DNA of 40,163 nucleotides from Bdellovibrionota bacterium (GTDB lineage Bacteria; Bdellovibrionota; UBA1018; CAUJDS01), in the NCBI GenBank assembly GCA_963169695.1, contig CAUJDS010000075.1, forward strand, positions 1-40,163. Direction: 5' to 3'. A model generated the notes under the pieces. The model ran no database searches. It worked only from the letters and a program-made list of their open reading frames with translations, and was not told where the DNA came from. Position numbers and translations under genes: made by a program. Below, in pieces: positions 1 to 40,163 of this stretch. Numbering within the stretch: the stretch's first letter is position 1; the number at the start of each line of letters is the position of its first letter.

Positions 1-1257
1 GGAATCCGAGAAGTCGGCCCTTTTACAGAGACTAGCAGCCTCAGAAACGCATGCGTTCAGGTCTATCCCGGTATTATCCTGGGGAAGTGGGGATAGGTAG
101 CTGAGGTAGTTCTTTGGAAGTTTGCCAAAACTTGGTCGAAAGCTCATTCCGTGCGAAAAATGCCCTGCAAGACCAATAGCAGTAAGTAGAATCATTCCAA
201 AAATGGAGTATTGAAAGATTTCTTTTTGAGAAAAGAGTCCTTTTTCTCGAAAGGGCCTTTCTATAAATCGCCAGGACAAAGCCCCGCAAATAAGGCTCAG
301 CCCAATTAAGGTCCATTGAAGTAGCGATGGAAGAACCGAGTCATATCGTATTTTAAAAAAAGCAAAGAGTGGTTGATGCCACAAATAGATGCTGTAGCTC
401 ATGAGTCCGATCGCCACCAGGGGGCGAGATCCCAGTATTCGCCCGAGGGGAGAATTACTACTAGTAAAACCCAAAATGAACAAAGTGCCTACCGTGGGTA
501 CCAGTGCAAAAAAACTTGGAAACGCAGTAGTATGGTCAAAAGCTGCAATCGAGAAAATGATGAGAGCGAGCCCCAGCCCTTCCCCAAGATTTGTTAGCCA
601 ATGAGGGAGAGGTGTCCTTGCTGAAAATGATTGCCCCGCCAGAGAAAGAAAGACACCGAGAAGGAGTTCCCACCCTCGATAGGGCAACAAATAAAAATTG
701 GCGCTCGGATGGAGCGGTCCATTGAACTGCGAATGTAAAAGACTGGCAATTCCCACTAGGCCTAACGCCCAATAGAGCCGTGGCATGCGACGGCAGAGAA
801 GTAAGCATGCCGGAAATAAGAAGTAGAATTGTTCTTCAATCGCCAAGCTCCATGTATGCATGAGAGGTTTGAGCTCTGTGGCAGACTCAAAGTATCCAGT
901 CTTACGAAAGAAGTGGAGGTTGGATGCGAAGGCCGAGATTGCAACGAGGCTCTGAGAAAAATCCTTCATTTCGTTAGGAAGAAGGACGAACCAAGCAGCG
1001 ATTGAGCTCACTAGGGCCACGGAGAAAAGAGCGGGCAGTAAGCGTCTGGCTCTGCGCTCGTAAAATCGTCGAAAAGAAAACTCCCCGCCTTTTTCTATTT
1101 CGCCGTTTAGGACGGATGTAATTAAATAGCCACTAATGACAAAAAAGACATCGACTCCAACGTATCCCCCCTGAAAGCCAGGAACTCCGGCATGGTAGAG
1201 AAGCACTGGAAGGACCGCCAGCGCTCTGAGGCCATCAATTTCTTTTCTGTATTGCAT
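1..1257 (-). CDS. Acyltransferase family 3 (OafA/YrhL type), C-terminus beyond window edge
   Basis: The reading frame is open from ATG at 1257 down to base 1 (419 codons, no stop), so the gene continues outside the window. The N-terminus reads MQYRKEIDGLRALAVLPVLL, and R11 with H22 forms the R-x10-H motif of membrane acyltransferase 3 proteins. It is followed by YVGVDVFFVISGYLIT, FYERRARRLLPAL, HTWSLAIEEQFY and YSIYLWHQP, all family hallmarks, with about ten hydrophobic segments up to residue 375. The region from about residue 395 looks like the linker into the periplasmic SGNH domain of OafA-type enzymes. Such proteins O-acylate lipopolysaccharide, peptidoglycan or exopolysaccharide at the inner membrane; the substrate cannot be read here. 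It is divergent from the histidine kinase at 1472. The ribosome site (GGGTGA) is weak. Confidence 0.93.
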   Translation of the reverse strand, partial: MQYRKEIDGLRALAVLPVLLYHAGVPGFQGGYVGVDVFFVISGYLITSVLNGEIEKGGEFSFRRFYERRARRLLPALFSVALVSSIAAWFVLLPNEMKDFSQSLVAISAFASNLHFFRKTGYFESATELKPLMHTWSLAIEEQFYFLFPACLLLCRRMPRLYWALGLVGIASLLHSQFNGPLHPSANFYLLPYRGWELLLGVFLSLAGQSFSARTPLPHWLTNLGEGLGLALIIFSIAAFDHTTAFPSFFALVPTVGTLFILGFTSSNSPLGRILGSRPLVAIGLMSYSIYLWHQPLFAFFKIRYDSVLPSLLQWTLIGLSLICGALSWRFIERPFREKGLFSQKEIFQYSIFGMILLTAIGLAGHFSHGMSFRPSFGKLPKNYLSYLSPLPQDNTGIDLNACVSEAASLCKRADFSDS

Positions 1258-1318
1258 TTCACCCATCAACTTACAGAAACTGTGGCAAATTCCCAAGTTG
1301 GTATCACATGGATTTTAA

Positions 1319-1347
1319 ATACTAGATTAGGCCCCTATACCTGCCAA
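1319..1347 (-). promoter_or_regulatory. Candidate sigma70 promoter of the acyltransferase gene
   Basis: On the minus strand TTGGCA (1347-1342) is followed after exactly 17 nt by TAGTAT (1324-1319), 62 nt upstream of the start codon at 1257. The -35 matches consensus at five of six positions and the -10 at four. Pattern match only. Confidence 0.4.
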
Positions 1348-1471
1348 ATAGAGTCGTAATTAAAGTTCAACGGGACCAAAATTCTGTTTATTTCGGCCAC
1401 CCCCTGGTAAGTATTGCCGGGTCGTTTGACGCGGCTGTCTATTGTTATAATGAAAGCTGAGGACGCCATAC

Positions 1472-3121
1472 ATGACCATTCCCGAAGGGAATCAGCGCTC
1501 AACCTCGATTCGCTTGCGAGTGGGGCTCTTTGTTGGGGCGCTGGTCTTGGTAAGCGTATTGGGATCGGCTGTTAGTCTCTACCAAATCACGCGAGTGAAT
1601 CGTACCTTGGATTCAATCAATCGAACGGCAGTTCCTTTGGCGCAGCTTCTCGCAAAAATGCGCTCGGACTCAGAAATCTTTAAGCGAGAATTAGAAAGAC
1701 GCCTCAGCGTCACACAATGGAAGGAACCCAGCTGGCGACCTCAGAATCTTCCTCAGTGGATCGAAGATATTTTCAAAAGTGAAATCGATCGTGCACGAGA
1801 GTTGGCCAAAGAAGAGGGATCTTGGACCGATGCGACAGATCGGGAGCGTTTCTCGGACTGGGTAGATCGAGTGGATCAGCAGTTTCGTGGACTTCAAGAA
1901 AAGACCAATGTCCTCTATGGGCTATTGAGCTCCAAGAATCCTTCGGAGGCAACGACGATCTATCCTCAATGGTCTTCTCTGCTTGATCAATGGAGCCGAG
2001 AAGTACGTTTCGGTGCGAGAGAAGCCGAGCGGTCCATACGCAAAAGTCTGTCAGGCGCCGAAGATCGTGTCTCTCAATTGAGGACCGGATTGCAGATTGT
2101 CCTGGCGGGAGTGATTCTCCTTTCGCTATTTTTGCTTTGGCTGGGAGAAAGGGCCCTTCGTCCCTTGAGCGAACTGACTGATTTGGCGCGAGACATTACT
2201 CGACGAGGTCTCAAGCGCGAAGACAAAGATCAGCTTCCCCACGATCTATTGAATCGATCGGATGAAGTCAGTCAGCTTGCCCTGGAGTTTCGTCGTATGG
2301 CTACGGCACTCTTGGAGCGAGAAAAAACCGTCGAAGCTCAAAAGAGTCGACTTGAAGAACAGAATAAGATGGAGCGACAACTTCAAGAACGTCTCCGCAT
2401 AGCAGAGCATCTTGCAGGAGTGGGTCGGCTTTCAGCACAGGTGGCTCATGAGGTCCGAAATCCATTGCACTCTATCGGACTCGAAGCAGAGATGGCATTG
2501 GAAGCCTGTCAGTCGCAACGATTGCCGGTAGTCAAGCAGGCGGTGCAATCCATTTTGACTTCTGTGGATCGGCTAGAAAAAATCACAGATAACTATCTCA
2601 AGCTGTCGCGTCTATCCGCTGGTGAGCGTGGTCGCTGTCATCTCCTGGAGCTATTGCAATCCGTCCTTGCAACCTATGCGCCTGTTTGCGAGTCTCAGGG
2701 TGTTCAGGTCGATTGGAAGTCCGAGGAGGGCGGCAATTACTGGGTCATGGGTGATGCTGAGGCTTTGGAGCAAGTTTTTGGCAACTTGTTTCGAAACAGT
2801 CTGCAAGCCATTGAAGGTCGGGGGAATCGAATACGTTGGAGTGCGGGCAACGCAGAGTCCGGTCGAGTATGGATTCGGATTGAGGATGACGGACCTGGCA
2901 TCGATCAAGAAATTCAAGATAAACTCTTTCGACCATTTGTGACGACCAAGGCACAGGGGACGGGGCTTGGCCTTTCGTTTGTGAAGCAAGTCATTGAGGA
3001 TCACGGCGGTCAGATTCAATATCAGAAAGCCATCGATCAAGGTGGAGCATGTTTCGAGATTTTTTTGCCAACATTTCAGGAAGTGAAGAATAAATCAGAT
3101 GATCAAAATCTTACTCGTTGA
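1472..3121 (+). CDS. Membrane sensor histidine kinase (HAMP, HisKA, HATPase_c)
   Basis: This 549-residue sensor kinase has a transmembrane helix at about residues 16-40, an extracytoplasmic region of about 160 residues, a second helix at about 205-228, a HAMP-like linker starting LRPLSELTDLARDI, and a HisKA domain with the phospho-accepting H326 in VAHEVRNPL. The ATPase domain shows an N box (NLFRNSLQAI), a G1 box (DDGPGI) and a G2 box (GTGLGLSF), so it should be catalytically competent. GAGGA at 1459-1463 is a ribosome site 8 nt before ATG. The gene overlaps the following NtrC-type regulator by 23 nt, the usual arrangement of an NtrB/NtrC-like pair, so the kinase very probably phosphorylates that protein. 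The periplasmic sensor domain is not one I recognise, so the signal is unknown. Confidence 0.93.
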   Translation: MTIPEGNQRSTSIRLRVGLFVGALVLVSVLGSAVSLYQITRVNRTLDSINRTAVPLAQLLAKMRSDSEIFKRELERRLSVTQWKEPSWRPQNLPQWIEDIFKSEIDRARELAKEEGSWTDATDRERFSDWVDRVDQQFRGLQEKTNVLYGLLSSKNPSEATTIYPQWSSLLDQWSREVRFGAREAERSIRKSLSGAEDRVSQLRTGLQIVLAGVILLSLFLLWLGERALRPLSELTDLARDITRRGLKREDKDQLPHDLLNRSDEVSQLALEFRRMATALLEREKTVEAQKSRLEEQNKMERQLQERLRIAEHLAGVGRLSAQVAHEVRNPLHSIGLEAEMALEACQSQRLPVVKQAVQSILTSVDRLEKITDNYLKLSRLSAGERGRCHLLELLQSVLATYAPVCESQGVQVDWKSEEGGNYWVMGDAEALEQVFGNLFRNSLQAIEGRGNRIRWSAGNAESGRVWIRIEDDGPGIDQEIQDKLFRPFVTTKAQGTGLGLSFVKQVIEDHGGQIQYQKAIDQGGACFEIFLPTFQEVKNKSDDQNLTR

Positions 3122-4442
3122 TGATGATGTTCAGTCGTTGGATTCCACCCGCAGGATTCTGGAATTTGCCGGATATGAAGTCCTGACGGCGGCAGACGGC
3201 CAAGAAGCGCTTGATTGTGTTCGTGCCCACCGACGGGAGGTGGACCTCGTGGTGTCGGATGTACGCATGCCTCGAATGACGGGGATGGAATTTCTTAAGG
3301 CCCTCAAGGTGAATGTTCCTTCGGTTCCGGTTGTTTTGATGACGGCCTTTGGTCGAGTGGAAGATGCGGTATGGGCGATGAAGTGGGGCGCGGTAGATTT
3401 TCTGAGCAAACCCTTTCGACGTGATGCACTTTTGGATGCTGTGCAATCCGCATTGAGTCGCGTTCACTCTGGGAGCGCTGAATCTCAGGATCGACTGGTT
3501 GGCGAATCCGAGGCAATGAAAGACTTGCGGATGATGATTGATCAGGTGGCCAATTCCGATGCAACTACCCTTGTCTTGGGTGAGAGTGGCGTTGGTAAGG
3601 AACTCGTAGCTCGTTCGATTCACGAAAAGAGTCCCCGCTCCAAAGCTCCTTTCGTTGCCGTAAACTGCGCTGCTATTCCAGAGACCCTCATGGAGTCCGA
3701 GCTCTTTGGCTATGAGAGGGGTGCCTTTTCGGGCGCGCTTCATGCCAAGCGAGGCTTGTTTGAGGAAGCGCAGAAAGGCGTACTCTTGCTGGATGAAATT
3801 GGAGATATGCCGTTGGGCCTTCAGGCCAAGCTGCTGAGAATTTTGCAAGATGGTGAAGTACGTCGGTTGGGCTCTAACGAGATTCGACGATTCGAGGGAA
3901 GGGTCATAGCCTCTACCCATCAGGACCTTAGGGCTTTGGTCTCAGCAGGGCTCTTTCGAGAGGACCTGCTTTTTCGATTGGATGTGATCCAGGTCAATGT
4001 ACCACCCTTGAGAGAGCGTCGAAGTGATGTGGAGCTTCTAGCCGTTAGTTACTTGTCGCGATTGAATGAAAAGCACTCCAAATCTATTCGCACTATTGCG
4101 CCGCCTGCTTTGAAAGTCCTCAGAGAATACGCATGGCCAGGCAACGTGCGAGAGTTGATCAATGTGATAGAGCGTGCAGTCGTGCTCTGTAAGACCACAG
4201 AGATCCAGGAGTGTGACCTTCCTGATCATCTCCTTCGCGCTAGGTTTCATTCTGAGAAATTAGAACCGAAGGTGCTCGGAGATCATATTGCCGTACCGTT
4301 GGGAAGCAAGCTCAAGGACGTCGAACAGCTTTTAATCGAAAAAACCCTTGAAGCTACCGATGGCGATAAGTCAATGACCGCGAAGCTATTGGGAGTGAAT
4401 TCGCGCACGATCTACCGCAAACTCGAAAAGCGAGGGGAGTGA
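3099..4442 (+). CDS. Sigma54-dependent response regulator (NtrC family)
   Basis: This 447-residue transcription activator contains a receiver domain (acidic pocket D8-D10, phospho-acceptor D54 in LVVSDVRMP, conserved K104 in FLSKPF), a central AAA+ sigma54-interaction domain (Walker A GESGVGKE at 161-168, Walker B LLLDEIGDMP near 230, arginine-finger region FREDLLFRLDV) and a C-terminal Fis-type helix-turn-helix (TAKLLGVNSRTIYRKL). Phosphorylation by the adjacent kinase should drive oligomerisation and opening of sigma54 promoters. The sigma54-contact loop reads GAFSGA (208-213) instead of the commoner GAFTGA. The start overlaps the kinase 3' end, implying translational coupling. Target genes are not evident in the window. 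Confidence 0.95.
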   Translation: MIKILLVDDDVQSLDSTRRILEFAGYEVLTAADGQEALDCVRAHRREVDLVVSDVRMPRMTGMEFLKALKVNVPSVPVVLMTAFGRVEDAVWAMKWGAVDFLSKPFRRDALLDAVQSALSRVHSGSAESQDRLVGESEAMKDLRMMIDQVANSDATTLVLGESGVGKELVARSIHEKSPRSKAPFVAVNCAAIPETLMESELFGYERGAFSGALHAKRGLFEEAQKGVLLLDEIGDMPLGLQAKLLRILQDGEVRRLGSNEIRRFEGRVIASTHQDLRALVSAGLFREDLLFRLDVIQVNVPPLRERRSDVELLAVSYLSRLNEKHSKSIRTIAPPALKVLREYAWPGNVRELINVIERAVVLCKTTEIQECDLPDHLLRARFHSEKLEPKVLGDHIAVPLGSKLKDVEQLLIEKTLEATDGDKSMTAKLLGVNSRTIYRKLEKRGE

Positions 4443-4487
4443 TTATCCGCCGTCGCGCCGAACTCAAACGCAAATTGAAATAAAAAA

Positions 4488-5243
4488 TCAGCGATGCAAG
4501 TACCACTTCTGTCCGCAGAGTGGGGATTCACTAGCGAGTTTAATTTTGCGAGGCAAATAGTCACTCGCGATTCTAGGGTTCATTCCGTAAGCAAATCCAT
4601 GCATCCAATGGTGATGCACGCGACAGAGTTCATCTGCGATGCTCCCTGTGTCAGACGGCATTCGCCGATGCGGACAATCGAGCAGAATCCATTCCATAGA
4701 CTGCGCAGTTGCACGCTGAACCAGGTGCACTTTGCGATCGGGATAACCCGAGAGTGGACTGTTCTGAAAAAGTGAGGCTAAGATTCGGATATCATCCTGG
4801 CCGGAGTCGACGAGGTGAGGCCAGCGTTTTTGCAGGCAGATGCGGCCAGCCTTCCACGCACTTTTTTCGATGGAGTTCATGAGGGCTGGCTTTTCGCCAG
4901 ACGGCGTTTTTTCCAAGAGGGACTGAAGGGACCAAGCCTGTACCGTCCATACCGTCTCCTCAAACCGCTTTAAGAATTCCTCAGGATACGTTTCATGAAG
5001 CACGGATTCAAATTCGCTCGAAAGAGTCGTATTAGATATTTGATTGAGAAGTGGAAGGTGCTCCCGGATCTCCGGCGCCAAGACACGTTGCAAGAGGTGC
5101 TCGTGTTGAGCTTCATTCACTTCAAAGTCCGAAAGCCACTGATGGGTCAATGCGTGAAGGTCAATCAAGTCTTGAAACCAACGGTGGTGCTCAAAGCTCG
5201 CCTGTCTGAGGTGCCATGGGGTCGACTGCATGGCCTTCATCAT
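4488..5243 (-). CDS. Hypothetical cytoplasmic protein with C-terminal Cys/His motif
   Basis: A 251-residue protein without signal peptide or membrane segment. I do not recognise the family. The last 62 residues hold a cysteine/histidine pattern: DCPHRR (C190, H192), DELCRVHHHW (C207, H210-212), then PLCGQKWYL (C243). This order resembles metal- or ligand-binding ends of V4R/hydrocarbon-binding-type domains, but that is only a resemblance. The start is supported by AAGGGAG 6 nt before a tandem ATG-ATG. It lies 72 nt downstream of the 962-residue gene on the same strand, so the two probably form one transcript and one functional unit. It converges with the NtrC-type gene (45-nt gap); no clear terminator hairpin is visible there. 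Confidence 0.82.
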   Translation of the reverse strand: MMKAMQSTPWHLRQASFEHHRWFQDLIDLHALTHQWLSDFEVNEAQHEHLLQRVLAPEIREHLPLLNQISNTTLSSEFESVLHETYPEEFLKRFEETVWTVQAWSLQSLLEKTPSGEKPALMNSIEKSAWKAGRICLQKRWPHLVDSGQDDIRILASLFQNSPLSGYPDRKVHLVQRATAQSMEWILLDCPHRRMPSDTGSIADELCRVHHHWMHGFAYGMNPRIASDYLPRKIKLASESPLCGQKWYLHR

Positions 5244-5315
5244 AAAGCACTCCCTTGGAGAAGTGCGAGAAAAGACGCGAAATTTTTAGCATGACGCGGC
5301 TTTCCAGGTTCCGCG

Positions 5316-8204
5316 CTAGAACTGTATTCCGCGGATCAACTCGAGGAGTTCTTTGCGCCTGCGGTCTTGTTCAGAGTGGGAGCGAAGGATCTCATTGCCG
5401 GTGTCTTTGAGAATATCGGTATCGCGGCAAAGCTTGATGCCTTGGGCGATTTCACCCCAGGTTGGATGTTCTAAGTCTTTGACAAGGTCCCAAATCAATT
5501 CCACCAAGAGGCGATTGGCTGACCCAAGGTGGAGTGACATGCCTTTTTCGGTAGAAAACCGCACGCCCGGAATAGGGTGCTGGCTTCGTTCGATGCGTAA
5601 GATGGCAACATGGGGAGGAAGCATTCCAGAGATTCTTACTTCGTGATGAAGGGGGAGTGCCACGCGCTCACGTTCGGGAAGGAGCGAAACAATTTCTTTC
5701 CAGTTGAGCTGACCTTCTTGCCCGACCATCTGAAAAACTCCGCCATGATTCTTGGAGAAGGCTTCCATGTTTTGAATCGCTTTGACAAAGAGAGCGGCTA
5801 CTGGAATTTCTTGGCCTTGGGCTAAGCCTTCTTGGATCTGCTTGAGAACTTTGAGTGGCTCGTACGGTAGCTGAAAAGCAAAGTCTGCCCAGCGAGAATT
5901 TTCGAGATCCACGGGGCTCTTAATGGCTTCGACCAGCGCCTTAGGAATGGGCAGGAATTTGATGGATTGTTCTTTTAGGACGATTTTTCCTTTGCGACTT
6001 TCGCCAAAGTGCTTCAACCAATGTGTCGTTTGCTGAGATTCCAAATAGGCAGCAATGGGATCCAGCCAAGTGTTATCTGGAAAGGCCACCAAAAACCGAT
6101 GTCCATTGAGGCTGGCATCCAATGGATTACCCGGACGGATCACTCGTAGCGCCGGGCCTTGTTCACTGGATGAGGCCGATAACTCAAGGCAATGCTGAAG
6201 GGGCTCGTCTTTGAGAGGTACCAAGGTCATCGAACCGAGGGACTCACGCTCTTGGATCTGCCGAACCGTCGCCAACTGTCCGAGGGGGACCGTACGTTTT
6301 CTGAAATCTTCAAGCGCAGTGAGTTGCGCGCCATCTTCTTGTCCTGGCCAATGCTCCAGCCACTCTTGCTGCGTGTTGGGACTCTGATTTCGAAAGATCT
6401 TCCAATTGGTACCGGTCGGCGGATCCGAGTAGGCAGATCGCAAAGCTTCGTCGATGAAGCGCGGGACTTCAATATGGCTTCGAATCCATCCGGTTGCTTT
6501 GACTCGCAAAGGGCGATTGTCTCGACGATTTTCGACGCTGTAATCTCTGGCAAAGAAATAAAGGTAGCGTGGAAAAATAGGGCGATTCAGGGGCAGGGAA
6601 TGTTGCATTCCCGAGAGGTCCCATTCGCAGATAAGGCGTGCTTTTTCGAATAGAAAACGTAGCAGCGGTGATCCATCCGTCGGTGAGAGGGGCTCTTCAC
6701 GCGCCCACCAAAGGAGTCCACCTGGTCGAAGTTTGGTCATAGCCACGCAAGCTTGCAGTCCACCTAAGGTCGAGGTGGGGCCTCGCATTTTCTTGAAGTA
6801 AGGAAGTTGCTCCACCTGTTTTTTGAACTGAAAACTTTCGGCATTGCGACCCTGCGCGCGCACGGCTTTTTCCTCTAAGACAAATGCGATGCGAGCGGAT
6901 TCGATATCCGAGAGGTGGGGCGTTTGGCCGTGGCTCCCGTTGGGACCCCAGCTCATTTGCAATTGCTCGCGCTGATGAGACTCGAGACCATTGCCCAATC
7001 CCCACATGGGAGCGGGAGATGGCTCGCGCCAGAGGAGCAGGATTTCGGACATCAATAGTTGGAAGCTGTAGGACTCCAGGCCAACCCATTCCAAGTTCTG
7101 AGGCCCCGCACGTAGCAAGCCTCCGTCTCTCAGTGTGGGACAAAAACCAATGGACTTAGTGGCGAGTGTGTTTTTTTGCAAACTTGCAGCATCAAATCCA
7201 AAGGACGCCATCTTGCTCCACAGTCCTGAGTAGAAACGGTCGTCGTACCCTTCGAAGCCGCCGCCTTTGGCTTCGTTCTTTCGAAGTTGAAGAAAAATCG
7301 TACTCAGGAGGCTCGGTCCTTCTTGCTTGAGATCCCACTCACGTACGGTGCGGGCAATCTGCTCTTGTATGTGCTTGGAGGGAGAGTACCAAGAATAGAG
7401 ATTGGGACGAGTAATCTGCCAGCCGCCCCGATTGAGGGGGACCTTGGGCCGGATGGTGTGGCAGAGGGACCAATTCACATGGCCCAAGTCTTCCGTTCTC
7501 CAGGTTCGAATACCGCGATCGGACCAAGACTTTAGCAGGAAGACTTGCGCAAGGTACATCAAGGCGACTTCTTCAAAGTAGGAGAGCAGGGCCTTTTCTT
7601 GCTCGGGCGTGCGATGGAGGGAGAGCCATTCGCGCAGAGGGTCCTCAGAACTCGTCGCGCTCAATCCTCCGACTCGCGAGAGGTGCTCGTAGAGTGCCTG
7701 GCGGCGGCTGCGATTGAGGGAGAGGAGGGTTCTCTGTGACTTATGCAGGTCAGTAATGATCTCTTGCGCCAAAATACGGAGCGGCGTGACATAGAACTGC
7801 GCTGTGGAGGGTTGGCCCACATCCACGGGCTTCTTTTCTTTGAACTCTTTGATTGGCATGGACTCGCCAGTTGGGATTCGATCCAGAAGCACTGGGATAG
7901 CAGAGGTGGTTTCTTCGATATCCTCTTCCAGCCAATCATGGATTTCGTCGCGCATTCCATTGAAGAAGTCAGACTGCCCTGTGTCAACCAAGGCTCGCTG
8001 GTCCAGAAAATGCTGGGCCGGATGCTCCGGCGTAGGCGGAGGAGTGTAGCTCCCTACGCCGAGGTCTTCTGTGATGAGAAAGCTGCGAGGCTCGATGTCT
8101 TTTTCCATAGCGTATTCGGTAGGTGGCCGGACCCCTAGAGATATCGCGCCGTCAGCTTTCTGGCGAGCATGACGAGTAAAAAAAATTCTTCCCCGCGAAA
8201 TCAC
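5316..8204 (-). CDS. Large hypothetical protein with methyltransferase-like segment
   Basis: A 962-residue, tryptophan-rich cytoplasmic protein. The GTG start at 8204 is favoured by AGGA 9 nt upstream; an in-frame ATG at 8108 (residue 33) lacks a ribosome site. Residues 1-130 look disordered (Pro/Glu-rich); 140-300 are helical. Around residues 470-570 the order 'helix, LRPGGLLWW, LRFLFEKARLICEWDLS, FPRYLYFFARD' resembles the strand 5 to 7 half of N6-adenine DNA methyltransferases, in which GG-containing strand 5 precedes a hairpin and the target-recognition region. I find neither an NPPY/DPPY catalytic motif nor a glycine-rich SAM loop before it, so this would be a degenerate, non-catalytic relative. 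It is the first gene of a two-gene unit with the Cys/His protein. Function unknown. Confidence 0.85.
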   Translation of the reverse strand: MISRGRIFFTRHARQKADGAISLGVRPPTEYAMEKDIEPRSFLITEDLGVGSYTPPPTPEHPAQHFLDQRALVDTGQSDFFNGMRDEIHDWLEEDIEETTSAIPVLLDRIPTGESMPIKEFKEKKPVDVGQPSTAQFYVTPLRILAQEIITDLHKSQRTLLSLNRSRRQALYEHLSRVGGLSATSSEDPLREWLSLHRTPEQEKALLSYFEEVALMYLAQVFLLKSWSDRGIRTWRTEDLGHVNWSLCHTIRPKVPLNRGGWQITRPNLYSWYSPSKHIQEQIARTVREWDLKQEGPSLLSTIFLQLRKNEAKGGGFEGYDDRFYSGLWSKMASFGFDAASLQKNTLATKSIGFCPTLRDGGLLRAGPQNLEWVGLESYSFQLLMSEILLLWREPSPAPMWGLGNGLESHQREQLQMSWGPNGSHGQTPHLSDIESARIAFVLEEKAVRAQGRNAESFQFKKQVEQLPYFKKMRGPTSTLGGLQACVAMTKLRPGGLLWWAREEPLSPTDGSPLLRFLFEKARLICEWDLSGMQHSLPLNRPIFPRYLYFFARDYSVENRRDNRPLRVKATGWIRSHIEVPRFIDEALRSAYSDPPTGTNWKIFRNQSPNTQQEWLEHWPGQEDGAQLTALEDFRKRTVPLGQLATVRQIQERESLGSMTLVPLKDEPLQHCLELSASSSEQGPALRVIRPGNPLDASLNGHRFLVAFPDNTWLDPIAAYLESQQTTHWLKHFGESRKGKIVLKEQSIKFLPIPKALVEAIKSPVDLENSRWADFAFQLPYEPLKVLKQIQEGLAQGQEIPVAALFVKAIQNMEAFSKNHGGVFQMVGQEGQLNWKEIVSLLPERERVALPLHHEVRISGMLPPHVAILRIERSQHPIPGVRFSTEKGMSLHLGSANRLLVELIWDLVKDLEHPTWGEIAQGIKLCRDTDILKDTGNEILRSHSEQDRRRKELLELIRGIQF

Positions 8205-8377
8205 GCGGCTTCTTCCTGATGTGGAGTGTTAAAGGCGCTTTTGGCTTTTTAGGCGCTGACTACGCGCCTATTATTGGTTTCCGAAATCTTCGTCGAAAGA
8301 AATGCTTCACGAAGAAAGTCCTTGAAGTTGGAGGACGGGACATATCTGTAGTTGAGGCAACAACCAGAGTTGCCCAG

Positions 8378-8408
8378 CCCCAGCAAGGCGGGTTTGAAGC
8401 TAGGAAGT
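8378..8408 (+). repeat. Left arm of 31-bp perfect inverted repeat
   Basis: Begins CCCCAGCAAGGCGGG and ends AGCTAGGAAGT. Its exact reverse complement lies at 9006-9036, so the two arms bracket the HNH pseudogene and leader remains (659 bp from end to end). A diverged direct copy occurs at about 16694-16724 upstream of the intact HNH gene, where similarity continues through GATGACAGGA. Confidence 0.9.
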
Positions 8409-8524
8409 TAGCAATGGATGACAGGAAGGGAACCAACGAGGGTGAGGGGGCTTCGGCTTTGATTAAATACATTTTATATATGTAGTATAACGAATCCCTA
8501 CTAGGACCTGAAAGGTACCCCTTC

Positions 8525-8562
8525 GTCGTACAGTACGACAAGGGCTTGTTACTCGAGAAGCC
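8525..8562 (+). repeat. Palindrome GTCGTAC-A-GTACGAC plus adjoining stem-loop (degenerate HNH element)
   Basis: A perfect 7+1+7 palindrome at 8525-8539 is followed at once by a 5-bp stem GGCTT (8543-8547) / AAGCC (8558-8562) with a 10-nt loop. The same arrangement occurs upstream of the intact HNH gene at 16865-16901, where the stem is GGCCT/AGGCC. The T-A to C-G change is a compensatory pair, which argues that the stem is real. Confidence 0.7.
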
Positions 8563-8579
8563 TGAAGTGAAGCTAGCTT

Positions 8580-8639
8580 TTCCGATTGTGACTTAATTGT
8601 GAGTGCAAAATATAATGCAGATGATTTTTCTCTTGGCGC
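8580..8639 (+). repeat. Conserved 60-nt leader block, copy 1
   Basis: Begins TTCCGATTGTGACTTA and ends CTTGGCGC. It aligns without gaps to 16953-17012, with seven differences by my count. TATAAT at 8611-8616 corresponds to TAAAAT at 16984-16989 and may be a conserved -10 element, although no well-spaced -35 is seen. Further patches of similarity continue to about 8730 (CTTTCATT.AGAGCG). Confidence 0.8.
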
Positions 8640-8775
8640 GTTGAAAATGGGTTTCATTTGTTTCTCTTCAAAAATTGCTCGACCTTTCTTATCGCGATGC
8701 TAAGGCTTCCAGCTTTCATTCAGAGCGACGCATGTTCAATTTGCGGGAAGGATTCTGCTCTTAAGAATCAAAGCA

Positions 8776-9005
8776 ATGCGCAAAGTAGTGACTGCCCAGG
8801 CAATTCAACCTCGTCGTACAGTACGAGAAATTGACGCGGCTGAGAGAAATCCTGAGCGGGATTCAAAATCCTCGCCAAAAACCCTGACCAAGGGCCGAGT
8901 CCCCATCCCAGCTGGTATCAAACACGAGGTGACTATCAAGAATGCACACCAGCGCACCTATCAAGAACCTAGGACCCAGCTTCGATGTGAGAAGGAAAGG
9001 TTCTT
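8776..9005 (+). pseudogene. HNH endonuclease pseudogene (central fragment)
   Basis: The frame from ATG 8776 gives a peptide containing RRTVRE, VPIPAGIKHEV, IKNAHQRTYQ and LRCEK, matching residues of about 205-283 of the intact HNH protein encoded at 17228-18187. The whole N-terminal two thirds are missing: leader sequence runs almost directly into codons equivalent to about residue 205. The catalytic HNH core is also gone, because homology stops at RCEKERFL where the right arm of the 31-bp inverted repeat begins. The first cysteine of the putative zinc knuckle (C266 in the intact protein) is arginine here. The frame continues to a stop at 9045 through non-homologous sequence. It cannot encode a nuclease; whether it is transcribed is unknown. 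Confidence 0.85.
8814..8826 (+). repeat. Palindrome TCGTACAGTACGA inside the HNH pseudogene
   Basis: A 6+1+6 perfect palindrome encoding part of RRTVRE. It is identical in sequence and relative position to 17872-17884 in the intact gene and to the leader palindrome core at 8526-8538. Confidence 0.9.
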
Positions 9006-9036
9006 ACTTCCTAGCTTCAAACCCGCCTTGCTGGGG
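9006..9036 (-). repeat. Right arm of 31-bp perfect inverted repeat
   Basis: Exact reverse complement of 8378-8408. It interrupts the HNH pseudogene precisely before its catalytic core. The intact HNH locus does not carry an equivalent inverted arm downstream of its stop codon. Confidence 0.9.
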
Positions 9037-9346
9037 TTGCACTAGCCTTATTCAAGCCGTTGATGGTCAGTAGCTAGAAGAAGATACCTATCCCTAACAG
9101 GGTGGCTAGGTATTGAGAAAGTTAGTGTGATGAATTAGGCAGTCTTCAAGAAAATTTGCTGACTACACGCCTTTTTTTCCGCCGAAAAAACACTGGAACC
9201 AGTTTCTACGTTTGAGAGGTTTGGTTGGTGAGCCACCTGCTCCCAATGAGGAAGTTGACACCAAGACTCCCAGGGTGACCCAGATTCCGTTCTTCATCTC
9301 TAAGGGATAGTTTCACCCACAATCGGTTTTCGCGCCAATTCGTAAT

Positions 9347-9392
9347 AATGACTCTATGCGGTATTGATTTTTAAATAGCGCATAGAGTCATT
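9347..9392 (+). promoter_or_regulatory. 14-bp perfect inverted repeat upstream of the acidic-protein gene
   Basis: AATGACTCTATGCG (9347-9360) and its exact reverse complement (9379-9392) are separated by an 18-nt A/T-rich spacer. The spacing suits either a strong leader hairpin or a two-site operator 55 nt before ATG 9447. There is no T-tract on either side of the kind expected of an intrinsic terminator. Confidence 0.6.
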
Positions 9393-9446
9393 CATTAAGT
9401 TCTTCTGGAGAGTGCCGATCTGTTGGGAGAGGGAGTCAACGGGCTC

Positions 9447-10007
9447 ATGGGCGTCGAAGCAAAAAAAGAAGCAGCAGATTTCAGTGACAATGAGATCGAT
9501 CAGATCATGAACGAACTCGATAAGCTTCAGGGTGAGATGGAAAGCTCTGAGCCCAACCTCAAGGTTGTTCCCAATCCCCAGCCTGAAGTGGAAGCTGCTC
9601 CCGAAGAAGCGCCTGCAGAAGAGGCGGCAACGGAGTCGCTCCCAGAAGAAGATGATTTATTGAGTGAGTTCCACGCATCTACGGACGAAAACTCCGGTTC
9701 CATGGAGGATGCTGTGGGAGAGTTGGGTACTGAAGAAGCGGACAGCGGCTTGCTAGCTTCGGATGAAAGACCTGGATCCGCACCAGCTCCGGCCCCAGTT
9801 ACTCATTTGCCTACCCGAACGACGTCTCGAAGTGCGAGCGCAAGTTCATCCTCGGAAGGTGCACTCCGAATGACTCTCACAGGTGAGATTCAACTCCAGC
9901 TTCAATACGAAGTAGGTGGTCAAGAAGTATCAATCGGCTTCGAGAATGATACGCTCAAAGTCAGCCTCAGCGACGGAACCGAGTTCCGCATTCCTCTGAA
10001 GCGCTAA
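9447..10007 (+). CDS. Hypothetical acidic protein with conserved beta-rich C-terminus
   Basis: 186 residues from ATG 9447, chosen because GAGAGGGAG (9427-9435) sits 11 nt upstream; an in-frame TTG at 9423 would add 8 residues. Residues 10-30 form a charged helix (NEIDQIMNELDKLQGEM). Residues 35-140 are a low-complexity Glu/Pro/Ala/Ser linker. The last 45 residues (MTLTGEIQLQLQYEVGGQ, then ISIGFEND-like strands ending GTEFRIPLKR) look like a compact beta domain. No signal peptide or membrane segment is present, so it is likely cytoplasmic. I do not recognise a named family. It is the first gene of the rsmD-coaD run; 55 nt separate it from rsmD. Confidence 0.78.
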   Translation: MGVEAKKEAADFSDNEIDQIMNELDKLQGEMESSEPNLKVVPNPQPEVEAAPEEAPAEEAATESLPEEDDLLSEFHASTDENSGSMEDAVGELGTEEADSGLLASDERPGSAPAPAPVTHLPTRTTSRSASASSSSEGALRMTLTGEIQLQLQYEVGGQEVSIGFENDTLKVSLSDGTEFRIPLKR

Positions 10008-10040
10008 GTCTTTTTTCTTTGTTCGGCCTGTTATAGAACC

Positions 10041-10062
10041 AGGACTCCTTTACGAGGAGCCT
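10041..10062 (+). promoter_or_regulatory. Hairpin sequestering the rsmD ribosome-binding site
   Basis: AGG-A-CTCCT, loop TTACG, AGGAG-CCT folds into an 8-bp stem with a single bulged A, ending at the base before the rsmD ATG (10063). The AGGAG at 10055-10059 is the only Shine-Dalgarno candidate and is fully paired with CTCCT, so initiation would need the hairpin to open. Confidence 0.55.
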
Positions 10063-10629
10063 ATGATTCGTATTACTGCCGGAAAACTCAAAGGCCGCAC
10101 CGTCGTGGCACCTTCAGACAAAGGTACTCGCCCAACACAGGCGCGCCTACGAGAGGCGCTCTTCAATAGCATTCAGTTCCGAGTGGATGGCGCTCGTGTG
10201 CTGGACCTTTTTGCGGGATCGGGGTCTTTGGGTTACGAAGCCCTTTCGCGTGGGGCCACAGATGTGGTTTTTGTGGAACAGGCACGTCTTGCGGTGCGCG
10301 CACTGGAAAAAAATGCCAAGGACCTCGGTGTCCAAGATGCGATTCAAATCCTGGAGTCTCCGGTTTTGCGTGCATGGAATCAGGTAACCGCGCTTGGGCC
10401 ATTTGATCTCGTCTTTGCCGACCCACCCTATGATGGAGGCTGGGCCGAGAAGCTCCTGAGCGAGGGGCCGTGGGAAAAGGTTTTGGTTCCATCGGGATTG
10501 ATTTTGTTAGAATCTCGAGCGCAGAAGGCGGATCCCCTTCCCGAAAAAGCGGGATGCCTTCTTCGGGTTCGGGATAAGCGGTATGGTGATACCCTTTTGA
10601 GCACCTATGAAAGGCAAGCGGATGCATAA
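10063..10629 (+). CDS. rsmD: 16S rRNA (guanine966-N2)-methyltransferase RsmD
   Basis: The 188-residue enzyme transfers a methyl group from S-adenosylmethionine to N2 of G966 in the 30S subunit. The N-terminus MIRITAGKLKGRTV and the segment GTRPTQARLREALFN are typical of RsmD. The SAM-binding loop is LDLFAGSGSLG (47-57), and the N2-guanine methyltransferase catalytic motif DPPY lies at 120-123. Length is normal for the family. It overlaps coaD by 8 nt, an rsmD-coaD pairing common in many bacteria. Its Shine-Dalgarno sequence is buried in a predicted hairpin. Confidence 0.97.
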   Translation: MIRITAGKLKGRTVVAPSDKGTRPTQARLREALFNSIQFRVDGARVLDLFAGSGSLGYEALSRGATDVVFVEQARLAVRALEKNAKDLGVQDAIQILESPVLRAWNQVTALGPFDLVFADPPYDGGWAEKLLSEGPWEKVLVPSGLILLESRAQKADPLPEKAGCLLRVRDKRYGDTLLSTYERQADA

Positions 10630-11116
10630 AAAAGTTCTCGCAATGGTACCAGGATCTTTTGACCCTCTTACGGTAGGGCACTTGGATATTTTGGAGCGAA
10701 GCCTTCATTTATTTTCGGAGATAGTCGTGGTCGTCGCGGCGTCTGTCCATAAGACTGGTTTGTTCACGGTGGAAGAGCGTGTGGAGATGATTCGCAAAAC
10801 CGTAAAGAAATACAAAAGCATTCGAGTCGATGCCTGGGATGGTCTCATTATGGACTATGCCCGCAAGCATAAGGTTGGGGCGGTGGTTCGCGGACTTCGC
10901 GCTGCAAGCGATTTTGAGTACGAATTTATGATGGCGGGAATGAATAAAAAACTGAATCCCAAAGTTGAAACGGTCTTTATGATGACCTCCGAGAATGTTT
11001 ACTTTGTGAGTTCTTCGGCCATAAGAGAGCTGGTTCACTTTGGAAGCGATGTTGCTCCCTATGTTCCGCCTGCGGTATTGAAAGCGATCGAAAAAAAGAA
11101 AAGGATGACTCGATGA
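10622..11116 (+). CDS. coaD: Pantetheine-phosphate adenylyltransferase
   Basis: Catalyses the fourth step of coenzyme A synthesis, joining 4'-phosphopantetheine and ATP to dephospho-CoA in the cytoplasm. The product from ATG 10622 is 164 residues, the usual CoaD length. It begins MHKKVLAMVPGSFDPLTVGH, with the nucleotidyltransferase GSFDPLTxGH motif. Further signatures are VVRGLRAASDFEYE and the C-terminal VSSSAIRELV, which matches the ISST-like phosphate-binding motif. A longer reading from 10607 is possible, but AAGG at 10611-10614 lies 7 nt before 10622. The stop overlaps the next start in ATGA (11113-11116), so the aminotransferase is probably translationally coupled. Confidence 0.96.
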   Translation: MHKKVLAMVPGSFDPLTVGHLDILERSLHLFSEIVVVVAASVHKTGLFTVEERVEMIRKTVKKYKSIRVDAWDGLIMDYARKHKVGAVVRGLRAASDFEYEFMMAGMNKKLNPKVETVFMMTSENVYFVSSSAIRELVHFGSDVAPYVPPAVLKAIEKKKRMTR

Positions 11117-12342
11117 CTTCTGCTGTACTTGGAAAGCGCCTCCAGAAAATCACCGAAAGTGTCACGATCTTGCTCAATGCCAAGGCCCAGGAGCTGCAGA
11201 AAAAAGGCATTCCTGTGATTAACCTTACGGCGGGAGAGCCGGATTTCTATCCGCCAGATGCCGTGAAGGAAGCCGTGATCGCCGCTGTCGAAGCCAATAA
11301 GAGTCGCTACACGGCAGCACCAGGTATCTTAGAGCTTCGCCAACTCGTGGCTGAGAAAACCAATCGCCAGCAGCCTGCGCTTAGCGCCGACCAGCCGTGG
11401 GGACCCAAGAATACGATTATTACCAATGGTGCCAAGCAGGCGCTTTCGAATGCGTTGATGGTCTTGGTGGATCCTGGGGAAGAAGTCCTGATTCCGTCTC
11501 CGTATTGGTTGAGCTATCCCGAGATGGCAAAGCTAGTGGACGCAGAGGCCAAAATCTTACCTACGATACAAGAAGCGGACTTTAAGTTGAGTCCAGAACA
11601 GCTTCGCAAGGCAATTGGACCGAAGAGCAAAGTTTTGATCTTGAATTCACCGTCGAATCCTACGGGCTGTGTGTACAGCAAAGCAGAATTTCAGGCGCTT
11701 GGTAGGATCTTGGCCGAACCGGCCGCTCAGCACCTGTGGATTGTGTCGGATGAGATTTATGATCGCATCACCTTTGAGCAACCTTTCTGTTCCTTTTTGG
11801 AAGCGTGTCCCGCACTTCGTGATCGCGTGATTACGATCAATGGAATGTCTAAGAGTTTGGCTATGACGGGGTGGCGAGTAGGGTGGGCAGTCGGGCGAGA
11901 AGATTTTATTCAGGGAATGAATAATCTTCAGGGACAAACCACTTCCAACGTCAATGCCTTGGCACAATGGGCAAGCGTTGCCGGTCTGAGATTGCCTGAG
12001 CACGACTTGCAATGGCAGATCGACACCTATCGTCGCCGAAGGGACATTGCCTTGGAGATTCTACAAAAAAGCGGCAAACTAAAGGTGTACGTCCCACGTG
12101 GGGCCTTCTACCTATTTGTTGGTGTGGCTGACAGCCTGCAACCTGGAGAAGACTCGGTGGGGTATGCAGAACGCTTATTGGATCAAGAGAAAGTTTCTTT
12201 GGTCCCGGGTACGCCCTTTGGCGCTCCCGACTATGTAAGGATGAGTTTTGCAACGGATGAGCGCACACTTCAGGATGGATGTGAGCGATGGGTTCGATGG
12301 GTAGAAAGCCAAGATGGCGCTAAGGGGTCTTCGCCAAACTAA
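11113..12342 (+). CDS. Class I pyridoxal-phosphate aminotransferase, aspartate aminotransferase-like
   Basis: The 409-residue fold-type I aminotransferase shows INLTAGEPDF at the N-terminus, the SNPTG motif at 181-185, SDEIYDRI (cofactor-contacting Asp and Tyr), the Schiff-base Lys247 in INGMSKSLAMTGWRVGW, and the C-terminal arginine in YVRMSFA that binds the substrate alpha-carboxylate. These features fit the subgroup-1-gamma aspartate aminotransferases (AspB type), some of which also act on prephenate; substrate choice cannot be settled here. It is about 10 residues longer than usual at the C-terminus and overlaps the next gene by 29 nt. Confidence 0.92.
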   Translation: MTSAVLGKRLQKITESVTILLNAKAQELQKKGIPVINLTAGEPDFYPPDAVKEAVIAAVEANKSRYTAAPGILELRQLVAEKTNRQQPALSADQPWGPKNTIITNGAKQALSNALMVLVDPGEEVLIPSPYWLSYPEMAKLVDAEAKILPTIQEADFKLSPEQLRKAIGPKSKVLILNSPSNPTGCVYSKAEFQALGRILAEPAAQHLWIVSDEIYDRITFEQPFCSFLEACPALRDRVITINGMSKSLAMTGWRVGWAVGREDFIQGMNNLQGQTTSNVNALAQWASVAGLRLPEHDLQWQIDTYRRRRDIALEILQKSGKLKVYVPRGAFYLFVGVADSLQPGEDSVGYAERLLDQEKVSLVPGTPFGAPDYVRMSFATDERTLQDGCERWVRWVESQDGAKGSSPN

Positions 12343-13312
12343 TCTTCGCAAATTTCCTTGGTTGGGCTTGGTCTTGCTTTGTCTTGCGGGTTGTAGTGCG
12401 CCTGGTTTTGATATCACGACGGAAGCCGGGCGACGTGCGATCATCAATGAAGTAGACCGACTGATCACTGCGGGTCGGTGCGATGCTGCGGTTGACTTGA
12501 TCGAACCGCTCTATGCTTCTTCTTATTCCAATAATGAAATCCGATTTTCGCGCGCGTCAGCGCACGGGTGTCGCAGTGGCATTGACTACTGGGACTTAGT
12601 GAGCGAGATTCTCGACAACGCTAGCACACTTACGGTAGGCGGTGGTCTCTGGGCTTTTTTGGCGGAATATTTTTACAATAGTACCGCAACGAACCTCAAT
12701 AATCAGATGCATTCTTCTTGGTTTGCCACCGATGCCGTGCAAGCTATTCTTCGTCCTGGTGTGATTTTGCCGACGGACCTCAAGATCAATGCGTCCACTA
12801 ATAACGTTGGTTCACTCTGGCCTCAGCACCACACGGATGAAGCCAATTTCTACCTCATTTTTGTTTCGATGGCTGCGATTGGAGCCACGCAAGATGTTTA
12901 CGGAAATCCAAGTACAACCACTTGGACCAAAGGCAATGATTTGCCCTGGATTACCACGGACTTGATGACGACAGATGGCTGTGCTTACGCTTCTGGTATA
13001 GTGAATATGTTGGACGGTATCAACGAAGCGTCAAGTTTTACGAACAGTACCTTTTCGAGTTCTTTGACTTCCATTTACACTGCATTTTCTACCGCAATCA
13101 ACGATGCTTGCGATCTCGGTTGCCAAGGATTGGATCCACTTGGAGCCGCAACCGGGGATGCCAATTGTACTTACGCGGCGGGGGAATGCACACCTTGCGT
13201 AGAGAAGCTCCGCAATCGTGACAACTGTGCTGCAGATACTCAGACCAATTGTGCTGCGACGGGTATTGTTCGTTACATCAATAGTGACCCACTTGGAAAT
13301 GGGTGGCAGTGA
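12314..13312 (+). CDS. Cysteine-rich lipoprotein of unknown function
   Basis: 332 residues with a lipoprotein signal: basic start, hydrophobic stretch WLGLVLLC, then lipobox LAGC with C27 as the lipidated residue followed by S28, which favours outer-membrane sorting. The mature part contains a short helical segment (DRLITAGRCDAAVDLIEPLY) like a TPR-type repeat and, in the last 70 residues, ten or so cysteines (CDLGC, NCTY, CTPC, NCAADTQTNC) that probably form disulfides. I do not recognise the family. It overlaps the preceding aminotransferase by 29 nt, and its stop overlaps the ATG of the outer-membrane barrel gene, so the two envelope proteins are probably made together. Confidence 0.85.
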   Translation: MALRGLRQTNLRKFPWLGLVLLCLAGCSAPGFDITTEAGRRAIINEVDRLITAGRCDAAVDLIEPLYASSYSNNEIRFSRASAHGCRSGIDYWDLVSEILDNASTLTVGGGLWAFLAEYFYNSTATNLNNQMHSSWFATDAVQAILRPGVILPTDLKINASTNNVGSLWPQHHTDEANFYLIFVSMAAIGATQDVYGNPSTTTWTKGNDLPWITTDLMTTDGCAYASGIVNMLDGINEASSFTNSTFSSSLTSIYTAFSTAINDACDLGCQGLDPLGAATGDANCTYAAGECTPCVEKLRNRDNCAADTQTNCAATGIVRYINSDPLGNGWQ

Positions 13313-14379
13313 TGAAGCGAATTCTATTGCTTGGCATACTCCTTTCCATTGATGCGAGTGCTTTTGTGAATCCCTTGTATGAGGGAGCGAGCTATCGAGG
13401 ATTGAGTGGCGCCTACACTGCCGTAGCCAACGATGCTGATGCGCTCTTTTTCAATCCAGCCGGACTCGCCGGGATTAAGGGTACGAGTATCTACCTCGGT
13501 AACCTCACCATGACGGCTTCTGAAGATGTTTATTCCATTTACTCTGATTCAGCGAGTAGCCTGAGCGGATTCGACGCGTCGACCATCAATGCCTTTATGG
13601 GCCACAATATTTATCTAAGGGCTCAAACCGTACCGATTCTTGCAATGCCGGGATTTGCATTAGGTATCATTGCAGATCATCAGATTGGATTTTTCTCGCA
13701 CAACACGGCACTGCCTAAGATCATCATGGGTTATCAAACGACCATGGGACTTCAGGCAGGTATGGGCATCAGCCTTACTTCCAAGCGAGTGCGCAAAGGC
13801 AAGCCGCAGCTGAGATTGGGGTTGGCCCCCAAAATTCTTTGGCGCAAAGGCGGATTTCAAGAAATTTCTACGGCTAAGATTCTTGGTATAACGAATTACG
13901 GAAGTTTCACCACGGACACTTTCGGAAACTACGGTATGGGACTTGGGTTGGATTTGGGCGCGCAGTACCTTATTCCAATGTCCAAGACGATGACGCTTCA
14001 GGCGGGGGCGGCATTTCTGGATGTTGGCGGCACAGCTTTTTCAAGCAACCTTTCGAGTCGACAAGAAAGCAATTTATCTCTAGGAGTGGCCGCAGTGTAT
14101 GAGAGTGGATTGACTCGAATGACCTTTTCGTATGATTTTTCAAATATTACTCAAAGCTTCGACTGGAGACGGAAGAACCATCTCGGAGCGGAGTTTGGAT
14201 TCACTTTCTTGAGTCTCTACGCAGGCATGAATGAGGCTTACCTTACGTACGGCGCGGCGGTGAATCTCTGGCTTTTTAAGATTTACGCCATCTCCTATGC
14301 GGAAGAATTGGGAGAATTGATTCAGCAGGACGCCAATCGTAGGTACTTGTTGCGTATGGAAGTCAAAATTCAACTCTAG
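13312..14379 (+). CDS. Outer-membrane beta-barrel protein (FadL/PorV-like)
   Basis: 355 residues from ATG 13312; a GTG 9 nt upstream is possible but gives a poorer signal peptide. The signal peptide is MKRILLLGILLSIDASA. The mature start reads YEGASYRGLSGAYTAVANDADALFFNPAGLA, the ANDADAxFxNPAG pattern of FadL/PorV-type barrels. Alternating polar/hydrophobic strands follow through to the C-terminus, which ends in a strand-like RYLLRMEVKIQL. The presumed role is transport or a scaffold in the outer membrane; the ligand is unknown. It directly follows the cysteine-rich lipoprotein with overlapping codons (TGATG), suggesting a lipoprotein-barrel pair. Confidence 0.88.
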   Translation: MKRILLLGILLSIDASAFVNPLYEGASYRGLSGAYTAVANDADALFFNPAGLAGIKGTSIYLGNLTMTASEDVYSIYSDSASSLSGFDASTINAFMGHNIYLRAQTVPILAMPGFALGIIADHQIGFFSHNTALPKIIMGYQTTMGLQAGMGISLTSKRVRKGKPQLRLGLAPKILWRKGGFQEISTAKILGITNYGSFTTDTFGNYGMGLGLDLGAQYLIPMSKTMTLQAGAAFLDVGGTAFSSNLSSRQESNLSLGVAAVYESGLTRMTFSYDFSNITQSFDWRRKNHLGAEFGFTFLSLYAGMNEAYLTYGAAVNLWLFKIYAISYAEELGELIQQDANRRYLLRMEVKIQL

Positions 14380-14393
14380 TGAGGATGGCCTTC

Positions 14394-14585
14394 ATGTCCA
14401 AAGACCCCGAAGATCGAACCATTTGCTTCTGTCATCAGGTCAGGTTGAAAACGCTTCTGGAAGCCATTCGGGCTGGAGCCAAAACCTTTGAGGAGTTGCA
14501 GGCACAGACGTCCTGCTCCACTGGCTGCGGTGGATGCGAATACGAGGTTCGAGATATTTTAAAAGAAGAACTAGACCGAGGCTAG
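14394..14585 (+). CDS. BFD-like [2Fe-2S] protein
   Basis: This small protein is 63 residues from ATG 14394, chosen because GAGGA lies 8 nt upstream; upstream GTG 14379 and ATG 14385 are also in frame. Cysteines C11-x-C13 and C45-x2-C48 (with an extra C41) in ICFCHQV and STGCGGC match the BFD-like [2Fe-2S]-binding domain seen in bacterioferritin-associated ferredoxin and in NifU/nitrite-reductase modules. It is a likely electron- or cluster-carrier in the cytoplasm. It sits 60 nt before the Mrp-like ATPase, which supports a role in iron-sulfur cluster handling. Confidence 0.88.
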   Translation: MSKDPEDRTICFCHQVRLKTLLEAIRAGAKTFEELQAQTSCSTGCGGCEYEVRDILKEELDRG

Positions 14586-14645
14586 ACTTCCCCCTCCCTG
14601 CTGAAGTAAGATCCGGGCTTCTATCGATTCAGTGGAGGTCTCACC

Positions 14646-15482
14646 ATGGCAGCAAAAAGCATTCCCGGCGTTCGAACCATCTTGGCAGTTTCGAGTGGCA
14701 AAGGCGGCGTTGGCAAAAGCACCGTATCCGTTAACTTGGCTTGCGCACTTGCTCAAGCAGGTCATCGTGTTGGACTCATGGATGCTGATATTTATGGTCC
14801 CAATATTCCGACTATGTTGGGTGTGACCAACCTTCCGGAAGCGCAAAAGGACTCGGACGGCGGTGAGTGGTTCCTTCCTGCTCAAGCCCATGGAATCCAA
14901 GTGATGTCGATGGGATTTTTGGCGTCTCCCGAGCAGCCTATGATTTGGCGCGGTCCCATGTTGCATAATATTTTGACTCAGTTCTGCCACCGCGTGAAGT
15001 GGGGCGAGCTGGATGTTCTCGTGATTGATATGCCTCCAGGTACGGGCGATATTCAGTTGTCGTTGGCTCAGTTGGTTCCAGTCACAGCGACTATCATGGT
15101 GACGACTCCTCAGGAGATTTCTCTTCAGGATGTGCGACGGGCTTTTCAGATGTGGCACAAGGTTCGAGTGCCAGTGATGGGTATCGTCGAAAACATGAGT
15201 TTCTTCTTGGACGACTCCGGAAAGCGCGTCGAGATCTTTGGTTCCGGCGGTGGACGAAGGCTTTCGGAGGCCTACGGGGCTCCACTCTTGCTTCAGGTTC
15301 CACTCCTTACTGCGGTACGAGCTGGTGGAGACGAGGGACATCCCTTGGTTCTTGGCCAACCGAATCATGAAATCTCTCAGGCCTTCGGTTCCCTTGGCCG
15401 TTATGTCATGGATGCTCTGAATCAGATGAAAACGGATAAGGTTCAACCCGAGGACATTGTGCAGATCGGGAGCTTTCAGTAG
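14646..15482 (+). CDS. Mrp/NBP35-type P-loop ATPase lacking the CxxC cluster motif
   Basis: 278 residues. The deviant Walker A motif SSGKGGVGKST (16-26), LMDADIYGPNIPTMLG, MSMGFL, IDMPPGTGDIQLSL and VTTPQEISLQDVRRA are diagnostic of Mrp/ApbC/NBP35 iron-sulfur carrier ATPases. The usual N-terminal MIP18-like domain is absent. The C-P-x-C motif that normally follows ENMSYF and binds the bridging [4Fe-4S] cluster is replaced: here ENMSFF is followed by LDDSGKR, with D189 and G192 where the cysteines should be. Only two cysteines remain in the protein, both in ordinary helices. GGAGG lies 8 nt before the start. It probably acts with the BFD-like protein upstream, or has a non-cluster role. Confidence 0.92.
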   Translation: MAAKSIPGVRTILAVSSGKGGVGKSTVSVNLACALAQAGHRVGLMDADIYGPNIPTMLGVTNLPEAQKDSDGGEWFLPAQAHGIQVMSMGFLASPEQPMIWRGPMLHNILTQFCHRVKWGELDVLVIDMPPGTGDIQLSLAQLVPVTATIMVTTPQEISLQDVRRAFQMWHKVRVPVMGIVENMSFFLDDSGKRVEIFGSGGGRRLSEAYGAPLLLQVPLLTAVRAGGDEGHPLVLGQPNHEISQAFGSLGRYVMDALNQMKTDKVQPEDIVQIGSFQ

Positions 15483-15491
15483 AATTGAGGG

Positions 15492-16664
15492 ATGAAGGCC
15501 AAAAGTCCCAAAATTAAAAAACCGGAGCCTTCGTTGGCCATTGGTCATCAGGCCCCCAGTTCTATCCCATCCGATGAAGCCAAGCGGCTTCGAGATTTTC
15601 AAGCCAATCTTTTGTCGCTGATTTCGCACGAATTACGCACCCCTTTAATGGGGGTTCTGAATGCGCTTACTCTTTTGGACTCGGAAGACAGCACCGATTC
15701 TTTGTCTCGGGCAGAGTTGCTTTCTATGGCTCGTCGAAATGCCCAGCGCCTCCATCATGCGCTTAGTTCACTCTTAGATCTTGCTGCAATCGAAAGCGGG
15801 ACGTTTCATATCCGTATCAAAGAAGTATCTCTTGCTCGGTTGGTAGATCAAGCCTTGGTCCAAGTACAGTCCGAGCTGGCTGGCGAGGTGCTCAATTTGT
15901 CACGCGAAGATGTGGTCGCCAAGGATCAGAGTGCACCAGTCTTAGCGGATCCACAGAAGATGACTCGAGCTGTGGAATTGTGTTTGAGGATCTTTCTATT
16001 TAAGGGAGATCGTGAAGAATCCCTTCGCGTAAGGACCACGCCCCAAGAAATTCTGTTCTCCTTCCAGCTTCAGGCTTCGAAATCCGAAGAATGGGACGAT
16101 GCTTGGGATCAGGCTCAGATTGCACAGTCTGGAGCCCTAGCGGGATCTAGTTTCTCGGGTGTGATGAAGGAAGCAGGGGAGTTTCTGACGCGTTCAGAAG
16201 AAGGCCTCGGAAGTGAGATGCTGCTCCTCCATGAGATCCTGCGACTCCATCAGGGCCAGCTCAAAGGAACGCGCAAGGGGCTCAAGGTAGAATTGCGACT
16301 AGTGCTCCCAGAGCTACGATCCCGGGAAGGGCTTCGAGCGGTACTGGCCTCGCGTGTTTGGAGTTCCTCAACAGGATTGGGAAGTGTGGCTGTAGCATTG
16401 GTCGAGGTTCCAGGGAAAGCCTCGGTGGAAGCCTTTCGGGCTCAAGTGAGGAGCTACCTGTTTCGAACGACAGATGCTGTTTACACACTACCAGATGAAA
16501 ATAGAATTGCCGTGGTCATGGATGATTGCAAGAAGGCCGATGCCCCCAAGCTCCTCTCTCGTATCGAAAAGAAGCTAGGGACAGCCCTCAAGTACCAGGT
16601 TATTGCATGCCCCGAGGATGGCCTTGATCCCGATATTCTGCTCGCGACCATTCCAGCCGAATAG
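15492..16664 (+). CDS. Soluble kinase-like protein: HisKA, degenerate ATPase and GGDEF-like tail
   Basis: 390 residues, no membrane segment. Residues 32-110 form a clear HisKA domain with H46 in LLSLISHELRTPLMG. The following part (about 145-280) has the length of a HATPase_c domain, but the N box is ELCLRIFLF without its asparagine and no DxGxG G1 box can be seen, so ATP binding is doubtful. Residues of about 295-388 read like a GGDEF-fold domain (VAVALVEV, RSYLFRTTDAVYTL, DENRIAVVMDD, YQVIACPEDGLDPDILL), lacking the GGDEF active-site signature. It is likely a regulatory scaffold or phospho-relay partner rather than an active kinase or cyclase. It lies 9 nt after the Mrp-like gene. Confidence 0.8.
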   Translation: MKAKSPKIKKPEPSLAIGHQAPSSIPSDEAKRLRDFQANLLSLISHELRTPLMGVLNALTLLDSEDSTDSLSRAELLSMARRNAQRLHHALSSLLDLAAIESGTFHIRIKEVSLARLVDQALVQVQSELAGEVLNLSREDVVAKDQSAPVLADPQKMTRAVELCLRIFLFKGDREESLRVRTTPQEILFSFQLQASKSEEWDDAWDQAQIAQSGALAGSSFSGVMKEAGEFLTRSEEGLGSEMLLLHEILRLHQGQLKGTRKGLKVELRLVLPELRSREGLRAVLASRVWSSSTGLGSVAVALVEVPGKASVEAFRAQVRSYLFRTTDAVYTLPDENRIAVVMDDCKKADAPKLLSRIEKKLGTALKYQVIACPEDGLDPDILLATIPAE

Positions 16665-16864
16665 CCATAACGCTGTTGAATGGGAGATGCCCAGCCCCAG
16701 CAAGACGGGTTTGAATCTTGGAGGTTTGCACGGGATGACAGGAGGGGAATTCAGCGAGTGGGGTGACAAGGTAAGAACTTAACTACATTAATATTATGTG
16801 TTTATAAAACTGCCTTTGAGCTAATCAAAATAGTTCTTTTCTTCGTGGCGGACGAAAGGAATCA

Positions 16865-16901
16865 TCGTACTGTACGACGAGGGCCTGATGTTTGAGAGGC
16901 C
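16865..16901 (+). repeat. Palindrome TCGTAC-T-GTACGA plus stem-loop upstream of intact HNH gene
   Basis: Palindrome at 16865-16877, then the stem GGCCT (16882-16886) / AGGCC (16897-16901) with a 10-nt loop. It matches 8526-8562 in layout, with compensatory stem substitutions and a changed central base (T for A), which leaves the palindrome intact. Confidence 0.75.
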
Positions 16902-16952
16902 TGCAGTGGCTCTGTTACGACAAAGATGGGAGCAACAGGGGCAAATTTTTCG

Positions 16953-17012
16953 TTCCGATTGTGACTTAGCTGTGAGTGCGAAATAAAATGCCTATGATTT
17001 TTTTCTTGGCGC
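16953..17012 (+). repeat. Conserved 60-nt leader block, copy 2
   Basis: Gap-free match to 8580-8639 (seven differences by my count), beginning TTCCGATTGTGACTTA and ending CTTGGCGC, about 215 nt before the HNH start codon. TAAAAT at 16984-16989 is the equivalent of TATAAT in copy 1. Confidence 0.8.
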
Positions 17013-17227
17013 AATGAAAAGCAGCTTCCTCTTTAACTCTTTGGTAATGGTCCAATCTTTCTAATAACCGTGCTAAGCCCTCTCGCTTTCATTTAGAGCG
17101 GAGAATGTTCGTTTCATGGGGAGGCCTCTTTCTTTTCAGAGTTAGGCGCAATAGAAGCCAAAAGAGCGAAAAAAAATTGCGCTGTAAAACCCGTGGTAGG
17201 TTCGTCCTCATTGAAAGGAACTCTTAA

Positions 17228-18187
17228 ATGTCAAACCTGATTTGCTCTCTCCACGACCAAGCCTTGGAACTTTCAAAACAATACCTTGCTTGCGAGAAAG
17301 AGCTTTTAGAGATTCTGGTGAAGATTGAGGCCAAGAGAGTCTATCTTGAGCAAGGCTATGCAACCCTAACGGAATATTCTCAAAAAGCATTGGGACTTTC
17401 TCGAGACGTCAGCTGGAACTTGGTCACCATTGTCCATAAGTCCAAAGCCGTACCGGAACTAAAGCAGGCGGTGCAAAGGGGAGTGCTTCCTCTCAGCAAA
17501 GCTCGACAGATCGCACCTCATTTAACGAAAGAAAATTCTCAGAAGTTCATTAAACTTGCTCAGACCATGCCGAGGGAGAAACTCCAAGAAGCCCTAGCAC
17601 GAGAATGCCCCAAGGTTCCAAGCGTGGAAGAGCGCGCTCGGGTGATCAATGCAACGCAGGCTGAGCTTTCTTTGTGTTTGCCAAAAGAGGTTATGGAGAA
17701 AATCCGCCGAGCCCAAGATCGAGTGTCGGAGTCGCAGAAGAAATGGGTGGGATTAGCAGAGACATTAGAGCAAGTCGTAGAATTCTATCTTCAGCACAAA
17801 GACCCAAAAGAAAGAGCCAAGCGTCATGAAGTTCGAAAAAGCAAAGCGGCTGTGAAGACAATTCAGGCCCGTCGTACAGTACGAGAATTTGACGGGGCTG
17901 CCATAAGTCATGAATTAGATTTCAGGCCTATAAATAAACCTATTGCCAAGATTCCATCAAAAAACCGAGTCCCCATACCAGCCGGTATCAGGCACGAGGT
18001 GATCATCAAGAATGCGCATCAGTGCACCTATCAAGATCCAAAGACCAAGTTACGATGTGAGAAAGGAAGATTCCTCCACTTTCATCACAAACTTCCGGTG
18101 GCAAAAGGCGGGACCAATGCGCTAGAGAATCTAACCTTGCTTTGCAGCGCACATCATCGTTTGGAACACTATCAGGGAAGTGCGTAG
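17228..18187 (+). CDS. HNH endonuclease family protein with helical N-terminal domain
   Basis: 319 residues, start supported by AAAGGAA about 8 nt upstream. Residues 1-190 are helical and DUF222-like in feel (LLEILVKIEAKRVYLEQGYA, LPLSKARQIAPHLT). A basic linker (190-250) contains RRTVRE. The C-terminus is a Zn-type HNH nuclease: C266 and C277 of CTYQDPKTKLRC, then H286-H287, N301 in LENLTLL, C306 and H309-H310. All catalytic positions are present, so it should cut DNA. The RRTVRE codons contain the palindrome TCGTACAGTACGA, which also stands in the gene's leader. Near-relatives are, from memory, multi-copy in bdellovibrios. A decayed second copy lies at 8776. It stands alone between the kinase-like gene and miaB. 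Confidence 0.9.
   Translation: MSNLICSLHDQALELSKQYLACEKELLEILVKIEAKRVYLEQGYATLTEYSQKALGLSRDVSWNLVTIVHKSKAVPELKQAVQRGVLPLSKARQIAPHLTKENSQKFIKLAQTMPREKLQEALARECPKVPSVEERARVINATQAELSLCLPKEVMEKIRRAQDRVSESQKKWVGLAETLEQVVEFYLQHKDPKERAKRHEVRKSKAAVKTIQARRTVREFDGAAISHELDFRPINKPIAKIPSKNRVPIPAGIRHEVIIKNAHQCTYQDPKTKLRCEKGRFLHFHHKLPVAKGGTNALENLTLLCSAHHRLEHYQGSA
17872..17884 (+). repeat. Palindrome TCGTACAGTACGA inside the HNH coding sequence
   Basis: 6+1+6 perfect palindrome in the RRTVRE codons, the fourth copy in the window. It lies 1,007 nt downstream of the leader palindrome of the same locus. Confidence 0.9.
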
Positions 18188-18382
18188 GATTTTGATGTTG
18201 GCATGGGTCATGACCAGTAGGACACTTACCAGGCCACCTCCCCCCTCAAGGTGCTCCCTTCCCGTGATCCCGCGCTGGCCTCCAGTCGCAACTCTGCTTT
18301 GCCGCCTATGCCGCGAACTTTTATGAGATAGATTCCACCCCAATCCCCTTTTTCTGTGATAACAGGGAGCCACGGTCAACCA

Positions 18383-19881
18383 ATGGATGCTATGGACGTA
18401 AATCAGACGGCTTCAGAAGCCAACGATAAGAAAAAATCCTTTTATATCAAGACCTTTGGTTGCCAAATGAACTCGGCCGATACGGAGCGAATGGCAGCAA
18501 TCCTTACAGAAGTAGGGATGGAAAGCTCGGATATCCCTGAAGAAGCAGACGTGATCGTCATCAACGGATGCAGCGTTCGAGAAAAGCCAGTCCATAAGGC
18601 GGTTTCTGCGCTTGGCACTTTTCAGTTCCTCAAGCGACGAAACTCCGACCGACCCAACCCCATCCTCGCTTTGGGCGGTTGTGTGGGGCAGCTTGAAAAG
18701 GACCAGCTCTTCCATCGAGCGCCGTACTTGGATTTTGTCTTTGGTCCAGATGCCATCGATGCCTTGCCAGAAATGATCCATCAAGCCGAACGCGGTCATC
18801 GCCATTTTACTCAGACCGAATTTGATCCGGGTAGAACTTATTCCACGCAAACCAAAATTCATCGAAGAACGGCCCAGGCCTTTGTTAACATCATGAAGGG
18901 CTGCGATAAATTCTGCACCTACTGCATCGTGCCCTTTACGCGGGGGAGAGAAAAATCTCGGACGATTGATGAAGTCGTGACAGACATTGCTCAGTTGGTT
19001 GTTCAAGGTGTCCGTGAGGTGACGCTACTCGGTCAGAACGTCAATTCTTTCGGCAAGGGCAGTCCCAATGCTGCACAAAGAGAGCCGCAACACCTCACCA
19101 ACGCCATCGGTAGAGTCGGTCCGCGCGAGGGCGACGAAAATTTTCCGCAGCTGCTCCGAGCGATTGATCAGGATCCGCGTTGTAGCGAACTCAAGCGCAT
19201 TCGATTCACGAGCAGTCATCCGCTCGACTTCAGCGATGAGCTTATAGAATGCTATGCTTCGCCCGAGCAGGGTGGGGTGCAGCGTTTGGCTCGACAGCTT
19301 CACCTTCCGGTTCAGTCGGGTTCGGATCGAGTGCTTGAGAAAATGGGACGACACCATCGTATTGATCACTACGTGGCTCAGATGAAGCGACTCAAAGAAC
19401 TTTGTCCCGACGTGGGTATGTCCACCGATATGATCGTAGGATTTCCGACGGAGACGGAAGAAGATTTTCAGGCAACGCTTCGCTTATTGGATGTGCTTCA
19501 GTTCGACCAAATCTATGCCTTTGCCTATTCGCCGAGACCCGGGACCAAAGCTGATAAACTTCCGGATGATGTGCCTGATGCGGAGAAGAATCGAAGGCTC
19601 AACGCCTTGCTAGATCACCAGATGGAGATCAGCCGCAACTGCTATCAAAAACGCGTGGGTCGTCGAATGGAAGTCCTCGTGGAAGGGCTTGCCAAGGGCG
19701 ACACCATCTCTGCCAAGTTTCCGGATGTAAAAGGGCGCGTTTGGAATAGTCGAACCGAGTGCGGTCGAATCGTAAATTTTCTGAGCGATATTCCTCGCGA
19801 TTTGACGGGACAGTTTGTTGAAGTGCCGATCTTGGATTCCACGCCCTTGAGTCTTATGGGAGTGTTGAGGAGAACTGAGCT

Positions 19882-19885
<4 letters not shown>
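18383..19885 (+). CDS. miaB: tRNA-2-methylthio-N6-dimethylallyladenosine synthase
   Basis: Radical-SAM methylthiotransferase that adds the 2-methylthio group to i6A37 in tRNAs reading UNN codons. About 500 residues from ATG 18383. The auxiliary cluster is bound by C27 in KTFGCQMNSADTERM, and by the cysteines of VINGCSVREKP and LGGCVGQ. The SAM cluster motif is C174-x3-C178-x2-C181 in MKGCDKFCTYCIVPFTRG. A C-terminal TRAM domain follows (RRMEVLVEGLAK...GRVWNSRTECGRIVNF). All cysteines are present. A GTG at 18356 would add nine residues but lacks a ribosome site; GGGAG at 18365-18369 precedes ATG 18383 by 13 nt. The last codons overlap the next gene in ATGA. Confidence 0.96.
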
Positions 19886-21896
<2,011 letters not shown>

Positions 21897-21906
21897 AGGA
21901 AGTTTC

Positions 21907-23499
21907 ATGAGCAATCGAGTTTTGATTTTGGATTTTGGCTCGCAGTTCACACAGCTCATTGCTCGACGGATTCGAGAGCTTGGTTACTATTCGGAGGTAT
22001 TTCCAGGAAACCTTCCCTTGAAAGAAGTTGAAGGATTTGATCCCAAAGCGATCGTTCTATCGGGAGGTCCTTTCTCCGTTTTTGATCCAGAAGCTCCATC
22101 GCTGAGCCAAGGATTCTGGAACCTCCGTGAACAAAAGCAATGGCCCGTCCTTGGTATTTGCTATGGGATGCAGTTGATGGCGCATCAGCTGGGAGGCAAG
22201 GTCCATTCTGCTTCGGTAAGGGAGTATGGGCGTGCGCGCATTCATTGCAAAGCTTCTCCACTCTTTGATCGATGGGTCCAGGTGCTCGGAAATTCGGATC
22301 CGACCGTATGGATGAGCCATGGCGATGAAGTAGATCAGATTCCAAAGGGGTTCGAGGTCGTAGCCGAGAGTGAGAATGGCTCACCCGCCGCGATTCAAAA
22401 TTCCAAGGATAGGATCTTTGGAGTGCAATTTCATCCCGAGGTGGTTCATTCGCTTCATGGAATCGAAGTGCTTCGAGGGTTTCTTGCGGATATCGCTATG
22501 CTGGAAGCCGATTGGAAGATGGAGTCTGTCCTAGAAGATCAAGTGCAGCGGATTCAAAAGCAAGTGGGACCCAGCGCGCAGGTCTTGTGTGCGCTGTCGG
22601 GTGGCGTGGACTCCGCAGTCGCAGCACTCTTGGTTCATCGTGCCGTTGGGGATCGTTTGCATTGTGTCTTTGTGGATCACGGCATGTTGCGCTGGCAAGA
22701 ACGAGAGCGAGTGGTCGAACTCTTTCAAAAACACCTGAAGCTTCCTGTGGATGTGATCGATGCCTCGGATCGATTTCTGTCTGAGCTAGATGGAGTGGTG
22801 GACCCAGAGAAAAAGCGAAAAATAATTGGGCGACTTTTCATTGAGGTCTTTGAAGAGCATTCACAAAAGCTTGCTTCCAAATTGGGTTCGCTCCCAACTT
22901 TTTTGGTGCAGGGCACGTTGTACCCAGATGTGATTGAGTCCAGTCCTCCTCCTTCACAAGGGGCAAAGAAGTTTTCTTCTACGATTAAGTCCCATCACAA
23001 CGTCGGAGGCCTTCCAGAAAAAATGCGCCTAGCCTTAGTAGAACCTTTGCGGGATTTGTTTAAGGACGAAGTGCGGGCACTTGGAAAGCTATTGGGTGCT
23101 CCCGACGCCTTCTTAAAGCGTCATCCTTTTCCTGGGCCTGGACTTGCTGTCCGGGTACTTGGCGCCATCCGAAAGCCGCATTTGGATCTCTTGCGTAAAG
23201 CAGACGAAGTCTTTATTTCTTCTCTCCGTGAAGCCGGGCTTTACGATAAAATCTGGCAAGCTTTTGCGGTGCTTCTCCCTATTCAGACGGTAGGGGTCCA
23301 AGGGGATGGCAGAAGCTACGATCAGGTCCTTGCATTGCGCGCAGTGACGTCAAGTGATGGTATGACTGCTGATTGGTATCCTTTTCCGCCTGAGTTCCTT
23401 GCGGAAGTATCGAGCGCCATTTGCAATCAAGTTCCAGGGATTAGCCGTGTGGTTTATGACGTTACTTCCAAGCCTCCCGCTACGATAGAGTGGGAATAA
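21907..23499 (+). CDS. guaA: GMP synthase (glutamine-hydrolysing)
   Basis: 530 residues. The N-terminal class I glutamine amidotransferase carries the triad C85 (LGICYGMQL), H176 and E178 (VQFHPE). The ATP-pyrophosphatase domain has the P-loop LSGGVDSAV (230-238), and the C-terminal dimerisation domain ends VVYDVTSKPPATIEWE, the standard GuaA terminus. It converts XMP to GMP using glutamine and ATP in the cytoplasm. RHPFPGPGLAVRVLG is another family signature. It lies 10 nt after guaB with AAGGAAG as ribosome site, so the two are surely co-transcribed. Nothing unusual. Confidence 0.98.
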   Translation: MSNRVLILDFGSQFTQLIARRIRELGYYSEVFPGNLPLKEVEGFDPKAIVLSGGPFSVFDPEAPSLSQGFWNLREQKQWPVLGICYGMQLMAHQLGGKVHSASVREYGRARIHCKASPLFDRWVQVLGNSDPTVWMSHGDEVDQIPKGFEVVAESENGSPAAIQNSKDRIFGVQFHPEVVHSLHGIEVLRGFLADIAMLEADWKMESVLEDQVQRIQKQVGPSAQVLCALSGGVDSAVAALLVHRAVGDRLHCVFVDHGMLRWQERERVVELFQKHLKLPVDVIDASDRFLSELDGVVDPEKKRKIIGRLFIEVFEEHSQKLASKLGSLPTFLVQGTLYPDVIESSPPPSQGAKKFSSTIKSHHNVGGLPEKMRLALVEPLRDLFKDEVRALGKLLGAPDAFLKRHPFPGPGLAVRVLGAIRKPHLDLLRKADEVFISSLREAGLYDKIWQAFAVLLPIQTVGVQGDGRSYDQVLALRAVTSSDGMTADWYPFPPEFLAEVSSAICNQVPGISRVVYDVTSKPPATIEWE

Positions 23500-23517
23500 A
23501 TACCGCCACTTGAAAAA

Positions 23518-24153
23518 ATGACGCCTTTGATCGACACTGAAGACGTGGGTTGGCGATTGAAGTCGGGACTATTGGGATTTATTCTATGGGCTGCACTGGG
23601 AAGCTTAACTTTCGCCGCGGAGGGAGGCCTGGCTCCCAGCGAGGGCTATTCGGACGAAGTCGATTCGCCCCTTTCCAAAAACCTTCGTCTCGCGCCCCTC
23701 AGCATCAATCTCGGATCTTTTTCTTTTTATTTGGACTTGAGCGCATCGAGTGACCTCACCCTAGGACCCGTTCTGAGTTACCTTCGAGCCACGGGGGATC
23801 CCAGCGGAGTAGAGGTCAGTCAGAGTAGCTACCTTTGGGGTATTCAAGGCGCTTGGTATCCCAATGGCAAGAAACTCAAGACGGGTTTTTCAGTGGATCC
23901 AGCCATCGCCTTGGTGGTCAATCACCTTGAACAGTCGGGTGCGTCCACAGATCCCTGGAGTGTTTCGATTGCGTGCTACGGAGTTTATCACTGGTTTTGG
24001 GATAGCGGATGGAACGTTTCCATCGGCGCGGGTCTTAGCTATTTTTCGCTTGCTAGTCAGACTCGTTTGAATTCTGGAAAGCTTGTTGACACTCCAAATT
24101 ACAGTGGGCTTCGGCCAGCGCTTGAATTGACCTTTGGATATGCTTTGCCATGA
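23518..24153 (+). CDS. Predicted exported or outer-membrane beta-strand protein
   Basis: 211 residues. An N-terminal hydrophobic stretch (SGLLGFILWAALGSLTFAA) following a mildly charged start looks like a signal peptide with cleavage near AFAA-E-type residues at about 35. The remainder alternates polar and apolar residues with many aromatic strand ends (LSINLGSFSFYLDLS, WNVSIGAGLSYFSLAS) and ends in LELTFGYALP, suggesting a small outer-membrane barrel. I do not recognise a family. The start has no strong ribosome site. It lies 18 nt after guaA and overlaps the next gene in ATGA, so it belongs to the same transcript. Confidence 0.75.
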   Translation: MTPLIDTEDVGWRLKSGLLGFILWAALGSLTFAAEGGLAPSEGYSDEVDSPLSKNLRLAPLSINLGSFSFYLDLSASSDLTLGPVLSYLRATGDPSGVEVSQSSYLWGIQGAWYPNGKKLKTGFSVDPAIALVVNHLEQSGASTDPWSVSIACYGVYHWFWDSGWNVSIGAGLSYFSLASQTRLNSGKLVDTPNYSGLRPALELTFGYALP

Positions 24154-24800
24154 AGCGTTTGTTGGAACTTGAGGAGCCACGCGCCTCTTATTTTTTGCGG
24201 TGTTTGCCTGTTCTTCTTGCTTTGGGATGTCTGTTTTTTGGGGGATTGGGATTATTTCTTTCGGAGAGTCGTGATCAGTCGCTTTGGTCAGGGGCCTTAG
24301 ATGTCTATGGTTCCTACGCTCGTAGGTTGAGTTATCCTCCGATCATTTGCGAAGGGCGTGAGAATCTTAACCCCTTTCAGCAAAAGCAGTGTGCCGAATT
24401 GCAGACCCGAAATTTTGACGAAGGATTGGTGCTCGTTCTTCCATTCCTTGGGCTTCTACTTTTGTGGATGTTTCTGAAGCGGTGGTTGGCCCAGGTGTAT
24501 GCAACGGCGAGGAAGGTCATCGACAAGGCTCAAAAGCCGGTCGATATCGCAAAAGTGGTCGAGCCCTCCGCTTCCAATAAGCCTGACTTTTATCTTTGGT
24601 GGTTTGGATTTCGACTCTTGCATTTGGAGGATGATAAGGGACGGCATTTCACCGCGGCTTATCCCTCTGATGCTTCAGTGCCTCAGGTTGGTACGCGTGT
24701 TTCTATTTTTGAATGGAAGCCACCGTTGTATCAGACCATCTACCTGGCTCAGCCCTTTACACCTCATGTGGCAGTATTGTCAGGATCTTCAAAATCCTGA
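24150..24800 (+). CDS. Hypothetical inner-membrane protein with two transmembrane helices
   Basis: 216 residues with helices at about 17-38 (FLRCLPVLLALGCLFFGGLGLFL-like stretch) and about 92-112 (GLVLVLPFLGLLLLWMFL). A loop of about 50 residues with two cysteines (IICEGRE, QCAELQ) lies between them, probably periplasmic and possibly disulfide-linked. The C-terminal half is soluble, aromatic-rich (FYLWWFGFRLLHLED) and without a motif I know. It is coupled by ATGA to the barrel-like gene before it. Its 3' end overlaps by 12 nt the convergent minus-strand gene ending at 24789. Confidence 0.8.
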   Translation: MKRLLELEEPRASYFLRCLPVLLALGCLFFGGLGLFLSESRDQSLWSGALDVYGSYARRLSYPPIICEGRENLNPFQQKQCAELQTRNFDEGLVLVLPFLGLLLLWMFLKRWLAQVYATARKVIDKAQKPVDIAKVVEPSASNKPDFYLWWFGFRLLHLEDDKGRHFTAAYPSDASVPQVGTRVSIFEWKPPLYQTIYLAQPFTPHVAVLSGSSKS

Positions 24801-25748
24801 AAACAGTCGTTTCAGTCGGGCGACACGCTTTTCCTTCTTTGCGGGTTTGCCAACACCGTGAACCAAGATGTTGTTATCGCGAAGCCCAAGGACTCGCAGC
24901 ACTAAAAAATTTGGAAAATGTTTAGTGTTCTTACTCATTTTAAATAAAATCTGATTGAGGCGCTTCAGTAAGTAGGGTCGCAATTTGAGGTCAATGTGAC
25001 GGGCATCGAGATTGACGGCACCAACCAGAGGAGCATCACTCTTGGAGCCATAGGCTTCATAGCGAGACTGGGACGTCGATTCGTATGCTGCTTTGTAAAA
25101 ATCGAAAATTTTGGATTCTGCTTCAACCAAGTAGGCGTCGACCCATTCCTTGGAGGATAATTTTTGGGTAGGAGGAAGAAGAAAAACTCGGGTCCCTTGG
25201 TCGGTTGCTTCAGTGCCAAAGAATCCACCTGGACTCCAATATTCAAGTGGCATTGTGGTGGATTTCAGCTCAATAAAAAAGCCTTCTTGAAAAAAATCAG
25301 CCACGCCATCTCGAGTCGAAAGCACGTCTCTTCCGAAATTGGGCAAGAGGTAGAACTGCTCTTTCCTTCGCGCCCATCCCTCCATCATGAGAAGCTCGGA
25401 GTACCTCCCAAAATAACCCCGTTGCATTCCTTTTGAGCCCTTCCCGGTTTTGCCGCCTTTTTCGGTACTGCGGACTATTTTTTCGGCGATCATGATCAGC
25501 TCTTCGCGAAGCAAATTCAGGGCATTGGATTTTCCGAGGGTAGCTTCTAGCCGATCAAAACGCTCTTCCAGGGTAAGCAATTCATCTGCGTGGTAGTCCG
25601 AGCCCCAAACGGATCGGCATGTCGAGTCTTGGCTATAGGCGTTATTGGTAAAAAAGAAAGGAATAACGGCGAAAAAAAAGGCTATCCCCGCTAGCGCTGC
25701 AGAAAATCCCTTGCCCGTAGGCCTTGGACGACTGACGAAGTCCCCCAT
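24789..25748 (-). CDS. Exported protein with PD-(D/E)xK nuclease-like motif
   Basis: 319 residues. An N-terminal hydrophobic segment (FSAALAGIAFFFAVIPFFF, then NNAYSQD) suggests Sec export with cleavage around residue 40. A helical region (residues 55-105) is followed by GVADFFQEGFFIELKST, where an Asp and, ten residues on, ExK are set in hydrophobic strands in the manner of PD-(D/E)xK nucleases (D...ExK). Upstream GRYSELLMMEGWARR could supply the usual N-terminal helix. This is motif reading only; exported members of that superfamily are rare. Basic C-terminus (KPAKKEKRVARLKRLF). Divergent from dnaE with 77 nt between the starts. A secreted DNase is one possibility; a structural envelope protein is another. 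Confidence 0.8.
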   Translation of the reverse strand: MGDFVSRPRPTGKGFSAALAGIAFFFAVIPFFFTNNAYSQDSTCRSVWGSDYHADELLTLEERFDRLEATLGKSNALNLLREELIMIAEKIVRSTEKGGKTGKGSKGMQRGYFGRYSELLMMEGWARRKEQFYLLPNFGRDVLSTRDGVADFFQEGFFIELKSTTMPLEYWSPGGFFGTEATDQGTRVFLLPPTQKLSSKEWVDAYLVEAESKIFDFYKAAYESTSQSRYEAYGSKSDAPLVGAVNLDARHIDLKLRPYLLKRLNQILFKMSKNTKHFPNFLVLRVLGLRDNNILVHGVGKPAKKEKRVARLKRLFSGF

Positions 25749-25775
25749 TCAATTCCCCCAGAAACAAGCTAACAC

Positions 25776-25796
25776 AGCTTGAAGTTCCTTCAAGCT
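25776..25796. promoter_or_regulatory. 9-bp inverted repeat between the divergent genes at dnaE
   Basis: AGCTTGAAG-TTC-CTTCAAGCT is a perfect 9-bp inverted repeat with a 3-nt centre, followed on the plus strand by TTTTC, and lies 30 nt before the dnaE ATG. It could be an operator serving both divergent genes, or a leader hairpin with attenuator-like T-run. No clear promoter boxes flank it. Confidence 0.5.
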
Positions 25797-25825
25797 TTTC
25801 TTCGAAACAAAACCTGCTGTGGTAG

Positions 25826-28800
25826 ATGAAAAGAGGCATGTCGGAATCTTTTGTTCACCTGCAGGTTCATACCCAGTACAGCCTTTTAGAAGGCGCCATT
25901 CGGATGAAGCCCCTTTTTGAAAAAGTGAAGGCGTTGGGTATGTCCGCCATTGCGATTACCGATACGCACAATCTCTTTGGAGCCGTAGACTTTTATTTCG
26001 CGGCAAAAGCGGCGGGAGTGAAGCCCATCCTTGGTTGCGATTTGCTTTTTTCTTCTCAAGATCGAAAGACACTTTATCAACAAGCCACCGGTTTGGCCAA
26101 AGGTGGCCTGACTCCACCGCGGTATTTTCGATTGACGGTTCTGTGCAAGGACCTCAATGGTTATCGCAACCTTTCTAAGCTTCTTACCGCGGCTTACCTG
26201 GAAGCGCCCGAAGCGCGAAAGGGTGAAGCATCTGGACCGCGATCGATTGTGGATCGAGAGTTGTTGCGCGCCCATTCGGAAGGCCTTCTTGTTATGACGG
26301 GGGGACTTCGTAGTGAAGTCGCCTATCACCTTATTCATGATGATCAGGCATCAGCAGAAGAATGTGTGGATTGGCTTTCGAGGCATTTTCAATCAGACCT
26401 TGTTTTCTCGATTGAGGACAATGGTCTGCCTGAGCAAGATCAAGTCAATCGTGTTCTGTACGAGTGGGGGAAGACTCGCGGCATTCTTTGCGCAGCAAGC
26501 GCCAATTGTCACTACCTCGAGGTGGAGGATGCAGAAGCACAGGAAGTCCTTCAGTGCATCGGCGCTGGTCGGAATTTGGATTTTGACCGTCCGCAGAGTT
26601 TGGTTCCGCCAGAAGCCTACTTGAAGTCTGCGACAGTGATGCGTGAGCGGATGGCTGGGTTTCCTGGCGTCTGTGACGCCACAGTAGAAATCGCCAACCG
26701 CTGCAATGTCGAATTTAATTACTACGATGCTTCCGGGAAAATGACTTACTTGCTTCCGGATTTTCGCCCCGAAGGAGTTGGTAAGGAAGATGCTTTTGAT
26801 GCGGTAGCGTTTTTTCGGTCCGAGGCTCAAAAAGGTCTGGAACGACGATTTCAGGAGCCAGGCTTTCGACTGAAAGTGGAAGCCTCGGATTGGCCAGAAA
26901 AACGCAAGCTCTATGACCAGCGCCTTCACGAAGAGCTAGAAATGATCTTGCGCACGGGATTTGCCGGATATTTTTTGGTAGTGGCAGACTTTATCAATTG
27001 GGCCAAGTCCAAAGAAATTCCTGTTGGGCCCGGTCGAGGATCGGGAGCGGGTTCGTTGGTGGCGTATGTATTACGTATCACGGACCTTGACCCTATTGAG
27101 TTCAATCTTCTCTTTGAGCGATTTATCAATCCTGAACGTGTGTCTATGCCCGACTTTGACGTGGACTTCTGTCAGGACCGTCGAGGTGAGGTGATTGACT
27201 ATGTGACGCAGAAATATGGCGTCGATAATGTATCGCAAATCATTACCTTCGGAAAACTTCAGGCCCGCGCTGTATTGAAAGATGTTGGCCGGGTACTTGG
27301 TTTGACCTTTGCGGAATCCGATCGCATTACCAAACTTTTTCCTGAAGAGTTGAACATCACCATTCAGTCCGCATTGGATCGAGAGCCTCAGCTTCGAGAA
27401 TTGGTAGAAAGCGATGCACGCGTCGCCAAAATCATGGACTACGCAAATAAGCTTGAGGGGCTCTACCGCAATGCGGGGGTACATGCTGCAGGCGTTATTA
27501 TTACGGCTGACCCGATTGTTCAGTATTGTCCTCTTTATAAGGGCCCGGATGGCGCAGCAGTTACTCAATTGGACAAAGATTTTTCGGAGAAGATCGGCCT
27601 CGTCAAATTTGACTTCCTTGGACTAAAGACATTGACCGTCATCGACAATGCTGTGCGATTGATTCGCAAAGGAGCAGAAGAAGGTAGTACTGACAAAGCG
27701 TTTTCGATTGAAGCAATTTCTTATACGGATGTTGAGGTATTTAAACTCGTGGGGTCGGGTGATACGGACGGTGTCTTCCAGGTTGAAAGTTCTGGAATGA
27801 AGGACCTTTGTTCTCGTCTGCAACCCAATTCCATTGAGGATCTTACAGCGATCAATGCATTGTATCGACCAGGTCCACTCGGCTCGGGAATGGTCGATGA
27901 CTTTATTGATCGCAAGCACGGCAGGATGCCAATCACTTATGATGTCGAGAGCCTCGCTTCCATCCTCAAGGACACCTATGGAGTGATCCTGTACCAAGAG
28001 CAAGTCATGCAAATTGCCAGAGAACTTGCAGGATATTCGCTCGGCCAAGCGGACATGCTCAGGCGAGCCATGGGTAAGAAGAAGGCCGATGAAATGGCGA
28101 AGAACCGCGAGCTCTTCGTCGCTGGCTCCGTGAAGAAAGGCCTCCCAGAAGCCAAAGCGCAGGGCATTTTTGATTTGATGGCGAAGTTTGCGGAGTATGG
28201 ATTCAACAAATCGCACTCAGCTGCTTATGCCGTATTGACCTATCAAACCGCCTTTCTCAAAACTTACTATCCCGCAGAATTTATGGCGGCGCTCATGACC
28301 ACAGAAATGAGCAATACCGATAAAATCACCAAATACATCAGTGATGCCAGAGCGCATGGCATCATGGTTCTGAGCCCCGATGTCAATAAGTCCGAGAGAA
28401 AATTTGGCGTAGAAGTTATTGGTGAAGGCGACAAGCGTGTTAGGGCAATCCGCTTTGGACTAGAGGCCATTAAAGGAGTGGGAGGCGCCGCTGTAGATTC
28501 CATTCTTGAGAATCGTGCAGAAAACCCCTATTTGAGTGTAGTTGATTTTTGTCGACGAGTTTCTACAAGGAAGGTTAACAAAAAGGTATTGGAAGCCTTG
28601 ACCTTGGCAGGTGGATTTGATTCGATCGCTGAGGTCAATCGAGCGAGCATTTTTGCTTCCTTAGAAAAGCTGGTGGAATTCAGCGCGGATGAACAAGAAG
28701 AGCGAGAGTTGGGGCAATCCTCGCTTTTTGATTCTTTTGGTTCGGATGAAATTAAGCTTGTCACTCCAATCGATATGCTTTTTTCTAAACAAGAAGACTG

Positions 28801-29515
28801 GCCACTTTCCAAAAAGCTCCTACAAGAAAAGCAAGTCGTAGGGTTCTTTGTATCGGGTCATCCCATGGACCATTGGCAGAAAATTGGAGAGGACTGGTTG
28901 GGCTGGAACACCGAGGTGCTCAAGACCTACGGAGAATCCCAAGCTGGCAAACCCAAGGAGCAGGCGGGATTTGACCCTGGCACCGGACGTATGATGCGTC
29001 CCAAGAGAAAAGAACTTCAAATTCTGGGCCTCATCACGGAATCCAAGGAAGTCGTCACCAAAAAAGGCACTCGCATGGCCTTTGTGCAGTTGGAAGATCT
29101 CCGCGGCAAAGTCGAGGTCATCTTCTTCCCAGACGGCTTCACTGAAAACCAAGAGCGCATCAAGCAAGCACTGGCAGACGCTGAGCCCGTCGTGCTTAGC
29201 GGAGAGATCGAAGTGCGCGATGAACAAACCAAGATCCTCGCCAAGAGCATCGAGTGGGCGAAGGAGGCGCATCAAGGTCGCGCGAAAGAGGTCATTCTAC
29301 ATCTGCAGCCCAATGAGATTACGGTAGAACAGCTCCGGGATCTCAAGAAGATGTTGATTCAAAATCGAGGGAACTGTCCTATTACCTTTCGATTTAAGGG
29401 GAAGGGCTTTCAGACGGAACTGAAGCTGCCCAAGACCTTCAGCGTCAATGGCAATCCCAAGCTTGCAAGTTCTTTGCGTCAAGTTTTTGGCAGAGACCTC
29501 GTTGAATTTCGCTAG
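25826..29515 (+). CDS. dnaE: DNA polymerase III subunit alpha
   Basis: The 1,229-residue replicative polymerase carries an N-terminal PHP domain (SFVHLQVHTQYSLLEGA, ITDTHNLFGAVDFY, GVKPILGCDLLF), the C-family polymerase core (GPGRGSGAGSLVAYVL; catalytic D443 and D445 in PDFDVDF; D596 in GLVKFDFLGLKTLT), HAAGVIIT, helix-hairpin-helix region (LEAIKGVG), and an OB fold at about 1060-1150 (ILGLITESKEVVTKKGTRMAFVQLED). It is of the DnaE1 type. The PHP site is degenerate: the usual HxH is Q13-V-H15 and TDHGN is TDTHN, so metal-dependent proofreading there is unlikely. ATG 25826 is used; ATG 25838 has GAGG too close. No exonuclease subunit gene is nearby. Confidence 0.97.
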   Translation: MKRGMSESFVHLQVHTQYSLLEGAIRMKPLFEKVKALGMSAIAITDTHNLFGAVDFYFAAKAAGVKPILGCDLLFSSQDRKTLYQQATGLAKGGLTPPRYFRLTVLCKDLNGYRNLSKLLTAAYLEAPEARKGEASGPRSIVDRELLRAHSEGLLVMTGGLRSEVAYHLIHDDQASAEECVDWLSRHFQSDLVFSIEDNGLPEQDQVNRVLYEWGKTRGILCAASANCHYLEVEDAEAQEVLQCIGAGRNLDFDRPQSLVPPEAYLKSATVMRERMAGFPGVCDATVEIANRCNVEFNYYDASGKMTYLLPDFRPEGVGKEDAFDAVAFFRSEAQKGLERRFQEPGFRLKVEASDWPEKRKLYDQRLHEELEMILRTGFAGYFLVVADFINWAKSKEIPVGPGRGSGAGSLVAYVLRITDLDPIEFNLLFERFINPERVSMPDFDVDFCQDRRGEVIDYVTQKYGVDNVSQIITFGKLQARAVLKDVGRVLGLTFAESDRITKLFPEELNITIQSALDREPQLRELVESDARVAKIMDYANKLEGLYRNAGVHAAGVIITADPIVQYCPLYKGPDGAAVTQLDKDFSEKIGLVKFDFLGLKTLTVIDNAVRLIRKGAEEGSTDKAFSIEAISYTDVEVFKLVGSGDTDGVFQVESSGMKDLCSRLQPNSIEDLTAINALYRPGPLGSGMVDDFIDRKHGRMPITYDVESLASILKDTYGVILYQEQVMQIARELAGYSLGQADMLRRAMGKKKADEMAKNRELFVAGSVKKGLPEAKAQGIFDLMAKFAEYGFNKSHSAAYAVLTYQTAFLKTYYPAEFMAALMTTEMSNTDKITKYISDARAHGIMVLSPDVNKSERKFGVEVIGEGDKRVRAIRFGLEAIKGVGGAAVDSILENRAENPYLSVVDFCRRVSTRKVNKKVLEALTLAGGFDSIAEVNRASIFASLEKLVEFSADEQEERELGQSSLFDSFGSDEIKLVTPIDMLFSKQEDWPLSKKLLQEKQVVGFFVSGHPMDHWQKIGEDWLGWNTEVLKTYGESQAGKPKEQAGFDPGTGRMMRPKRKELQILGLITESKEVVTKKGTRMAFVQLEDLRGKVEVIFFPDGFTENQERIKQALADAEPVVLSGEIEVRDEQTKILAKSIEWAKEAHQGRAKEVILHLQPNEITVEQLRDLKKMLIQNRGNCPITFRFKGKGFQTELKLPKTFSVNGNPKLASSLRQVFGRDLVEFR

Positions 29516-29553
29516 CCCTTAGGCGCGGATTTTCATGTTACAATTTTTGTAAG

Positions 29554-29931
29554 ATGCGTGCAGTCAGCTTTTGGGGATGGGTTTGTTTATCACTTTCAAT
29601 TGGAAGCGCAATGGCGGCCAAAGGGCCAGGGCCTCAGCGCTCTCCTGCGATTCTTCACGAACCGCAAGAAAAGCACGCACTCATCGTGGAGATCAGCGGC
29701 CATCGCGATTTTGATCAATACACTCGAGTCAAAGAAAAAGTTGCTGAAGTTTTAGGTAAAAATTCGCGATTAATACCGCACCGATTTTCGCGAGGGGGCT
29801 TTGCTTTTCAGCTCTACTCTCATTTAGCTCCCGAAGAGGTTGCACAGAAATTAACTGCCACTCCACTCGATCCCGGTTTTTTTCTTTTGAAGGGATTTAG
29901 CAATAGCAAAGTTTCGTTGGAGGTTCACTGA
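29554..29931 (+). CDS. Small exported protein, FlgT N-domain-like
   Basis: 125 residues with a signal peptide (MRAVSFWGWVCLSLSIGSAMA, cleavage after AMA-A at about residue 21). The mature part of about 100 residues reads ALIVEISGHRDFDQYTRVKEKVAEVL, then a Ser/Arg-rich strand and an amphipathic helix (LAPEEVAQKLTATPLD), and ends FLLKGFSNSKVSLEVH. This strand-helix-strand pattern resembles the N-terminal domain of flagellar assembly protein FlgT, but similarity is faint. It lies 3 nt before the FlgT/CsgG-like lipoprotein gene, so I infer that the two are parts of one envelope complex. It is 38 nt downstream of dnaE. Confidence 0.75.
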   Translation: MRAVSFWGWVCLSLSIGSAMAAKGPGPQRSPAILHEPQEKHALIVEISGHRDFDQYTRVKEKVAEVLGKNSRLIPHRFSRGGFAFQLYSHLAPEEVAQKLTATPLDPGFFLLKGFSNSKVSLEVH

Positions 29932-29934
29932 TCT

Positions 29935-30915
29935 ATGGGTTGCAGGATGCGCATTGTTTGGAGCCTTTCTCTTGTATTTGCTTTGAGTCTAGGGGCTTGT
30001 GCCCGTTCTCAAAAATTTGATCGCGCTCAGGAAGTCTATGAAGACTACCCCAAGAGTTATTACTACGGATCCGATAAAGAACCCACCGCACCCAGCAAGC
30101 GTGTCGAAATGCTCGGACAACCCAAGAAGCGCGTCGTCGTCTTTAATTTTCTCAATCACACGCCCGTGGTTTCTAAAGGCGTGGGAGAGTTTGCTGCAGA
30201 CGAACTCCGAAGAGAGTTATTCAACACGCGTCGCTTGATTCTTCCTCCAGAGCTTCAATCCAAATTGGACAGTCAGGCCTTCGTAGATGGCGAGCAGATT
30301 CGCGTTGCTCAATTGATTCGTGAGGGTCGAAAGCTCGGCGTCGCGGTTGTTGTCCTCGGAAGGATTTCAAAAATCGTATTCCGCCAGCGCGGCGATGAAG
30401 TTGGTTTGCTAAGGCAGAAGCAATCGCTGGCAGCGGTCGATATCGAAATGAAGATGTTTGATATTCAGTCGGGCCGCGAGATTTTAGCAGTTGGGCGCTC
30501 CGGACAAGCTGCTAGCAATAACCTTGTAATGACAGAAGATCAAAGTCTCGAGAATGCTGAATACCGAGGGGAATTGGTTCGATTGGCGATTCGAGATGCC
30601 ATGCGGCCTTTGGTTGGCGATATCATGAAGGGCATTGAGAAGCTCAGTTGGCAGGGCAAAGTAGCTAAGATTGTTGGCGGAAAAATTTATGTCAATTCGG
30701 GTCGTGGCTCGGGTCTCGTGGGTGGAGATATCCTTCGCGTATCGACTCCGGGTGAAGATGTCTATGACCCAGATACGGGAGCATTCTTAGGGCGCACGGA
30801 TGGTCAGCTCAAGGGCACCCTCGAAGTGGTGGATTTTGTAGGACAAGATGCCGCAGTTGCCGTGGTGCATACGGGTGGCAACGTCAATCAAGGCGATACC
30901 GTCCAGCTCTATTAA
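29935..30915 (+). CDS. CsgG/FlgT-like lipoprotein
   Basis: 326 residues. Lipoprotein signal with lipobox LGAC (C22); GGAGG lies 11 nt before ATG 29935. Residues 60-200 match the fold order of the CsgG-like middle domain (KKRVVVFNFLNHT, LRRELFNTRRLILPPEL, LGVAVVVLGRISKI, VDIEMKMFDIQSGREILAVGRSG). The C-terminal 85 residues resemble the SH3-like FlgT_C domain (GKVAKIVGGKIYVNSGRGSG, GDILRVSTPG, DPDTGAFLGRTDG, NQGDTVQLY). In Vibrio, FlgT builds the H-ring around the flagellar basal body; here it is a lipoprotein beside a separate small N-domain-like protein. The target is probably the outer-membrane inner face, and the function is unproven. Confidence 0.85.
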   Translation: MGCRMRIVWSLSLVFALSLGACARSQKFDRAQEVYEDYPKSYYYGSDKEPTAPSKRVEMLGQPKKRVVVFNFLNHTPVVSKGVGEFAADELRRELFNTRRLILPPELQSKLDSQAFVDGEQIRVAQLIREGRKLGVAVVVLGRISKIVFRQRGDEVGLLRQKQSLAAVDIEMKMFDIQSGREILAVGRSGQAASNNLVMTEDQSLENAEYRGELVRLAIRDAMRPLVGDIMKGIEKLSWQGKVAKIVGGKIYVNSGRGSGLVGGDILRVSTPGEDVYDPDTGAFLGRTDGQLKGTLEVVDFVGQDAAVAVVHTGGNVNQGDTVQLY

Positions 30916-30957
30916 TCCGGCATTTTCAAATGCGCTTGCCTCGGGTAAGAACACCAG

Positions 30958-31416
30958 ATGGCAATACTTAAAGAAGGCTCCAAAGCACCAGCATTTTCAT
31001 TGGTCGATGATTCTGGGCAGAAGGTTCAGCTCAAGGATTTCAAGGGAAAAAAGGTCATTCTGTATTTTTATCCCAAGGACCTCACGCCGGGATGTACTCA
31101 GGAGGCTTGCGATTTCCAGAAGAACCTCAAATCTTTTCAGAAAAAGAAGGCCACCATCCTTGGTGTGAGTCGTGATTCCATGGAGCGGCACCAGAAGTTT
31201 AAAGAAAAAATGGACCTTACCTTTTCGCTCTTAGCGGATGAAGATGCAGAGGCTTGCAAAGCCTACGGCGTGTGGAAAAAGAAGAGCCTCTATGGTCGAG
31301 AATTTATGGGGATCGAACGCACGACCGTCGTGATCGATGAGGCCGGAAAAATTCAAAAGATTTATCCCAAGGTCAAAGTCAAAGGCCATGTAGAGCAAAT
31401 CCTCGAAGACCTATGA
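30958..31416 (+). CDS. bcp: Thiol peroxidase, PrxQ/Bcp type
   Basis: 152-residue atypical 2-Cys peroxiredoxin. The signature PKDLTPGCTQEACDF contains the peroxidatic C46 and resolving C51, five residues apart as in the PrxQ/BCP class. The thioredoxin-fold start AILKEGSKAPAFSLVDDSG is also typical. It reduces hydrogen peroxide and organic peroxides in the cytoplasm with thioredoxin as electron donor. Length is normal. It overlaps lipB in ATGA at 31413-31416. Confidence 0.95.
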   Translation: MAILKEGSKAPAFSLVDDSGQKVQLKDFKGKKVILYFYPKDLTPGCTQEACDFQKNLKSFQKKKATILGVSRDSMERHQKFKEKMDLTFSLLADEDAEACKAYGVWKKKSLYGREFMGIERTTVVIDEAGKIQKIYPKVKVKGHVEQILEDL

Positions 31417-32114
31417 CAAATGCATGGAGCATTTCTATCTTTCGAAATCGTTTGGATAAGCCATGGAGCTATGGCGATTTAGATAGGCTCCAACGATCCA
31501 TCGCCGATGAGATACTTCACACGGATAGAGAAGGCGCGCTGCTGTTTTCGGAGTTGGCTCCAGTGATCACCTTAGGTCGTCGCGGCAACTCAGAGCGCGC
31601 GGGACTCAAGGCGACCCCGGAGTTTTATCAACGAGAAGGGATCGCCATACTCGAAACAGCTCGAGGCGGATGGGCGACGTACCATGGGCCGGGCCAGTGG
31701 GTGGTTTTTTTGGTGGATCGTCTTGAGCGGTTGACTGGCGACCGTAGGGGCCTGCGATCTTATGTGGACGGACTAATGAGCGCGTGCCTGAGGGTCGCCA
31801 AAGTCTATGACTCGAGCGCCTATTTGGGCTGCGGGTCTCAATTGGGCGTCTGGGGAAGCCGTGGCAAGATCGCTTCAGTCGGAATCGAGATTCAAAGTGG
31901 AATCACCCTGCATGGGGTCGCATTCAATGCCCTTCAGACTCCGCAGAGTTTTTTGGGCCTCAATCCCTGTGGACTCGCAGAGCCCATTCAGTATGTTCTG
32001 GATAGCGCGACAACGCAGATGGAGGCTGAGCGCCGATTTCTAACTCTCCGCACCGAACTCGAAGAAGCCATTCAGTTAGAATTCTCTGTAGTCCCAGCCA
32101 AGATTCTCGATTGA
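31413..32114 (+). CDS. lipB: Octanoyl-[acyl-carrier-protein]:protein N-octanoyltransferase
   Basis: 233 residues. It transfers octanoate from acyl carrier protein to lipoyl domains, the first step of lipoate synthesis. Motifs: RGGWATYHGPGQ (84-95), the catalytic Lys152 in GKIASVGIEI, LHGVAFN, and the nucleophile Cys186 in NPCGL. All catalytic residues are present. It is translationally coupled to the peroxiredoxin gene. No lipA is visible in the window. Its stop codon lies inside the -35 box of the tRNA-Val promoter. Confidence 0.95.
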   Translation: MTNAWSISIFRNRLDKPWSYGDLDRLQRSIADEILHTDREGALLFSELAPVITLGRRGNSERAGLKATPEFYQREGIAILETARGGWATYHGPGQWVVFLVDRLERLTGDRRGLRSYVDGLMSACLRVAKVYDSSAYLGCGSQLGVWGSRGKIASVGIEIQSGITLHGVAFNALQTPQSFLGLNPCGLAEPIQYVLDSATTQMEAERRFLTLRTELEEAIQLEFSVVPAKILD

Positions 32115-32139
32115 TCTCTACCCCTTCTCAGACTATAAA
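32111..32139 (+). promoter_or_regulatory. Sigma70 promoter of tRNA-Val
   Basis: TTGATC (32111-32116), a 17-nt spacer, then TATAAA (32134-32139). The expected transcription start near 32146 is about 15 nt before the mature tRNA 5' end. The -35 overlaps the lipB stop codon. Confidence 0.75.
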
Positions 32140-32160
32140 AAGCCCTTCTCATCATAATAT

Positions 32161-32235
32161 TGGCTCGTAGCTCAGCGGGAGAGCACTACCTTGACATGGT
32201 AGGGGTCGCTGGTTCAATCCCAGTCGAGCCAACCA
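32161..32235 (+). tRNA. tRNA-Val (anticodon GAC)
   Basis: 75 nt with encoded CCA. The acceptor stem TGGCTCG pairs with CGAGCCA (U1-A72), the D stem is GCTC/GAGC, the anticodon stem CTACC/GGTAG encloses TTGACAT with anticodon GAC, and the T arm is GCTGG-TTCAATC-CCAGT. Discriminator A73 and CCA follow. GAC decodes GUC and GUU valine codons. The first base pair U-A, rather than G-C, is slightly unusual. Confidence 0.95.
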
Positions 32236-32241
32236 TTTTGG

Positions 32242-32260
32242 CCGGATGGACAAAATCCGG
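32242..32260 (+). other. Hairpin just downstream of tRNA-Val
   Basis: CCGGAT (32242-32247) and ATCCGG (32255-32260) with a 7-nt loop, 6 nt after the tRNA CCA. There is no T-tract after it, so it is not a convincing intrinsic terminator; it may help 3' end processing. Confidence 0.35.
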
Positions 32261-32286
32261 AGCGCAACGTGGGTCCAGTGAACCCA

Positions 32287-32311
32287 GTCGAAAAAAGGTG
32301 CCTGGCACCTA
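32287..32311 (-). terminator. Intrinsic terminator of the exported beta-helix gene
   Basis: On the minus strand AGGTGCC-A-GGCACCT (32306-32292) begins at the stop codon of the gene and is followed by TTTTTT. The 15-base palindrome can form a 5-bp stem with a 5-nt loop. The GGTGCC-N-GGCACC core with A and T runs also resembles dispersed REP-like palindromes, so it may be one of those. Confidence 0.7.
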
Positions 32312-33580
32312 AGGCACAATCACCAACATCCTCGGCTCACCCAAGCTGATAGCAACAGGAGAAATGATCCATCCCTGAACGCTCAATTGGTATCCAATGA
32401 GTCCCGGATTATTGGGAATCGTCTGGCGATAGGCGGGCCATGCACCTACGGATGGGAGGTAGGTTCCTCCACCAGCTTGGCCATGAACTGAGCCAAAGTC
32501 CCAGGACAAAAAGCCATTGGGTGAGGTCTGAAGCCAATTGATGAAAGGCGTTCCAAGTGCGACGCCATGGAGACCAACGCTCGAAGTGGCTAGCTCCTCA
32601 GCTTCGAGCGTGAACGTCGCTGTTGTCCCAATGCTGACTTGATTGGGGACTGATGAGTATACAATTCCTGCGTCACCGACACACCTTGCCAATACTGGGC
32701 TCCACTGCAGGCCCGGACTGCTTCCGGAGCCTCCTGGAAACCAGTACTCATGTCCGTGCTGAGCAAAAGAGGTTCCAGTCCCTCCTTGCAAAATCACTCG
32801 CGTCACAAGATCGCGTTCACAGCCCAGCGCTTGCGACGTGTTTCCATTTGTAAGAAATATTCCGTGCCCACCCGTCGCTCCATTGCCACCCGCAATTTGG
32901 GTAGAACCAAGAGCGATTGCTGTTGTCCACAGGCGCGATTGATCGAGTTCAATTCCATTTCCGCCACTTCCGCTGATGCTATCGAAAGCCGTGAAAGACG
33001 AAGACTGCACCAAAGCGCCGCTGTTTCGGAGTAAAAGGCCATGAACTCCATTCCCGCTAGCATTTACTCCAATTCGGTTGCCGTGAGCTACCACTTGAGA
33101 AAGCCATACACTCTGAGAATGATCGACCTCGATCATCGCGCTTGGACCTGTAGTAAGGTTGCTCGTTGGAAGGATCTGCACGTCTCGAAACCGCACTCCC
33201 CCTGGGCTCGCTTGGACTCGGATTGCGGGCGCGGTGCTATCGGGGTAGAGGATGTCCACTTCATAAATTGTTACAGATTCTCCTTGCTGAATGGAGGAGA
33301 CATCAATTGCTGGCTGCTGCGCAGTTGCGGCAATGCTGTACCTTTGTCCTGGAATACTCGAGAGAATTGAAATCCCTTGGCCCTGAATCACAATCGAGGA
33401 ATAAGGTGCCCCGCTGGGATCAACCTGAATGAGGTCGCCGGATTGCGCCACTGCGACTGCCGGAGGAAGGTCAGCAAACTGCTGTCCCGGGCCAACCGTT
33501 ATCAAATTGCCTGCAATCGCCTCCCCAGAAAATAGGCCGAGCAATCCAAAAAAAAGACAAAACTTCAACTTACCGTTCAT
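32309..33580 (-). CDS. Exported right-handed beta-helix (pectate-lyase-like fold) protein
   Basis: 423 residues from ATG 33580, chosen because a G-run (GGGGGGT) lies 8 nt upstream and the product starts with a good signal peptide (MNGKLKFCLFFGLLGLFS, then GEAIAG). An ORF extending 25 codons upstream has no ribosome site. The mature protein begins NLITVGPGQQFADLPPAVAVAQSGDLIQV, the classic opening of parallel beta-helix proteins, followed by rungs such as GVHGLLLRNSGALVQSSSF and GNGIELDQSRLW. Asn/Gly/Ser-rich turns fit the fold. No catalytic site is recognisable, so it may be a carbohydrate-binding or surface protein. It converges with the tRNA gene. Confidence 0.85.
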   Translation of the reverse strand: MNGKLKFCLFFGLLGLFSGEAIAGNLITVGPGQQFADLPPAVAVAQSGDLIQVDPSGAPYSSIVIQGQGISILSSIPGQRYSIAATAQQPAIDVSSIQQGESVTIYEVDILYPDSTAPAIRVQASPGGVRFRDVQILPTSNLTTGPSAMIEVDHSQSVWLSQVVAHGNRIGVNASGNGVHGLLLRNSGALVQSSSFTAFDSISGSGGNGIELDQSRLWTTAIALGSTQIAGGNGATGGHGIFLTNGNTSQALGCERDLVTRVILQGGTGTSFAQHGHEYWFPGGSGSSPGLQWSPVLARCVGDAGIVYSSVPNQVSIGTTATFTLEAEELATSSVGLHGVALGTPFINWLQTSPNGFLSWDFGSVHGQAGGGTYLPSVGAWPAYRQTIPNNPGLIGYQLSVQGWIISPVAISLGEPRMLVIVP

Positions 33581-33960
33581 TTTTATACCCCCCAATGTAA
33601 TGACCGTATAACTAGAGCTAAGATTGCTCAAAATATCAATTCTAAAATGAATCAACGACGGATGAGTGAAAGTAGGATTTAGGTGCGGACATTTTTATGG
33701 GACCGATCGCGTTAGATCTAGTTGCCTAAAAGAGATTCTCTACGGCCTTTGTCTCGTGGCTCTATTGCTGCAGTTGCACCGGTCATTCGTGGGATTTCTT
33801 GTTGTTCTCCTGGGCGGAAGTGTTCCTGGCCTCATATGTCATTCAATTGAAAAAGGGCATTACTCTTTTGGGTCCCAAGTTTCCGGAGTTAGGTTTCTGC
33901 TTCATTTCATTTTTTCAATTGGGCCGAGATTTTAGGGACGACTTATTATACACCCTCTTT
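33581..33960. other. Divergent intergenic region
   Basis: 380 nt between the starts of the beta-helix gene (minus) and the next plus-strand gene. It is A/T-richer than its surroundings. Open frames through it have no ribosome sites and give hydrophobic low-complexity peptides. I see no convincing promoter; TTATTATACA near 33943 is a possible -10 region for the downstream gene without a well-spaced -35. Confidence 0.5.
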
Positions 33961-35172
33961 ATGCAGTGGGGCTTTGTCCTTTTGATTGCAACTCTTCTGG
34001 TTTCTGAAAATTCCTTGGGGGCTTGCCGAAAATCATTCTCTGGAAAACAATCGGAGTTCGATTCGACTCTGAGGTCGCTTTTTCTCAATCCTCCCAAGAA
34101 GGTCGCTCGAAAGGTTGAATCTCATCAATTACTTCGGCCACTTACTCCTTCTGAAGCAAGTTATCTGTCAGAAAACATATTCACCCAATCACACGCGCAC
34201 TACTTGGTTGCCAATCCCAATAATCAATACCAATCGGATATTGCGTGGCTGAAGGTGGACCTTCCAGATGGCCCCGCTGTTTTCTATTGCGACGCTTATA
34301 ATATCGAAACTACCAATGTTGCCGCTGTGAGACGAGTCGCTGACTCAAGCCTCGAGACGGCCATCAGTCAGAAAATTTTTTATTCAGTGGATCGAAAGGT
34401 GGGTAGTGATTTCACTACCGTCGAATTAAACGATAGCATGGAAATATCCAAGTCGGATCCCAAGGGCGGCCTCGTTCCTTACGATGGAGATTGGGGACAT
34501 TGGTCACACTTGCTTGGGGCGTTTCAAAGATTTCCAAACGAAATGAAAGCTTTGGGCTTCAAGATTGAGAATCTCAAAGGCCGATTTGGAAAACGTCTTT
34601 GGATTCCTCGGGCTCACCTTTTGAATCCTATTTTGAAGAAGCTGGGGCTTGGTCATATGCGTATCGTCGAAGCCTCTGGTATTGCCGATGCTACCTATTA
34701 CATAAAAAGTATTGCGCTGGGTGAAGTCCTTGTATCCATAGACCATAGTCAAGATCACGACATCGGCGTGCACTTGAGGGGATTTATGCGCCTACCTCGA
34801 AGTGCTTGGAACTGGTATCGGGAGGCTGCCACCCTTCTTTTCGAAATGAGGAAGAAGACCGAAGACCAGGCGACACTGGCTGATATTGACCGTCGACTAA
34901 GCATCCTAGTGAGCGATGTTGATACCCTAACGGCGACCATCTTCAAATCTGGGATTCGTGAAAATAGATCGATCGATTACCAAAATGACATTTTTGAATA
35001 TTACATTTTCCACTATACGCCGGCACAGTATGCAACCGAGGAGATTGATATTCTAGAGAAGATCGAAGAAGGGCGATACCAGCCGTGGATTCCAAAGACC
35101 AAAGATATAGAAAATAGGAGAAGGCGGTTCTTCTTAGATCTTCAGGAAGGTATTCTAAGATTGAATTCATGA
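33961..35172 (+). CDS. Exported protein of unknown function
   Basis: 403 residues from ATG 33961, selected because the product then begins with a signal peptide (MQWGFVLLIATLLVSENSLGAC, ending at SLGA or a lipidated Cys). The frame is open back to 33799, but the upstream peptide looks like translated non-coding DNA. The mature part is mixed helix and strand with many charged residues (RSAWNWYREAATLLFEMRKKTEDQATLADIDRRL-type helices). A His-rich spot (SIDHSQDHDIGVHLRG) could bind metal. I do not recognise a family. First of a run of five plus-strand genes with unassigned products. Confidence 0.7.
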   Translation: MQWGFVLLIATLLVSENSLGACRKSFSGKQSEFDSTLRSLFLNPPKKVARKVESHQLLRPLTPSEASYLSENIFTQSHAHYLVANPNNQYQSDIAWLKVDLPDGPAVFYCDAYNIETTNVAAVRRVADSSLETAISQKIFYSVDRKVGSDFTTVELNDSMEISKSDPKGGLVPYDGDWGHWSHLLGAFQRFPNEMKALGFKIENLKGRFGKRLWIPRAHLLNPILKKLGLGHMRIVEASGIADATYYIKSIALGEVLVSIDHSQDHDIGVHLRGFMRLPRSAWNWYREAATLLFEMRKKTEDQATLADIDRRLSILVSDVDTLTATIFKSGIRENRSIDYQNDIFEYYIFHYTPAQYATEEIDILEKIEEGRYQPWIPKTKDIENRRRRFFLDLQEGILRLNS

Positions 35173-35242
35173 GATTTCATCGCAACGAAATCCCTGAGTA
35201 GCGCAGTGTGAAGGTGCCAATAACTTCAATCCATGCGTAAAC

Positions 35243-35270
35243 TTGACAGAAGACGTTCATGAAAGATAAT
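35243..35270 (+). promoter_or_regulatory. Strong sigma70 promoter upstream of exported-protein genes
   Basis: TTGACA (35243-35248), 16-nt spacer, GATAAT (35265-35270). The -35 is consensus. The predicted transcription start at about 35277 lies only some 5 nt before the ATG at 35282, so the message may be nearly leaderless. Confidence 0.65.
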
Positions 35271-35281
35271 TTCAGCGACCT

Positions 35282-35911
35282 ATGAATCCCCGCTATTTAA
35301 AGAAGTCTCTTTTCATTTTGCTATTCAATACTATCGTCTTTGTCCTGCCGCAGTGGTCCTGGTCCGCGTGCGATGAAGTCATGAAAGAGCCTGAGTCTAG
35401 AGACGTTGCAAGAGTAGAACTAGTTGGCGATTCAAACCTTGAATTTGGATTGCACATCAACGGCCTGGATATCGAATTCACGTTAGGTCCTCATAGCCTT
35501 GAGGGCGAAAATAGTCCTGAGAAAGGGTTGGGTTTATTTTATCTTAGCTATTTGCCAAATAAATTTAGAATCGGATCGCTCATTCGTAGGGCGCTGGGAG
35601 CCAAGAGGCTTCGTTATACCGTGAGAGATATAAGGAAAGCTAAGCAGGATTACCTAGGAGAGCATGGTGTTGCTTACTATTTTTTCCTCCGAGATCCATC
35701 CGATTTTAAGCGCGAAGAAGATAAGGGACCGCTTATGATTGTGACCCTCTCGGGGCGTGTGTTTTTTTACCCGGTTGGTATTAATGAAGTGAATTTTGGT
35801 TGGCCAAGCTTTGTGAGTGCCACGTGGTCAGGTATCCAACAGAGATTTAGTCGGCCGCTACAAGGAAATTGGTCGAATATCAAAGAAGGTGAGTTTCAGG
35901 CCGGGCAGTAA
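35282..35911 (+). CDS. Exported protein of unknown function
   Basis: 209 residues with a signal peptide (basic MNPRYLKKSLF, hydrophobic ILLFNTIVFVLP, cleavage near SWSA-C). The mature part starts CDEVMKEPESRD and contains a beta-rich middle (VELVGDSNLEFGLHINGLDIEF) and a basic helical stretch (IGSLIRRALGAKRLRYTV). No family is recognised. No Shine-Dalgarno sequence precedes the ATG, in keeping with the possible leaderless start. It is 14 nt before the next exported-protein gene. Confidence 0.75.
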   Translation: MNPRYLKKSLFILLFNTIVFVLPQWSWSACDEVMKEPESRDVARVELVGDSNLEFGLHINGLDIEFTLGPHSLEGENSPEKGLGLFYLSYLPNKFRIGSLIRRALGAKRLRYTVRDIRKAKQDYLGEHGVAYYFFLRDPSDFKREEDKGPLMIVTLSGRVFFYPVGINEVNFGWPSFVSATWSGIQQRFSRPLQGNWSNIKEGEFQAGQ

Positions 35912-35925
35912 CGTAGGAGTGGAAA

Positions 35926-36588
35926 ATGAGCTTACCGTGCGGGAATCTGAATTGGATTCAAGTAGTGAAGGTGAATAGGTTGAATCTTAAATTGGCGACT
36001 TTCTCGCTTTTAATGGGCTTAGCCTTTTCTCCATCGGCCAGAAGTTGCGTTGAATACTTTGATGGATCTCAGGACGATTGGCTAATGACCCTCAGTGAAG
36101 AAGTGCAAAAGCTCTCCATGGGGGATTCGATTCCAATCCCGCTCATGACGAAGATTAAAAATGCCCTCAAGTCGACCCGTCTTGTTTTTGATGCGCCAGG
36201 GGATTGCCTGAGATTCGCGCTTCCTAGGCCTGAGGCATCCTACCAAGAGGAGGTGGCCACCGTAGCATTCACGGCTTCGGGCGTGACGATAAAGGCCTAC
36301 CGAATTGCGTACCATGATTTTAAAGGCAGCCAGAAGTTCACCCAGTCCATCAAGGGCAGAAATCACGCCTACTTTATCAATCTCTTTGCAAAGGTATTTG
36401 GAAGCGCACGCATAGAAGCTGCGATGAAAACCGGTGATCTGGTGAAGGGTGCCTTCGTTGTAAAAGGGGTCGAGGGCGAAAGCCATCTGCGAATGTACCG
36501 AGAAGATCAAAGACGGGCGGATGATGTACTACTGTTGAGACCAGATAGTGCGGGAGAATTCACTGAAATCGAAACCATTGCACACTGA
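35926..36588 (+). CDS. Exported protein of unknown function
   Basis: 220 residues. AGGAG 7 nt upstream supports ATG 35926, which gives a long n-region before the hydrophobic core (LATFSLLMGLAFSP) and cleavage near ARS-C at about residue 41; an in-frame GTG at 35971 would give a more usual signal peptide. The mature part has a charged alpha/beta sequence (SEEVQKLSMGDSIPIPLMTKI, FVVKGVEGESHLRMYRED). I do not recognise it. Co-transcribed with the preceding gene. Confidence 0.75.
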   Translation: MSLPCGNLNWIQVVKVNRLNLKLATFSLLMGLAFSPSARSCVEYFDGSQDDWLMTLSEEVQKLSMGDSIPIPLMTKIKNALKSTRLVFDAPGDCLRFALPRPEASYQEEVATVAFTASGVTIKAYRIAYHDFKGSQKFTQSIKGRNHAYFINLFAKVFGSARIEAAMKTGDLVKGAFVVKGVEGESHLRMYREDQRRADDVLLLRPDSAGEFTEIETIAH

Positions 36589-36653
36589 GAGAGAACCCAC
36601 CGGCTTTTCGAACAAAGTAGGTATTTAGATAGTGAGAATGCAGAATCTGTGGA

Positions 36654-37034
36654 ATGGCCGGGATTGCTGGATTGACTGCTCTTAAGACCTTTCTAGGCGT
36701 AGATAAAGTGGGCCCGGTACTTGCGGAAAAACTTCATTCTGTCAAAAGCTACTTGGATGTTCTAAAAATTGCAAAACGTGAGTTCGAAGCGCTAGGAAAT
36801 ACCTCATACAATTTCTTAAAAGTGCGTCTTGTTATGCCTCCCAGAATGGGAGGAGCGGGATTGAGCGAATTTTCGAATGAGCGATTAAATGAGATCATCC
36901 TGCAGTTTCATCAGTCACTCATAGCAGCACTTGAAAAGGACCAACCTATACCGCCCGAACCCATGGAAGATCTTTTTAAGTACGCAAGCTCCACTCTTGC
37001 CGCTAATCAAACCAGCGAACAGAGCAATAACTGA
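36654..37034 (+). CDS. Hypothetical small helical protein
   Basis: 126 residues, no signal peptide. Mostly helical by eye (LTALKTFLGVDKVGPVLAEKL, SVKSYLDVLKIAKREFEAL) with a Pro-rich tail (QPIPPEPMEDLFKYASS). The ribosome site is poor (TGTGGA), so the start and even the reality of the gene are less sure than its neighbours. The 65-nt gap to the CPBP gene holds no terminator. Confidence 0.55.
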   Translation: MAGIAGLTALKTFLGVDKVGPVLAEKLHSVKSYLDVLKIAKREFEALGNTSYNFLKVRLVMPPRMGGAGLSEFSNERLNEIILQFHQSLIAALEKDQPIPPEPMEDLFKYASSTLAANQTSEQSNN

Positions 37035-37098
37035 CGGTATCCGTCCAAGCAGCGTTGAGCTTTACACGCCGTCGTTCCGTGGTATTCCTCAAGCCTCA

Positions 37099-37758
37099 AT
37101 GATGTCGCCTAGTGGCTCGAAGCAAGTTTTGAATTTTGGAATAGTGACCTATGCGCTTCTTCTCGTTGCAGGGGTGTCTATGCTCCCCATATTTCCACTT
37201 TACTTGGGAGTACAGAAATCTCCGGATTGCCGAGTATTTGACTTAGTGATCAAGTTAGACAAATTGCTTCTGGGTTGTCTGGTCTTGCAGGCCTTGGGTT
37301 TCAAAAAATACCTCGGATTCAGAGGCGCCTTTGCCAGCGCTTCATGGCGATTGCCGGGACTTGTAGTGGGTTGCGCTGGATTTTTGATGGCGGCAGCATT
37401 GTCTGCACATTTGGTGAGATGGGATCCAGGGCTTCCCCCGTTTTGGTGGCAATGGGCCGCGATCAATTTAGTTTTGGTGTGTTTCGGGGAGGAGGCGTTC
37501 TTCCGCTTATTCCTCTTGGAGGGCTTTCAGTCACAGCGGTTCTTGCGGATGAGCCGCGGGACTGGATTAGCGTTGAGTGCGCTCCTCTTTGGATTGGCGC
37601 ACTTTAGAGGAGGTCTTGCCTATGCTTTGCTGGCGGGCGTCGCCGGTATTTTCTATGGCCTGGCCTACAGGTGGTCCGGACTCTGGGGGTCTATTGGCGT
37701 ACACTTTTTGGTGAATTTTATTCATTTTGCGGGATTTAGTTATCCTCTGCTGAAGTGA
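37099..37758 (+). CDS. CPBP family intramembrane metalloprotease
   Basis: 219 residues from ATG 37099 (a second ATG follows directly; the frame is open upstream to 36931 but overlaps the previous gene). Six or so hydrophobic segments. The CAAX-protease/bacteriocin-processing motifs are all visible: EEAFFR (E131, E132, R136), FGLAH (H168) and HFLVN (H202, N206), the residues that bind the catalytic metal in Rce1-like enzymes. Such proteins cleave membrane or prenylated substrates and sometimes confer immunity to bacteriocins. The substrate here is unknown. No clear ribosome site. It lies among exported unknown genes and may process one of them. Confidence 0.85.
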   Translation: MMSPSGSKQVLNFGIVTYALLLVAGVSMLPIFPLYLGVQKSPDCRVFDLVIKLDKLLLGCLVLQALGFKKYLGFRGAFASASWRLPGLVVGCAGFLMAAALSAHLVRWDPGLPPFWWQWAAINLVLVCFGEEAFFRLFLLEGFQSQRFLRMSRGTGLALSALLFGLAHFRGGLAYALLAGVAGIFYGLAYRWSGLWGSIGVHFLVNFIHFAGFSYPLLK

Positions 37759-37825
37759 AGCAATCGCATTGGTAGGCAAAGCCCAAACCTTGAGAAGGTG
37801 GCTGGACTGTGTCATAGCTCGGGTG

Positions 37826-40163
37826 ATGTTTAATCTAGGGTCTTGGCTTTCAATTATCATCAAAGTGATTCCTAGCTGGATTCTTATGGTGGGCTTTTCA
37901 TGGGGGTCTTCCGGTCATCCCCATTGTCAGGAAGTCTTCCAAGATTGGCTGGATCAGTGGGATCGGTTGGCTCAACCCTACTTAGCTCCGGATGGAAACC
38001 TTGAAGAAGCTCGTCGAATTGCGAGTACGGTATTCCGCTCTAAGCGGGATCCGGCTTTTTTAGACGGTATCTACGGAGCAATGGCGACAGGAGCGCGCGT
38101 CGATGCGCGTTTGGCAGGGCGTGCGGAGACCTTAAGTCAGGAGCACGAATCACCGCTGCAAGAGGTACTTGCGCGCCGTCGATATCAGTACTCAGCTTAT
38201 TTGGATGGTGATGGAGTTTTAGGCGATCCAAGCAGTCAGCGCACCCAATTGCAGACTTTTCCTGCTTTTTTTCGGTCGTTTCCAATTTCGTTTTTTAATA
38301 AGGGCGCACCGAGAATGGGTATCCCTGATGATGCGCAATTGTTTGGTATGTTTTTGGGCGACGCAGAGATTCGGCAGCATTTCCCAGAAGGGTACGAATT
38401 TCCGTTTCGACACCTTCATCAGGCGTTTGCCTATATTCGATACTACCTAAGAGGGACCGATCTTTTCATTACTGAGATTCAGAGTGAAGTTTTTGGAAAG
38501 CTTAAAAATCCAGATCAGAAGAAACGTTATCGCCAATGGGCAAAATTTCTTCTCATGGCGTTTGAAGAATTTGCGCAGACCCCGGGTGTTTTTGTTACTG
38601 CCCCTCAGCGCATCGTCATTGCCGGCAAGGATTATCAAGCAAGGCGTTGGGTTGGAGGTGAATTTTCTGAAAATCTCTTCCGAATGCTCTACCAGCAATT
38701 ACCTGGGCAAACGGGATATCAAGCCGTATCGAATTTAAAGAATGCTTTTGAATGGGCTGAGCAGGTTGAAGAAACCGCTCTCATTCCGATTTCGGACGGA
38801 TGGCAGAGAGTGCTTGATCCTAACAAGCGATCGCTACTTGAGGTGCAGTTTGCTGCTGCGCTGAAGCGTCAAGCGATGTCGAGTCTTGCAGTTGAAAAGG
38901 CTCATTGGGAATATTATCGCGATGGCTTCCTTGAATCCATCTCTCCTCCGTTGAATGAAGATGCCAAAGTAGGCTTAGACTTGTCACCCTTGATAAAAGT
39001 TCGTGCCCGGGAAGTCTCACCCTTGGAAAATACAGCCATGTCGCAGGGACTTTTGGCACTCTATGCCTATGCAAGAGCGGAGGTTCCAAGAGAATTTGAT
39101 TCGCTACTAAATGGTTCCTTCACATGGATAGGCCCGGGAGAACAAAAACAAGCAAATGGACTTTTCTATCACAATGATTCTCTAGGGCGGCATCCCATGA
39201 TTCGGTTGCCTGGACCTAGCTATTGGCTCGGCGTAAAGGGTGGAGGGTTGGCCAACCTTCGGGTGAATTCAGGCGGATCAGGAGTTTATACCGTTGTGAC
39301 GCCAAATGTGGAATCCGAACGTCTGCCGGTCTATTTGTTACAGGAAGGTGAGAAAGCTACCCGAGTAACGTCGCATCGCTATTGGGGGGGCATGGAATTC
39401 AATGAAGGACAGCGCACATTTGAAAACATGGTTGGGTTACGCGCTTATCTTGCAGCCAATGATCCAGGACTTGCGGGAGTAGTCCCCATTCCTGTTCGAT
39501 TGATGGATATCGCAGAGCTTCCTGTCTGGAGAAATGGCCAACTGACTTTATTGCCCATTAAAGACTATCAAGATCAGTACTTACAAGGCAGGCGTCCCCG
39601 CTTGGTCACGCTCCAAGCGATCCATCGGTCCCCATTTCGCTTGGATCAAACGGTGAAGGATTTGCTATTTCCAGATGGGCCACGAACCCTGGATTCTATA
39701 AAGGAACTTCTTCAAGAACGCTTCAGTCTTTTGTACGAAGCCTTTGGTTATTCTATGGTGGTTCCAGAAGGCTGGAACAACACCGAGGCCCCACAGCCTT
39801 TGGTAGATGAAGCGATTACGAGGGCGAGTCTGAAACTTATTCGTGAATTGGCTGCGGCCAATCCCCATGCCTCACAATCAATAGCGACACTCATTGAAGA
39901 GCGACTCCTCAAGACCCTCGCATGGGTTCATGGAAGTGGGGGCCACTTGGGCGGGACTTCTCTTTCTCTCGTGGATAGCGGTGTGGAAGGTGGCGACTTC
40001 TCAGTGACTTTCTTGGATCCACCCGTTGGAGCACCAGGAGGAGGCTCGATGGACATTCGAAACCTTAGTCTCGCGGGCGAGATCAATGACCTCGACGCCA
40101 ATATTCACCTTCCTTGGCTTACGCCTTCTTTTGAGTACACAGAGGCGGAGAAGACATTTCTAC
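37826..40163 (+). CDS. Large exported protein of unknown function, C-terminus beyond window
   Basis: Open frame from ATG 37826 to the right edge (779 codons, no stop). GTG 37823 and TTG 37790 are alternative starts; none has a good ribosome site. The N-terminus carries a hydrophobic stretch (WLSIIIKVIPSWILMVGFSW) followed by SSGHPHC, a likely signal peptide. Residues 200-270 contain LRGTDLFITEIQSEVFG, then KRYRQWAKFLLMAFEEFAQ and VFVTAPQRIVIAG, reminiscent of an EIQSD-W-type segment I recall from phage polyvalent proteins. Later parts (GGGLANLRVNSGG, WVHGSGGHLGGTSLSLVDSG) are Gly-rich. No named domain can be assigned. It follows the CPBP gene by 67 nt. Confidence 0.8.
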   Translation, partial: MFNLGSWLSIIIKVIPSWILMVGFSWGSSGHPHCQEVFQDWLDQWDRLAQPYLAPDGNLEEARRIASTVFRSKRDPAFLDGIYGAMATGARVDARLAGRAETLSQEHESPLQEVLARRRYQYSAYLDGDGVLGDPSSQRTQLQTFPAFFRSFPISFFNKGAPRMGIPDDAQLFGMFLGDAEIRQHFPEGYEFPFRHLHQAFAYIRYYLRGTDLFITEIQSEVFGKLKNPDQKKRYRQWAKFLLMAFEEFAQTPGVFVTAPQRIVIAGKDYQARRWVGGEFSENLFRMLYQQLPGQTGYQAVSNLKNAFEWAEQVEETALIPISDGWQRVLDPNKRSLLEVQFAAALKRQAMSSLAVEKAHWEYYRDGFLESISPPLNEDAKVGLDLSPLIKVRAREVSPLENTAMSQGLLALYAYARAEVPREFDSLLNGSFTWIGPGEQKQANGLFYHNDSLGRHPMIRLPGPSYWLGVKGGGLANLRVNSGGSGVYTVVTPNVESERLPVYLLQEGEKATRVTSHRYWGGMEFNEGQRTFENMVGLRAYLAANDPGLAGVVPIPVRLMDIAELPVWRNGQLTLLPIKDYQDQYLQGRRPRLVTLQAIHRSPFRLDQTVKDLLFPDGPRTLDSIKELLQERFSLLYEAFGYSMVVPEGWNNTEAPQPLVDEAITRASLKLIRELAAANPHASQSIATLIEERLLKTLAWVHGSGGHLGGTSLSLVDSGVEGGDFSVTFLDPPVGAPGGGSMDIRNLSLAGEINDLDANIHLPWLTPSFEYTEAEKTFL

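Follow-up and report, generated by a model that had tools for sequence, protein, structure and literature searches.

A probable old, deleted copy of a transposon-like HNH repeat with inverted arms in a Bdellovibrionota genome

The window, the whole stretch of 40,163 nucleotides analysed here, is one contig of the 2.79-Mb, 82-contig assembly of a Bdellovibrionota bacterium in which the searches were made. It contains a locus that is, on balance, best explained as an old, non-coding copy, deleted at least twice, of a lineage-specific and transposon-like HNH repeat. Copies of this repeat form a genome-wide family in which arms are paired in inverted orientation, parts of the interior have been lost from some members, intact genes are under selection and deleted members have deletion junctions in common. 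The window copy is a fossil that exposes a family of HNH repeats with inverted arms and no transposase seen, and this family is worth more attention than the window copy itself.

The window copy and its inverted arms

The perfect 31-bp inverted repeat described in the first-pass annotation is present, positions 8378-8408 and 9006-9036 being exact reverse complements, and a blind inverted-repeat search recovers it within the slightly longer pair 8375-8411 and 9003-9039 (37 nt, 95% complementary, 591 nt between). A 30-mer of the arm matches the window twice, once on each strand, against 0.00 matches expected in shuffles. The left arm (8375-8442, + strand) is about 70 bp long and matches other copies over that length (8371-8442); the right arm (9003-9039, - strand) matches them over about 37 bp and retains the outer 37 bp only, its inner half being lost. 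The leader remains and HNH fragment said to lie between the arms are both found there. Similarity to the leaders of other copies (67-86%) spans 8373-8777; the remains of the HNH gene's non-coding leader proper lie at 8448-8760 (+ strand), the similarity extending to 8772-8777 for some copies, and they include the palindrome TCGTACNGTACGA at 8526-8538 (no strand assigned). A junction segment of 42 bp (8761-8802, + strand) leads into the HNH gene remnant (8798-9007, + strand), which comprises the linker and the first part of the HNH domain, as far as about residue 284, and carries a second copy of the palindrome in its linker-coding part (8814-8826, no strand assigned). A translated search aligns 8785-9009 with residues 206-284 of 319, the DNA comparison starting at 8798. 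The HNH similarity stops at 9003-9007 and the right arm begins at 9003-9006, in agreement with the earlier statement that the homology ends where the arm starts. Relative to HNH-bearing copies the window copy has internal losses, as had also been proposed. Arg stands in place of the first HNH Cys, the catalytic His and the later Cys/His residues are missing and the frame departs from the HNH sequence ahead of the catalytic His; the window copy thus cannot make an active nuclease.

The element is longer than originally assigned (8371-9036, about 660 bp), since similarity to other copies extends to about 8276 on the left and to at least 9122 on the right. The left outer module, of type A, occupies 8276-8374 (+ strand) and in several copies adjoins the outer side of the left arm; the motif GGTTTCC at 8276 is the probable true left end. 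A module of type B (9040-9122, - strand), also found outside the arms of several copies, follows the right arm, and the true right end, at about 9157-9169, is uncertain. The copy lies between the members of a direct repeat, 8255-8275 and 9158-9178 (both + strand), with 18/21 bases equal and the left member abutting the probable left end. This is possibly the target-site duplication that the first-pass annotation had suggested looking for, although the sequence looks like a terminator and the expected right end falls within the right member.

The window also holds an intact copy, whose left arm and leader lie at 16684-17227 (+ strand; palindrome 16865-16877) and whose 319-aa HNH gene lies at 17228-18187 (+ strand; linker palindrome 17872-17884). 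It is 1 of 10 intact copies in the genome, and its right arm gave no match in the 20-mer core scan.

Arms, HNH genes and outer modules across the genome

A 20-base core of the arm occurs at 41 sites in the 2.79-Mb genome at up to 3 mismatches, and the reversed-pattern control gives 0. The further inverted pairs that the first-pass annotation proposed to search for do exist: 26 of the 41 sites combine into 13 inverted pairs, and every pair encloses an HNH gene or the remnant of one. The remaining 15 sites are one-armed, 13 being HNH-bearing copies, remnants or contig ends and 2 having no recognisable interior; among the fetched loci no further real arms appear at up to 5 mismatches. A genome free of other inverted pairs, with the right arm produced by a local rearrangement, had been named as the outcome that would overturn the reading, and the genome search excludes it. 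Similarly, the 41 core sites rule out local rearrangement or chance as the source of the window inverted repeat.

The ten intact first-family HNH genes comprise that at 17228-18187 and nine others at 84-86% identity to it, with both arms within 3 mismatches of the core in 6 copies and one arm in 4. A second HNH family, 24% identical in aligned members (28-29% by local search), has the same arms. Over the 45 pairs of intact genes the median dN/dS is 0.129 and dS ranges from 0.295 to 1.059, which indicates that the intact copies are old and under selection. The copies are mosaics, the distance matrices of adjacent windows being uncorrelated in places. PF01844 (HNH) is matched at E <= 1 by 21/21 members; in the window HNH protein it forms a C-terminal domain at 30 bits versus a cut-off of 21.4, and 2 of 3 second-family proteins fall just under the HNH cut-off (19.7 and 20). 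PDB matches likewise cover mainly the HNH region, and in a viral collection five loci match, with the match confined to the C-terminal HNH region. A structure model built from two sequences is not usable (mean pLDDT 43.3). Pfam DUF222 gives no match in the own-genome proteins and reaches its cut-off in 0 of 21 genomes (best 18.4 bits versus 24.4), 1 of 21 aligned members matching at 4.4e-6; membership of the HNH family in DUF222 is rejected on these scores below cut-off. A structured leader RNA has little support, almost no covariation being present (two-sided change in 3 of 46 leader pairs).

Likeness among the 26 arms (ungapped) is 93% at positions 1-20, 77% at 21-30, 43% at 31-37 and 84% at 38-46, the last value rising to 91% once the truncated window arm is left out. 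Set against a mean identity of 69% at four-fold sites, the blocks 1-20 and 38-46 look constrained while the other arm positions do not; block 1-20 is also the search pattern, of which block 38-46 is not a part. The arms of different elements are identical across 30 bases in 5 of 156 comparisons, so the perfect repeat of the window is no sign of youth and is attributable to the apparent constraint on the two blocks. Recent gene conversion within the copy as the origin of the perfect arms is ruled out, left-right identity over 46 bases being 0.811 within elements versus 0.802 between them.

A 72-base arm query finds 0 matches in 57 other genomes from the same order or class, which include none from the same taxonomic family as the window genome and no empty site. 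The HNH family itself is present in 32 of these 57 relatives, all of them without an arm match; the HNH gene is widespread, its arms are lineage-specific. The one named relative among the matches, a Bdellovibrionaceae MAG, gives a best segment of 29% and suggests a Bdellovibrio-like host. Among 29 single loci of other genomes, 4 have an inverted match around the HNH gene at E < 0.1: L152 (21 bp), L156 (23 bp, perfect), L170 (20 bp) and L172 (84 bp, 80%). The pair at L172, in genome G041, is A/T-rich and surrounds a gene of the HNH family. Among the papers listed by the literature searches, titles and abstract openings give no description of such an element in Bdellovibrio relatives.

Outside the arms, module A (about 85 bp) lies mostly on the left and module B (up to about 133 bp) mostly on the right, 12 of 14 module matches adjoining an arm. 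Both modules start alike, with GGnCTCCGtA, and this start is the probable true end of the element. In the two elements whose outer ends can both be read, the flanks are 9-bp near-duplicates, GGATTGTCC/GGATTGCCC (8/9) and CAGTTTTAG/TAGTTTTAA (7/9), in a register picked by eye. In a blind search for flanking direct repeats over the 13 pairs, own flanks score 9.2 on average versus 8.3 for 156 mismatched flanks, and the window copy has the top score, 13.5, versus a mismatched maximum of 12.5. The case for target-site duplications in the family is only suggestive. No open frame of at least 120 aa runs across the arm in 18 of 21 loci, the other frames being 3 putative crossing frames in a count with one edge hand-set for 8 loci, and the elements are mostly intergenic.

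Two further observations concern the surroundings of the arms. A palindromic terminator-like repeat, AAAGGTGCC...TTTTTGGCCCGAGGCGCGTC, often adjoins arms in place of modules A and B, as at G000:C37:1-130, at C13:13240-13310, at the left end of C56 and at the right end of C69. The last 141 bases of contigs C51 and C80 recur at the start of C60, within a second-family element, immediately interior to its arm; these identical copies or strain variants are a sign of recent rearrangement or copying.

Palindromes, deleted copies and competing explanations

The palindrome TCGTACNGTACGA has 37 sites in the genome at up to 1 mismatch (control 4), 29 of them exact, and 27 of the 29 exact sites lie within first-family elements or remnants. 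Each of the ten intact elements carries two copies, one in the leader (exact in 9 elements, one mismatch in the tenth) and one in the gene linker (10/10). Four four-fold codon positions within the linker copy are common to all ten elements; three of them do not vary, whereas the fourth, at the free centre, does. With 20 of 86 four-fold columns invariant overall, these positions lend modest support to a constraint on the palindrome. At the remnant G000:C34:25284 the leader is joined to the gene linker at the palindrome (33 linker bases, 97%), as if the segment between its two palindromes was lost, and two intact leaders have bases similar to this linker stretch at the palindrome.

Related genomes, too, have palindromes in the HNH linker, though of different sequence. 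Strong palindromes (score >=7) occur in 14 and 21 of 65 HNH-family loci in two overlapping linker windows and in 0-4 of 65 elsewhere (64 loci in one window), versus 3 of 325 shuffled linkers; the 65 loci come from 79 candidates, the rest being without the motif or duplicates, and are related, so that the counts are not independent. The window family's own palindrome scores 5.5, under the score-7 cut. Examples of linkers with differing palindromes are L160, L188, L200 and L206, that of L160 being 33 bp long. The relative G009 has one palindrome, ACTCGCGCCGGCGCGAGT, in both leader and linker. A small inverted-repeat element, bordered by CCGG on either side, is inserted at its centre in HNH linkers and leaders of this genome, in either orientation (L204 1444-1591; L205 1414-1561 and 2345-2492; L208 2426-2573).

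The complete form of the repeat would consist of module A, an inverted arm of about 70 bp, a leader with palindrome, an HNH gene with linker palindrome, a second arm and module B. The arms would delimit the unit in which copies reached intergenic sites, and copies with deletions would at least sometimes have travelled too. Since the element proteins scanned include no transposase, the leading candidate for the mobility function is the HNH protein, whose nicking or cutting may start copying or ectopic gene conversion. The palindrome would then be both the binding or cleavage site of the HNH protein and the operator of its own promoter, and the paired palindromes, conserved in position across genomes, predict where this protein binds or cuts. 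The window copy, without the gene start and the catalytic end, would be movable only in trans. If the HNH protein does move the repeat, its mode of mobility would be unlike DDE, Y1, serine or RNA-guided systems.

As far as sequence comparison can tell, an old and deleted copy of a transposon-like repeat is favoured by the 13 inverted pairs, by arms common to two HNH families and by modules A and B beside the arms. The selected intact genes, the constrained arm blocks, the 9-bp near-duplicates, the shared deletion junctions and the palindrome sites point the same way. Weighing against it are own flank repeats that score only slightly above mismatched ones, the absence of the arm from the 57 relatives and the near lack of covariation in the leader; the variability of arm positions 21-37, together with the identity of block 1-20 and the search pattern, also counts against it. 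The more far-reaching proposal, that Bdellovibrio relatives have a transposase-free class of mobile element in which a DUF222-like HNH nuclease brings about its own copying and that of HNH-less derivatives, acting through a family-specific palindrome at its promoter and in its gene whose sequence differs by lineage while its place in the linker is kept, is speculative and rather unlikely.

The deleted copies bear directly on how the window copy arose. Its 42-bp segment is neither leader nor HNH gene and is 100% identical in the deleted copy C12c (C12:27509-27550), where it sits at the edge of a palindromic insert (G000:C12:27413-27522, L128 1914-2023; 30-nt arms, 93%); the final 22-26 bp of the segment recur in C31a, at the deletion junction (C31:14264). 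An assignment of 8761-8802 to the HNH gene is ruled out, the segment being common to deleted copies only. C12c and C31a share one deletion junction and are identical from the segment into the HNH domain. C31a comes closest to the window copy in its leader (86% identity across 407 aligned positions) and at its right end (39 bases identical), and it keeps an open frame of 205 aa (L127 1994-2551; C31:13893-14450) in which residues 1-125 are followed, after an in-frame deletion, by about 258-318. Among second-family copies, C8:11559 (C8a) and C8:29190 (C8b) have in common a deletion of about 166 bp in which the HNH core is lost. The same junction is found at C69:2495, where the sequence is cut off 9 bases after it, and C69:2495 and C8:11559 share a further segment of about 162 bp. 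The deleted copies are interrelated, whether through movement in trans, gene conversion or a small mobile insert.

A MITE proper, that is, a deleted form that arose and was spread in trans by HNH-bearing copies with the window copy as a member, would account for the size, inverted ends and internal deletion of that copy, but is on the whole improbable. The 42-bp segment, shared in full with C12c and in part with C31a, raises its odds and lowers those of the preferred reading, and the junctions common to C12c and C31a and to C8a and C8b point in the same direction. In contrast, the right junction of the window copy (9003-9007) is found nowhere else and its right arm is without the inner half, which fits decay in place, and the copy runs from the 42-bp segment into the linker rather than into the HNH domain as C12c and C31a do. 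Shared junctions could also result from gene conversion, and ATCC stands at both edges of the C8a/C8b deletion, so repeated independent deletion is possible in the second family. The MITE-like character proposed in the first-pass annotation is partly supported: it holds for the arms, which are inverted ends of a genome-wide repeat, for the internal deletion and for the kinship of deleted copies, while movement of the 660-bp window form itself is conjectural.

Similarly doubtful is a retained HNH gene family, for example for defence or as a self-regulating nuclease, that would stem from ancient duplication and be kept similar by gene conversion, with the arms acting as regulatory elements or terminator. 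With a dN/dS of 0.13 the old copies resemble retained genes rather than a typical transposon, they are mosaic, and PMC13061034 reports the REP13E12 repeats of M. tuberculosis as gene-conversion hot spots. Such a family would however leave unexplained arms that are inverted around the gene and common to two HNH families 24% identical, junctions shared by deleted copies at different places in the genome and 9-mer near-duplicates at two elements.

A REPIN/RAYT-like system, in which short inverted arms are maintained by a nuclease and the HNH protein replaces the RAYT transposase, is very unlikely. It would accommodate paired inverted arms alongside one-armed copies (15 of 41 core sites), but the Pfam matches of the element proteins scanned include no Y1 transposase (RAYT) domain, and 13 of the 15 one-armed sites are not free short repeats but HNH-bearing copies, remnants or contig ends of HNH elements. 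An RNA-guided element of the IscB/OMEGA type, in which the leader would serve as guide RNA, can practically be dismissed, since the match to NCBIfam guided_IscB (E 8.9e-7) covers the HNH part only at 28.3 bits versus a cut-off of 175, no RuvC family is among the Pfam matches of aligned HNH members, Rfam finds tRNA only and no guide RNA family in the window, and the leader, although conserved, shows a two-sided change in only 3 of 46 pairs.

Comparison with known systems

The repeat resembles the REP13E12/DUF222-HNH repeats of Mycobacterium in that HNH genes are multicopy and lie in interspersed repeats. REP13E12 is linked to HNH/DUF222 in PMC10589994, and strong gene conversion is reported for these repeats of M. 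tuberculosis in PMC13061034. The own-genome HNH proteins differ in having no DUF222 match, a resemblance of the N-terminal region being detected below cut-off and in relatives only. By eye we take this region of the element's HNH protein to resemble DUF222. To our knowledge, REP13E12 has no 70-bp inverted arms and no linker palindrome.

Like MITEs and other non-autonomous derivatives of DNA transposons, the window copy is short, internally deleted and bounded by inverted repeats, and has related deleted copies. In contrast to MITEs, its partners are HNH-only as far as scanned, its two arms are of unequal length and no other copy has its right junction. The arrangement of a gene between inverted short repeats, with one-armed copies in addition, recalls REPIN/RAYT systems, but here the protein is an HNH protein rather than a tyrosine transposase and the arms are about 70 bp long. 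Finally, free-standing HNH homing endonuclease genes, for which we know of no inverted arms, are similar in being intergenic HNH genes that multiply without a transposase; unlike homing genes, the HNH element has copies at many unrelated sites.
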